Below, in pieces: positions 1 to 34,731 of a stretch of 34,731 bases of DNA. The notes under the pieces were generated by a model. That model was not told where the DNA came from. It was given only the letters and a program-made list of their open reading frames with translations, and did not search any database. Within the stretch, counting starts at the first letter, position 1. Every line of letters starts with the position of its first letter. The translations under genes were made by a program, and so were the position numbers. The DNA comes from a virus. The stretch spans positions 1-34,731 of the IMG/VR virus record IMGVR_UViG_3300042309_001781. The stretch is one strand, 5' to 3'.

Positions 1-755
1 AGAAAGAAGAGAAGCCGACCGCGGAGAAGCCGAACATCCAGGACCGCATCAAGGACCGAGTCAACGACCTGATCGGCGACCTCGAGGAGGTTCTCGACCG
101 GCACTCGCGCGGCGAGATCAAGGAGTTTGACGCCTACGAGTTCTGTCAGAAAGCCGGCATCCCAGCCCAGCACGCCACGAAGATGGCCGCGTACTACGTT
201 GGCATGTACGACGAGCTCGAGCTGGCGATCGAGGGGTCCGACCCGCAGGTGAAAGAGGGGTACTCCTCCTACAGCAAGAAGTGGATCAAGGCCCGTCTCG
301 AGTTCGTCGAGAAGATGATGGCCGACCTCCTGAGGTACTCCGGCAACGCCAAGAAGCTCAGGGCGCCGCGAAAGAAGAAGCCGATGTCGGTCGAGAAGAA
401 GCTGAAGAACTTCAAGTTCAAGGCCGAGGACCAGGAGACGAAGCTGGCGTCGGTACCGCCCGAGCAGATCGTCGGGGCCCAGGAGCTCTGGACCTACAAC
501 GTAAAGTACAAGACCCTGTCGGTGTTCCGGGCCATCGACCGCGGCGGCCTCGACATCAAGAGGTCAAGCATCGTCAACTTCGATGAGAAGACCACCATGA
601 CCCGCCGGACCGGCAGACAGGCCGAGAAGATCGTCCAGTCGGTACTGAGCGGCGGCAAGGTAGCCCTTCGTAAGGTCATGGACGATCTGAAAGAGGCCGG
701 CCTACAGGACCGCATAAATGAGAATACAATCTTGTTGAGGGTGATCAAGCAATGA
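1..755 (+). CDS. Conserved phage protein, 5' end outside the window
   Basis: The frame is open from the first bases of the window, so the N-terminus is missing. The visible 250 residues are highly charged and Lys-rich, with a basic stretch (RAPRKKKPMSVEKK) followed by a more ordered C-terminal half (ELWTYNVKYKTLSVFRAIDRGG...). The style ELW-YN-KY-K-L resembles a protein common in marine T4-like phages whose function I do not know. The stop overlaps the start of the next gene (ATGA), so the two are probably translationally coupled. An internal ATG at 183 is not needed as a start because coding continues upstream of it. Confidence 0.8.
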   Translation, partial: KEEKPTAEKPNIQDRIKDRVNDLIGDLEEVLDRHSRGEIKEFDAYEFCQKAGIPAQHATKMAAYYVGMYDELELAIEGSDPQVKEGYSSYSKKWIKARLEFVEKMMADLLRYSGNAKKLRAPRKKKPMSVEKKLKNFKFKAEDQETKLASVPPEQIVGAQELWTYNVKYKTLSVFRAIDRGGLDIKRSSIVNFDEKTTMTRRTGRQAEKIVQSVLSGGKVALRKVMDDLKEAGLQDRINENTILLRVIKQ

Positions 756-901
756 AAGAGTACACAGTTCGCTATAGAATTGGCGCATACGATTACGAGT
801 CGGTAGTACGTACTTCGAGTTCGGGTGCTGCCATCCTCTGGGCTGAAGCCATGGGCGGTTATCACGCGTACGTAGTTTCATGGAAAGAAGATGAAGAATG
901 A
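752..901 (+). CDS. Small unknown protein, 49 aa
   Basis: This short gene begins at an ATG overlapping the previous stop (ATGA) and ends in another ATGA overlap with the next gene. It fills the gap between them exactly, which is the main support for it. The protein starts MKEYTVRYRIGAYDYESVV and has a beta-strand-like, aromatic-rich composition ending WKEDEE. No known domain is recognisable. It is probably a small accessory protein of this plus-strand operon. Confidence 0.7.
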   Translation: MKEYTVRYRIGAYDYESVVRTSSSGAAILWAEAMGGYHAYVVSWKEDEE

Positions 902-1269
902 CCTGGGCGCTATTCTTAGACGACATCAGGTTTCCGGAAGATACCCGGAATGTTGGGTGGCGTGACGACTGGATGATCGCTCGTTCTTATGACGATGCCG
1001 TCATCCTTATTACTGAGCACGGCGTTCCGGACTTCATCTCGTTCGATCACGACCTCGCTGACGAGCACTACGAGAGCTTCGAGGCGGGCGCGGCCGGCGA
1101 GAAGACCGGGTACACTTTCGCTAAGTGGTTCTGTAACCACGTGATGGAGAATGATCTGGCGTTGCCGGATGAGTTCGCCTATTACGTGCACTCCATGAAT
1201 CCAGTGGGAGCTCAGAACATCCGCAACTACATGGATAGCTTTCTGCGACACTATGGGAAACACAAATGA
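898..1269 (+). CDS. Cyclic-phosphate-processing receiver-like domain protein
   Basis: The 123-residue protein has a receiver-like fold signature: LFLDD near the N-terminus (Asp8, Asp9), then FISFDHDLA (Asp50, His51, Asp52) and HSMNPVGAQNI (His98, Asn101). This pattern matches the phage family known as the cyclic-phosphate processing receiver domain, predicted to act on cyclic phosphate ends of RNA or nucleotides. That activity is a prediction for the family, not something shown here. Its end overlaps the phosphoesterase gene by four bases (ATGA), so the two are likely made together. A plain two-component receiver is unlikely because the Asp/His/Asn set differs and no kinase is nearby. Confidence 0.7.
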   Translation: MTWALFLDDIRFPEDTRNVGWRDDWMIARSYDDAVILITEHGVPDFISFDHDLADEHYESFEAGAAGEKTGYTFAKWFCNHVMENDLALPDEFAYYVHSMNPVGAQNIRNYMDSFLRHYGKHK

Positions 1270-1931
1270 AATTTGGAATCATCTCTGACCTGCACATGGA
1301 GTTCCAGCCCTGGTACCCACCGAAGCTGGAACCGGACGTGTTCTACCTCAATGCGGGTGATACGCACCCCGATAAGCTGATGCGCGACTGGCTCGAGAAG
1401 GAGATGGGCGAGAACTACTTCGCGGTCTTGGGCAACCACGACTACTACGGGAACTCGTTCGCCAACGCTGATATAGACTTCCCTGACATAGTGGAGTGGA
1501 ACGGACTGAAGATCGCCGGCGCCACTCTATGGACTGACATCTCACCTGTTAGGTGGTGGGACTTCAAGGAGTACATGGTCGACGCCCGACAGATCAAGGG
1601 CATGAACTACGACCGATACACGAATGTACATGACACTCATCGCAACTTCCTGCTTCAGTCGGATGCCGACATCTGGGTCGTCCATCATCTGCCTTCGTTC
1701 CAGTCCATCAGCGAGAAGTGGAAGAACTCCAACGGCAACGACTTCTTTGCCACTGAGCTGTCTAGGCACATCTTAGATATGAAGAAGCCCCCGAAGCTGA
1801 TCGTGCATGGGCACACTCACGACGCCTGCGATTATATGATTGGTAACACTCGAGTGGTCTGCCACCCTCGTGGATACCCGAACGAGACGGCGCACTACAA
1901 CGACTATAAACCGCTTATCGTAGAGGTGTAA
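1266..1931 (+). CDS. Calcineurin-like metallophosphoesterase
   Basis: All metal-binding motifs of the calcineurin-like superfamily are visible in order: SDLH (Asp8, His10), GD (Asp32), GNHD (Asn57, His58, Asp59), VVHH (His140-141) and GHTH (His183, His185). The length of 221 residues is normal for small single-domain members. These enzymes hydrolyse phosphomono- or phosphodiesters, and the substrate cannot be read from the sequence. The start codon overlaps the stop of the cyclic-phosphate-processing gene, which suggests that the two act on related phosphate groups, for example in RNA end repair or cyclic nucleotide removal. Confidence 0.88.
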   Translation: MKFGIISDLHMEFQPWYPPKLEPDVFYLNAGDTHPDKLMRDWLEKEMGENYFAVLGNHDYYGNSFANADIDFPDIVEWNGLKIAGATLWTDISPVRWWDFKEYMVDARQIKGMNYDRYTNVHDTHRNFLLQSDADIWVVHHLPSFQSISEKWKNSNGNDFFATELSRHILDMKKPPKLIVHGHTHDACDYMIGNTRVVCHPRGYPNETAHYNDYKPLIVEV

Positions 1932-1967
1932 ATATCCATGGAACTATCAATGTTTTCAGGAGTGCCC

Positions 1968-2357
1968 ATGGACAACGTCATCGCCTTTCCAAAAGAGAAC
2001 AAGAGACTCGACGTCAGTAATACACCGACGTCGCTCGATGAAGTCGCTATGGCCATCGAGAAGATGAAGCTGGACTTCTACCACGACGTTGCCGACAACC
2101 TAATGGACCACGTTGTCCAGAGCATCGGGTCTCTGAACTTGGACAGCTCTCACAACGAGGAGATCCACATCAGGGAGGTCGACATCATCCTGATGAGGGA
2201 AGTTCTCACGGCGTTCATGTGCAGGCTCGGCGGCGTAAACCATCCCCTGAAGGGACTGGCCGACGCCGTCGTGAAGGACCTGAACGTGGAGGAGGGAAGT
2301 ATAGACTACAGGGTCACGGTCCCAGGGTCTATTCCTGAGAAGTCTTCAGAGACTTGA
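1968..2357 (+). CDS. Conserved phage protein of unknown function
   Basis: An ATG at 1968 is preceded by AGGAG five bases upstream, so I prefer it to the in-frame ATG at 1938, which has no ribosome site. The 129-residue product begins MDNVIAFP and contains a helical region (MAIEKMKLDFYHDVADNLMDHVV). A later segment, VLTAFMCRLGGVNHPLKGLADAVV, is of the kind seen in many T4-like phage hypotheticals. It is the last gene of the plus-strand run, and its last 29 bases overlap the convergent GIY-YIG gene. Confidence 0.75.
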   Translation: MDNVIAFPKENKRLDVSNTPTSLDEVAMAIEKMKLDFYHDVADNLMDHVVQSIGSLNLDSSHNEEIHIREVDIILMREVLTAFMCRLGGVNHPLKGLADAVVKDLNVEEGSIDYRVTVPGSIPEKSSET

Positions 2358-2766
2358 CGTGGCTCCGGTGGACGCGGACCCAGATGTGTCCGTTGTAGTA
2401 GTCGTCGCTGAGTAGGACACCCCTGGTGAACTGCTCGTAGGCTTCCCAGTAGTTACACTCGCCCTTTGAGGCGCACATACGAAGGACCTCGCGCTTGAAC
2501 GAGGTCCTTTCTTTTTTGTCCACTTCCGCTATGAGGTCCAGGTTAGAGCCGTAGTACTCTTTCCAGTCAGACTCGACGAGAGACCGCTTCTTTTTCTTCT
2601 TGACTACCTTGGTCTTCTTGTTCCAGAAGAGCTTCTTCCCGACGTACTTCTTTCCGGTCGTAGTGTCGGTTATCAGGTAGATGAACCCGTAACTGTCCCC
2701 GATCAAGTCCGACGTAAGCGGCTTGCCATCGAGCGTCCACGGGTTCTCGTAATCAGAAAGTTCCAC
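2329..2766 (-). CDS. GIY-YIG family endonuclease-like protein
   Basis: The N-terminal half has the GIY-YIG core: GFIY then KKYVGKK about 11 residues later, a basic helix (KKKKRSLVESDW), YYGSN, and a conserved Glu in NYWEAYEQF. These positions match the catalytic Tyr, Arg and Glu layout of the family. At 145 residues with no obvious DNA-binding tail, it resembles the short freestanding phage versions, which may be homing or repair nucleases. The start is a GTG at 2766 overlapping the previous gene by 14 bases, and no better ATG exists. It lies one gene downstream of nrdJ, a typical address for a freestanding homing endonuclease. Confidence 0.75.
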   Translation of the reverse strand: MELSDYENPWTLDGKPLTSDLIGDSYGFIYLITDTTTGKKYVGKKLFWNKKTKVVKKKKKRSLVESDWKEYYGSNLDLIAEVDKKERTSFKREVLRMCASKGECNYWEAYEQFTRGVLLSDDYYNGHIWVRVHRSHVKSLKTSQE

Positions 2767-3010
2767 CGGTCTGGTCGTCCCAGTCCCGCAGGTCTTCTAT
2801 GATGTCGTCCTCTTCTGGGTGCTTGTCCCTGTACACCTCGTCGAATATCTCGTCGATCTCCAGGCACTCGTCGAGAGTGTCACAGTCGTGATCCTCGAAG
2901 ATGTCGATCAGAGCGGAGTATGTCTCCGCCCTGTCGTCTTCGTCCACGATCGTCTCCATGAGAGTCTCGATGATCTCGGTCATTATCTTAGAACCGCTCG
3001 ACCAACCCAT
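2753..3010 (-). CDS. Small acidic unknown protein, 85 aa
   Basis: The ATG at 3010 has a strong AAGGAGG site seven bases upstream that overlaps the end of nrdJ, so it is co-transcribed with it. The product is extremely acidic and helical (IVDEDDRAETYSALIDIFEDHDCD...). No domain is recognised. The acidity could suit a DNA-mimic or inhibitor, but composition alone does not prove this. Confidence 0.7.
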   Translation of the reverse strand: MGWSSGSKIMTEIIETLMETIVDEDDRAETYSALIDIFEDHDCDTLDECLEIDEIFDEVYRDKHPEEDDIIEDLRDWDDQTGGTF

Positions 3011-3022
3011 GTGCGTTCCTCC

Positions 3023-5236
3023 TTAGACTAGGCAACCATCGGCAGTGCCGACGCACGCCGCGGCACCCATGGTATCCACATCTATATACTTCTTCTCCAC
3101 GAGGCTGTTCTCCCAGTCGACGTCGTCCACGAGGTTCTGCTGGATCTTCTCCCACTTGTGGAGGAGGAACACGTCCTTGAGGCAGTACTCTGCCTGCTTG
3201 GCGTCGCCCTTGAAGTAGTTCTCGGCGAACTTCTTGAAGCGGCGGATCCAGTCCTTCTTCAGGAGGAAGTTGGAGTCGTCGCTGCTGATGTCGATGTCCC
3301 TGTTCTGGGCGGTCATGCAGGCGACCCAGAGGTTGTCGAACGCCTTGAGCCCGTCGACCACGAGGCCGGAGGCGAACACCGAGCCGGTGCCGTAGGTCTT
3401 CACGATCTCCTTGGCGTCGATCACCTTCGTGTTCGGGGCCTGGGCGTAGTCCTTGTCGCCGGTCATGGCGAGGAACGAGATGCCCGCGAAGTTGGCGCGG
3501 TTCTCGTAGACGTACTCGGCCACCTCGTCCCAGTCGTCCACGATGACCGTGTTGGACACGTTGTGACGGATGCCCTTGTCGGCGCAGAGCTTCTCGTCAG
3601 TACCCGCGTTGACCCAGTGCTTCTGGGCCTTGGCGATGAGCTCGAGGTGCTTGATGCCGATGGTGTCGTCCTTGTACAGCGACCCCTTCTTCGGGACCAC
3701 CGGGAACGAGATGACGTAGTCGGTCCTGCCCGCGGACCACACCGACTCCTCGACCATGTGCGGGTTCAGCTTCTTGATGAGGCGCGCGACCTCGGTGTCC
3801 TTGTTCAGCTGGATGTTGCGGATGTACATCGGCGAGTGGTCCGCGTGGATGCCCGACGCGGTCATAAGAAGGACAGAAGCGTTACCACTAGGTTTAACGC
3901 AAGTGGTACGAGCAGCGGGGTTAATACCAATAAGAGCAGCCACAGCCCTATTTGTGGATCGTACTGTGGTGGCTCCGGCCTCGAGGATCTTCTCATCGAA
4001 CAGCGTCCTTGGGTTGTTCATCCAACCCGTAATGGAGACGCCAAGCAGCGCCTCCCTATCGAAGATGCGCTTGCTCGTCTCGTCCAGGAACTTGAAGTTG
4101 GTGTAGCCGGCCTGTAGAGTTCCCAGGATGGACGCCGCCTTGCAGGCCCTCTGGAAAGTCACTTCGTCGGAACACATACCTCCGTTGATCTCAGTCAGGT
4201 TGCATCCCTGCCACCCCGACTTGCCGTCGATCTGCGGGTACATCCCGATCTCGACGCATGGATTTGTAGTGTGCTCGGTGGACTCGACGAATACGAAGCC
4301 GGGTTCACCGAACTGCTTGATGCTCTGCATCAGCTGCATGAACTGCTCTTTGCTTGTGGTCTTTCGAACGATGACTGCGGAGTTGTTCGAGCGTCCACGC
4401 TGCGGATTATCGATGAACCAGTTGCCCGTCTTGGCCTTGGCCATCTCGTCGTCATCGGGCGAGAATAGGCAGATGGTCGCCGATCGACGCACGCCACCCG
4501 ACAGGACTGCGTCGGCCGCGTGCATCACGGTGTCGTACACGTGGATCGGCTTCATCTTGGCCTCCTTCTCGGACATGAGGACCATGCTGGTCAGGAGGTG
4601 CTCGATGCGGTCGAGGGCTCGGCGGAGCGGATCCGGGCCGGGTGCCATGAAGCCACCGGAGATCTTTGCTCCCTTCGGCCTGATCTGGTTCAGGTCGAAG
4701 TACACCTTGCGTCCCGCGTACTCCGGGTATTTACCGCCGTCCTTGAAGAAGCTGGACATGAGGACGTCGAGGGCCGTCGCCCATCCCTCGATGGAGTCCT
4801 CCACGATGTGGGTCTTGGGCTGCTTGGTGCGCGGCGCGATCACCGGCATCTTCTCGACGTGGTGCTTCTGTACGGAGAAGCCGGCGCCGGCGCCGCAGAG
4901 GAGGATGTAGAAGATCTCACCGAAGAACGACGGGCGGTCGGCGTACGACGACGTGCAGTTGTACATCTTCATCTGGTGCTTCAGCAGCTGCTCACCGCCG
5001 AACTGGAGGGCGCGCTGGGCACCGAGGACGAGCTTGTCCTTGTACGCGGCCTCGGCGAAGTCGATGGCCTCCTCGAGCTCGGGAGACATCTTGTCTCTAT
5101 AGAACTCGCGGTGCATGTTCATCACCCGCTCCACCGACTCGTCCCAGGTCTCGTAGCGTCCCTTGTCCTCGTCGAACCTGGAATACGATTCATAGAACTT
5201 GGTGTCAGAGAGTAGTTTGCGCGTGTCTGCGTACAT
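3023..5236 (-). CDS. nrdJ: Class II (adenosylcobalamin-dependent) ribonucleotide reductase
   Basis: This enzyme reduces ribonucleotides to deoxyribonucleotides using a B12-derived radical and needs no oxygen or small subunit. The 737 residues match the usual length of the monomeric triphosphate reductase. The redox cysteines are visible as Cys94 (MYNCTSSYADRP) and Cys345 (GCNLTEIN). The radical site is NPCVEI with Cys327 and Glu329, followed by TTCVKPSGNAS. The C-terminal shuttle pair is Cys728 and Cys735, six residues apart. No intein is present. A good AAGGAG site precedes the ATG. Codons around the KPSGN motif (about 3863-3975) end mostly in T, unlike the flanks. The primase gene lies just upstream in the same transcription unit. 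Confidence 0.95.
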   Translation of the reverse strand: MYADTRKLLSDTKFYESYSRFDEDKGRYETWDESVERVMNMHREFYRDKMSPELEEAIDFAEAAYKDKLVLGAQRALQFGGEQLLKHQMKMYNCTSSYADRPSFFGEIFYILLCGAGAGFSVQKHHVEKMPVIAPRTKQPKTHIVEDSIEGWATALDVLMSSFFKDGGKYPEYAGRKVYFDLNQIRPKGAKISGGFMAPGPDPLRRALDRIEHLLTSMVLMSEKEAKMKPIHVYDTVMHAADAVLSGGVRRSATICLFSPDDDEMAKAKTGNWFIDNPQRGRSNNSAVIVRKTTSKEQFMQLMQSIKQFGEPGFVFVESTEHTTNPCVEIGMYPQIDGKSGWQGCNLTEINGGMCSDEVTFQRACKAASILGTLQAGYTNFKFLDETSKRIFDREALLGVSITGWMNNPRTLFDEKILEAGATTVRSTNRAVAALIGINPAARTTCVKPSGNASVLLMTASGIHADHSPMYIRNIQLNKDTEVARLIKKLNPHMVEESVWSAGRTDYVISFPVVPKKGSLYKDDTIGIKHLELIAKAQKHWVNAGTDEKLCADKGIRHNVSNTVIVDDWDEVAEYVYENRANFAGISFLAMTGDKDYAQAPNTKVIDAKEIVKTYGTGSVFASGLVVDGLKAFDNLWVACMTAQNRDIDISSDDSNFLLKKDWIRRFKKFAENYFKGDAKQAEYCLKDVFLLHKWEKIQQNLVDDVDWENSLVEKKYIDVDTMGAAACVGTADGCLV

Positions 5237-5248
5237 ATGTAGTTCTCC

Positions 5249-6283
5249 TTAGATCTTTTTCCAGCGGTTGAATGCGAGTTTGGCCGAGAGGCCGTGGTGA
5301 GTAGAATTATGTATAAGATCCAGTATGTTCCTTCGCGTCATACCGGCCATTACCATTTCGTTTATGTCCTTGTAGTTGACTCCCTCGAAGATACATACCC
5401 GACGCCCCGCGTCGACGTAGCCTTCTATCTGACGACATATGTCCCGGTTCCTGGGCTCGTTGTCGAACACGTATATGGTGTCCCTCTTCAGCGGAATGGA
5501 GCTGAGGTCCGCGCTGCTTCCGGCCAGGGCGATGCAGTTCGGCAGGAACAGCGAATCGATCGGACCCTCGACGACGATGACCTCCCTGTCGAAGTCCACG
5601 CGTTCTAGGCCGAACACCTTCGGCGCATCTTCTTGAAACTTGACGGTGACGTATCTCAGGCCGTCCTTTGTCAGGCTCCTGCCGGTGACACCGGTGACGT
5701 AGCCGTTCTGGTCAATGAACGGGAGGACGATCCGCCCCTCGTCCCTCTTGAGCGACTCCTCCGAGAACTTGCCCGGCAGGTAGTGATTTACCCACGCGAA
5801 GAACTTGGGGCACCAGTAGATGAAGTAGTGCGTCTCCGCGGGAATCTTTCTGTCTACTATGTACCTTTTCGCTCGGTGGTCTTCCGGTAGCTGGGATACT
5901 TTTTTCAGGGTCTTGAGCGGCTCGAACTTGTCCTTGCGACGCCTGTCGAACTTCTCGATCTGGTGCTCGAACTTGAGAGTCGGCTTCGCCTCGCCCATCT
6001 CCTTGAGGCACTCCATGGTGTACTCTTCGGACAGCACGGGGTCCACCTCCCTGAGGAAGGACTTGAAGCGCATGGACCTGTTGCAGTTGTGGCACTTGAA
6101 CCACAAATGACCCTTGTGCTCGAAGACGTATCCGCGGGCCTTGGTCTTTGATTTCTTGGAGTCCCCACAGAGGGGACACCTGAAGTTGTACTGGGATTTG
6201 TTCAGTCTCTTGAAACGATCGAGCCTGAACGATAGGAGGTTGACGTACTTTTCGTCAAGCCATGTCGAGTTGACTAACTGCAT
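5249..6283 (-). CDS. g61: DNA primase, T4 gp61 type
   Basis: The primase makes RNA primers for lagging-strand synthesis with the gp41 helicase. The N-terminal zinc ribbon is intact (CPLCGDSK, Cys36/Cys39, and CHNC, Cys64/Cys67). The TOPRIM catalytic core follows: VIVVEGPIDS with Glu239, then FDNE with Asp274 and Glu276. The 344-residue length and motif spacing match T4 gp61. A clean sigma70-type promoter lies directly upstream at 6315-6343, and a GAGGA site precedes the ATG. The RNR gene follows after 12 bases, so replication and nucleotide supply are expressed together. Confidence 0.92.
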   Translation of the reverse strand: MQLVNSTWLDEKYVNLLSFRLDRFKRLNKSQYNFRCPLCGDSKKSKTKARGYVFEHKGHLWFKCHNCNRSMRFKSFLREVDPVLSEEYTMECLKEMGEAKPTLKFEHQIEKFDRRRKDKFEPLKTLKKVSQLPEDHRAKRYIVDRKIPAETHYFIYWCPKFFAWVNHYLPGKFSEESLKRDEGRIVLPFIDQNGYVTGVTGRSLTKDGLRYVTVKFQEDAPKVFGLERVDFDREVIVVEGPIDSLFLPNCIALAGSSADLSSIPLKRDTIYVFDNEPRNRDICRQIEGYVDAGRRVCIFEGVNYKDINEMVMAGMTRRNILDLIHNSTHHGLSAKLAFNRWKKI

Positions 6284-6314
6284 AACCGGTCTTCCTCATT
6301 TAAGGGATAGACCC

Positions 6315-6343
6315 ATTATACACTAGCCGTGGAATATTGTAAA
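6315..6343 (-). promoter_or_regulatory. Sigma70-type promoter for primase-RNR
   Basis: On the minus strand TTTACA is followed, after 17 bases, by a perfect TATAAT. The -35 element lies inside the last codons of the upstream late gene. The start of transcription would fall about 25 bases before the primase ATG. It marks the border between the late virion block and the early replication genes. Confidence 0.8.
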
Positions 6344-6769
6344 CAACTTTGAAAGGTCTAATTTAGATGTAAGCAGCACTAAAACTACAGAACCACCGAC
6401 GATCATCCACTTCCACCTCTCCATCGCGTGCATCCTGGTGGACAGGTCGCTGTAGTGAGCGTCCTCTTTCTTCGCGAGGTCTTCCATCATCGTGATGAGC
6501 TTTTTGATTTCTTCGTTCATCTTTTCGACGATCTCTTCGGTCTTCTTTTCCTGTTGAGCCAGTCGCGTCTCATGAACAACAGCTAACTTCTCCAGTGAAG
6601 TAGACACGTCAGACAATCTATCGATGGTGGTATCGAACTTGGCGATGAGCTCACTGTACTGGCTCACCTCTTTCTCCAACACCGCCACTTTTCTGGACAG
6701 CTGCGGGTCGAAGTTCTGGACCTCTTTTTCGAGAAGAGCGATCTTGGTGTTCAGGTCATTAGTTACCAC
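6323..6769 (-). CDS. Coiled-coil protein with C-terminal membrane anchor
   Basis: The 148-residue product is almost entirely heptad-like coiled coil (NTKIALLEKEVQNFD..., KVAVLEKEVSQYSEL...). It ends in one predicted membrane segment around residues 118-137 (WMIVGGSVVLVLLTS). It is the last gene of the late block. Tail-anchored coiled coils of this size occur among phage lysis, holin-like and unknown late proteins, and none of these can be assigned here. The architecture is visible in the sequence; the role is not known. Confidence 0.75.
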   Translation of the reverse strand: MVTNDLNTKIALLEKEVQNFDPQLSRKVAVLEKEVSQYSELIAKFDTTIDRLSDVSTSLEKLAVVHETRLAQQEKKTEEIVEKMNEEIKKLITMMEDLAKKEDAHYSDLSTRMHAMERWKWMIVGGSVVLVLLTSKLDLSKLFTIFHG

Positions 6770-6771
6770 GA

Positions 6772-6993
6772 TTATTTCTCCAGCTCAGTCCACTCTCTGA
6801 ATCCCATCAGGGACTTCAGCGCGCTTCTCTTCAGGGGAGCGCTGGGGTCTGTGATGACGACTCGTCTCTTCTTCTGAGGTGGAACGCCCGGTTCTCCCGA
6901 ACCCGGTTTGCCTGGCTTGTCGACGCCGGCTCCCTCTATGTTGCCGCCCCCGATGGCGTTGGCCGGAGTACCGTCTTCTGTTAAGTCATTCAT
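6772..6993 (-). CDS. Small Gly/Pro-rich late protein, 73 aa
   Basis: The start overlaps the previous stop (ATGA). The N-terminal part is flexible, with a TPANAIGGGNIEGAGV segment and several PGKPGSGEPG turns; the C-terminus is basic and helical. Similar PAN-Gly-rich short proteins occur among structural genes of T4-like cyanophages. A minor virion component is plausible but unproven. Confidence 0.65.
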   Translation of the reverse strand: MNDLTEDGTPANAIGGGNIEGAGVDKPGKPGSGEPGVPPQKKRRVVITDPSAPLKRSALKSLMGFREWTELEK

Positions 6994-7373
6994 AGTCCCC
7001 TGAGCCTCTTCTCTATCTCGGGATCGACCGGAATACCGGCTGTATAGGTCTGCCTACCGCGAACGTCGACGACGTCCGGGAGTATACTCAAGAATGTCAG
7101 GAACGGCTTGATCTGGTGCTCCATTCCCTCGAGTTTCATGAAGAGCATCTTGACCGTCGCGTGGGGACCGAACACGTTGTTCAGTGCGATGATGTGATTC
7201 AATATCAGGCGCTCTTTCAAGTCGCCGTGTCTCGCGTACCTGTTCACCAGCCTCTTGATGTACTTGAACCTCTTCAGGTCCTCGTAGAACTCCGAGGTAT
7301 CATAGCACTGTGGATTGTCATAGTACTTCGCGGCATACAGTAGAAAATTCGAATCGTCAAGGCGCTCATTCAT
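6990..7373 (-). CDS. Conserved T4-like cyanophage-type protein
   Basis: The 127-residue sequence contains NFLLYAAKYYDNPQCYDTSEFYEDLKRFKYIKRL. It closely resembles a protein of unknown function conserved across T4-like cyanophages. The remainder (ERLILNHIIALNNVFG...MLFMKLEGMEHQIKPFLTFL) fits the same family. It sits in the late block and overlaps its downstream neighbour by four bases. The cyanophage family is core and syntenic with head and tail genes, so a virion or assembly role is likely. Confidence 0.8.
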   Translation of the reverse strand: MNERLDDSNFLLYAAKYYDNPQCYDTSEFYEDLKRFKYIKRLVNRYARHGDLKERLILNHIIALNNVFGPHATVKMLFMKLEGMEHQIKPFLTFLSILPDVVDVRGRQTYTAGIPVDPEIEKRLRGL

Positions 7374-7382
7374 AAAGTATAC

Positions 7383-7655
7383 TTACCAAGAATTAGACGT
7401 GGACGTCCTCACCCAGGTGTTCGCCGCCGTGCATATGTAGAGATAGGCGCCGTTGGCAATGATCTGCCCCTGTGTGCCGGCGGCGACGTTGCTGGCCGGA
7501 GCAGGACCGACCGTCACGATCCCCTTGAAGAGATTCGTGACGGTGATCTTGTTGGAGGCGGGAATACCCGACGGATCGTGAACGATGTACAGCAGGTCGG
7601 AGTTTGCCGCCGACGTGATTGCCGTTAGTTCGGTGATCTTCTTAGTAGTAGCCAT
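7383..7655 (-). CDS. Small putative structural protein, 90 aa
   Basis: The sequence KKITELTAITSAANSDLLYIVHDPSGIPASNKITVTNLF is typical of short beta-rich segments found at the start of phage fibre or head-decoration proteins. The C-terminus ends GAYLYICTAANTWVRTS, another motif common in virion surface proteins. It is probably a small virion component co-expressed with the Ig-like protein just upstream. The exact position in the particle is unknown. Confidence 0.65.
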   Translation of the reverse strand: MATTKKITELTAITSAANSDLLYIVHDPSGIPASNKITVTNLFKGIVTVGPAPASNVAAGTQGQIIANGAYLYICTAANTWVRTSTSNSW

Positions 7656-7676
7656 GTCTTCCCGCTCTCAGTTTGT

Positions 7677-8321
7677 TTACGAGGTGATCGTAAGTACGGC
7701 GTTGCCAGAGTTGACGTTCGCCGCGCCGGTTGCGCCGACCTGTACGCGATAGATCTTGCCGTTGAGGGACGGCGAGGTGTTCGCGAGGATCGACAGGGTA
7801 GCAGTCGTGGAGTTGCTGTAAGATCCGCCGCTGACGTTCGCGAACGAAGATCCACCCCAGATCTGCCACTGGTAGGTGATGGTTGCGCCCGACGGCACCG
7901 AGGCAGCGCCAACGCTGATGTTGGTGATGTCGTTGTTGGTCGAGTTACCAGAAACGTTAGCCGGCTGGGTGGTGATCGACAGCATGTAGTCCGGAATGAC
8001 CGGATCGTCAGAGCCGTCGGAGCCGATGGTCTTCATGGCGACCAGCGTCTCGTTCTGTACGCGACCTGCGCGGCCACCCGAGCCCACCGTGCGGAGGACC
8101 CATCCGGCGTGCGTTACCTTGGTATTGGCTCCGGCGCGGAGGGCCTGAGCTTCACCGGCGTCGACGCCGAACTGTCCGACTGTGATGCCGGTGATGAAGG
8201 CGTCGGACGAGGTGTTCTGGTAGAGGTTTGCCTGGTTGTCAGTATTCGGAGTCAACTTGACTTGAGTAGTTGCCCAGAGTACTGAATTTGCAGCATCATC
8301 GGTATTACCCCAATTAGCCAT
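7677..8321 (-). CDS. Virion structural protein with C-terminal Ig-like domain
   Basis: The N-terminus MANWGNTDDAANSVLWA matches a family of virion proteins seen in T4-like marine phages. Residues about 115-213 form an Ig-like beta sandwich with SITTQPANVSG, ATITYQWQIWGG and NGKIYRVQVGATG. Ig-like domains on phage particles often bind carbohydrate or decorate the capsid. A good AGGAG site lies eight bases upstream of the ATG. The assignment is by motif style, not alignment. Confidence 0.75.
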   Translation of the reverse strand: MANWGNTDDAANSVLWATTQVKLTPNTDNQANLYQNTSSDAFITGITVGQFGVDAGEAQALRAGANTKVTHAGWVLRTVGSGGRAGRVQNETLVAMKTIGSDGSDDPVIPDYMLSITTQPANVSGNSTNNDITNISVGAASVPSGATITYQWQIWGGSSFANVSGGSYSNSTTATLSILANTSPSLNGKIYRVQVGATGAANVNSGNAVLTITS

Positions 8322-8348
8322 AGTAGTTACTCCTGTTTGTTGTTATTC

Positions 8349-8543
8349 TCATTCTTTCATATCACGATGAAATTTTGAACTGCTCTGCAGTATGAAGCTC
8401 GCCGTGGTATATGAGACGTCTTCTTCGACGGTCGGTTCTTTCACCGTCTCCTCGATCCCCTTCACGGAGGCCTGAGGCGACTTTCTGGGCGGCTCGGTGA
8501 ACGTCTTACCGCCGACCACGATCTTGTTTACGTTAACGGCCAT
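8349..8543 (-). CDS. Small unknown late protein, 64 aa
   Basis: This is a short polar protein (MAVNVNKIVVGGKTFTEPPRKSPQ...) with no recognised domain. Its first bases overlap the end of the upstream gene by 11 bases, which is usual in this block. It lies in a string of four small late genes next to structural genes, so a minor head or neck role is possible. Confidence 0.55.
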   Translation of the reverse strand: MAVNVNKIVVGGKTFTEPPRKSPQASVKGIEETVKEPTVEEDVSYTTASFILQSSSKFHRDMKE

Positions 8544-8733
8544 CGCGGTAGTACTCCACTAGCTTTCTGGCGAGAAGCCTGAGAGACGACGCGGACTCGT
8601 CCACGTCGATGCGGCGCGGCTTGACCTTGTTGATCTTGGCCCTGCGCTCGATCTTCTCCCTGTCGCCCGGCTTGAGCTTCATCTTCTCGTAGGGAGTGCC
8701 GGCGACCTGGTCCTTTACTGGAAAGTCGGTCAC
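8533..8733 (-). CDS. Small basic unknown protein, 66 aa
   Basis: A Lys/Arg-rich, probably helical protein (MTDFPVKDQVAGTPYEKMKLKPGDREKIERRAKINKVKPRR). Its ATG overlaps the upstream stop by four bases. No domain is recognised. It belongs to the late block by position. Confidence 0.6.
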   Translation of the reverse strand: MTDFPVKDQVAGTPYEKMKLKPGDREKIERRAKINKVKPRRIDVDESASSLRLLARKLVEYYRDGR

Positions 8734-8939
8734 TTCAGCTTTTCCCTGGCGATGCGGACCGCGTCTTTCATGTACTCCGGCTTGGCGCGCTGGGCGTAGT
8801 CGGCGACGGCCTGCGGTGTGTTCTTTCCCTTGGCGATGGCCTCGTCCACGAAGCTGTTCACGCGCTTCTCGTGGGACTGCTGCATCACCTTCGTGATGTC
8901 GTTGAGTACGGACTTCGGTCCGTCAAATAGACTGGGCAT
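8730..8939 (-). CDS. Small helical unknown protein, 69 aa
   Basis: The product is helical and basic at the C-terminus (QAVADYAQRAKPEYMKDAVRIAREKLK). Overlaps of one to four bases on both sides show tight coupling within the late operon. The function is unknown. Confidence 0.6.
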   Translation of the reverse strand: MPSLFDGPKSVLNDITKVMQQSHEKRVNSFVDEAIAKGKNTPQAVADYAQRAKPEYMKDAVRIAREKLK

Positions 8940-9292
8940 TACTTGACTCTTCCCTTGTTCTTGTCGTGCATCATTACGTCGTGAACCGTGCTCACGTAGT
9001 CGCTCGCCAGAGAGATCTTCGTCTGGATCCAGGCCTCGAGCTGCTCCTCTTCTCCGAGAGAGTCGGCCATCTCTTTGGCCTTCTGCGCGATTGAGAGCAG
9101 CTGGGTCTTCGCCATGCCGCCCTCGTAGTCGCGCTCTTCCTTGACGGGCTTCTCTTCCTTCGGGGGCTCCTGCAGCTTGTCAACTGCGGCGTTGACCCTC
9201 TTCTGCCAAGCGTCGAGCATCTTCTTGCCCGCCGACTTGCGTGCCTCTATCACCGTATCTTTGATCTGAGACTCTAGTGACTTGTAGGACAT
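8939..9292 (-). CDS. Conserved helical phage protein, 117 aa
   Basis: The segment GGMAKTQLLSIAQKAKEMADSL...EAWIQTKISLASDYVSTVHDVM matches a short domain repeatedly found in T4-like phage head-associated proteins. Its function is not established. The N-terminal half is charged and helical. The stop of this gene and the start of the next share one base (TAATG), so the small genes here are coupled. Confidence 0.7.
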   Translation of the reverse strand: MSYKSLESQIKDTVIEARKSAGKKMLDAWQKRVNAAVDKLQEPPKEEKPVKEERDYEGGMAKTQLLSIAQKAKEMADSLGEEEQLEAWIQTKISLASDYVSTVHDVMMHDKNKGRVK

Positions 9293-9293
9293 G

Positions 9294-9731
9294 TTACACC
9301 TTCAGAGTTGACTTGAGCATCCAGCCGTGCTTGGCGTGGACGTCGATCCTGTCCTGCAGGAAGTTGGCGAGTCCGTAGACTTTCTCCTTCTCTGCCTCGA
9401 GGAACGCGGACTTGAGAGACTCCATCACCTTGTCGTTGTCTTCCTTGAGCCTGGCGACCATCGACATGGCCGGCGGGATCGAGGTCTCGTCCTTGACGGT
9501 TGCGAGTTGACCGAAGCGCGTGAAAGAGCCCGGCGCGTACGCGTCGAGCGTCCTGATCTGCTCGGCGATGACGTCGACGGCTGCCCAGAGCTCACCGTAG
9601 ATGTCGCCGAAGAAGGCGTGCAGCTCGTTGAAGTTCGGGCCGGTCACGTTCCAGTGGAACATGTGTGCTTTGAGGTACATGGCGAACGTGTCGGCCAGTA
9701 CTACCTTCATCTTCTCTTCTAGGACTTCCAT
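9294..9731 (-). CDS. dps: Dps-like ferritin-family protein
   Basis: Dps proteins form 12-subunit shells that oxidise and store iron and protect DNA from peroxide. The ferroxidase ligands are in register with E. coli Dps: His26 (FHWNVTG), His38 (ELHAFFG), Asp53 and Glu57 (VDVIAEQIRTL). The acidic residue corresponding to E. coli Asp67 falls on Gly42, with Asp43 adjacent. The 145-residue length fits one four-helix bundle without a long basic tail. A clear AGAGGA site precedes the ATG. Location inside the late virion block suggests late synthesis and perhaps packaging with the particle; that is inference. Confidence 0.88.
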   Translation of the reverse strand: MEVLEEKMKVVLADTFAMYLKAHMFHWNVTGPNFNELHAFFGDIYGELWAAVDVIAEQIRTLDAYAPGSFTRFGQLATVKDETSIPPAMSMVARLKEDNDKVMESLKSAFLEAEKEKVYGLANFLQDRIDVHAKHGWMLKSTLKV

Positions 9732-9754
9732 TTTATTCCTCTCTCAAAAATTAT

Positions 9755-10864
9755 TTACCAGGCCCTGCAGGACCAGTACTTCGCCTTGGTCTTGGGTCCC
9801 GGATCGACGTCGCAGCCGTGACGGGCACGGAACGACTTCCTACGGGCCGGGTTGCTCTTCTTGATCGTCATGTTCGGGTCGCCGAAGTTCACCTTCACGA
9901 CGTTGCCCTTCTCGTTCTTGACGTAGACGGAGCGCTTCTTCGGCCCGTTCGGCGTGAGGAACGGCTTGTTGAGCTTGACTTTGCGGCCGCCGTGCTCGGC
10001 CTCTTCCTTGACGCAGTCGTTGACCATCTTTCCGCTCTTGCCGCGCTTCATGCCGACCTTCTTGTATCCGGCCCAGCACGACTTGCCCGCCTCGAAGATG
10101 TAGCCCTCTTCTTCCGGCTCACCCCAGTCCTCGTACTCTTCGTTCTCGACTACGTAGAAAACTTCCTCGGTGAACCCCAGCTCCAGAGACTCGATGAACT
10201 CAGAGAAACTCTGGACGTGCTGGATCTCGGTCTCTTCGCCGAACTCGTGGCCCGCTACCCTCTTCATCTGCTTGTTGAACTCCGGCTGTGACGGCTTTTC
10301 TTTGTAGAGCTTGATGGAGATCTCGGACCTGTCCTTGCCCTTGATCCTCCACTTGTATCCCTTTTCTTTGTGCTCGGGCTTCGACGTCTTCACGACGCGC
10401 CTCGAGTACCCGGCCTCCCAGGACTCGGCCTCGCGGAGGTCCTTATCGGCGCCGTGGTAGGTTCCCTTGCCCTTCGTGACGTACGAGTTGACGCGGGCCA
10501 TACCCCACTGCTGAGGAGTCGTGCCGGGACGGTGACCCGTCCTCCAGGCCGCGACGCCCCTCCTGTAGACGGCCCTCAGCGTGCTCAGCGGCATGCCAGA
10601 AGCCTTGGCCTTCTTAGCCAGTGCGGTGCTGGCCTCTTCGTCGATCTGGATATTCTCTACGTCCATTTCCATCTCTTCTCCAAACTTCTTGTGGTAGGCC
10701 CTGGTGTGCTTGGACACCTTGGTCACGGCAGTCGCGTCTCCCGGCGCCGGCTCGTAGGCCGCGGGATCCTTGGTGTCCATCTTGGACGTCCTGGCCCAGT
10801 GGGCCTCGCGGGCTCTCTTGGTTGCAGCGGACAGTCCAGAGTGGTATGCCTTTTTCTCTTTCAT
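9755..10864 (-). CDS. Multidomain late protein with several phage-specific modules
   Basis: Three parts are visible in 369 residues. Residues about 78-145 (ALAKKAKASGMPLSTLRAVYRRGVAAW..., TPQQWGMARVNSYV) resemble a small domain of unknown function common in phages (DUF5872-like). Residues about 222-285 contain SFSEFIESLEL followed by CWAGYKKVGMKRGKSGKMVNDCV, a module often found in T4-like phage proteins. The C-terminus (NPARRKSFRARHGC...AKYWSCRAW) matches a Cys/His-containing tail seen in cyanophage virion proteins. The SFSEFIES piece recalls a capsid-targeting peptide but is internal. A virion or internal-head role is likely. Confidence 0.7.
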   Translation of the reverse strand: MKEKKAYHSGLSAATKRAREAHWARTSKMDTKDPAAYEPAPGDATAVTKVSKHTRAYHKKFGEEMEMDVENIQIDEEASTALAKKAKASGMPLSTLRAVYRRGVAAWRTGHRPGTTPQQWGMARVNSYVTKGKGTYHGADKDLREAESWEAGYSRRVVKTSKPEHKEKGYKWRIKGKDRSEISIKLYKEKPSQPEFNKQMKRVAGHEFGEETEIQHVQSFSEFIESLELGFTEEVFYVVENEEYEDWGEPEEEGYIFEAGKSCWAGYKKVGMKRGKSGKMVNDCVKEEAEHGGRKVKLNKPFLTPNGPKKRSVYVKNEKGNVVKVNFGDPNMTIKKSNPARRKSFRARHGCDVDPGPKTKAKYWSCRAW

Positions 10865-10866
10865 GA

Positions 10867-11169
10867 CTATTCTCTATATTTATTCTGGAGAGAAACGAAC
10901 TCGTTAAAAGTCATCAGCCCGCTGGTATCGGGTTCGTAGTGAGCGACGATGCCGCCCTTGCCGCCCTGGGGAACGTAGCCCGACGGACCGGACATCGGGT
11001 CGTAGCCGGTCTTACCGGTGTTCGGGTTGATTAGGATGTCGACGCCGTTCTTCATGCGAATGACGTCCTTCGGCATCGTGATCGCAGCCTTCTCCTTGTC
11101 GACGTCACCCATCTTGCTGGTCGTCTTCGGGTCGTACGGGGAGAGGCTCGCCTTAGAACTCTTTTCCAT
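10867..11169 (-). CDS. Small late protein ending in a capsid-targeting-like peptide
   Basis: The 100-residue product is polar and Gly/Pro-rich in the middle (NPNTGKTGYDPMSGPSGYVPQGG). It closes with LMTFNEFVSLQNKYRE, and TFNEF resembles the aromatic-x-EF core of T4 capsid-targeting peptides, here at the C-terminus. It lies three bases downstream of the double nucleotidyltransferase gene and two bases upstream of the multidomain protein. The function is unknown. Confidence 0.6.
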   Translation of the reverse strand: MEKSSKASLSPYDPKTTSKMGDVDKEKAAITMPKDVIRMKNGVDILINPNTGKTGYDPMSGPSGYVPQGGKGGIVAHYEPDTSGLMTFNEFVSLQNKYRE

Positions 11170-11172
11170 GTC

Positions 11173-12654
11173 TTACCTCTTTACCTTGATGGCACCGGAC
11201 TCAAGTGCGCCCTTGATCTTTTTCATGTGTCTAGCCGCTTCCTGCTTGCTGAACATCGGTCCCAGGTGTCTATGGAAGGTCTCGACGTCGCCCTTCGCCG
11301 CCGCATTTCTCATGTTGGTACCGGACATGCCGTGCGACCTGTCGGTGTCCTCTGGATGATGGATCTGGATGTCGTCGAATTTGCGGCCCTCCATCTCCTT
11401 GATCTTACCGGCCTCGAGCGACTTCTTCAGCCCGTGGGCGAAGTCCGCGCGGTCGTGACCGACCAGGATGTGGAGGACCTTGCGTCCACCCTCTGGCAGA
11501 GAGTCGTGGGCGGCGCGGACTGTCTCACCGGCAGACTTTACTACGTGAACTGACGGCTTGCTCTTACCGCCCCACTGACGGGACAGGATGTCGCCGCGCT
11601 CCTTGGGGGTGTACACGTCCGACTTTGAAGAGATACCCACGTGCTTCGTTCCCGGCAGCTTCGACAGCGATCCGCCGAGGTCCTTGGCGTGTCCCATGTG
11701 TGAGATCGGCGAGAAGCCGGTGAGCGGGACTACCGACGCGTGGTGCTCTGGCTCGGCCTCTTCGTTCACGGACCGCTGGACACCCAGCGTCTTTCCCAGA
11801 TGAGCGATGGCTTTGCTGTGATCTGCGCCCTTCATCTTCTCGACTGAGCTGACGAACTTGTCGTAGATCTGCTGGTGTCTCTCGGCCGGTACGTGCTTCT
11901 TTATGAGCTGGGCGATGCCGTGGAACGAGTGAACCTTACTGTGATCGGCCTTTGGGCCGAACAGTGCCGACGATACCTCGTGCGGCTCCGTGATACCCGG
12001 ATCGTCCTTACCGGAGTCGCGCGGACGGAGACCGTGAGTGATGGAGAACTTGTGAGTGTCGCCGCCGACCGCGTTGAGCAGCACCTTGTGGTGCATTCCC
12101 TTGATGCCGAGCTTGCGGTCTTCCCAGTCGGCGCCGTGGAGGAATCGCTCTCCCTCGGTCGGTTCGCCGGTGTTCTTGTCGGTGTGAACGCCCTCGAAGT
12201 CGAACTGGTGGTTCTCACCGTTCTCGTGCTTCATGACGGCCGATACCTCGTTGCCGTGCTTCTTGGTGCCAATGACTATGTACTTGCCGATCTTCCTTCC
12301 AGGGAAGAGGAACTTACCGAGGTTGTTCTTGTGCTCATGCGAGACCTGGGCGTCGACGTCACCCACGGTGCTGATGTGATTGGCGAACTCGTTGTGGGGG
12401 ATTCCCTTGGTGTCCATCAGGGACGTCGTAGATCCGGCGTAGGTCCTGCGGTTCATGAGACCGGACTTTTCGTGCCCGAACAGGTGCTCACCCGTCTCCT
12501 TGTGATACTGGTCGTGCATGTCGGACAGGGCGCCGTGGATGTCGTCCACTCGTCCCTGTCTGTTCCTGACGGTGATCGGGAACGGGTTAGCGGAACCTCC
12601 CTCGACCTTGATGTTGCCACCCTCGGCCAAGAACTCTGAGAACGTCTTAATCAT
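11173..12654 (-). CDS. Capsid-targeted double nucleotidyltransferase
   Basis: The N-terminus MIKTFSEFLAE-GG matches the T4 capsid-targeting peptide (MKTYQEFIAE), with a gp21-type Leu-x-Glu cleavage site after Glu11. Residues about 90-210 form a Pol-beta-type nucleotidyltransferase, with GDVDAQV (Asp99, Asp101), FDFEGV (Asp152) and the HGADWED...KGMHHKVL region. Residues about 309-480 form a second, HxGH-type nucleotidyltransferase: FSPISHMGH (His319, His322) and SGTNMRNAA (positions 444-452) in place of the ISSTxIR motif. Substrates are unknown; the second domain is of the cytidylyl/NMN-adenylyl class. The gene overlaps the upstream ligase-like gene by eight bases. Confidence 0.78.
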   Translation of the reverse strand: MIKTFSEFLAEGGNIKVEGGSANPFPITVRNRQGRVDDIHGALSDMHDQYHKETGEHLFGHEKSGLMNRRTYAGSTTSLMDTKGIPHNEFANHISTVGDVDAQVSHEHKNNLGKFLFPGRKIGKYIVIGTKKHGNEVSAVMKHENGENHQFDFEGVHTDKNTGEPTEGERFLHGADWEDRKLGIKGMHHKVLLNAVGGDTHKFSITHGLRPRDSGKDDPGITEPHEVSSALFGPKADHSKVHSFHGIAQLIKKHVPAERHQQIYDKFVSSVEKMKGADHSKAIAHLGKTLGVQRSVNEEAEPEHHASVVPLTGFSPISHMGHAKDLGGSLSKLPGTKHVGISSKSDVYTPKERGDILSRQWGGKSKPSVHVVKSAGETVRAAHDSLPEGGRKVLHILVGHDRADFAHGLKKSLEAGKIKEMEGRKFDDIQIHHPEDTDRSHGMSGTNMRNAAAKGDVETFHRHLGPMFSKQEAARHMKKIKGALESGAIKVKR

Positions 12655-13615
12655 TCGGTAGTGTCCTCTTCTTGAACTGGGCCTGCGCTTCCTTGTCAGC
12701 CTTGAACTTGCGGAAGTTGTCGGAGGTCACCTTGAACCTCGGGGCCTCGGAACCCTCTGGCGGGTGGATGACCAGACCCTCGGATCCGCTTCCCCACTTC
12801 GGCGAGATGTTCAGAGACCTGACGTGTCTGTCGACCTTGTCGGATACACGCTTCTTGATCTCGTCAAGCTTCGCCTGCTCGGCCATCTTGGCCTCTCTGT
12901 TCTTCGGGACGGTGCGGGTGTTGAGAAGGTTGCGATCGATCTTCTTCATCATCTCGCGCTCGTCTGATACGTCCACTGCGCTCGGCGCGGTCTCGATCTT
13001 GTCGTCGTCGAAGTTGATCTCCTTGCCGGCGCCGATCTTCTTCAGGTGTTCGACGTCGTGAAACTTGTTCTCTGGCAGCTTGGTGTGGACGACGATCTTA
13101 CCGACCGATCCAATGTGCGACGGGTCGTACGACGTACCCACGAACTTGACCTCGCCCTTCTTCTCCTCGGACGGACGGCCGTACGGGGTATAGAACAGCT
13201 CACCGCGAATCTTGGCGTCGCCGCCGGTCTTCTCTGCGTGAGCCTTGAGGTACTGCATCAGAGTCTTGTTCTTCATCAGCGTCGCATGAGCGTGGTCGAA
13301 CATGTTAGAGCCTGTGAGGTCCAGCGGCTTCCCGGTCTCCTGCGACCTGCGAGTGGCACGGGCGGCGTAGTCTCCGGGTTGCCTCATCTTCTCGTTACCC
13401 GATCCCGACGACTGGGTGTAGAACCCGTCCTTGTCATAGCCCATGATGTGAGTGCTGCCGTCTGTCTTCTCTGTCTTGTGCGTCATGTCGATACGACCGC
13501 CCTTGACGAGGTTGTGAAAGTCGTCGTGGTGCATGGTCAGGATGTGAGGGAGACCCTGACGGATTCCCTCCGTGAGCAGCGCGGACTCATTAAGAAACTG
13601 AGAAAAGCTCAACAT
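12647..13615 (-). CDS. Capsid-targeted ligase-like nucleotidyltransferase
   Basis: The N-terminus MLSFSQFLNE-SALLTE-G resembles a capsid-targeting peptide and offers two Leu-x-Glu sites (after Glu10 and Glu16). The body carries the covalent nucleotidyltransferase motifs of RNA/DNA ligases: KTDG with Lys50 (motif I), RGELFY with Glu139 (III), SEGLVIHPP with Glu279 (IV) and FKVTSDNFRK with Lys295 and Lys303 (V). Whether it seals nucleic acid or only transfers AMP or GMP cannot be told, and no OB-fold is obvious after motif V. Long helical charged segments separate motifs III and IV. Its ATG overlaps the stop of the nuclease-like gene (TAATG). Confidence 0.75.
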   Translation of the reverse strand: MLSFSQFLNESALLTEGIRQGLPHILTMHHDDFHNLVKGGRIDMTHKTEKTDGSTHIMGYDKDGFYTQSSGSGNEKMRQPGDYAARATRRSQETGKPLDLTGSNMFDHAHATLMKNKTLMQYLKAHAEKTGGDAKIRGELFYTPYGRPSEEKKGEVKFVGTSYDPSHIGSVGKIVVHTKLPENKFHDVEHLKKIGAGKEINFDDDKIETAPSAVDVSDEREMMKKIDRNLLNTRTVPKNREAKMAEQAKLDEIKKRVSDKVDRHVRSLNISPKWGSGSEGLVIHPPEGSEAPRFKVTSDNFRKFKADKEAQAQFKKRTLPND

Positions 13616-14574
13616 TATTCTTCGACTCCCTTTTTCATAGAGCCGTACTTTGCATTCACCTGCAGACTGGAGAACGATCCGTGAGTGGGTCTGTGCTCGA
13701 TGGCGGCGACGTGCTTTCCTTCGTGGTCGTACACGTGCATCACGTTATTCTTGACCTTCGTCGAGAAGCTCTTGGCGTTTTTCACGGCGTGCAGGTGCTC
13801 GATCTTATCGTGCGGAATCGCCTTGGCGCCCTTGTTAGAAGCCGATACGTAGTCGTACGCCATGTCAGGCTTACCCTTGAGGAGCCTGTGCAGGTGCTCT
13901 TTCTGAGTCTTGAGATCTGCGCTTTGGAAAGCAGAAGAGTGATGGTTGGCGACGTCGTTCTGCGCAGCCTGGTTCTTCTTTACGATCTCGGGCTTGTCCC
14001 TGACGGCCTTGATCTCTTTTCCGGACATGTTACCTAGACCGGCTCTGTCTTTATGTGCCTTCCACTTTCCCATCAGATTTGTACCGAGGTGCGAGTCGAT
14101 GGTTCCGGCACCGTTGTTCGAAGCGGTACCTGATCTGGCCTTGAGAGAGGCCCCGTGGAGGAAATTTGACTTTCCCTTCTTGCCCTTGACCACTAGGTCG
14201 TGCGGATTGTCGGACCTCGATACCTCGTGGCCGATGTGCTCGTCTATTCCTGAGTGGGTGTGATGGACTTCGTGAATCTTGGAGGCGTCCATTCCATGAT
14301 TATTTGCCAGACTCTCGATGTAGGCGTGGCCGGAGTCCTGTGCCGCTTTATGTGCCTTGGCGGCTTTATCGGCTGGAAGAGAAGACATCAGTTCCCTGTG
14401 TCTGGCCCTCATGACCTTTATCTTCTTTTGATACGACGCGTCTTTATTTGACTTGGCGGCCGTATTGTCGTGAACGTGAAGGACCGTACCGAGCTCATAT
14501 GCCTCGCCGTACGCCTTGTTGTGCTCGTTGGCTTCATTTAGTATCGACTGTACAAACTGAGAAAAAGAGAACAT
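13615..14574 (-). CDS. Capsid-targeted nuclease-like protein, PD-(D/E)XK type suspected
   Basis: The N-terminus MFSFSQFVQSILNE-A resembles the other two capsid-targeting peptides, with a Leu-x-Glu site after Glu14. A possible PD-(D/E)XK core is seen as a helix Glu near residues 24-27, then DNPHDLVVKG (Asp126), then FLHGASLKAR with Ser143-x-Lys145. Ser in place of the second acid occurs in some restriction-type nucleases. The rest is His/Lys-rich and helical. It is the first gene after the late promoters, so it should be strongly expressed late. The nuclease call is motif-based and moderate; the internal head protein inference rests on the N-terminus. Confidence 0.6.
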   Translation of the reverse strand: MFSFSQFVQSILNEANEHNKAYGEAYELGTVLHVHDNTAAKSNKDASYQKKIKVMRARHRELMSSLPADKAAKAHKAAQDSGHAYIESLANNHGMDASKIHEVHHTHSGIDEHIGHEVSRSDNPHDLVVKGKKGKSNFLHGASLKARSGTASNNGAGTIDSHLGTNLMGKWKAHKDRAGLGNMSGKEIKAVRDKPEIVKKNQAAQNDVANHHSSAFQSADLKTQKEHLHRLLKGKPDMAYDYVSASNKGAKAIPHDKIEHLHAVKNAKSFSTKVKNNVMHVYDHEGKHVAAIEHRPTHGSFSSLQVNAKYGSMKKGVEE

Positions 14575-14601
14575 GGCTCCGCCCTGATTTGATAACGTGT
14601 T

Positions 14602-14609
14602 CTATTTAT
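14602..14609 (-). promoter_or_regulatory. T4-type late promoter (GATAAATA)
   Basis: The minus strand reads GATAAATA, one base from the T4 late consensus TATAAATA, 28 bases upstream of the first capsid-targeted gene. T4 late promoters need only this element, recognised by the phage late sigma factor gp55. The predicted transcript would begin about 21 bases before the ATG. Confidence 0.65.
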
Positions 14610-14667
14610 CGAATCTTAGGGTGGCCACTTGCCGAGGGCCGCGGTGATCCATCTACCAATACAGAAA

Positions 14668-14688
14668 GGGGAGGACCAGATCCTCCCC
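14668..14688 (-). terminator. Hairpin terminator between early genes and late block
   Basis: GGGGAGGA pairs perfectly with TCCTCCCC across a five-base loop. On the minus strand it is followed by TTTCTGTATT, a weak U-tract. It lies just after the early gene ending at 14709 and just before the late virion genes. It would stop early read-through into the late block. Confidence 0.65.
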
Positions 14689-14696
14689 TATTTATA
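14689..14696 (-). promoter_or_regulatory. T4-type late promoter, exact consensus TATAAATA
   Basis: The minus strand carries an exact TATAAATA, directly abutting the terminator hairpin. With the usual six-base offset, transcription would begin inside the left arm of that hairpin, so late RNA could not fold it completely. It is a second late promoter for the nuclease, ligase and nucleotidyltransferase genes. Confidence 0.6.
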
Positions 14697-14708
14697 GATC
14701 TCGCGGCC

Positions 14709-15023
14709 TCAGGTGTCTCCAAACTTCTTCTTGAGCATCTCGTACTGAGCTCGTTCGTGGTTTAGTTTAACCTTCTTCGTGAGCTCCTCGAGCTCTACTT
14801 TTATCGCTATCTCTTCTGCTGTGAGGTATCGCTCACCCCTTAGGATGAGCTCGCCGTTATCCCAGCGCTGTTCTGCGTTAATCCAGACGTCGATATATCC
14901 TCTCTGCTTGATAGCCGAGTCTCGTAAGCTGGTGAGACGGTCAATGACGTCATCTATCTGACCATCGAAGTCTTCGATAGACATCATCCTGATAGTCTCC
15001 CGAGTCGTCGGTCGCTTGTCCAT
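14709..15023 (-). CDS. Small helical unknown protein, 104 aa
   Basis: The product is mainly helical and charged (SIEDFDGQIDDVIDRLTSLRDSAIKQRG... VELEELTKKVKLNHERAQYEMLKKKFG). The ATG has AGGAG six bases upstream. It is the last gene of the early operon running from 16657, before the terminator at 14668-14688. No domain is recognised. Confidence 0.7.
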   Translation of the reverse strand: MDKRPTTRETIRMMSIEDFDGQIDDVIDRLTSLRDSAIKQRGYIDVWINAEQRWDNGELILRGERYLTAEEIAIKVELEELTKKVKLNHERAQYEMLKKKFGDT

Positions 15024-15032
15024 ATTGTTCTC

Positions 15033-15281
15033 CTAAGTGTCAGAGTGGAGCTTCTGCCAGGCCGAGCCGGGCATGGCGAACCCCTCGCCCGCCAGCATGA
15101 CGTTCCACATGATGCGCTCCACCTCTCGAGAGGTCTTGGCTCGGTCGAGGTCTCGGAGCAGGTTGTTGTACTTGGTGGACGTCTTCTTCATCTGGAGCTG
15201 GCTCTTGGCCAGGGCTCGGGCCTCCTCGAGTGGCATGTTCTCGAGGTTCCGCATCACGTCCATGTCCATCTGCTTCTTCAT
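15033..15281 (-). CDS. Small unknown protein, 82 aa
   Basis: The ATG at 15281 is chosen because AGGAGG lies seven bases upstream and the codon overlaps the preceding stop (TGATG); an upstream in-frame ATG has no such site. The protein is helical and basic (EEARALAKSQLQMKKTSTKYNNLLRDL). The function is unknown. Confidence 0.65.
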   Translation of the reverse strand: MKKQMDMDVMRNLENMPLEEARALAKSQLQMKKTSTKYNNLLRDLDRAKTSREVERIMWNVMLAGEGFAMPGSAWQKLHSDT

Positions 15282-15685
15282 CAGAGGTCCTCCTCTTCCC
15301 ATACGTCGTAGTAGCTGGAGTCGGTGTCTATGCAGACGTCGCCGATGTAGATCACGCCGTTCTCGGAGCGGGTCTCGAAGGGCTCTTTGAACTCGATGAC
15401 CTGACCGCCGCTGGTGAAGTTGCCGACCGCGTCGAGCTCGATGTCCTCCATCCGGACGCAGCCGATCAGGCCGGCGTCCACCGAGTACTTCCGACCGGAT
15501 TCGTCGGAGTAGGAGCCGTCACCCCACTTGGTGCCGTAGGTGGCGAAGCGGGTGCCGTCCTTCATGACGAACTCACCGTCACGGCAGGTCCGCTCGTCGA
15601 TGGTGATGTCGCAGAACTCGTCCCAGCGCTCGTGCATGACGTAGCAGAGGTCTCCGACGTAGTAGGTGCCAGCGGGCATGGTCAT
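15281..15685 (-). CDS. Unknown protein, beta-rich, 134 aa
   Basis: The start at 15685 has a GGAG site seven bases upstream; the longer frame adds an implausible Ser/Arg-rich extension. The protein begins MTMPAGTYYVGDLCYVMHERWDEFC. It contains DGEFVMKDGTRFATYGTKWGDGSY and DAGLIGCVRMEDI, a beta-rich pattern repeated in many phage and bacterial small proteins of unknown function. It is cytoplasmic by composition and lies in the early operon. Confidence 0.75.
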   Translation of the reverse strand: MTMPAGTYYVGDLCYVMHERWDEFCDITIDERTCRDGEFVMKDGTRFATYGTKWGDGSYSDESGRKYSVDAGLIGCVRMEDIELDAVGNFTSGGQVIEFKEPFETRSENGVIYIGDVCIDTDSSYYDVWEEEDL

Positions 15686-15704
15686 AGGTGTTCTCCGTTG
15701 TGGA

Positions 15705-16031
15705 TCAGGCGAGACGATCGAGAAGAGACTGGCGAAGGCGGGCGCCCTCTCCGTCTTCGAGGGAGTAGAACTGGAGTCCGCGCTCCAGAGCCCCGCGGAG
15801 CAGGTCACGGGAGTACTCCTCGGGCTCCCACTGGCACTCGAGCCCGTAGCAGGAGCAGTGAGAAGCCGTCACCCAGAAGTACCGGTCACCCACGCGGTAT
15901 ATCACGTCGGCGTACCCCTCGTAGGCGGGCTGGTCGTAGAGGGCCAAGAGCACCTCGTCGGGCTCGGGCACTTCTACCTGAAACTCGCGGCACACGTCCT
16001 GCCAGGATTGAAAGTCACCGTAGTACATCAT
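15705..16031 (-). CDS. Unknown protein with conserved SHCSCYGLE motif, 108 aa
   Basis: GGAGAACG lies just before the ATG. The sequence YRVGDRYFWVTASHCSCYGLECQWEPEEYSRDLL contains a conserved HCSCYG patch found in a phage/bacterial family of unknown function. The two close cysteines and histidine could bind metal, but this is not proven. It is expressed with the neighbouring small early genes. Confidence 0.7.
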   Translation of the reverse strand: MMYYGDFQSWQDVCREFQVEVPEPDEVLLALYDQPAYEGYADVIYRVGDRYFWVTASHCSCYGLECQWEPEEYSRDLLRGALERGLQFYSLEDGEGARLRQSLLDRLA

Positions 16032-16044
16032 CGTTCTCCAGTTG

Positions 16045-16467
16045 TTAGAGCCAGCCGTCTTGATAGTGGCAGGCGACGTAGTCGATGGGAAGAGGGCGCT
16101 CGTCGCGCTTGGCGTTCTCCTCCTCGGCGGCCTCTTGAGCGTAGGCCATCTCCTCGGCCTCCCACTCTTCCTGACGCTTGATCTCGTCTTCCATCATCCG
16201 ACCGAGGAGGTTCAGCTCTGTCTCGAGCTCCTCGTCGGTCATGTCCTTGAGGTTGACGTGACGGGGACGGACTCCGAAGACCTCCTTGTGCATCTCCCAG
16301 AACATCGTCTCGTTGTCGTAGCGCTTGAACTGCGCCACTGTGAAGACGCCGATCTCGGCCCAGTGGTCCAGGTCCTCGACCCAGAGCCCGGTCCAGCGAT
16401 CCGGACCCGCGGCCATCCAAGCGAGCTTCTCGGCGTTCAGTGCGGCGAGGTGTTCTGCAAGTGTCAT
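16045..16467 (-). CDS. Unknown acidic helical protein, 140 aa
   Basis: The ATG at 16467 follows GGGAG and lies one base after the previous stop, so I prefer it to an earlier in-frame ATG. Helical segments run through MTLAEHLAALNAEKLAWMAAG and DMTDEELETELNLLGRMM. An acidic Glu-rich stretch and PIDYVACHYQDGWL close the protein. No domain is recognised. It belongs to the early operon. Confidence 0.7.
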   Translation of the reverse strand: MTLAEHLAALNAEKLAWMAAGPDRWTGLWVEDLDHWAEIGVFTVAQFKRYDNETMFWEMHKEVFGVRPRHVNLKDMTDEELETELNLLGRMMEDEIKRQEEWEAEEMAYAQEAAEEENAKRDERPLPIDYVACHYQDGWL

Positions 16468-16468
16468 A

Positions 16469-16657
16469 TTAAAACTCCCATCCACGACGAGTTAATTCGT
16501 TCTTGATGATAGATACGTTGTACTGGACTTCAGTCCACAGGCGTTCGTCGTTCAGACGATCACGATCCACACGATCGAAGAAGGCGAGGGTGTCGAAGAG
16601 AGCCGCGTCCGAGAAGACGAACCGGATCTTGAACCACTTGACGAACCTACGAACCAT
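16469..16657 (-). CDS. Small basic unknown protein, 62 aa
   Basis: The start at 16657 (MVRRFVKWFKIRF...) has AAGGA ten bases upstream; an in-frame ATG seven codons earlier has none. The N-terminal 12 residues are basic and aromatic and could bind membrane or nucleic acid. It is the first gene after the promoter at 16685-16713. Confidence 0.6.
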   Translation of the reverse strand: MVRRFVKWFKIRFVFSDAALFDTLAFFDRVDRDRLNDERLWTEVQYNVSIIKNELTRRGWEF

Positions 16658-16684
16658 ATTTTCACGTTCCTTGATCATGATAGA

Positions 16685-16713
16685 ATACTATCACAGTTCC
16701 ACTAAATTGTCAA
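16685..16713 (-). promoter_or_regulatory. Sigma70-type early promoter
   Basis: A perfect TTGACA is followed after 17 bases by TAGTAT on the minus strand. The spacer ends GAACTGTGA, closely matching the spacers of other early promoters in this window. It would drive the operon 16657 to 14709. Confidence 0.8.
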
Positions 16714-16719
16714 CCGCTA

Positions 16720-16896
16720 TTAGCGGACGTAGGTGTGGCCCTTGGAGCCGTGGAGCATCCGGAGCCTGAGGGCCCAGATGTCGGCCTTCTTGGTGGTCTT
16801 GGGTTCTACCCGGTTGATGGTCCCACCGGACTGGATGTAGTTCTGGACGGCGAGGATGGCGTCGGCGGGGATCTTCTTGGCGGCGTGGTTGATCAT
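16720..16896 (-). CDS. Small unknown protein, 58 aa
   Basis: The product reads MINHAAKKIPADAILAV..., is helical at the N-terminus and ends basic (LRMLHGSKGHTYVR). GGAG lies about seven bases before the ATG, and a promoter sits at 16924-16952. The stop codon lies inside a short palindrome, CCGCTA-A-TAGCGG, just upstream of the next promoter. No domain is recognised. Confidence 0.65.
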   Translation of the reverse strand: MINHAAKKIPADAILAVQNYIQSGGTINRVEPKTTKKADIWALRLRMLHGSKGHTYVR

Positions 16897-16923
16897 TTTA
16901 GCTCCGTTCCTTGATTATGATTA

Positions 16924-16952
16924 AATCTACCACAGTTCTACTAAAATGTACA
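16924..16952 (-). promoter_or_regulatory. Early promoter in repeated cassette, copy 1
   Basis: TGTACA, 17 bases, then TAGATT preceded by TGG, giving an extended -10. The spacer (GAACTGTGG) and downstream TTAATCATAATCAAGGA are nearly identical to those of the promoter at 31443-31471. This marks it as a copy of the same regulatory cassette. Confidence 0.75.
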
Positions 16953-17118
16953 TAAAAAAGTGAGCCAAGACCAAAAAAATATAGTCCAATCAAATCAATG
17001 GCTTAGAAAGACCGGCAGAAAGCCTAACAAGATCAATGGCTTAGAGAGCCATTCTGGAGGCCCGTAGATCACTCTGGAGCCGGTACCGGCCTGGATGGTA
17101 GGTCTACCCCAGAAACTG
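16953..17118. repeat. Noncoding stretch with duplicated repeat and palindrome
   Basis: No gene is visible in this stretch. It holds two copies of a 14-base repeat, AATCAATGGCTTAG at 16993-17006 and GATCAATGGCTTAG at 17031-17044, and a third copy lies at 31511-31524. A perfect 12-base palindrome GCCGGTACCGGC lies at 17079-17090. A degenerate T-rich stem-loop remnant next to the promoter corresponds to the intact terminator at 31473-31500. A small RNA is possible but no start signal for one is obvious. Confidence 0.6.
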
Positions 17119-17141
17119 AAAAGGGGCGCCGTAGCGCCCCT
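17119..17141 (-). terminator. Intrinsic terminator after the winged-helix gene
   Basis: An eight-base-pair stem, AGGGGCGC with GCGCCCCT, closes a UACG tetraloop and is followed by TTTT on the minus strand. It is placed just after the small regulator gene ending at 17163. Confidence 0.85.
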
Positions 17142-17162
17142 CCAGATCACCGTGCCAGAAGC

Positions 17163-17372
17163 TTACGATCCCATACGGTAGTAGAGGACCTCGCGGCCGT
17201 TCACGATCCGACGATTCGAGTAGATCCGGAAACCCTCGTTGCGAAGGTCGTGGATGCGCTTCATGACCGAGTCACGCGGGACCTTGGTGTCCGAGGCGAT
17301 CCGCGAGGCGGTCACGCCGGGGGACTTCGGGCGCTTGGACAGGTAGTTGAAGACGCGATTGATCTGTGCCAT
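17163..17372 (-). CDS. Winged-helix DNA-binding protein, small regulator
   Basis: The 69-residue product is a single winged helix: a first helix (INRVFNYLSKR), then GVTASRIASDTKVPRDSVMKRIHDLRNEGFRI as helix-turn-recognition helix, and a wing (YSNRRIVNGREVLYYRMG). It probably binds promoters or operators as a phage transcription regulator. The start at 17372 follows GGAG by nine bases; an ATG five codons earlier lacks a site. It is a one-gene unit with its own promoter and terminator, fitting a regulator. Confidence 0.75.
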   Translation of the reverse strand: MAQINRVFNYLSKRPKSPGVTASRIASDTKVPRDSVMKRIHDLRNEGFRIYSNRRIVNGREVLYYRMGS

Positions 17373-17432
17373 ACTGTAGTTCTCCATGGTTTGCTTTGAC
17401 TTGAGAGCTCATTCGCTGCTCTCTACTTTTCC

Positions 17433-17461
17433 AATATACAACAGGGGGTATTAAATGTACA
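17433..17461 (-). promoter_or_regulatory. Early promoter for the winged-helix gene
   Basis: TGTACA and TATATT are separated by 17 bases on the minus strand. The -35 hexamer is the same variant used by the promoter at 16924-16952. The leader to the start codon is about 55 bases. Confidence 0.7.
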
Positions 17462-17479
17462 CACCTATTTTCATGGAAT

Positions 17480-17555
17480 TGGCGATCCCTGCAGGACTCG
17501 AACCTGCGACACCCTGTTTAGAAGACAGGGACTCTATCCACTGAGCTAAGGGACC
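17480..17555 (-). tRNA. tRNA-Arg (anticodon UCU)
   Basis: A full cloverleaf is present: acceptor GGTCCCT with AGGGATC, anticodon stem CCTGT/ACAGG around CTTCTAA, and T-loop TTCGAGT. The discriminator is G and CCA is encoded. UCU reads AGA, a codon likely rare in a GC-rich host. Its first ten bases overlap the 3' end, including the stop codon, of the upstream glycosyltransferase-methyltransferase gene. Confidence 0.93.
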
Positions 17556-18847
17556 TTGTGATACGCGCGCTGGTAGCCGTCGTGCACGCGCTTCATGTAC
17601 TTCGGGTAGCTGACGTCCAAGAAGTCGACTGCCTTCTTGACGGGCTGGTTTCCGTGGATCGGGTCTGTCCACTGGTAGTCGTCGAATATGATCACCCCGT
17701 TCTTCTTCAAGAGGTGAAGGGAGTAGATCCCGTCGTTGACCACGTCGAGCGTGGCGTGGGACCCGTCCACGTATATGATGTCGAACTGCTGGGCGTCCCT
17801 GCAGAGCGCCGGGAGGAGGAACCGAGAGTCGGCCTTGATCACTCGCAGCTTTTCTGGCCACTTCGACACGCTGGCGTTGAACTTGAACTTCTCTTCCAGG
17901 CTGTACTTCTGCGAGCTGTTGTGCTCGGGGCTTCCCATGAAGGTATCGACACTCATGATCATGCTTTCGGGGTGGTCCATCATGTTGTCGAGCAGCCAGG
18001 TCGTGGCCCTCCCCTCGAAGCAGCCGATCTCCAGGATCTTCAGGGGTTCATCGTTCTTCTTATCGGTGTCGATGAAGATGCTCTTCCAGCTCTCGATGTT
18101 CCCGCTGAACCAGTCCTCGCTGAACTTGTAGTCCATCAGGCGAAACTTCTCGAGGGCGTTCGGTCGAGTGAGGCCCGCCAAGAGACCGGGATGGTGTCTG
18201 AAGTTCTGCTTGTCGGTCACCGCGTCGTGATGGGTGAAGGACTCGCGCTCGCCGATCGCGCAGACCACGTAGGGAGGATCGGTCTCTAAGAAATCTAGAT
18301 CGTACCTGTTACGGACGCTGATGAGGGCCTCGGTCGGCAGGAGCCTCCGCTCTTTCTCTACCTGATCTAGCAAGAAGCGCGCCGTGTTCGGGGTCATCGC
18401 GTACGCGTGAGCTCCCTCGTGACGGCGGATCTTGATGTAGTTATCCGGCATGTCAGGATACTCATAGTCCGCTGCGTAGTCGATGCGCGGACCCAAGTGG
18501 AGGATCTGACCGTCGTGCACTTCGAGGTGATTGAAGTTCTCCTTGACGACGCAGTCGTGCTCGAGGACTACGCCGGCCTCGCCGCTCTCCACGATCTTGC
18601 GCCAGATCTCGATGTGACCGAGAGCCGCGTTGTACTCCTTGACGTACTGACGGTCGTTATCCTCGATTCCCTCACGACCGATCTTCCATCCGGTCCGTTC
18701 GGCGATGTCCTCGATGGTGAGTCCCATGAAGCCCTTGAACATCTCATAGTTCACGCCGTGCTTTTCACAGGACTCTGCGCACTCGAGAGCGTAGGTCTTC
18801 GACTTCTCGCTCTCGATGTATAGGATGTATGCCTTACCCAGTTTCAT
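17546..18847 (-). CDS. Glycosyltransferase family 25-like and methyltransferase fusion
   Basis: The N-terminal ~240 residues resemble GT25 (LPS galactosyltransferase-like) proteins: KAYILYIESEKSKTYA..., an aligned VVLEHDCVV near residue 94 in place of the usual LEDD, and HAYAMTPNTARFLLDQV. The C-terminal ~165 residues are a class I SAM-dependent methyltransferase with KILEIGCFEGRATTWLL (about 270-285), FDIIYVDGSHATLDVV and GVIIFDDYQW. Such fusions could modify sugars on host LPS or the phage particle; the target is unknown. The ATG overlaps the previous stop (ATGA). The last codons and stop lie inside the tRNA-Arg gene. Confidence 0.8.
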   Translation of the reverse strand: MKLGKAYILYIESEKSKTYALECAESCEKHGVNYEMFKGFMGLTIEDIAERTGWKIGREGIEDNDRQYVKEYNAALGHIEIWRKIVESGEAGVVLEHDCVVKENFNHLEVHDGQILHLGPRIDYAADYEYPDMPDNYIKIRRHEGAHAYAMTPNTARFLLDQVEKERRLLPTEALISVRNRYDLDFLETDPPYVVCAIGERESFTHHDAVTDKQNFRHHPGLLAGLTRPNALEKFRLMDYKFSEDWFSGNIESWKSIFIDTDKKNDEPLKILEIGCFEGRATTWLLDNMMDHPESMIMSVDTFMGSPEHNSSQKYSLEEKFKFNASVSKWPEKLRVIKADSRFLLPALCRDAQQFDIIYVDGSHATLDVVNDGIYSLHLLKKNGVIIFDDYQWTDPIHGNQPVKKAVDFLDVSYPKYMKRVHDGYQRAYHKVP

Positions 18848-19047
18848 ATCTTCTTGATCCCCATTACGTAGTTCTCGGCGGCGTCCTCGTGGTACTGGAG
18901 GCTCTTGTCGGCGTAGGACTCGGTCGAGACTATCAGACCGTCCTTGGCGAAGTCGACCTCGTAGACCTTCTTGTCGGTGTCCAAGTAGACGATGGCCTTG
19001 AGGTCCATGTCGTCAGACAAGAAAGTAGAAAGCTGTATCCTGCTCAT
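18844..19047 (-). CDS. Conserved small T4-like phage protein, 67 aa
   Basis: The start at 19047 follows GAGGA by seven bases and overlaps the previous stop (TGATG). The sequence LKAIVYLDTDKKVYEVDFAKDGLIVSTESYADKSLQYHEDAAENYVMGI is of a type shared by many T4-like marine phages. Its function is unknown. It sits between the membrane protein and the glycosyltransferase gene in one operon. Confidence 0.75.
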   Translation of the reverse strand: MSRIQLSTFLSDDMDLKAIVYLDTDKKVYEVDFAKDGLIVSTESYADKSLQYHEDAAENYVMGIKKI

Positions 19048-19268
19048 CACTTCATCCTCTTGATTACGAACTTGGCGCCGGCGATCCAGGCGATACCCAC
19101 GATCACGAACACGAAAGCGACGAGTGCAAACGGGATCCAGATCGGAGCCAGCACCCACCACCAGGACCAGTCGATGTAGTCGGTCAACTTGAGGGTGATG
19201 AAGATGAGACCGAGGATGCCGAGGAACCCTGGACCGACGTTCACCGAAACTGAATTCTGATTCTTCAT
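19047..19268 (-). CDS. Small membrane protein, two helices, 73 aa
   Basis: Two hydrophobic helices are evident: GFLGILGLIFITLKL, then after DYIDWSWWWVLAPIWIPFAL a second through VAFVFVIVGIAWIAG. The WSWWWVL-P-WIP pattern is that of the small phage and bacterial 'Fragile-X-F' transmembrane proteins of unknown role. GGAG precedes the ATG at 19268. It lies just downstream of the tRNA-Met gene. Confidence 0.75.
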   Translation of the reverse strand: MKNQNSVSVNVGPGFLGILGLIFITLKLTDYIDWSWWWVLAPIWIPFALVAFVFVIVGIAWIAGAKFVIKRMK

Positions 19269-19287
19269 TCTCGTCTCCATATTGAAT

Positions 19288-19362
19288 TGGTGCGCCCGGT
19301 AGGACTCGAACCTACACTCAGACAGTTATGAGCTGTCAGCTTCACCTTTAAGCTACAGGCGC
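19288..19362 (-). tRNA. tRNA-Met-like (anticodon CAU)
   Basis: The cloverleaf is complete, with acceptor GCGCCTG/CGGGCGC, anticodon loop CTCATAA, T-loop TTCGAGT, A discriminator and encoded CCA. The first base pair is G-C, so it is not a standard bacterial initiator. It may be elongator Met, or an Ile tRNA whose CAU is converted to lysidine-AU; the sequence alone does not decide. Confidence 0.9.
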
Positions 19363-19438
19363 TGGTACCCCCTGTCAGATTCGAACTGACCCTGAAACGA
19401 TTTTAAGTCGTCTTCCTCTACCGCTGGGATAAGGGGGC
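19363..19438 (-). tRNA. tRNA with UAA anticodon (Leu-like) but short variable arm
   Basis: This gene abuts the tRNA-Met gene. Acceptor GCCCCCT pairs with AGGGGGT, the anticodon arm is GACGA-CTTAAAA-TCGTT, and CCA is encoded with an A discriminator. The anticodon UAA reads UUA (Leu). The variable region is only five bases, whereas bacterial Leu tRNAs have a long arm. The D stem has one C-A mismatch. It is a real tRNA by structure, but its identity is uncertain. Confidence 0.8.
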
Positions 19439-19441
19439 GAT

Positions 19442-19533
19442 TGGTGGGCGTGTAGGGATTCGAACCCTAGCGAGAACACCGATCTAGTGCTAAAGGGTTT
19501 ATAAGTCCCTCCGGGCCACCTGGCCACACGCCC
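19442..19533 (-). tRNA. Class II tRNA with irregular anticodon loop, possibly UAU
   Basis: The acceptor (GGGCGTG/CACGCCC), T arm (TAGGG-TTCGAAT-CCCTA) and encoded CCA are perfect. A long variable arm with a five-base-pair stem makes it class II and 92 bases long. The anticodon region reads GGG-ACTTATAAA-CCC: either a nine-base loop or a seven-base loop closed by an A-A mismatch, placing UAU at 34-36. UAU belongs to Ile, which is never class II in bacteria. The identity is unresolved; it could be a decaying or unusual tRNA. Confidence 0.75.
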
Positions 19534-19538
19534 GTATC

Positions 19539-19724
19539 TTATTTGAGGAGAGCTATGCGCTCCTGCATGTAGCGCTTGACGGTCAGGAGCTTGTCCAGCT
19601 CACGGAAGGTGAAGTCCTCCGTGGCGTTTTGATTGGCTCGCTCTATGGCGGGGTCCAGGAAGTTGAGGATCTCATAGTTCAACATGGTCACCAGTAGCTG
19701 TTTATGAGAGTCAGAGATCTGCAT
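19539..19724 (-). CDS. Small helical unknown protein, 61 aa
   Basis: The start at 19724 has GGAGG five bases upstream. The product is helical (MQISDSHKQLLVTMLNYEILNFLDPAIERANQ...) with no recognised domain. It is the first gene of the transcript that continues through three tRNAs. Confidence 0.65.
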   Translation of the reverse strand: MQISDSHKQLLVTMLNYEILNFLDPAIERANQNATEDFTFRELDKLLTVKRYMQERIALLK

Positions 19725-19749
19725 GCCGTCCTCCATAGCCTATACGCCA

Positions 19750-19778
19750 GTTATACTATATCTACCCTAAACAGTACA
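19750..19778 (-). promoter_or_regulatory. Early promoter for the tRNA operon
   Basis: TGTACT and TATAAC are separated by 17 bases on the minus strand, about 25 bases before the start codon at 19724. The tRNAs and the glycosyltransferase-methyltransferase gene follow without another visible promoter. Confidence 0.6.
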
Positions 19779-19811
19779 ACTCTAAATTCATGGAATCACA
19801 AAAATGTAGAG

Positions 19812-19819
19812 CATAAATA
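19812..19819 (+). promoter_or_regulatory. T4-type late promoter (CATAAATA), plus strand
   Basis: CATAAATA lies 28 bases before the zincin start, the same spacing as at 14602-14609. It makes the lone plus-strand gene a late gene, although its neighbours are early minus-strand genes. Confidence 0.6.
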
Positions 19820-19846
19820 CCATTGCCTCCAATAGGGAAGAGAACC

Positions 19847-20353
19847 ATGCTCATAAAGGTGTACGGTTCAAGCACTAAGCGCTTGAAAGCGATGGTTCGA
19901 GATGCTATAGAGTATGCCGCGGCGAGTTTCTTTGATAAGAGAATCCTACAGAACTTAGAGATCACGATAAAGTTCGACGACAAGCTGATGGCCGAGTCCG
20001 GCGACGTGGCCCAGATGGAGTGGATAGACACCCACGTACGGGCCAGGGTCTTCAGCGTGGTGGTCGACAAGAACATCAACGAGTTCCTGACCGTCCTCTG
20101 CGTCCTGCACGAGATGGTACACGTCAAGCAGTACGCCAAGGGCGAGCTCTTCCAGTCCATGAAAGACTCCAACCTCCACAAGTGGAACAAGAAGGAGTGG
20201 GTCGACGACGGTAAGGTCCCCTACTGGGAGCTCCCGTGGGAGATCGAGGCCCACGGCCGCGAGAAGGGTCTCATGCTGGGGTGGATGAACTCCACCAGCC
20301 TGATCTCCGAGGAGGAGAAGCAGAGCTGGCGTGCCAAGTTCATGTTCCCCTAG
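19847..20353 (+). CDS. Zinc metallopeptidase-like protein (HExxH)
   Basis: The 168-residue protein carries HEMVHVKQY (His88, Glu89, His92), the zinc-binding helix of zincins. A downstream WELPWEIEAHGRE (about residues 127-139) offers a third ligand as Glu or His. This arrangement resembles SprT-like or other small phage metallopeptidases, but substrate and exact family are unknown. The ATG at 19847 has a GGAAG site, while an in-frame TTG at 19823 does not. The stop codon shares CTAG with the stop of the convergent helicase gene. Confidence 0.78.
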   Translation: MLIKVYGSSTKRLKAMVRDAIEYAAASFFDKRILQNLEITIKFDDKLMAESGDVAQMEWIDTHVRARVFSVVVDKNINEFLTVLCVLHEMVHVKQYAKGELFQSMKDSNLHKWNKKEWVDDGKVPYWELPWEIEAHGREKGLMLGWMNSTSLISEEEKQSWRAKFMFP

Positions 20354-21726
20354 ACCAGCATCTTCAGCTTGTCCTTCAGGGACTCCCTTGTATCCCTGCC
20401 CATGTCGGTCCTGTCGAACACCGGTCCCTCGAGGAGGTTCTCCTGGGCACCCTGCTCCACGTCGTAGAACTTCATCTTAGCGCGGTCGACGCCCACGATG
20501 AACCTCTTGTTCTTGTTGGGATCGCCGTACCTGTTCTTCAGCTGCTTGACCATGACCTGGTTCATGTCGGCGAGCTCCTCGGTGGAGATCAGGGCGATCA
20601 TGAAGTCGGCAGTGGCCGGGAGGCCGAAGGACTCGGACGTGTCTGTCAGGTCGACGTCGCTCGACGAGTAGCCGGTACGCGTCGTCTGGGTAGCGGAGAT
20701 GATCGGCACCCCGAACTCCACTGCCATACCTCTGATCTCCTCGGCGATCGACTTGATCAGGGTGTACGAGTTGACCTGTGACCCGGCCTTGATGCGCGAG
20801 CTCGAGCAGATGTTCAGGTAGTCGATGTAGATCACGTCGGGCACGAAGTTCTTCTTCAGGGCCAGCTCGTTCAGCAGGGACCTGAAGTGGTGCGTGGATG
20901 CCGAGGCGGTCGGGTACTCCTTGATGATGAGCTTGCCGACTGTCATCTCCTTCAGCTTGTTCACCTTCTTCCTGTAGGTCTCGCGCGGCAGAGTCGTGAG
21001 CTCGTCCAGGTTGGTGTTGAGCAGGTTCGCGTCGATCCTCTTGGCGATCTCCTGCTCGGCCATTTCCATGGTGATGTAGAGGACGTTCTTACCCAGTACC
21101 AGGTTACCCGCGGCGCAGTGGCACATGAACATGGTCTTACCGACGCCGGTACCCGCCAGGATGATGTTCAGGGTCTTCCTGGGGATGCCGCCGTTCGTGA
21201 TCTCGTTCATGTACGCCAGGTCGAACGGCAGGCGAGCTTCCTTCTTGTGATAGAAGTCGTACCGCGAGTCCGTGTCCTCGAGGTAGTCGTGGCCGACGCT
21301 CGTGTCGAACGTGACGGCTAGGGCCTCCTGCAGGATGTGGGGGATGGCTCCCTTGTCGACGCCCTTAGTGCTGCCGTCCATGATCTGGATCGACTTCGAC
21401 ACCGCGTTGTAGAGCGCCTTGTCTTGACAGAACTTCTCCGTGTTCTGTACCAGCCACTCCATACCGGACTCGTCCCGCTTGAGGTTCTCGATGACGCCCC
21501 GAGTTCCCTTGAAGGCGATCTCGTTCAGACCGCTCGAGTTCTCGAGCTCGATCAACAGTGCCTCCTTGGAGGGGAGCCCGTTAAACTTGTTGACGTACTC
21601 CGACACGAGCTTGTACGTCAGGCGATGAGAGCCGTCGCCGAAGTACTCCTCGCGTAGGAACGGGAGAACTTTCCTGGCGTACTCTTCGTTGTGCGCCAGG
21701 TTAGAGAGGATTACCTCTTCGATCAT
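20350..21726 (-). CDS. g41: Replicative DNA helicase, T4 gp41 type
   Basis: This DnaB-family 5'-3' helicase unwinds the fork and loads the gp61 primase. The Walker A motif is AGTGVGKT at residues 191-198; Walker B is near VIYIDYLN. An arginine-finger region and ATQTTRTGYSS follow as in DnaB relatives. The 458-residue length matches T4 gp41. GAGGAG precedes the ATG, which follows the UvsX stop by three bases. It closes the replication operon. Confidence 0.93.
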   Translation of the reverse strand: MIEEVILSNLAHNEEYARKVLPFLREEYFGDGSHRLTYKLVSEYVNKFNGLPSKEALLIELENSSGLNEIAFKGTRGVIENLKRDESGMEWLVQNTEKFCQDKALYNAVSKSIQIMDGSTKGVDKGAIPHILQEALAVTFDTSVGHDYLEDTDSRYDFYHKKEARLPFDLAYMNEITNGGIPRKTLNIILAGTGVGKTMFMCHCAAGNLVLGKNVLYITMEMAEQEIAKRIDANLLNTNLDELTTLPRETYRKKVNKLKEMTVGKLIIKEYPTASASTHHFRSLLNELALKKNFVPDVIYIDYLNICSSSRIKAGSQVNSYTLIKSIAEEIRGMAVEFGVPIISATQTTRTGYSSSDVDLTDTSESFGLPATADFMIALISTEELADMNQVMVKQLKNRYGDPNKNKRFIVGVDRAKMKFYDVEQGAQENLLEGPVFDRTDMGRDTRESLKDKLKMLV

Positions 21727-21729
21727 TTA

Positions 21730-22773
21730 TTACTCCTCGTCGGAATCGAGAATTGCGCCCTTGCCGGTCAAGCTGTACTTATCCCGGATGTAGTCGGTAA
21801 GAGTGGTCTCCTTCAAGATTTTTATCCAGAAGTCCTTGTTGTCCTCGATGTCCTTCAGGCGCATCTTGTCGCCGATGAGCTCGCCGGTCTCGGGGTCCGA
21901 CTGCTGGTACCAGCCGTTGCTGGGCTTGGAGACGATCTTGGCCTCGAGCGCCAGGTCGAGCAGACCGGACCACTTCTTGATGCCGCCGTTGAAAGAGACG
22001 GTGATGGGGATCTTGCTCTTCTCGCGGACGAAGCGCGACTTCTCGACGTTGATCACGAAGTTGTAGCCCGTGATGCCATCGCTGTCCTTCTCCTGCTGAC
22101 GACCCAGGATCCAGATCGTGTTGGCCGAGTAGTAGATGCCGGTGCCGCCCGAGACGATGTCGCGCGGGTACATGGCGAGTTCCTTGTAGGTGTGGTTGAT
22201 CACGACCAGCGGGATGTCCTTCATGGTCAGGTGGGGAGTGACCATACGGAACAGCGACTTGAGCGCCTTGGCGCGGGACATGTCGGCGACCGACTTACCC
22301 TCGAGCGCGTCGTCGACTTCCTTCTTCGAGGCGAGGTTGCCCACGGAGTCGATGACGATCAGGACTTCGTCCTTGCGGTCGAGCTCGTTGAGCTGCTTCA
22401 TGATGTCGAACTTTAGCTCTTCCACGTCGGTGATCGGCGTGTGGACGACTCGTTCCAGGGGAATACCGAAGGTCTCGAAGTACGACTGGGGAGTACCGAA
22501 CTCTGAGTCGTAGAACAGGATGACGCCGTCCTTGTACTTCTTTAGGAACGACGCGGCCATCAACAGAGAGAAACCGGTCTTGAAGTGCTTGGACGGACCG
22601 GCGAGGACCGTGAGGCCGGGAGTCAACCCGCCGTCCATTGAGCCGGAAAGGGCGACGTTGATCATGGGAACCGACGTCGGGATCATGTCCGACTTGCCGT
22701 AGACCTTGCTGTCGTCCAGCGTCGCGGTCTCCTTGATGCTCGAGTTCTTTATGAGTTTATCTATCAGCGACAT
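21730..22773 (-). CDS. uvsX: UvsX, RecA-like recombinase
   Basis: UvsX forms filaments on single-stranded DNA and drives strand exchange and recombination-dependent replication in T4. The Walker A is GPSKHFKT (residues 59-66), close to T4's GPSKSFKS. FYDSEFGTP, VIDSVGNLASKKEVDDAL and NHTYKELAM match T4 UvsX in order. The length is 347 residues, and the C-terminus is acidic (DSDEE) as in other recombinases. GAGGA lies before the ATG. Confidence 0.94.
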   Translation of the reverse strand: MSLIDKLIKNSSIKETATLDDSKVYGKSDMIPTSVPMINVALSGSMDGGLTPGLTVLAGPSKHFKTGFSLLMAASFLKKYKDGVILFYDSEFGTPQSYFETFGIPLERVVHTPITDVEELKFDIMKQLNELDRKDEVLIVIDSVGNLASKKEVDDALEGKSVADMSRAKALKSLFRMVTPHLTMKDIPLVVINHTYKELAMYPRDIVSGGTGIYYSANTIWILGRQQEKDSDGITGYNFVINVEKSRFVREKSKIPITVSFNGGIKKWSGLLDLALEAKIVSKPSNGWYQQSDPETGELIGDKMRLKDIEDNKDFWIKILKETTLTDYIRDKYSLTGKGAILDSDEE

Positions 22774-22779
22774 GTGTCC

Positions 22780-23610
22780 TCACATCCTTAGATTTGCTAT
22801 CTGCGATTTGTCTATCTCTATAGTACTATGTTTCTTCTTACGTGTAAACTTCTTTTTTGATTGCTTCGACTTTGTTTTAGTGGAAAGGCCGATGTTGGCC
22901 GCGATCAGTAGAACCACCGCGAGAGGGTCGAACACCAGGACCAAGAGCACTATCACCAGCCTCACGGCCCTCTCGAGAGTGTCGGTATCGGCGTCGTCGT
23001 ATATCATGGCGGCCACATACTTCAGGGGTCCGACCTCGGCCTCTAGCTTCTTGACTCTCGTCTCCGCGGTTATCTTCTCTGTCTTGAGGGCGGCCATCTC
23101 GTCTATGAGAGAGTCCTTCTTGGCGATGAGCTCGTCTCTGGCGACCTTCTGCTGCTTTATCGCCTGCAGGGAGGACTTGGTCTGTCCCTTCTCGGTCATC
23201 TTAGCGACGTTGTCGTCGATCTGAGAGACCTGCTTGTCGACGTCGTCTATCTGCTGCTGCTGGTACTCTATCTTGGAGTCCAGTATCTGGACTGTCTCCG
23301 CGTCGCCCGTGCTGGCGATGAGCTGCTGCTCTATGTGAGCCCTGGATAGAAAGCCGAATATACCGAGACTGGTTATGAGCATGAGCAGGGCGACCGCCGC
23401 CGTCAGGTACGCCTTGATCAGACCGGAGGTCGAGTGCCAGTTCCTGTACAGCCAGGAAGCGGTGACGAGCTTGCCGACCTCCAGGACAGAACCCATGATG
23501 ATGACGGGCCAGAAAGCTCCGGCGAATATGACCGTGAGTCCGATGATGGAGAAGTAGCCGGCGACCACTGAGATCGCCAGCGCCACGAGCAGGGCCAGGT
23601 AGTTGATCAC
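22780..23610 (-). CDS. Membrane protein with long coiled coil, 276 aa
   Basis: Three N-terminal membrane segments (LALLVALAISVVAGYF, VIFAGAFWPVIIMGSV, AYLTAAVALLMLITSLG) precede about 110 residues of coiled coil (EYQQQQIDDVDKQVSQIDD...). A further membrane segment, VIVLLVLVFDPLAVVLLIAA, and a very basic tail follow. This layout and the DPLAVVLLIAAN motif are seen in a membrane protein family of T4-like marine phages with unknown role. The start is GTG, overlapping the previous stop (GTGA). It may tether replication to the membrane, which is speculative. Confidence 0.8.
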   Translation of the reverse strand: MINYLALLVALAISVVAGYFSIIGLTVIFAGAFWPVIIMGSVLEVGKLVTASWLYRNWHSTSGLIKAYLTAAVALLMLITSLGIFGFLSRAHIEQQLIASTGDAETVQILDSKIEYQQQQIDDVDKQVSQIDDNVAKMTEKGQTKSSLQAIKQQKVARDELIAKKDSLIDEMAALKTEKITAETRVKKLEAEVGPLKYVAAMIYDDADTDTLERAVRLVIVLLVLVFDPLAVVLLIAANIGLSTKTKSKQSKKKFTRKKKHSTIEIDKSQIANLRM

Positions 23611-23909
23611 GAGTCCACTACGTCCTTCAGCTTCTGCTTGAACTGTGCGATCTTCTTCTGGCGATCCGGCCAGTAGATGTAGCTCTTGTCCGGGTCCTTC
23701 GCCAGGTTGTCGAGGAGCGGCACGATCATGTTGTACATCTTCTTCAGCTTCTCGTTGACGGCCGCCCCGAGCTGCTCGTTCACCATCGCCTGCTGTGCCA
23801 GCGTCTGGGCCTTTGCCTCGAGCTCCTTGATGGAGTCGAGCTCCTTCTCGTCCACGGCGCTGAAGCCGAAGTCGAAGTTGTCGTCTATGTTGGTGTTGAC
23901 TTTACTCAT
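23607..23909 (-). CDS. Conserved T4-like phage protein, 100 aa
   Basis: The helical protein contains MVNEQLGAAVNEKLKKMYNMIVPLLDNLAKDPDKSYIYWPDRQKKI, a pattern recurring in T4-like phages next to polymerase and recombinase genes. The function is unknown. The ATG overlaps the polymerase stop by four bases, so it is translated with gp43. Confidence 0.75.
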   Translation of the reverse strand: MSKVNTNIDDNFDFGFSAVDEKELDSIKELEAKAQTLAQQAMVNEQLGAAVNEKLKKMYNMIVPLLDNLAKDPDKSYIYWPDRQKKIAQFKQKLKDVVDS

Positions 23910-26452
23910 CCGAAGAATCCCTCTAGGGTGGAAGGCTCTCCCTCTAGGTTCCAGCCGAGGACGTCCGTGATGGACTTGATCGGGTCGAGGAATGCCTTGT
24001 TGAACTGAAGATCGTAGTCTATATACTCGGTCAACTTGAACTCGGGAGGCAGCTCGCCGGGAGAGGCGAAGACGTTGTGGTGAACCGGGTTCGGCCTCTT
24101 GAGGTAGCAGAACTTGATCTTCTCCTCGTCGCTGATGAGCTTGTACTTGTTGGTAAGGTTCTTCGACTTCAGCATCTCGTTGTAGACGAGCGACGCGCGT
24201 ACCTGGATGGGCAGCGACTTGTCGGTGAGAGAGTACCTCATGGGCACGTTGTTGCCGTTGATGTTCCTGAAGTAGGTCAGCTTTACTCCTCGAGGGAACG
24301 CGACTTCCTCGAACGACATCTTGTACCAGGACTCGCGGAACTCCTCGATGAAGTCGATGAGCGGCTCCTTGCCGCCGGTCATGAGGATGACCAGGGCCTT
24401 CTTGATGCTCTCACGGCAGACCTTGGGAGTCGACGACCTCACGGCCTCGATGCCCACCATCTTCATCTTGGGTGTAGTGTAGGCCACGCCCTCTTCGTTG
24501 TGGACGTGCATGACGTAGTGCTTCTTGCCGGTCCATACGCCCTTGTCGGCGATGGACTCGCGCTTCATGTGCATCTTTTGTTGATACGCATTAACATAAA
24601 CGCCAAGTTCATCGTAGCACTTTGCAATAAAAGGTTCGATCTTATTCTGACAAGCCTTATCCAGGAAGGCGACGATTTCTGCTGTATCAGCAGATTTACG
24701 CCTCTCAGCAAAAACGTGCTCGACAAGTCCAGACATATCAATGTACATCGAGTCAGTATCGATCGCAATGACATAGTCCTTCTCCGTTTTTAGTAGTTCG
24801 TTGAGGTAGCCGTTGATCTTCTTCTCGATCCACTTGATGGAGAGCTGACCGGCGGTGGTGATGGCCTCCGCGTTCTCCACGGAGAACCACCTGAAGTACT
24901 TATTCGCGAGAGCACCGTAGGCTGAGTTCAACTGGATCTTTTTTGCAAGCTGCAGGTTGTGGTACGCGGAGATCTTCTTTCCCCACTCGGGGTCCTTGGT
25001 CTCCTCGAACTTCTTCTTCGCCTCGATCATCAGCTTCTTGTACTTGGCTCGGTCGTTGAACATCTTCTCCATGAGGGCAGGGAAGAATCCCTGGGCGTCG
25101 CGAGAGTACAGGGACGAGTTCGGACAGACTGTCATGTTGTTGTCGACCAATCCGGCCCTGACCTCGTCGTACGCGCCGCGAACGACTTCGTCGACTGTGA
25201 ACTGGTTCTGCATCTTGCCGCGATAGGTCTCAGGGGAGATGTTGTACTGCATGATCAGGTGAGGGTACAGGGAGGTCAAGTCGAAGGACACCACCCACTC
25301 GTGCATGCCCACCAGCGGGTCCTTGACGTAGCCGCCAACAATGTCCACGATCTTGTCGCCGGGACGGGCTGACGGCGGGATGACGATCTTCTTTTCTAAG
25401 AGGTAGTTGTTGATGATCGTGTCCCAGGGACGGACGGTCGCCATCGTGTCCACGTAGTTGACCTTGGCGTCGTAGGCCATGGCCATCACCTGCTCGATGA
25501 AGCGGTGCTTGTCCTCGAGCTTGAAGACGAGGTTCACGTCGTGGATGTTGTACTCGATGAAGCGCTGGTGGTCGCGCCTGTAGAACTCATCGAGGCTCCC
25601 GAACTCGGTGTAGTCCAGCTTCTTCTCGCCGAGGTCCTTCTCTGCGATGAAGTTGAGGGCGTACGACTCCTGGTTGGAGAACGAGAACTTCTTGTACAGT
25701 CGCATGTAGTCCAGGACCGCGATGCCCACTGGGAATCCAACGGTGATCAGGCGACCGTTGATCTCGATCTCTCGGTCGTCCAGCATCTTCCAGGGAGAGA
25801 GCTCCTTGGCCCTTTCCTCGCCCAGCAGGCGCTTGATACGGTTGACGATGTAGGGAAGGTCGAAGCCCTCGATGTTCCAGCCCGTGAGCACGTCGGGAGA
25901 GTAGGTGCGCGAGTCCCAGAGCTCCAGGAACTTCTCCAGCAGCTCGTGCTCCCCGTCGCACCTGTGGTACGTGATCTTCTCTGCGTGCGGGGTGTAGTCC
26001 TTCAGACCGAGCGCCACGATGCTCGAGCCGCGACGCATGGTGATCGCCGTGATGGCCTTGTCGGCCTGCGCGATGTTGGGAAACCCGTTGGAGGAGTCGG
26101 TCTCGATGTCGAGGCAGACGACCGCGACCAGGCTCGGGTCGTGATCGATGTGACCGGGGTACTCCTCGTTGATGCAGCAGTAGGCGAAGTTGGTAGACCC
26201 GAAGACCTCTTTGCCCTCCACTCCCTCGTACTGCTTGATGTAGTTTCTGGCGTCCCTGATGGTGTCGAACTTGATGGGGTACACCGGCTTCCCGTCGAGC
26301 GTACGGTACTCCGTCTTCATCTTCACCTCGCCGCTGCGCTTCACGTACAGCGTCGGCTCATAGCTCAGCTTCTTCTGTACGCGGTTGCCGAACTCGTAGC
26401 CGCGGAGCAGGACCTTGCTGCCGTACTGGTGAAAGGAAGTATAGAATTGCAT
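23906..26452 (-). CDS. g43: DNA polymerase, family B, T4 gp43 type
   Basis: The replicative polymerase with proofreading exonuclease. Exo I is CLDIET (Asp115, Glu117). Polymerase motif A is SFDLTSLYP (Asp391), motif B KKIQLNSAYG, and motif C IAIDTDSMY (Asp565, Asp567). The C-terminus TLEGFFG resembles a sliding-clamp-binding tail. The start at 26452 has AGGAG five bases upstream; a longer in-frame extension lacks a site. The 848 residues are a single uninterrupted polymerase without intein. Codons of about residues 555-630, over motif C, are strikingly A/T-ending compared with the rest. Confidence 0.95.
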   Translation of the reverse strand: MQFYTSFHQYGSKVLLRGYEFGNRVQKKLSYEPTLYVKRSGEVKMKTEYRTLDGKPVYPIKFDTIRDARNYIKQYEGVEGKEVFGSTNFAYCCINEEYPGHIDHDPSLVAVVCLDIETDSSNGFPNIAQADKAITAITMRRGSSIVALGLKDYTPHAEKITYHRCDGEHELLEKFLELWDSRTYSPDVLTGWNIEGFDLPYIVNRIKRLLGEERAKELSPWKMLDDREIEINGRLITVGFPVGIAVLDYMRLYKKFSFSNQESYALNFIAEKDLGEKKLDYTEFGSLDEFYRRDHQRFIEYNIHDVNLVFKLEDKHRFIEQVMAMAYDAKVNYVDTMATVRPWDTIINNYLLEKKIVIPPSARPGDKIVDIVGGYVKDPLVGMHEWVVSFDLTSLYPHLIMQYNISPETYRGKMQNQFTVDEVVRGAYDEVRAGLVDNNMTVCPNSSLYSRDAQGFFPALMEKMFNDRAKYKKLMIEAKKKFEETKDPEWGKKISAYHNLQLAKKIQLNSAYGALANKYFRWFSVENAEAITTAGQLSIKWIEKKINGYLNELLKTEKDYVIAIDTDSMYIDMSGLVEHVFAERRKSADTAEIVAFLDKACQNKIEPFIAKCYDELGVYVNAYQQKMHMKRESIADKGVWTGKKHYVMHVHNEEGVAYTTPKMKMVGIEAVRSSTPKVCRESIKKALVILMTGGKEPLIDFIEEFRESWYKMSFEEVAFPRGVKLTYFRNINGNNVPMRYSLTDKSLPIQVRASLVYNEMLKSKNLTNKYKLISDEEKIKFCYLKRPNPVHHNVFASPGELPPEFKLTEYIDYDLQFNKAFLDPIKSITDVLGWNLEGEPSTLEGFFG

Positions 26453-26460
26453 GTAATCTC

Positions 26461-26589
26461 CTAGCTGAGGATTCGTAGACAGTAGAACCACGAGTGGTCC
26501 ATGAGACACTCGCTCCAAGTCGTATATTCAAAGTACACTATACCACATAGCAAGAATAGAATAAACAAGATAATTGCGTAGTACTTCAT
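26461..26589 (-). CDS. Small single-span membrane protein, 42 aa
   Basis: Its ATG overlaps the previous stop (ATGA) and its stop TAG overlaps the polymerase ribosome site. It exactly fills the gap between the two genes. The product begins MKYYAIILFILFLLCGIVYF, one hydrophobic helix, followed by a short polar, Cys-containing tail. FLLCG weakly recalls a lipobox but lacks the small residue before Cys. The perfect fit supports it, but no homology is claimed. Confidence 0.6.
   Translation of the reverse strand: MKYYAIILFILFLLCGIVYFEYTTWSECLMDHSWFYCLRILS
26537..26565 (-). promoter_or_regulatory. Possible promoter before the polymerase gene
   Basis: TATAGT preceded by TGTGG resembles the extended -10 of the other early promoters. 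The -35 at 17 bases is poor (TTTATT). It lies inside the small membrane-protein gene, so it may be coincidental. Confidence 0.3.
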
Positions 26590-26915
26590 TTGGTCCAGTC
26601 CATCTCTTCCCAGTTGCAGTTCTCTAAGAGCTCTACGTGGTCGGGATGCGCCTTCTTCATCATCTCATACGCTTCCGCGTTAGACATTCTGAGACCATAA
26701 GAAGAGACTGGACACACGTACACTGAGCCAGAATGTCCATAGAACTTCCACACGTCAAGTGCGATGTCGTACTCGCACTTCTCGACGCCGCTGTTGAGGC
26801 GCCAACTCGTACCGTTGATGTAAGAGCCACCCCATCCACCCAACACCTTGTAGAACACCTGCTCTCTGTAGGTCATCTTCAGCATGACCCAGCAGTCCGG
26901 ATTGTACTCAGTCAT
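26586..26915 (-). CDS. Unknown phage protein, 109 aa
   Basis: The product is beta-rich and aromatic in the middle (VFYKVLGGWGGSYINGTSWRLNSGV...YDIALDVWKFYGHSGSVYVC). A helical C-terminal segment (SNAEAYEMMKKAHPDHVELLE) follows. No domain is recognised, although the style is shared by small proteins in T4-like phages. The ATG overlaps the upstream stop (ATGA). Confidence 0.7.
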   Translation of the reverse strand: MTEYNPDCWVMLKMTYREQVFYKVLGGWGGSYINGTSWRLNSGVEKCEYDIALDVWKFYGHSGSVYVCPVSSYGLRMSNAEAYEMMKKAHPDHVELLENCNWEEMDWTK

Positions 26916-27142
26916 ACCTTACCTTTCAGCCAAGTAGGCAGTTCCCAGTCGAGCCACGCCTTGCGCTCGATGATCCTGATAGTTCCCCTGTTCGGTACTC
27001 CGTACCAGTCCTCTCCGCGCTCTATCCACATCTCCCTGTCCCACTTGGACTTGGGTGGATTGTCGAGCTTGCCGTCTGTGTAGGTCACTACTGGGATGTC
27101 GCGGGTCTTTCCAAATATCGTGTAGGGAGCTCTGAATGACAT
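26912..27142 (-). CDS. Unknown protein, 76 aa
   Basis: The start at 27142 (MSFRAPYTIFGKTRD...) follows AAGGA by nine bases and lies about 20 bases after a predicted transcription start; an upstream frame extension would lie inside the promoter. The protein is basic and Trp-rich (WDREMWIERGEDWYGVPNRG). The function is unknown. It is the first gene of the replication transcript. Confidence 0.65.
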   Translation of the reverse strand: MSFRAPYTIFGKTRDIPVVTYTDGKLDNPPKSKWDREMWIERGEDWYGVPNRGTIRIIERKAWLDWELPTWLKGKV

Positions 27143-27170
27143 TCTATAGATCCTTTGTCGGTATAGCCTG

Positions 27171-27199
27171 ATTATACCTGGTCGACAAGAGAAAGTAAA
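27171..27199 (-). promoter_or_regulatory. Sigma70-type promoter for the replication operon
   Basis: TTTACT and a perfect TATAAT are separated by 17 bases on the minus strand. A terminator lies immediately upstream at 27201-27230, isolating this unit from the Hsp20 transcript. Confidence 0.8.
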
Positions 27200-27200
27200 C

Positions 27201-27230
27201 AAAAAAGAGGGAGATCGCTCCCCCTCTTTT
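27201..27230 (-). terminator. Intrinsic terminator after the Hsp20 unit
   Basis: AAAAGAGGG pairs with CCCTCTTTT around a short GC-containing loop and is followed by a run of T on the minus strand. Because the stem is flanked by A and T runs it could work in both directions, but only minus-strand genes end here. Confidence 0.85.
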
Positions 27231-27282
27231 CATGGTCATCGTGGTTGACTTAGCCAGTCCCACTCTTCTTCATTATATGGTA

Positions 27283-27432
27283 TCACCACGACCTCCTGTT
27301 CTGTCGCTCGTCCCACTGTCTCATCATGTACTCGAGCTGGTTGATGTCCTTTGCCTCACTGAGATAGTCCATCATGAGCTCTTGGTCGCTCATCGGACGA
27401 AGGCGACTCAAGAAGTTCTTTATCCTCTTCAT
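27283..27432 (-). CDS. Small helical protein, 49 aa
   Basis: The product starts MKRIKNFLSRLRPMSDQELMM and continues YLSEAKDINQLEYMMRQWDERQ. It resembles short bacterial and phage proteins in which a basic amphipathic helix is followed by YLSxAxDxxxLExxMR (DUF3563-like). It is separated by one base from the Hsp20 stop and is likely co-expressed with it. The function is unknown. Confidence 0.7.
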   Translation of the reverse strand: MKRIKNFLSRLRPMSDQELMMDYLSEAKDINQLEYMMRQWDERQNRRSW

Positions 27433-27433
27433 A

Positions 27434-27967
27434 TTACTTCTCGTACTCCGAGAGGAACTGCTTCGTGGACTCCGAGGTCACCGAGTCGGTGATCTGGTCG
27501 TTCACGGCCGATGCCTTGTCGGTGATGTCGATCTTCTTCGGCTTCTTGTGCTCGGGGATGATGTTCTCGAGCCACACCTTCAGCATGCCGTTGATGAGCT
27601 CGGCGTTCTTGATCTCGATGGTGTCGGCCAGGGTGAACTGACGGGTGAACGCGCGGTCGGCGATCCCCTTGTACAGGTACGTCTGGTCCAGGCCGTCCTT
27701 GGTGACGGAGTCGAGGGTGGTGTGTCCCTTGATGGAGAGGACGCCGTCCTTGAGCTCCATCTCGAGGTCCTGCTTGCCGAAGCCGGCCACGGCCAGCTCG
27801 ATCACGTACTTGTTGTCCGCGACCTTCTTGATGTTGTAGGGAGGATAGGAGGGCATCGACTTCTGGATCGTGCGGGTCACGTTCTCGAGGTTACGGAAGG
27901 CCTCGTCGAATCCGACAGTCGTGGGGAGGAGGGTCTTGGCGAAAGAAAACGGGTCGTTGAGAGTCAT
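27434..27967 (-). CDS. hsp20: Small heat shock protein, Hsp20 family
   Basis: An alpha-crystallin domain spans about residues 40-140: YPPYNIKKVADNKYVIELAVAGFGKQDLEMELKDGVLSIKG, then RAFTRQFTLADTIEIKNAELINGMLKVWL. A C-terminal PKKIDI supplies the IxI anchor used in oligomer formation. It holds unfolding proteins, probably during virion protein synthesis; T4-like cyanophages carry similar genes. AGGAG lies six bases before the ATG. A structured leader of about 80 bases and a consensus promoter lie upstream. Confidence 0.92.
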   Translation of the reverse strand: MTLNDPFSFAKTLLPTTVGFDEAFRNLENVTRTIQKSMPSYPPYNIKKVADNKYVIELAVAGFGKQDLEMELKDGVLSIKGHTTLDSVTKDGLDQTYLYKGIADRAFTRQFTLADTIEIKNAELINGMLKVWLENIIPEHKKPKKIDITDKASAVNDQITDSVTSESTKQFLSEYEK

Positions 27968-28056
27968 GTGTTACTCCTGTTTAAGCGAGTTGAATGTTGG
28001 CACCCCATTAGGCGGTGCATCAGCCGGGTACGCAGTACTCTGATCCCGGCTAATCT
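27968..28056 (-). promoter_or_regulatory. Structured 5' leader of hsp20
   Basis: Three hairpins can be drawn in the leader RNA: AGCCGGG with CCCGGCT (28022-28051), GCACC with GGTGC (28002-28020), and a weak ACTC with GAGT (27975-27992). The last covers part of the AGGAG ribosome site. Weak hairpins over the ribosome site are a hallmark of RNA thermometers of small heat shock genes. The structure is seen; the function is inferred. Confidence 0.45.
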
Positions 28057-28085
28057 TATATAGGCGTCCTAGCCCAAAGTGTCAA
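28057..28085 (-). promoter_or_regulatory. Sigma70-type promoter for hsp20
   Basis: A perfect TTGACA and TATATA are separated by 17 bases on the minus strand. The -35 abuts the stop codon of the nucleotidyltransferase gene. Confidence 0.8.
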
Positions 28086-28796
28086 CTACTTTAGTGACAG
28101 CTTCTTGTCCAGTCTTGCCTTGGAATATGCGCTGAGCTTGTCGAGGTAGCCCTGGTTCCTGAGCTCCTTGTAGACGAGGTTCTCGAAGGAGAACTCCCCG
28201 CCCTTGGAGATCGCGGCGTTCCTCATGGTCCACAGCTTCGTCTTCATCGCGTCCACGGCCGACTGGCTCATCTTGTGCTTGATGATGTCGTCGATCAGGT
28301 CCATGTAGTGCTGGACCTTCTGCTTCAGCCTCGGGTCGTTCTTGAAGTCGATGCCGGTCTCGAACACCGGCTCCTGGAGCCATACGTCCTTCTTGAGAGA
28401 GTAGACGCCCTGACCCTTCGGGAACTTGGCGTCCTTGTCTTGGGCGTACGGCTCGAGGGGATAGCCGAGTACCTTGACGTCGTGGGTGAGGGTCCAGAGC
28501 TGCTTCTTCGCCATCATCTGGTCGTCGAGCTTGGCGCCGAACATTGTCAGCTTGCTCCTGTCCACGAGGAGGTGGACGTCCAGGTCGGAGAAGGGAGTGT
28601 AGTTGTAGTTGGCGTTGCCACCTGTCAGGATGACGTCGGTCACTGCAGAGTTGGGGATACCGGCGAACACCTGCCACGTCTTCGCGAACTGGAGCAGCTT
28701 CTGCCTCAGCTCGGGACGGATCTTGTTGTTGAGCTGCCAGATCTTCTGGTTCAGGTTCGGGTGGTACTGGAGCTTGATCTTGACGTCTTCTTGCAT
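28086..28796 (-). CDS. Nucleotidyltransferase, Pol-beta-like minimal type
   Basis: The core reads VILTGGNANYNYTPFSDLDVHLLVD, with GG at 59-60 and the catalytic Ser70-Asp71-x-Asp73, followed by a third acid in YPLEPYAQD (Glu115). This is the fold that transfers nucleotides to proteins, RNA or drugs; the acceptor is unknown. The C-terminal half is helical. The start at 28796 is preceded by AGGGG; an ATG five codons earlier has no site. A late promoter lies upstream, so it is made late although its neighbours look early. Confidence 0.83.
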   Translation of the reverse strand: MQEDVKIKLQYHPNLNQKIWQLNNKIRPELRQKLLQFAKTWQVFAGIPNSAVTDVILTGGNANYNYTPFSDLDVHLLVDRSKLTMFGAKLDDQMMAKKQLWTLTHDVKVLGYPLEPYAQDKDAKFPKGQGVYSLKKDVWLQEPVFETGIDFKNDPRLKQKVQHYMDLIDDIIKHKMSQSAVDAMKTKLWTMRNAAISKGGEFSFENLVYKELRNQGYLDKLSAYSKARLDKKLSLK

Positions 28797-28818
28797 GTGA
28801 GTCCCCTTCATTGAGACT

Positions 28819-28826
28819 ATTTATGC
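28819..28826 (-). promoter_or_regulatory. T4-type late promoter (CATAAATA)
   Basis: CATAAATA overlaps the thyX stop codon and lies about 23 bases before the nucleotidyltransferase start, the usual late-promoter spacing. The same octamer precedes the zincin gene. Confidence 0.6.
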
Positions 28827-29492
28827 AACGCTGTTACCCCATAGGGCATCGAGGAACGGGAACTCCTTCATCAGGACTTCCTTGCAGGCCTCGGCCACCT
28901 CACGGTGCTCTTTCTGAGTACCGTTTCCCGTGCGTAGATCAACGTAGTGGATCCACGAGCGGAGGGTCCCGTTCATGTACATGCGGCTCATGGTAAGACC
29001 TTCAGGCAGGACCACTCGGGCCTGCTCCTTGGCGATGCCGTTCTCTATAGCCCACTTATAGGCTTCTTCTGCGTCCAAGAGAAGGTTCAGTTGGATGTCA
29101 TCCCACAGTCCCTGCAGTTCTTCGTCGTCCACTTCGATGCTGTTCTGACGGTTCTTGGTATCCTGCAAGCGTGCTTCTCTGGGAGGGTGCATCTCTGTCA
29201 CCTCTGCATATCGTTGAGAGAACTCCTGGAAAGAGAAGCTGCGATGACGGAGGATCTGACGGGCGATGTCTCGTGTCGTCTCGATCTCCATGACCACGTT
29301 CACCATCTCGAACGGCGACCAGTGCTGGTGCTTGATCATGTAGGAGAGCAGCTTGTCGGCCGTGCCTGTGTTGTGCTGGTTGTTCGGGTTCGAGACTCGG
29401 GCGCAGTAGGCCACTAGGTCCTCCGCGGTGTGAATCTCTCCCATGACTGCGAATCCGACCGGCTTCGTGATTCCGACGAGCTTGACTTTCAT
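28821..29492 (-). CDS. thyX: Flavin-dependent thymidylate synthase ThyX
   Basis: ThyX makes dTMP from dUMP with FAD and methylenetetrahydrofolate. The signature RHRx7SxR is exact: RHRSFSFQEFSQR at residues 82-94. The 223-residue length is normal. The start at 29492 follows GGAGG and overlaps the preceding stop (TAATG). With the class II RNR it gives the phage its own dNTP route. A late promoter for the next gene overlaps its stop codon. Confidence 0.95.
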   Translation of the reverse strand: MKVKLVGITKPVGFAVMGEIHTAEDLVAYCARVSNPNNQHNTGTADKLLSYMIKHQHWSPFEMVNVVMEIETTRDIARQILRHRSFSFQEFSQRYAEVTEMHPPREARLQDTKNRQNSIEVDDEELQGLWDDIQLNLLLDAEEAYKWAIENGIAKEQARVVLPEGLTMSRMYMNGTLRSWIHYVDLRTGNGTQKEHREVAEACKEVLMKEFPFLDALWGNSVA

Positions 29493-29917
29493 TAGTATCC
29501 TCCACAGACGGTCTGAGGGATGTTCTCCCACTCTTGATAGACGACGTTCCAGCGACGCTCGAAGATGGTCGTGCACTGAGCGCCAGGCTGGTCATAGTAG
29601 TAGTACGAACCCCCGCCGCCACCGCCGATGGCGCCACCCACGGCCAGCCCACCGAGGAACCCGCCGAAGGCGTACCACCCGTTATCGTCGTTCTCGTACT
29701 TATAGTTGTAGTTGTAGACGCGCCTGTTGTTGTACACGCGGTTGTTGTTGAAGCTATTTCTGTTGTTGTTGAAGTTGTTCTTCCAGCGCTTGGGCTTGTG
29801 GTACTGGCCGTGATTCGGCTTGTTGTAGCCGCCGTTCTTGCGGGGCTTGTCGCCGGCCTCGGCCTGAGACGCCGTCAAGAACGTGGCCGCCAGGAGGGCC
29901 AAGAGAATCCTATTCAT
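29492..29917 (-). CDS. Exported Asn/Tyr-rich glycine-zipper protein
   Basis: A clear signal peptide MNRILLALLAATFLTASQAEA is cleaved after AEA. A basic Asn/Tyr-rich stretch follows (NNFNNNRNSFNNNRVYNN). A glycine zipper, GGFLGGLAVGGAIGGGGGG (about residues 91-109), precedes a C-terminal part with two cysteines (QCTTIFERR...QTVCGGY). Glycine-zipper proteins of this type sit in the outer membrane or periplasm of proteobacteria, especially rhizobia. It is probably a host-envelope modifier. The start at 29917 has AGGAA eight bases upstream. Confidence 0.8.
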   Translation of the reverse strand: MNRILLALLAATFLTASQAEAGDKPRKNGGYNKPNHGQYHKPKRWKNNFNNNRNSFNNNRVYNNRRVYNYNYKYENDDNGWYAFGGFLGGLAVGGAIGGGGGGSYYYYDQPGAQCTTIFERRWNVVYQEWENIPQTVCGGY

Positions 29918-30203
29918 CTTTGAAATTCCTGTCCTTGTAGAGGTCCACGTACTTCTTCCACGCGTTCTTGAAGGTCTTGTGCTCTTCATACAGCATGTAG
30001 TTGGACAGGACTCGATCGATCGCCTGCATGAGCATGAGGTCGTGTTCGAGGTCCCTCTGCTCGTATTCCTCTAAGTCAGACCTGTCCATGAGGCTCGCGA
30101 CGTCCTTGGCCAGGTAGCCGTAGTCGGCACAGAGAGCGTCGACGATGGCGTCGGTGAGTTGATCGGAATTGAGCTCTACTCTGACGGTTCCCTTGATGAT
30201 CAT
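29910..30203 (-). CDS. Small acidic helical unknown protein, 97 aa
   Basis: The start at 30203 follows AAGG and lies one base after the upstream stop; the longer frame is an Arg/Ser-rich shadow. The protein (MIIKGTVRVELNSDQLTDAIVDALCADYGYLAKDVASLMDR...) is helical and acidic. The function is unknown. Confidence 0.7.
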   Translation of the reverse strand: MIIKGTVRVELNSDQLTDAIVDALCADYGYLAKDVASLMDRSDLEEYEQRDLEHDLMLMQAIDRVLSNYMLYEEHKTFKNAWKKYVDLYKDRNFKDE

Positions 30204-30204
30204 T

Positions 30205-30573
30205 TCATACCTTCTTTCCAATGTATCGCGGATCTGTGCCGGCAGTAACATATTGCACGGCACCCTTGTTGTAGGCAGGAGCCAGGCAGGTCTTCTTGCG
30301 CTCGATCTCTTTGATCGTGGCGGCAGACTCTTCCTTGTCCTTCTTCCATTTATAGTCCTCCACGGAGCGCTTGAAGCCGCCACCTCCGGGGATGCGATCG
30401 GAGGTCACTCGCGTGTAGCTGTACTTAGGCAGCTCCGCGGTCCTCTCGATGCGCATCCCCGGCGTGTATCCGAGGGACTCGAGGTACTTCATGTGCTCCT
30501 CGCGGGCGCGCTGGGCCTTGACGCCGAGCGGCTTGCGCTTCGAGGAGTTCTTGACGTAGAGGATGGATCCCAT
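30205..30573 (-). CDS. Conserved phage protein, 122 aa
   Basis: The C-terminus CLAPAYNKGAVQYVTAGTDPRYIGKK carries an APAYNKGAYQ-like motif that recurs in phage proteins of unknown function. The N-terminus is basic (KNSSKRKPLGVKAQRAREEH). The ATG at 30573 overlaps the upstream stop (TGATG); a GTG one codon earlier is an alternative. It may bind nucleic acid, but no domain proves this. Confidence 0.7.
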   Translation of the reverse strand: MGSILYVKNSSKRKPLGVKAQRAREEHMKYLESLGYTPGMRIERTAELPKYSYTRVTSDRIPGGGGFKRSVEDYKWKKDKEESAATIKEIERKKTCLAPAYNKGAVQYVTAGTDPRYIGKKV

Positions 30574-30923
30574 CACTTCACCGGGACGAAGTTGTAGCGC
30601 TCGGAGACGTAGACGTCGACGCGCTGGGCGTGCTCAAGCTTGATCTCTTGAGCAGAGTAACGCTTGAGCGGACCGCCGACACGGTAGAGCTTGGCATTGG
30701 GGTTGTCCTTACCGAGACGGCCGCGAATGCGGATGAAGGCGCGCTTACGGACCTCGACCGTGCCAGACCAGCTGTAGGTCCGGTACTCGGGAGCCTCGAT
30801 CTCGTTGACTCGGCGCTGGGCGTTGAAGGCCTTGATCGTGCGCTTGATGTTCGCGATGATCTGGGGGAGCTTGGGATCGTTGGTCATGAAGGTGCCGACG
30901 TAGTCAGAAGAGCGCTTGGTCAT
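30573..30923 (-). CDS. Basic unknown protein, 116 aa
   Basis: GAGGAA lies five bases before the ATG at 30923, which I prefer to two earlier in-frame starts. The sequence is Arg/Lys-rich with beta-strand character (EVRKRAFIRIRGRLGKDNPNAKLYRVGGPLKRY). A sigma70-type promoter precedes it. The function is unknown. Confidence 0.7.
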   Translation of the reverse strand: MTKRSSDYVGTFMTNDPKLPQIIANIKRTIKAFNAQRRVNEIEAPEYRTYSWSGTVEVRKRAFIRIRGRLGKDNPNAKLYRVGGPLKRYSAQEIKLEHAQRVDVYVSERYNFVPVK

Positions 30924-30946
30924 GTGTGTGTTCCTCATTATGTCAG

Positions 30947-30975
30947 ATCTTACCACAGGTCGAGAAAAATGTCAA
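30947..30975 (-). promoter_or_regulatory. Sigma70-type early promoter
   Basis: TTGACA, 17 bases, TAAGAT with TGG just before the -10. The spacer ends GACCTGTGG, matching the spacer of the other early promoters. Confidence 0.8.
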
Positions 30976-31127
30976 CCTGCAACTTCACCGGTCTCGAGCT
31001 TCTCGAGGAGCTGCTTCAGGGACCGGAGACCCTGCTGGTAGCCACGGCCGAAGTCGGAGTCGACCTTGGGCTTCATGGCGCCCTCCAGGTAGTTCTTCAC
31101 GTAGTCGTAGAGCTGTTCCTTGGTCAT
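30972..31127 (-). CDS. Small helical unknown protein, 51 aa
   Basis: The product (MTKEQLYDYVKNYLEGAMKPKVDSDFGRGYQQGLRSLKQLLEKLE) is helical. It starts at 31127 after GGGA; a longer frame upstream is Ser/Pro-rich shadow sequence containing the promoter. Its last bases overlap the -35 of the next promoter. Confidence 0.65.
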   Translation of the reverse strand: MTKEQLYDYVKNYLEGAMKPKVDSDFGRGYQQGLRSLKQLLEKLETGEVAG

Positions 31128-31152
31128 GCTGGTTTCCCTTTCCATTATGTCT

Positions 31153-31181
31153 AATCTACCACGGTTCTCATAAAATGTCAA
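31153..31181 (-). promoter_or_regulatory. Sigma70-type early promoter
   Basis: TTGACA, 17 bases, TAGATT with TGG before the -10. The spacer TTTTATGAGAACCGTGG is the same as that at 31443-31471 except for one base. Confidence 0.8.
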
Positions 31182-31185
31182 GGGT

Positions 31186-31419
31186 TCATTTGGCGATGAC
31201 CCCTTCAAGGTAGAAGTCGAGTTCGTCGGAGTCGCAGTAGGAGGAGAGGAAGTTCCTGATGTTGTCGAGGGAGTCGGTGATGAAGGTGATCTCAGGATTT
31301 CCACCGCCGGGGCCGAGGGGGAGGTAATGGGAGATGGAGAGGTTGTAGCGGGTGAGGGTGTCGTCGAGGTCCCCGAGGGTGGTGTCAGAGGCGATGTCGA
31401 GGGTGATGGAATAGGTCAT
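31186..31419 (-). CDS. Small acidic unknown protein, 77 aa
   Basis: AAGGAG lies about six bases before the ATG at 31419. The protein (MTYSITLDIASDTTLGDLDDTLTRYNL...) is acidic and beta-rich with a GPGGGNPEITF turn. No domain is recognised. It is a single-gene unit between two early promoters. Confidence 0.65.
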   Translation of the reverse strand: MTYSITLDIASDTTLGDLDDTLTRYNLSISHYLPLGPGGGNPEITFITDSLDNIRNFLSSYCDSDELDFYLEGVIAK

Positions 31420-31442
31420 GTCGTTCTCCTTGATCATGATTA

Positions 31443-31471
31443 AATCTACCACGGTTCTCATAAAAAGTACA
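31443..31471 (-). promoter_or_regulatory. Early promoter in repeated cassette, copy 2
   Basis: TGTACT, 17 bases, TAGATT with an extended -10 (TGG). The downstream TTAATCATGATCAAGGAG matches the cassette at 16924-16952, and the terminator at 31473-31500 lies immediately upstream. Confidence 0.75.
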
Positions 31472-31472
31472 C

Positions 31473-31500
31473 AAAAAAGTGAGCCGGAGCCCACTTTTTT
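31473..31500 (-). terminator. Intrinsic terminator after the 2OG-like gene
   Basis: A 12-base-pair stem formed by an A6-GTG arm and its complement closes a c(UCCG)g tetraloop and ends in T6. It is nearly symmetrical and could act on both strands. It ends the SpeD-like/2OG-like operon. Confidence 0.85.
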
Positions 31501-31510
31501 AGTCTAATAA

Positions 31511-31524
31511 GATCAATGGCTTAG
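31511..31524. repeat. Third copy of the 14-base repeat GATCAATGGCTTAG
   Basis: This copy is identical to 17031-17044 and one base different from 16993-17006. Here it includes the stop codon of the 2OG-like gene. All copies lie upstream of the cassette promoters, so they are part of the same mobile-looking regulatory unit. Confidence 0.7.
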
Positions 31525-32054
31525 GAGAAAGGCAGGCCGGAGACCATTCCCATGATGGCCCTCTTGATCCCCTTGGTGGGCTGCTCCTGCTTGGAGGCCA
31601 GGAAGCTGGGGAAGATGGTGGTTACCCCCACGGATCGAGGGATCACGGTTTCCCTGGGAGTCCTGATGACGAAGTCCCCTCCCTCGTAGTCGTCGTTCAG
31701 GAACGTGTGGAGGCTTAGCTTGCTGGTCTCCCTGCCCCAGTTGTTCAGGTCCATGGACCAGTCCATCCACTGGGATCGGTCGAACTCGACGTAGTAGAGG
31801 GCCGAGATGTTCTGGATCTTGAACCCGTAGTTGTTGACGTTCGAGTCGAGAACCGCGCCGGTGATGTTCTCGTAGATGTTCGGCCAGATGTCCGGCTCTA
31901 TCAGGCGATACGAGTAGAAGAACGAGTTCGTCGAGTAGCCGCTCATGTCCGCCGACTTGAACGCGTCCACGATCTTCCTGCACTCCTCGTCCTCGAACGT
32001 CCTGGCGTGGCTGAGGGGACGGATCCTCTTGTCGGGGAGGAGCTTCCAGGTCAT
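31521..32054 (-). CDS. 2OG-Fe(II) oxygenase-fold protein lacking metal ligands
   Basis: The fold is recognisable from YYVEFDRSQWMDWSMDLNNWG, LSLHTFLNDDYEGGDFVIR, and IFPSFLASKQEQPTKGIKRAIMGMVSG. In active phage homologues the first motif reads WHMD and the last reads FLxHxV...KGxR. Here the first His is Ser100 (Asp102 remains), the distal His is Ser154, and the 2OG-binding Arg is Lys164. It is probably a non-enzymatic relative. The start at 32054 overlaps the stop of the SpeD-like gene (ATGA), so its translation is coupled to it. Confidence 0.72.
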   Translation of the reverse strand: MTWKLLPDKRIRPLSHARTFEDEECRKIVDAFKSADMSGYSTNSFFYSYRLIEPDIWPNIYENITGAVLDSNVNNYGFKIQNISALYYVEFDRSQWMDWSMDLNNWGRETSKLSLHTFLNDDYEGGDFVIRTPRETVIPRSVGVTTIFPSFLASKQEQPTKGIKRAIMGMVSGLPFS

Positions 32055-32458
32055 TTCAGGTACAGCGACGTGTAGTCCGCCATGCCGTCCCCTATGTGAT
32101 TCAGACCGTGTTCGCGGTCTAGGTACTTCCACTCGATCTTCTTGGGATTGAACTCGGACAGGGCGGCGAACACCTTCTTCGGATCCAGCGGTCCGCAGGT
32201 GTAGACGTCGAACTGCATGAGACCGGGAGAGGTCTCGTCCCACACGTGCATGGCGACGTGGCTGGTCTCGATGATGCAGACGCCGGTCATGCCGCGGTTG
32301 CCGTCGACGTCGAGGTAGGTGACGTGCGGTCCGTTGAGGATCTTCATGCCGATGTCGGTTATCAGCTTCCGGAACCAGTCGTGCATGTAGCCGACGTGCG
32401 AGGAACTGGGTGGGTTGAGGACCTCTGCCCTCACTATAAGGTGCTTGTGCTCCAGCAT
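32051..32458 (-). CDS. speD: S-adenosylmethionine decarboxylase-like proenzyme
   Basis: The motif IIETSHVAMHVWDE...QFDVYTCG matches AdoMet decarboxylase proenzymes, which cleave themselves before a Ser (Ser66 here) to form a pyruvoyl group. His71 and Cys88 correspond to the active-site pair. The residue before the Ser is Thr rather than Glu. The true decarboxylase supplies propylamine for spermidine; cyanophages carry the same type of gene. The 135-residue length is normal for the bacterial class. AGGAGG lies about 11 bases upstream. Confidence 0.82.
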   Translation of the reverse strand: MLEHKHLIVRAEVLNPPSSSHVGYMHDWFRKLITDIGMKILNGPHVTYLDVDGNRGMTGVCIIETSHVAMHVWDETSPGLMQFDVYTCGPLDPKKVFAALSEFNPKKIEWKYLDREHGLNHIGDGMADYTSLYLK

Positions 32459-32473
32459 GTCAAGATGATCCTC

Positions 32474-32686
32474 CTATGAGAACTTGTTGTCTAGCTTCTC
32501 TTCGTTTGTGACGACGACCATCATGTTGTCCTCGTCAAGAAAAAAGACCGGCGTCAGGCCGGCCAGTCTGTACTGCTCCGCGATGTCCAGGGCCGTATGG
32601 AAGGAGTTATCCGGTCCGCTCAGGATCGCCGCCTTCCTTATCAGGTCCTCGTTCACCCTCTCCATGTTCTCGTAAGTACTCGTCAT
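32474..32686 (-). CDS. Small unknown protein, 70 aa
   Basis: A GGAGG site six bases before the ATG supports this gene, although its first 80 bases overlap the preceding one. The protein is helical then beta (NSFHTALDIAEQYRLAGLTPVFFLDEDNMMVVVTNEEK). A later in-frame ATG at 32665 is possible. The function is unknown. Confidence 0.6.
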   Translation of the reverse strand: MTSTYENMERVNEDLIRKAAILSGPDNSFHTALDIAEQYRLAGLTPVFFLDEDNMMVVVTNEEKLDNKFS

Positions 32687-32819
32687 AGATTCCCTCCATG
32701 AACTGCCTATAGAGATCTGGTGACTTCATCAGGAACTGGGCGTAGAACCTTCCCATGTCCCGAGCGTGTTCGAACATGAACCGCTTCATAGTGTCTTCAG
32801 TATATTTATAGCTGAACAT
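32607..32819 (-). CDS. Small unknown protein, 70 aa, overlapping neighbours
   Basis: AGGAGG lies nine bases before the ATG at 32819. The N-terminal 50 residues (MKRFMFEHARDMGRFYAQFLMKSPDLYRQFMEGIYDEYL) look like a real helical protein. The C-terminus is low-complexity (EGERGPDKEGGDPERTG) and overlaps the next gene by 80 bases. Function is unknown. Confidence 0.6.
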   Translation of the reverse strand: MFSYKYTEDTMKRFMFEHARDMGRFYAQFLMKSPDLYRQFMEGIYDEYLREHGEGERGPDKEGGDPERTG

Positions 32820-33060
32820 CGTCGGTGTCCTCCTGTAGTGCCCTTCTCTCCTGCATCGTCAGTCTGTCCTTGCCCTTGTGAAAGGCCGAGTGTCTGGGAT
32901 TGCGGCACATGTGACAGGAGCAGACCTGTCGGTTCTCAGCGATCTTGCGCTGGTGCTTCGCCTTCTCGTCCTCGGTCCACCCGAACTTGTAGAGGACAAA
33001 GTCCTTAACTCGCTCGAGCATCCTCTTGTGATGGTGCCTTCTCTCCGCTCTTGTCTTCAT
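32806..33060 (-). CDS. Conserved small Cys/His protein, 84 aa
   Basis: The N-terminal MKTRAERRHHHKRMLERVK is followed by VCSCHMCRNPRHSAFHKGK, a CxCxxC plus His zinc-binding-like patch. This layout is common in small conserved proteins of phages and bacteria with no known function. AGGAGA precedes the ATG. Its start overlaps the previous gene by 56 bases. Confidence 0.75.
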   Translation of the reverse strand: MKTRAERRHHHKRMLERVKDFVLYKFGWTEDEKAKHQRKIAENRQVCSCHMCRNPRHSAFHKGKDRLTMQERRALQEDTDDVQL

Positions 33061-33259
33061 AGGGTCTCTCCTCCACCGTCGTGGTTCGAACCATTCTTCC
33101 CGAGCTGTTGCAGTAGCGACAGTCGTGACGTACCGAGTCGTACTCGCCCCTGTGATAGTTTACCAGCTTCTCTTCGAATACGTGGCCGCGGCCCTCACAG
33201 GTCTTACAGACGACGATCTCCCACGTCACCTTCTTCTGGTTCAGGCGCTGCCACCCCAT
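33005..33259 (-). CDS. Zinc-ribbon protein with DnaJ-like CxxC pairs, 84 aa
   Basis: Two CxxCxxxG-type knuckles, CKTCEGRG and CRYCNSSG, resemble half of a DnaJ zinc-finger domain. They probably bind one zinc and a protein or RNA partner. The start overlaps the previous stop (TGATG). The C-terminus is charged and overlaps the next gene by 56 bases. Confidence 0.72.
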   Translation of the reverse strand: MGWQRLNQKKVTWEIVVCKTCEGRGHVFEEKLVNYHRGEYDSVRHDCRYCNSSGRMVRTTTVEERPYEDKSGEKAPSQEDARAS

Positions 33260-33411
33260 CAGTTGAAGCCCAGAGCCGCGAGCACGGCGAGCGTCAAGAA
33301 GAACGTCGCCCTCGGATAGTTTCCTTTGTTCTGATCTATGGCGGCCACGATCATCGCGCCGATGAACACCATAAAGTTGATGACTGCTAGAATTTCAGTG
33401 ACTATTTCCAT
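33259..33411 (-). CDS. Small two-helix membrane protein, 50 aa
   Basis: The product starts MEIVTEILAVINFMVFIGAM and contains two hydrophobic helices separated by DQNKGNYPR. It fits exactly between its neighbours, with a GGGA site upstream and a TGATG overlap downstream. A holin-like or membrane-modifying role is conceivable, but nothing specific supports it. Confidence 0.7.
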   Translation of the reverse strand: MEIVTEILAVINFMVFIGAMIVAAIDQNKGNYPRATFFLTLAVLAALGFN

Positions 33412-33413
33412 GT

Positions 33414-34118
33414 TCAATCCCACAGGTTCTGATAGTACTTGCCGAACAGGCGAAGGCCGAGGTTGACCCTCTCCTGGTATGCCCTGTGGAGCTCGGGATC
33501 GTACTTTCCCAGCTCTCGAGCCTCCTTCTCGGTGAGGAGGTATGTCGTCTCACCCGTACTCGAGTCGGTCCAGGACATGTGCTCCGGCACTTCGTCCGGT
33601 CCGTAGGGGACGTAGTAGTGACTGCGCCCCTCGTCGAGATCCGCGCACTGCTCCATAGACCAGATCATCTGATCGAGTACCCAGGCCCAGCGCTCGTGCA
33701 CGTCTTCGTGCTCGTCGTCCTCGCCGTCTGAGCCCTTCTTCTTTTTCTTGCTCTTCTTCTTGACCATGTGAGGGACGTCCTCGTCGTCCACCCAGGGAGA
33801 GCCGTGCTTGGTCTCCCTGAGCTGCTTGAGCATGGGGACGATGATCAGCGACAGGGTGTAGTCCATCGACCAGGTGTCGCAGGGGTCGATGCGGACGCTG
33901 ATCTTGCGCTTCCGGTGGCGGACGACCTTGTTCACGGTGGCGTTTAGTACTCTCTGCCAGAATACGCTGAGCTTGTCGAGGAACCGGTCGATGCGGTCGT
34001 AGTCCTCTACGTCGACCTCCCACCCGTACTCCTTGCCGTGGCGCCTGGCGATCATGTCCTCGAAGAACCGGTCGCACGTCCAGTGCGTATCAGGATAGGG
34101 CCCTATGTAGACTTTCAT
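33414..34118 (-). CDS. Conserved phage protein, 234 aa, with acidic insert
   Basis: The sequence begins MKVYIGPYPDTHWTC. It includes ISVRIDPCDTWSMDYTLSLIIVPMLKQLRETKHGSPWVDDEDVP, a conserved block found in a phage family of unknown function. A Lys-rich and then acidic insert (KKKSKKKKKGSDGEDDEHED) follows, then WAWVLDQMIWSMEQC. Its ATG overlaps the upstream stop (ATGA). It is one of the larger unknowns in this early region. Confidence 0.8.
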   Translation of the reverse strand: MKVYIGPYPDTHWTCDRFFEDMIARRHGKEYGWEVDVEDYDRIDRFLDKLSVFWQRVLNATVNKVVRHRKRKISVRIDPCDTWSMDYTLSLIIVPMLKQLRETKHGSPWVDDEDVPHMVKKKSKKKKKGSDGEDDEHEDVHERWAWVLDQMIWSMEQCADLDEGRSHYYVPYGPDEVPEHMSWTDSSTGETTYLLTEKEARELGKYDPELHRAYQERVNLGLRLFGKYYQNLWD

Positions 34119-34495
34119 TTCTTCTTACCCTTCTTAAGGCGATGGGCCTCGTAGGCCGCGACGATGCGCTTGTGCCCGTCGCTGTTCGTGTTGTAGCGGT
34201 AATCTTTCGAGACCTTGTTTCCGTCCACGTCTTGGAGGACGCTGACGATCGTGATGTTCCTGCCGTCCCTGTGATCCCGCTCGATCGACCAGACGTCTAC
34301 CTTGTCGAAGTCGATCATGATCGGCTCTTCTCGCGCCGCGGCTTCGAGGGACTGATTGACGCACTTCTCACGATCTCGCTTCTCATAGCCCTTGATGATG
34401 TTGCGTTCGCACTTCAAGTCAGTCTCGAGGTATTGGATCCTGTTCTCGAGGTACTTGATCTCGTTCTGCAGGGTGAGCTTTGATTTACCGAACAT
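34115..34495 (-). CDS. Coiled-coil unknown protein, 126 aa
   Basis: The N-terminal 45 residues form a coiled coil (LTLQNEIKYLENRIQYLETDLKCERNII). The rest is beta-rich (VDVWSIERDHRDGRNITIVSVLQDVDG) with a basic tail. AAGGAG lies before the ATG. The function is unknown. Confidence 0.72.
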   Translation of the reverse strand: MFGKSKLTLQNEIKYLENRIQYLETDLKCERNIIKGYEKRDREKCVNQSLEAAAREEPIMIDFDKVDVWSIERDHRDGRNITIVSVLQDVDGNKVSKDYRYNTNSDGHKRIVAAYEAHRLKKGKKK

Positions 34496-34507
34496 GATGT
34501 CTCCTTG

Positions 34508-34720
34508 TCACCGGTATGGGTTGCTTTCGTCTTGTTCTTCTTCTTGATCCAAGAGCTCGTCGACTGCCTCCCTGAAGCCCTTCTCGTAGTCCACGCCCAC
34601 CCTGTCGAACTCTTCTATGAGCTCTTGAGAGAGGTACGCCTTCATGCCGCGGTGCTCGATGATCCGCGTCCCCGTCTGCTTCTTCTTTTTCTTGAAGAGG
34701 CTGAGCAGGCGATCAATCAT
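34508..34720 (-). CDS. Small charged unknown protein, 70 aa
   Basis: A Lys-rich N-terminus (LLSLFKKKKKQTGTRIIEHRGM) is followed by an acidic helical C-terminus ending EEEQDESNPYR. The upstream region is cut by the window end, so the start at 34720 cannot be checked against a ribosome site. Confidence 0.6.
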   Translation of the reverse strand: MIDRLLSLFKKKKKQTGTRIIEHRGMKAYLSQELIEEFDRVGVDYEKGFREAVDELLDQEEEQDESNPYR

Positions 34721-34731
34721 CGCCGTGCTCG

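Follow-up and report, generated by a model that had tools for sequence, protein, structure and literature searches.

An uncultured T4-like phage carries three consecutive minus-strand open reading frames, here called C, B and A, which raise the question of whether a set of nucleic-acid enzymes is loaded into the phage head and delivered to the next host with the DNA. The original prediction described three adjacent genes whose products start with peptides like the T4 capsid-targeting peptide, and within the window (the whole 34.7-kb stretch of DNA that was analyzed) the reading frames were found exactly as given, arranged C-B-A, with neighbors joined by start/stop overlaps (Table 1). Relatives of A and B bearing their own peptide occur on dozens of contigs, and a scan of a genome collection found no relatives in bacterial genomes. 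The 15 Campylobacter and 6 Vibrio phage records that contain the Pol-beta homologue also contain a KTDG-plus-HxGH protein, and Xanthomonas X1 carries Pol-beta, KLDG and HxGH genes in a single run. As a separate observation, gene D contains an internal CTS-like stretch (QSFSEFIESLE), and the C-terminal end of phrog_3041, a family with a further match in the HxGH domain of A, matches D.

Table 1. Genes, predicted domains, peptides and promoter motifs of the locus
Feature	Position	Strand	Description
Gene C	13615..14574	(-)	319 aa, putative PD-(D/E)XK nuclease
Gene B	12647..13615	(-)	322 aa, predicted KTDG ligase-like covalent nucleotidyltransferase
Gene A	11173..12654	(-)	493 aa, two predicted nucleotidyltransferase domains
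Gene D	9755..10864	(-)	DUF5824 protein (PF19141, E 7e-22), downstream of the trio in the same direction
CTS-like peptide of C	14533..14574	(-)	MFSFSQFVQSILNE; predicted cleavage after residue 14
CTS-like peptide of B	13586..13615	(-)	MLSFSQFLNE; second Leu-x-Glu (LTE) at residues 14-16
CTS-like peptide of A	12622..12654	(-)	MIKTFSEFLAE; predicted cleavage before Gly-Gly-Asn
Putative nuclease core of C	14140..14505	(-)	E24/E27, D126 (NPHDLVV), S143-L-K145; aligned to L038/L100 and slot homologues
Pol-beta-type nucleotidyltransferase domain of A	11770..12621	(-)	G74-S75, D99-x-D101, D152; GGN is the predicted mature N-terminus
HxGH nucleotidylyltransferase domain of A	11200..11745	(-)	HMGH, SGTxMR
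T4-type late promoter	14689..14696	(-)	TATAAATA; upstream of C, same strand
Late-promoter-like motif	14603..14610	(-)	GATAAATA; starts 36 bases before the C start codon

N-terminal peptides and their predicted cleavage sites

All three N-terminal peptides are of the T4 type and end in Leu-x-Glu; T4 IPI, IPII, IPIII and Alt likewise have an N-terminal peptide of 10-16 residues, with matching residues 4, 7, 8 and 10. In T4 IPIII, residues 4 and 7 control targeting while residues 8 and 10 control processing, and the prohead protease gp21 has a cleavage specificity of L/I-x-E (PMC9026906). The targeting and processing residues are matched exactly in B, whose full N-terminus reads MLSFSQFLNE(SALLTE) and is disordered at residues 5-17 in an AlphaFold model, and in most relatives. 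A matches the same four positions when shifted by one residue, and C has F4 and F7 but places its LNE at residues 12-14. The resemblance was measured with a strict pattern, M..[FY]..[FY][LIVMF].E, whose positions were fixed by T4 mutagenesis. Across five long relatives (150-199 kb), the pattern was found at 17 of 1233 gene starts, compared to 5 of 3996 internal methionines (p = 1.5e-7).

The cleavage site is constrained as well. Among distinct peptides of A relatives, 30/31 have [L/I]xE immediately before an invariant Gly-Gly-Asn, and [LI]xE was found in 36/40 distinct B prefixes, with a clear peptide absent in a few B relatives (L055, L151 and L188-L190). Where A is split, each half carries a separate peptide, and the HxGH domain stands alone as a CTS-led gene in four cases (L037, L051, L052 and L059). 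Fused genes retain a cleavage site at the junction, with GGN preceded by LNE in L041, by LRE in L036 and by IME in L046, and in the L062 fusion FLAE precedes the HxGH domain. In two phages without the peptide, Vibrio pv27 and Xanthomonas X1, the same A-type protein starts M-GGN, and cleavage between Glu and GGN would therefore leave the same mature N-terminus as removal of the initiator methionine.

Late expression, the prohead protease and virion evidence

The two promoter motifs upstream of C, TATAAATA and GATAAATA, support the predicted late status of these genes, as does the presence of ATAAATA no more than 60 bases upstream in 11/18 related clusters (0.27 expected), at a spacing similar to that before C. 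We infer from these motifs that the trio is likely expressed late. T4 internal proteins have in common with the trio the L/I-x-E cleavage site and the late promoter TATAAATA. A gene for a gp21-type protease was not found in the window; the gp21-family prohead protease PF03420 is present in 10/12 related records, and also in a 178.7-kb relative in which the adjoining gene begins MKTFKEFLLTE.

Published mass spectrometry of the cyanophage S-CREM2 (PMC10665884 Table 3) provides indirect evidence on virion content. All four S-CREM2 proteins with the strict peptide occur in purified virions (p = 0.0017), including the HxGH protein gp154; the S-CREM2 HxGH protein begins MKNFSSFLTE and lies two genes away from a Pol-beta protein of the virion. 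The peptide cannot be the sole marker of packaging, since gp156, an NTP_transf_2 (Pol-beta) protein, was detected in the virion without it. The authors of that study noted that such proteins are possibly contaminants of CsCl-purified virions (PMC10665884).

It could be argued that the likeness of the peptides is due to chance or to a generic hydrophobic N-terminus. In favor of this, the motif is short, looser patterns were devised after inspection of the data, and a loose pattern in S-CREM2 also matched proteins absent from the virion proteome, which is why it was replaced by the strict one. Against it stand the enrichment of the strict pattern at gene starts, the recovery of every strict-peptide S-CREM2 protein in virions, and the cleavage Glu that abuts the invariant GGN in nearly all A prefixes. 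A chance resemblance is therefore very improbable, and we are confident that the likeness is real. The predicted capsid targeting and Leu-x-Glu processing thus held, with added support from the split and fused genes, the M-GGN starts, the gp21-type protease of relatives, the late promoters and the S-CREM2 proteome.

A second objection is that the enzymes act solely within the cell that makes the phage, or at the assembly stage, where they might mature or repair DNA in the prohead, with the peptide serving for core binding and no delivery taking place. The Vibrio pv27 and Xanthomonas X1 homologues, which lack any peptide, show that the enzymes can function unpackaged. This explanation is nevertheless unlikely, as the peptide is retained on the separate halves of A, the cleavage site is retained in fusions, and peptide-bearing enzymes are still present in mature S-CREM2 virions.

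Predicted enzymatic domains of the three proteins

Pfam searches of C, B and A gave no convincing match, PHROG searches of the trio matched A only, and tblastn searches of named phages with B and C returned no matches. The identities were therefore drawn from alignments, motifs and structure prediction. B contains motif I (KxDG) followed in order by motifs III, IV and V, with K50/D52/G53, E139, E279/G280 and K295 invariant across 41 sequences. An AlphaFold model built from this alignment reached a pLDDT of 89.8 and superseded an earlier, poor model from 7 sequences (pLDDT 50). Foldseek returned the RNA editing ligase TbREL1 (1xdn) as the top PDB match (E 7.7e-4), followed by other ligases, and ligases or related capping enzymes made up almost all of the top 50 PDB matches, with low TM-scores of about 0.35. 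A sequence profile of B gave no convincing match in the PDB; Pfam RNA_ligase matched below threshold one close member and the distant members L188-190. The match to the X1 protein is full-length but weak, and no homology to DUF6267 or to the pv27 KTDG protein was detected apart from the motif. Joint alignments of B and the Pol-beta domain of A on natural fusions were misaligned and discarded. B thus has the nucleotidyltransferase-core fold and motifs of the RNA ligases TbREL1, Naegleria Rnl, T4 Rnl1 and T4 Rnl2, but differs from them in lacking a detectable sequence match to solved structures, and no recognizable C-terminal substrate domain was identified in it. The predicted ligase-like identity held: B very probably belongs to the ligase/capping superfamily of covalent nucleotidyltransferases with an RNA-ligase-like fold, an assignment that rests on a modeled structure, and ligation activity has not been shown.

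The two nucleotidyltransferase domains predicted for A also held. In its N-terminal half, G12-G13-N14, G74, D99, D101 and D152 are invariant and S75 nearly so across 34 sequences (24-66% identity), completing the GS...DxD...D signature, and the domain matches phrog_19290 (E 2.7e-12). No Pfam match and, by sequence profiles, no convincing PDB match was found for this domain. A Pol-beta nucleotidyltransferase is the likely identity, with good support, although it is inferred from sequence alone without a predicted fold. The C-terminal half matches the cytidyltransferases phrog_3041 (E 4.8e-8) and phrog_395 (E 3.9e-5); HMGH is conserved in 7 aligned sequences and SGTxMR in every one extending that far. 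There is strong support, from motifs and family profiles, for this half being an HxGH nucleotidylyltransferase.

C is the weakest assignment of the trio and the one for which the original prediction held least firmly. It has no Pfam or PHROG match, and its sole diverged homologue (L038:6877-8004, E 4.7e-45) retains the E, NPHD and SLK motif and bears its own peptide, MLSFVQYILE. In other phages, the same gene slot holds different CTS-led PD-(D/E)XK-type proteins. With moderate support from motif and gene slot only, and none from profiles or fold, we lean toward a PD-(D/E)XK nuclease for C.

The HxGH domain invites an alternative reading, in which it acts as an NMN adenylyltransferase within a packet that rebuilds NAD destroyed by host defenses. 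NMNAT-like proteins are reported from cyanophage virions (PMC9602691, PMC10665884), and phage NAD resynthesis has been discussed (PMC9503650). The NMNAT/cytidylyltransferase-like virion proteins of S-CREM2, S-SCSM1 and S-CBWM1 have the HxGH domain in common with A; their reports interpret the enzyme as an NAD gene and are not known to mention the targeting peptide. The HxGH domain of A, in contrast, forms a fusion with Pol-beta and adjoins ligase-like and nuclease genes rather than NAD enzymes. NAD salvage of the NadV/NadM type is not supported, because a nicotinamide phosphoribosyltransferase (NAPRTase, NadV type) co-occurs in only 2/10 genomes tested; the NAD variant of the original prediction is thus not borne out, and we consider this reading unlikely.

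Another possibility is that the Pol-beta domain, and perhaps the HxGH domain, nucleotidylates host proteins, with the ligase-like protein unconnected with RNA joining. There is precedent in T4 Alt, a packaged enzyme that ADP-ribosylates host RNA polymerase (PMC9503650), Pol-beta enzymes have been proposed as protein modifiers within injected polyvalent proteins (PMC5512222), and one relative (G006) has an ART-like reading frame with a peptide. The neighboring nuclease and RNA-ligase fold point instead to nucleic acid, and protein modification is unlikely.

A proposed head-packaged enzyme set

In the explanation we favor, C, B and A would be produced late as head-packaged internal proteins. Each precursor would bind the prohead core through its N-terminal peptide, cleavage after [L/I]-x-E by a gp21-type protease would follow, and the released enzymes would stay in the head beside the DNA and pass into the next host together with it. 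Computational support covers the peptide, the cleavage-site constraint, the late promoters, the protease in relatives and the domain identities. Packaging and processing of the set are very likely, with packaging in this phage inferred only, as there is no virion proteome of it or of close relatives. Ejection and activity in the cell are likely, and are likewise inferred and not shown. The cargo would comprise a nuclease, a lysine-adenylating RNA-ligase-type enzyme and a Pol-beta/HxGH nucleotidyltransferase, most likely cooperating on nucleic-acid ends during the first minutes of infection. The originally proposed cut/activate/transfer pathway remains an inference. The leading guess for its role is repair of RNA that the host has cleaved, or some other first-line counter-defense; this guess is tentative, since the substrate is inferred without direct evidence.

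Delivery of internal proteins is already known, and enzymatic cargo of this kind appears to be new. Of the T4 proteins, IPI is a small inhibitor of restriction and Alt acts as an ADP-ribosyltransferase, whereas the trio consists of predicted nucleic-acid and nucleotidyl-transfer enzymes, often encoded by consecutive genes or as one long fusion. The HTVC008M/cyanophage cassette (gp126 nuclease-like, gp127 DUF6267, gp129 P-loop, gp130 cytidyltransferase plus DUF5824) has functional classes in common with the trio, as well as its position after UvsX and a DnaB-type helicase; between DUF6267 and B, the KxDG motif was the only common feature in our comparison. Phages and conjugative elements also encode polyvalent proteins, which are injected multi-enzyme proteins that include Pol-beta domains (PMC5512222), and the 2202-aa (L036) and 1459-aa (L054) fusions look like them. 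Trio-type enzymes differ in that most are encoded by genes of their own, each product bearing a T4-type targeting peptide.

A bolder reading, which we regard as possible but not yet favored, is that, in T4-like phages infecting aquatic bacteria, a pathway for nucleic-acid repair or modification is loaded into the head in advance through one portable address peptide. Its cargo would be a nuclease, a ligase, Pol-beta and HxGH nucleotidyltransferases and sometimes a P-loop kinase and an HExxH peptidase; some lineages would fuse the pathway into a polyprotein cut up by the prohead protease, and it would work ahead of any phage gene expression.

If the set is packaged as proposed, the N-terminal code would be readable for head-carried proteins of T4-like phages infecting uncultured bacteria, and the peptide would account for the recurring cytidyltransferase/NMNAT-like and kinase-like enzymes in cyanophage virions. 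It would also give a testable list of injected enzymes, a class that was earlier a source of counter-defense (IPI) and host-modifying (Alt) activities, and a portable peptide from a broader range of phages may be of use in loading heads with proteins.

The gene trio and its late promoters

The 34.7-kb IMG/VR virus record belongs to a T4-related phage, as its minus strand encodes a phage DNA polymerase, a UvsX-like recombinase and a DnaB-type helicase. Downstream of these, and read in the same direction, genes C, B and A abut one another. The N-termini of the three proteins and their Leu-x-Glu sites, as given in the original prediction, held exactly as written. Along with the two late promoters of the window, ATAAATA occurs no more than 60 bases from the start in 11 of 18 related clusters, against 0.27 expected.

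Coordinates of the trio, its promoters and other loci discussed in the text
Feature	Record	Position	Strand	Description
C	window	13615-14574	minus	ORF, 319 aa
B	window	12647-13615	minus	ORF, 322 aa
A	window	11173-12654	minus	ORF, 493 aa
Late promoter	window	14689-14696	gene strand (minus)	T4-type, TATAAATA, directly upstream of C
Second late promoter	window	14603-14610	gene strand (minus)	T4-type, GATAAATA, directly upstream of C
D	window	9755-10864	minus	DUF5824
Dps/ferritin-like gene	window	9294-9731		PF00210, phrog_3636; three genes downstream of A
Core-position gene	G001 (178.7-kb relative)	115678-115956		adjoins protease gene
Polyprotein gene	L036 (related contig)	8010-14618		2202 aa
gp12	L124 (S-CREM2)	7704-10313		virion protein annotated Cas9-like
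Peptide-led genes upstream of B	L004, L003, L008 (related contigs)	7708-8331, 4686-5663, 3015-3983, respectively		HAD-like phosphatase and HExxH-like domains
Short ORF	G006 (related genome)	138502-138810		peptide, then DDYYYHGTSDANADEIMKHG

Two observations concern the genes downstream of A. D carries an internal SFSEFIESLE stretch, and in L003 a related C-terminal domain (CWKGYTAVGMKMKNGRKVPNCV) opens its own gene directly behind the peptide MKSFKGFISE. In L004 and L008 the cluster is followed by a protein similar in appearance to the Dps/ferritin-like one.

The capsid-targeting-like peptide and its predicted processing

In the T4 IPIII capsid-targeting sequence, targeting is set by residues 4 and 7 and processing by residues 8 and 10, and gp21 cleaves after L/I-x-E (PMC9026906). 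The B peptide matches this register exactly (F4, F7, L8, E10), that of A is shifted by one, and C has F4 and F7 with its LNE at 12-14. The resemblance of all three to the T4 sequence is not due to chance. Across five relatives of 150-199 kb, M..[FY]..[FY][LIVMF].E was found at 17 of 1233 gene starts (mechanical ORF calls), while internal methionines gave 5 of 3996 (p = 1.5e-7); alternative patterns tried earlier gave an excess at starts that was smaller, yet clear. Counted over the distinct prefixes of relatives, [LI]xE is present in 30 of 31 for A and in 36 of 40 for B.

A gp21-family protease is absent from the window, a fragment of only 34.7 kb. Searches detected the protease (PF03420) both in the 178.7-kb relative and in another 12 records examined, where 10 had it, among them S-CREM2, HTVC008M, X1, pv27 and CP220. 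In the 178.7-kb relative, the gene placed where a prohead core protein would lie starts with a peptide of the same type, MKTFKEFLLTE.

Five related contigs encode A as separate Pol-beta and HxGH genes. Each of the two has its own peptide in L051, L052 and L059, as in L037, where a GTG start is involved; in L038 the second gene begins with an imperfect match, MKSLRAFIYE. In fused genes (L036, 2202 aa; L041; L046; L062) the targeting residues have often decayed, with [L/I]xE retained at the junction (MSLLRE|GGN, MFSLLNE|GGN, IIME|GGN, and MPFGAFLAE ahead of the HxGH domain). The L036 polyprotein contains B together with the two halves of A, an HExxH peptidase-like domain, a P-loop and further segments, with [L/I]xE where B meets A, and versions of 1400-1460 aa in L054 and L056 comprise A plus more.

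A virion proteome has been published for Synechococcus phage S-CREM2 (PMC10665884, Table 3). The strict peptide pattern picked out four proteins among 197 CDS scanned (gp6, SAM hydrolase; gp14, APH-like kinase; gp136; gp154, cytidylyltransferase), and all four are in virions (p = 0.0017). Permitting Leu at position 4 adds gp13, a virion protein, and gp175, which was not detected. The Pol-beta protein gp156 (NTP_transf_2, just above cut-off), two genes from gp154, is in virions, though it has no clear peptide. The S-CREM2 authors left contamination open for such proteins (PMC10665884); we argue that a common peptide speaks against it for the proteins that share it. Separately, gp12 has a targeting-like peptide, KPLRFASFMAE, set back from the start near residues 15-25.

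Predicted enzymatic domains of the three proteins

In B, motifs I (K50-T-D52-G53), III (E139), IV (E279-G280) and V (K295) are invariant across 41 sequences, down to 23% identity. An AlphaFold model from this alignment (pLDDT 89.8, pTM 0.84) has the peptide, residues 5-17, as its main disordered stretch. The top Foldseek match was TbREL1 (E 7.7e-4), followed by Naegleria Rnl, T4 Rnl1, Rnl2 and DNA ligases; ligases or related capping enzymes made up nearly all of the best 50, with low TM-scores. Matches of distant members to Pfam RNA_ligase fall short of the curated cut-off, and viral library matches include proteins named for a cytidyltransferase-like domain.

The N-terminal half of A has the Pol-beta signature (G74, D99-x-D101 and D152 invariant, S75 nearly so), with no Pfam or PDB sequence match. 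Its C-terminal half contains HMGH and SGTxMR motifs and matches a PHROG cytidyltransferase.

The nuclease call for C rests on motif and slot and is the least certain of the trio. C and its diverged homologue in L038 and L100 have E, NPHD and SLK in common, and the N-terminal domain of this homologue recurs in peptide-led ExK-type proteins (L002, L027, L031, L101, L102) encoded in the same slot before B. The slot is thus consistently nuclease-like. Related ExK-type genes in L003, L004 and L005 have no peptide. In other phages the slot before B holds the peptide-led HAD-like phosphatase and HExxH-like domains, separate or fused.

Distribution and possible role at infection

B and A are neighbours or one fused gene in nearly all relatives showing both. 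A Pol-beta homologue was found in 15 Campylobacter and 6 Vibrio records, representing few independent lineages, and the same phages hold a KTDG-HxGH fusion protein. X1 has consecutive genes for a Pol-beta protein, an unassigned protein of 334 aa, a KLDG protein that matches B weakly but over the full length, and a protein with HxGH; in HTVC008M, nuclease-like, KWDG (DUF6267), P-loop and HxGH genes follow UvsX and helicase.

The Pol-beta proteins of Vibrio phage pv27 and Xanthomonas phage X1 lack the peptide and start MGGN. Gly-Gly-Asn is invariant in 34 of 34 aligned sequences and lies behind the predicted cleavage Glu in every peptide-bearing one, and the same mature N-terminus is expected, by inference from sequence, from E|GGN cleavage or initiator-Met removal. 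Given that neither X1 nor pv27 has the peptide, the enzyme set can evidently function unpackaged, while other lineages have taken it aboard.

The literature searched, which excluded most subscription journals, contained no paper on DUF6267 and only a T4 review for "cyanophage" together with "capsid targeting sequence". As neither search gave a prior report, the link between peptide and enzymes is apparently new within that literature.

NAD salvage as the role is unlikely, since NadV-type enzymes were found in just 2 of 10 genomes. Nucleotidylation of proteins in the manner of T4 Alt is possible, though not the favoured role. The short ORF of G006 resembles an ADP-ribosyltransferase (compare packaged T4 Alt). 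With packaging, an RNA-ligase-type enzyme, two nucleotidyltransferases and a nuclease would enter the host together with the phage DNA. Their activities are inferred, and their role at the start of infection may be nucleic-acid end processing, either as repair of host-cleaved RNA or as counter-defence.
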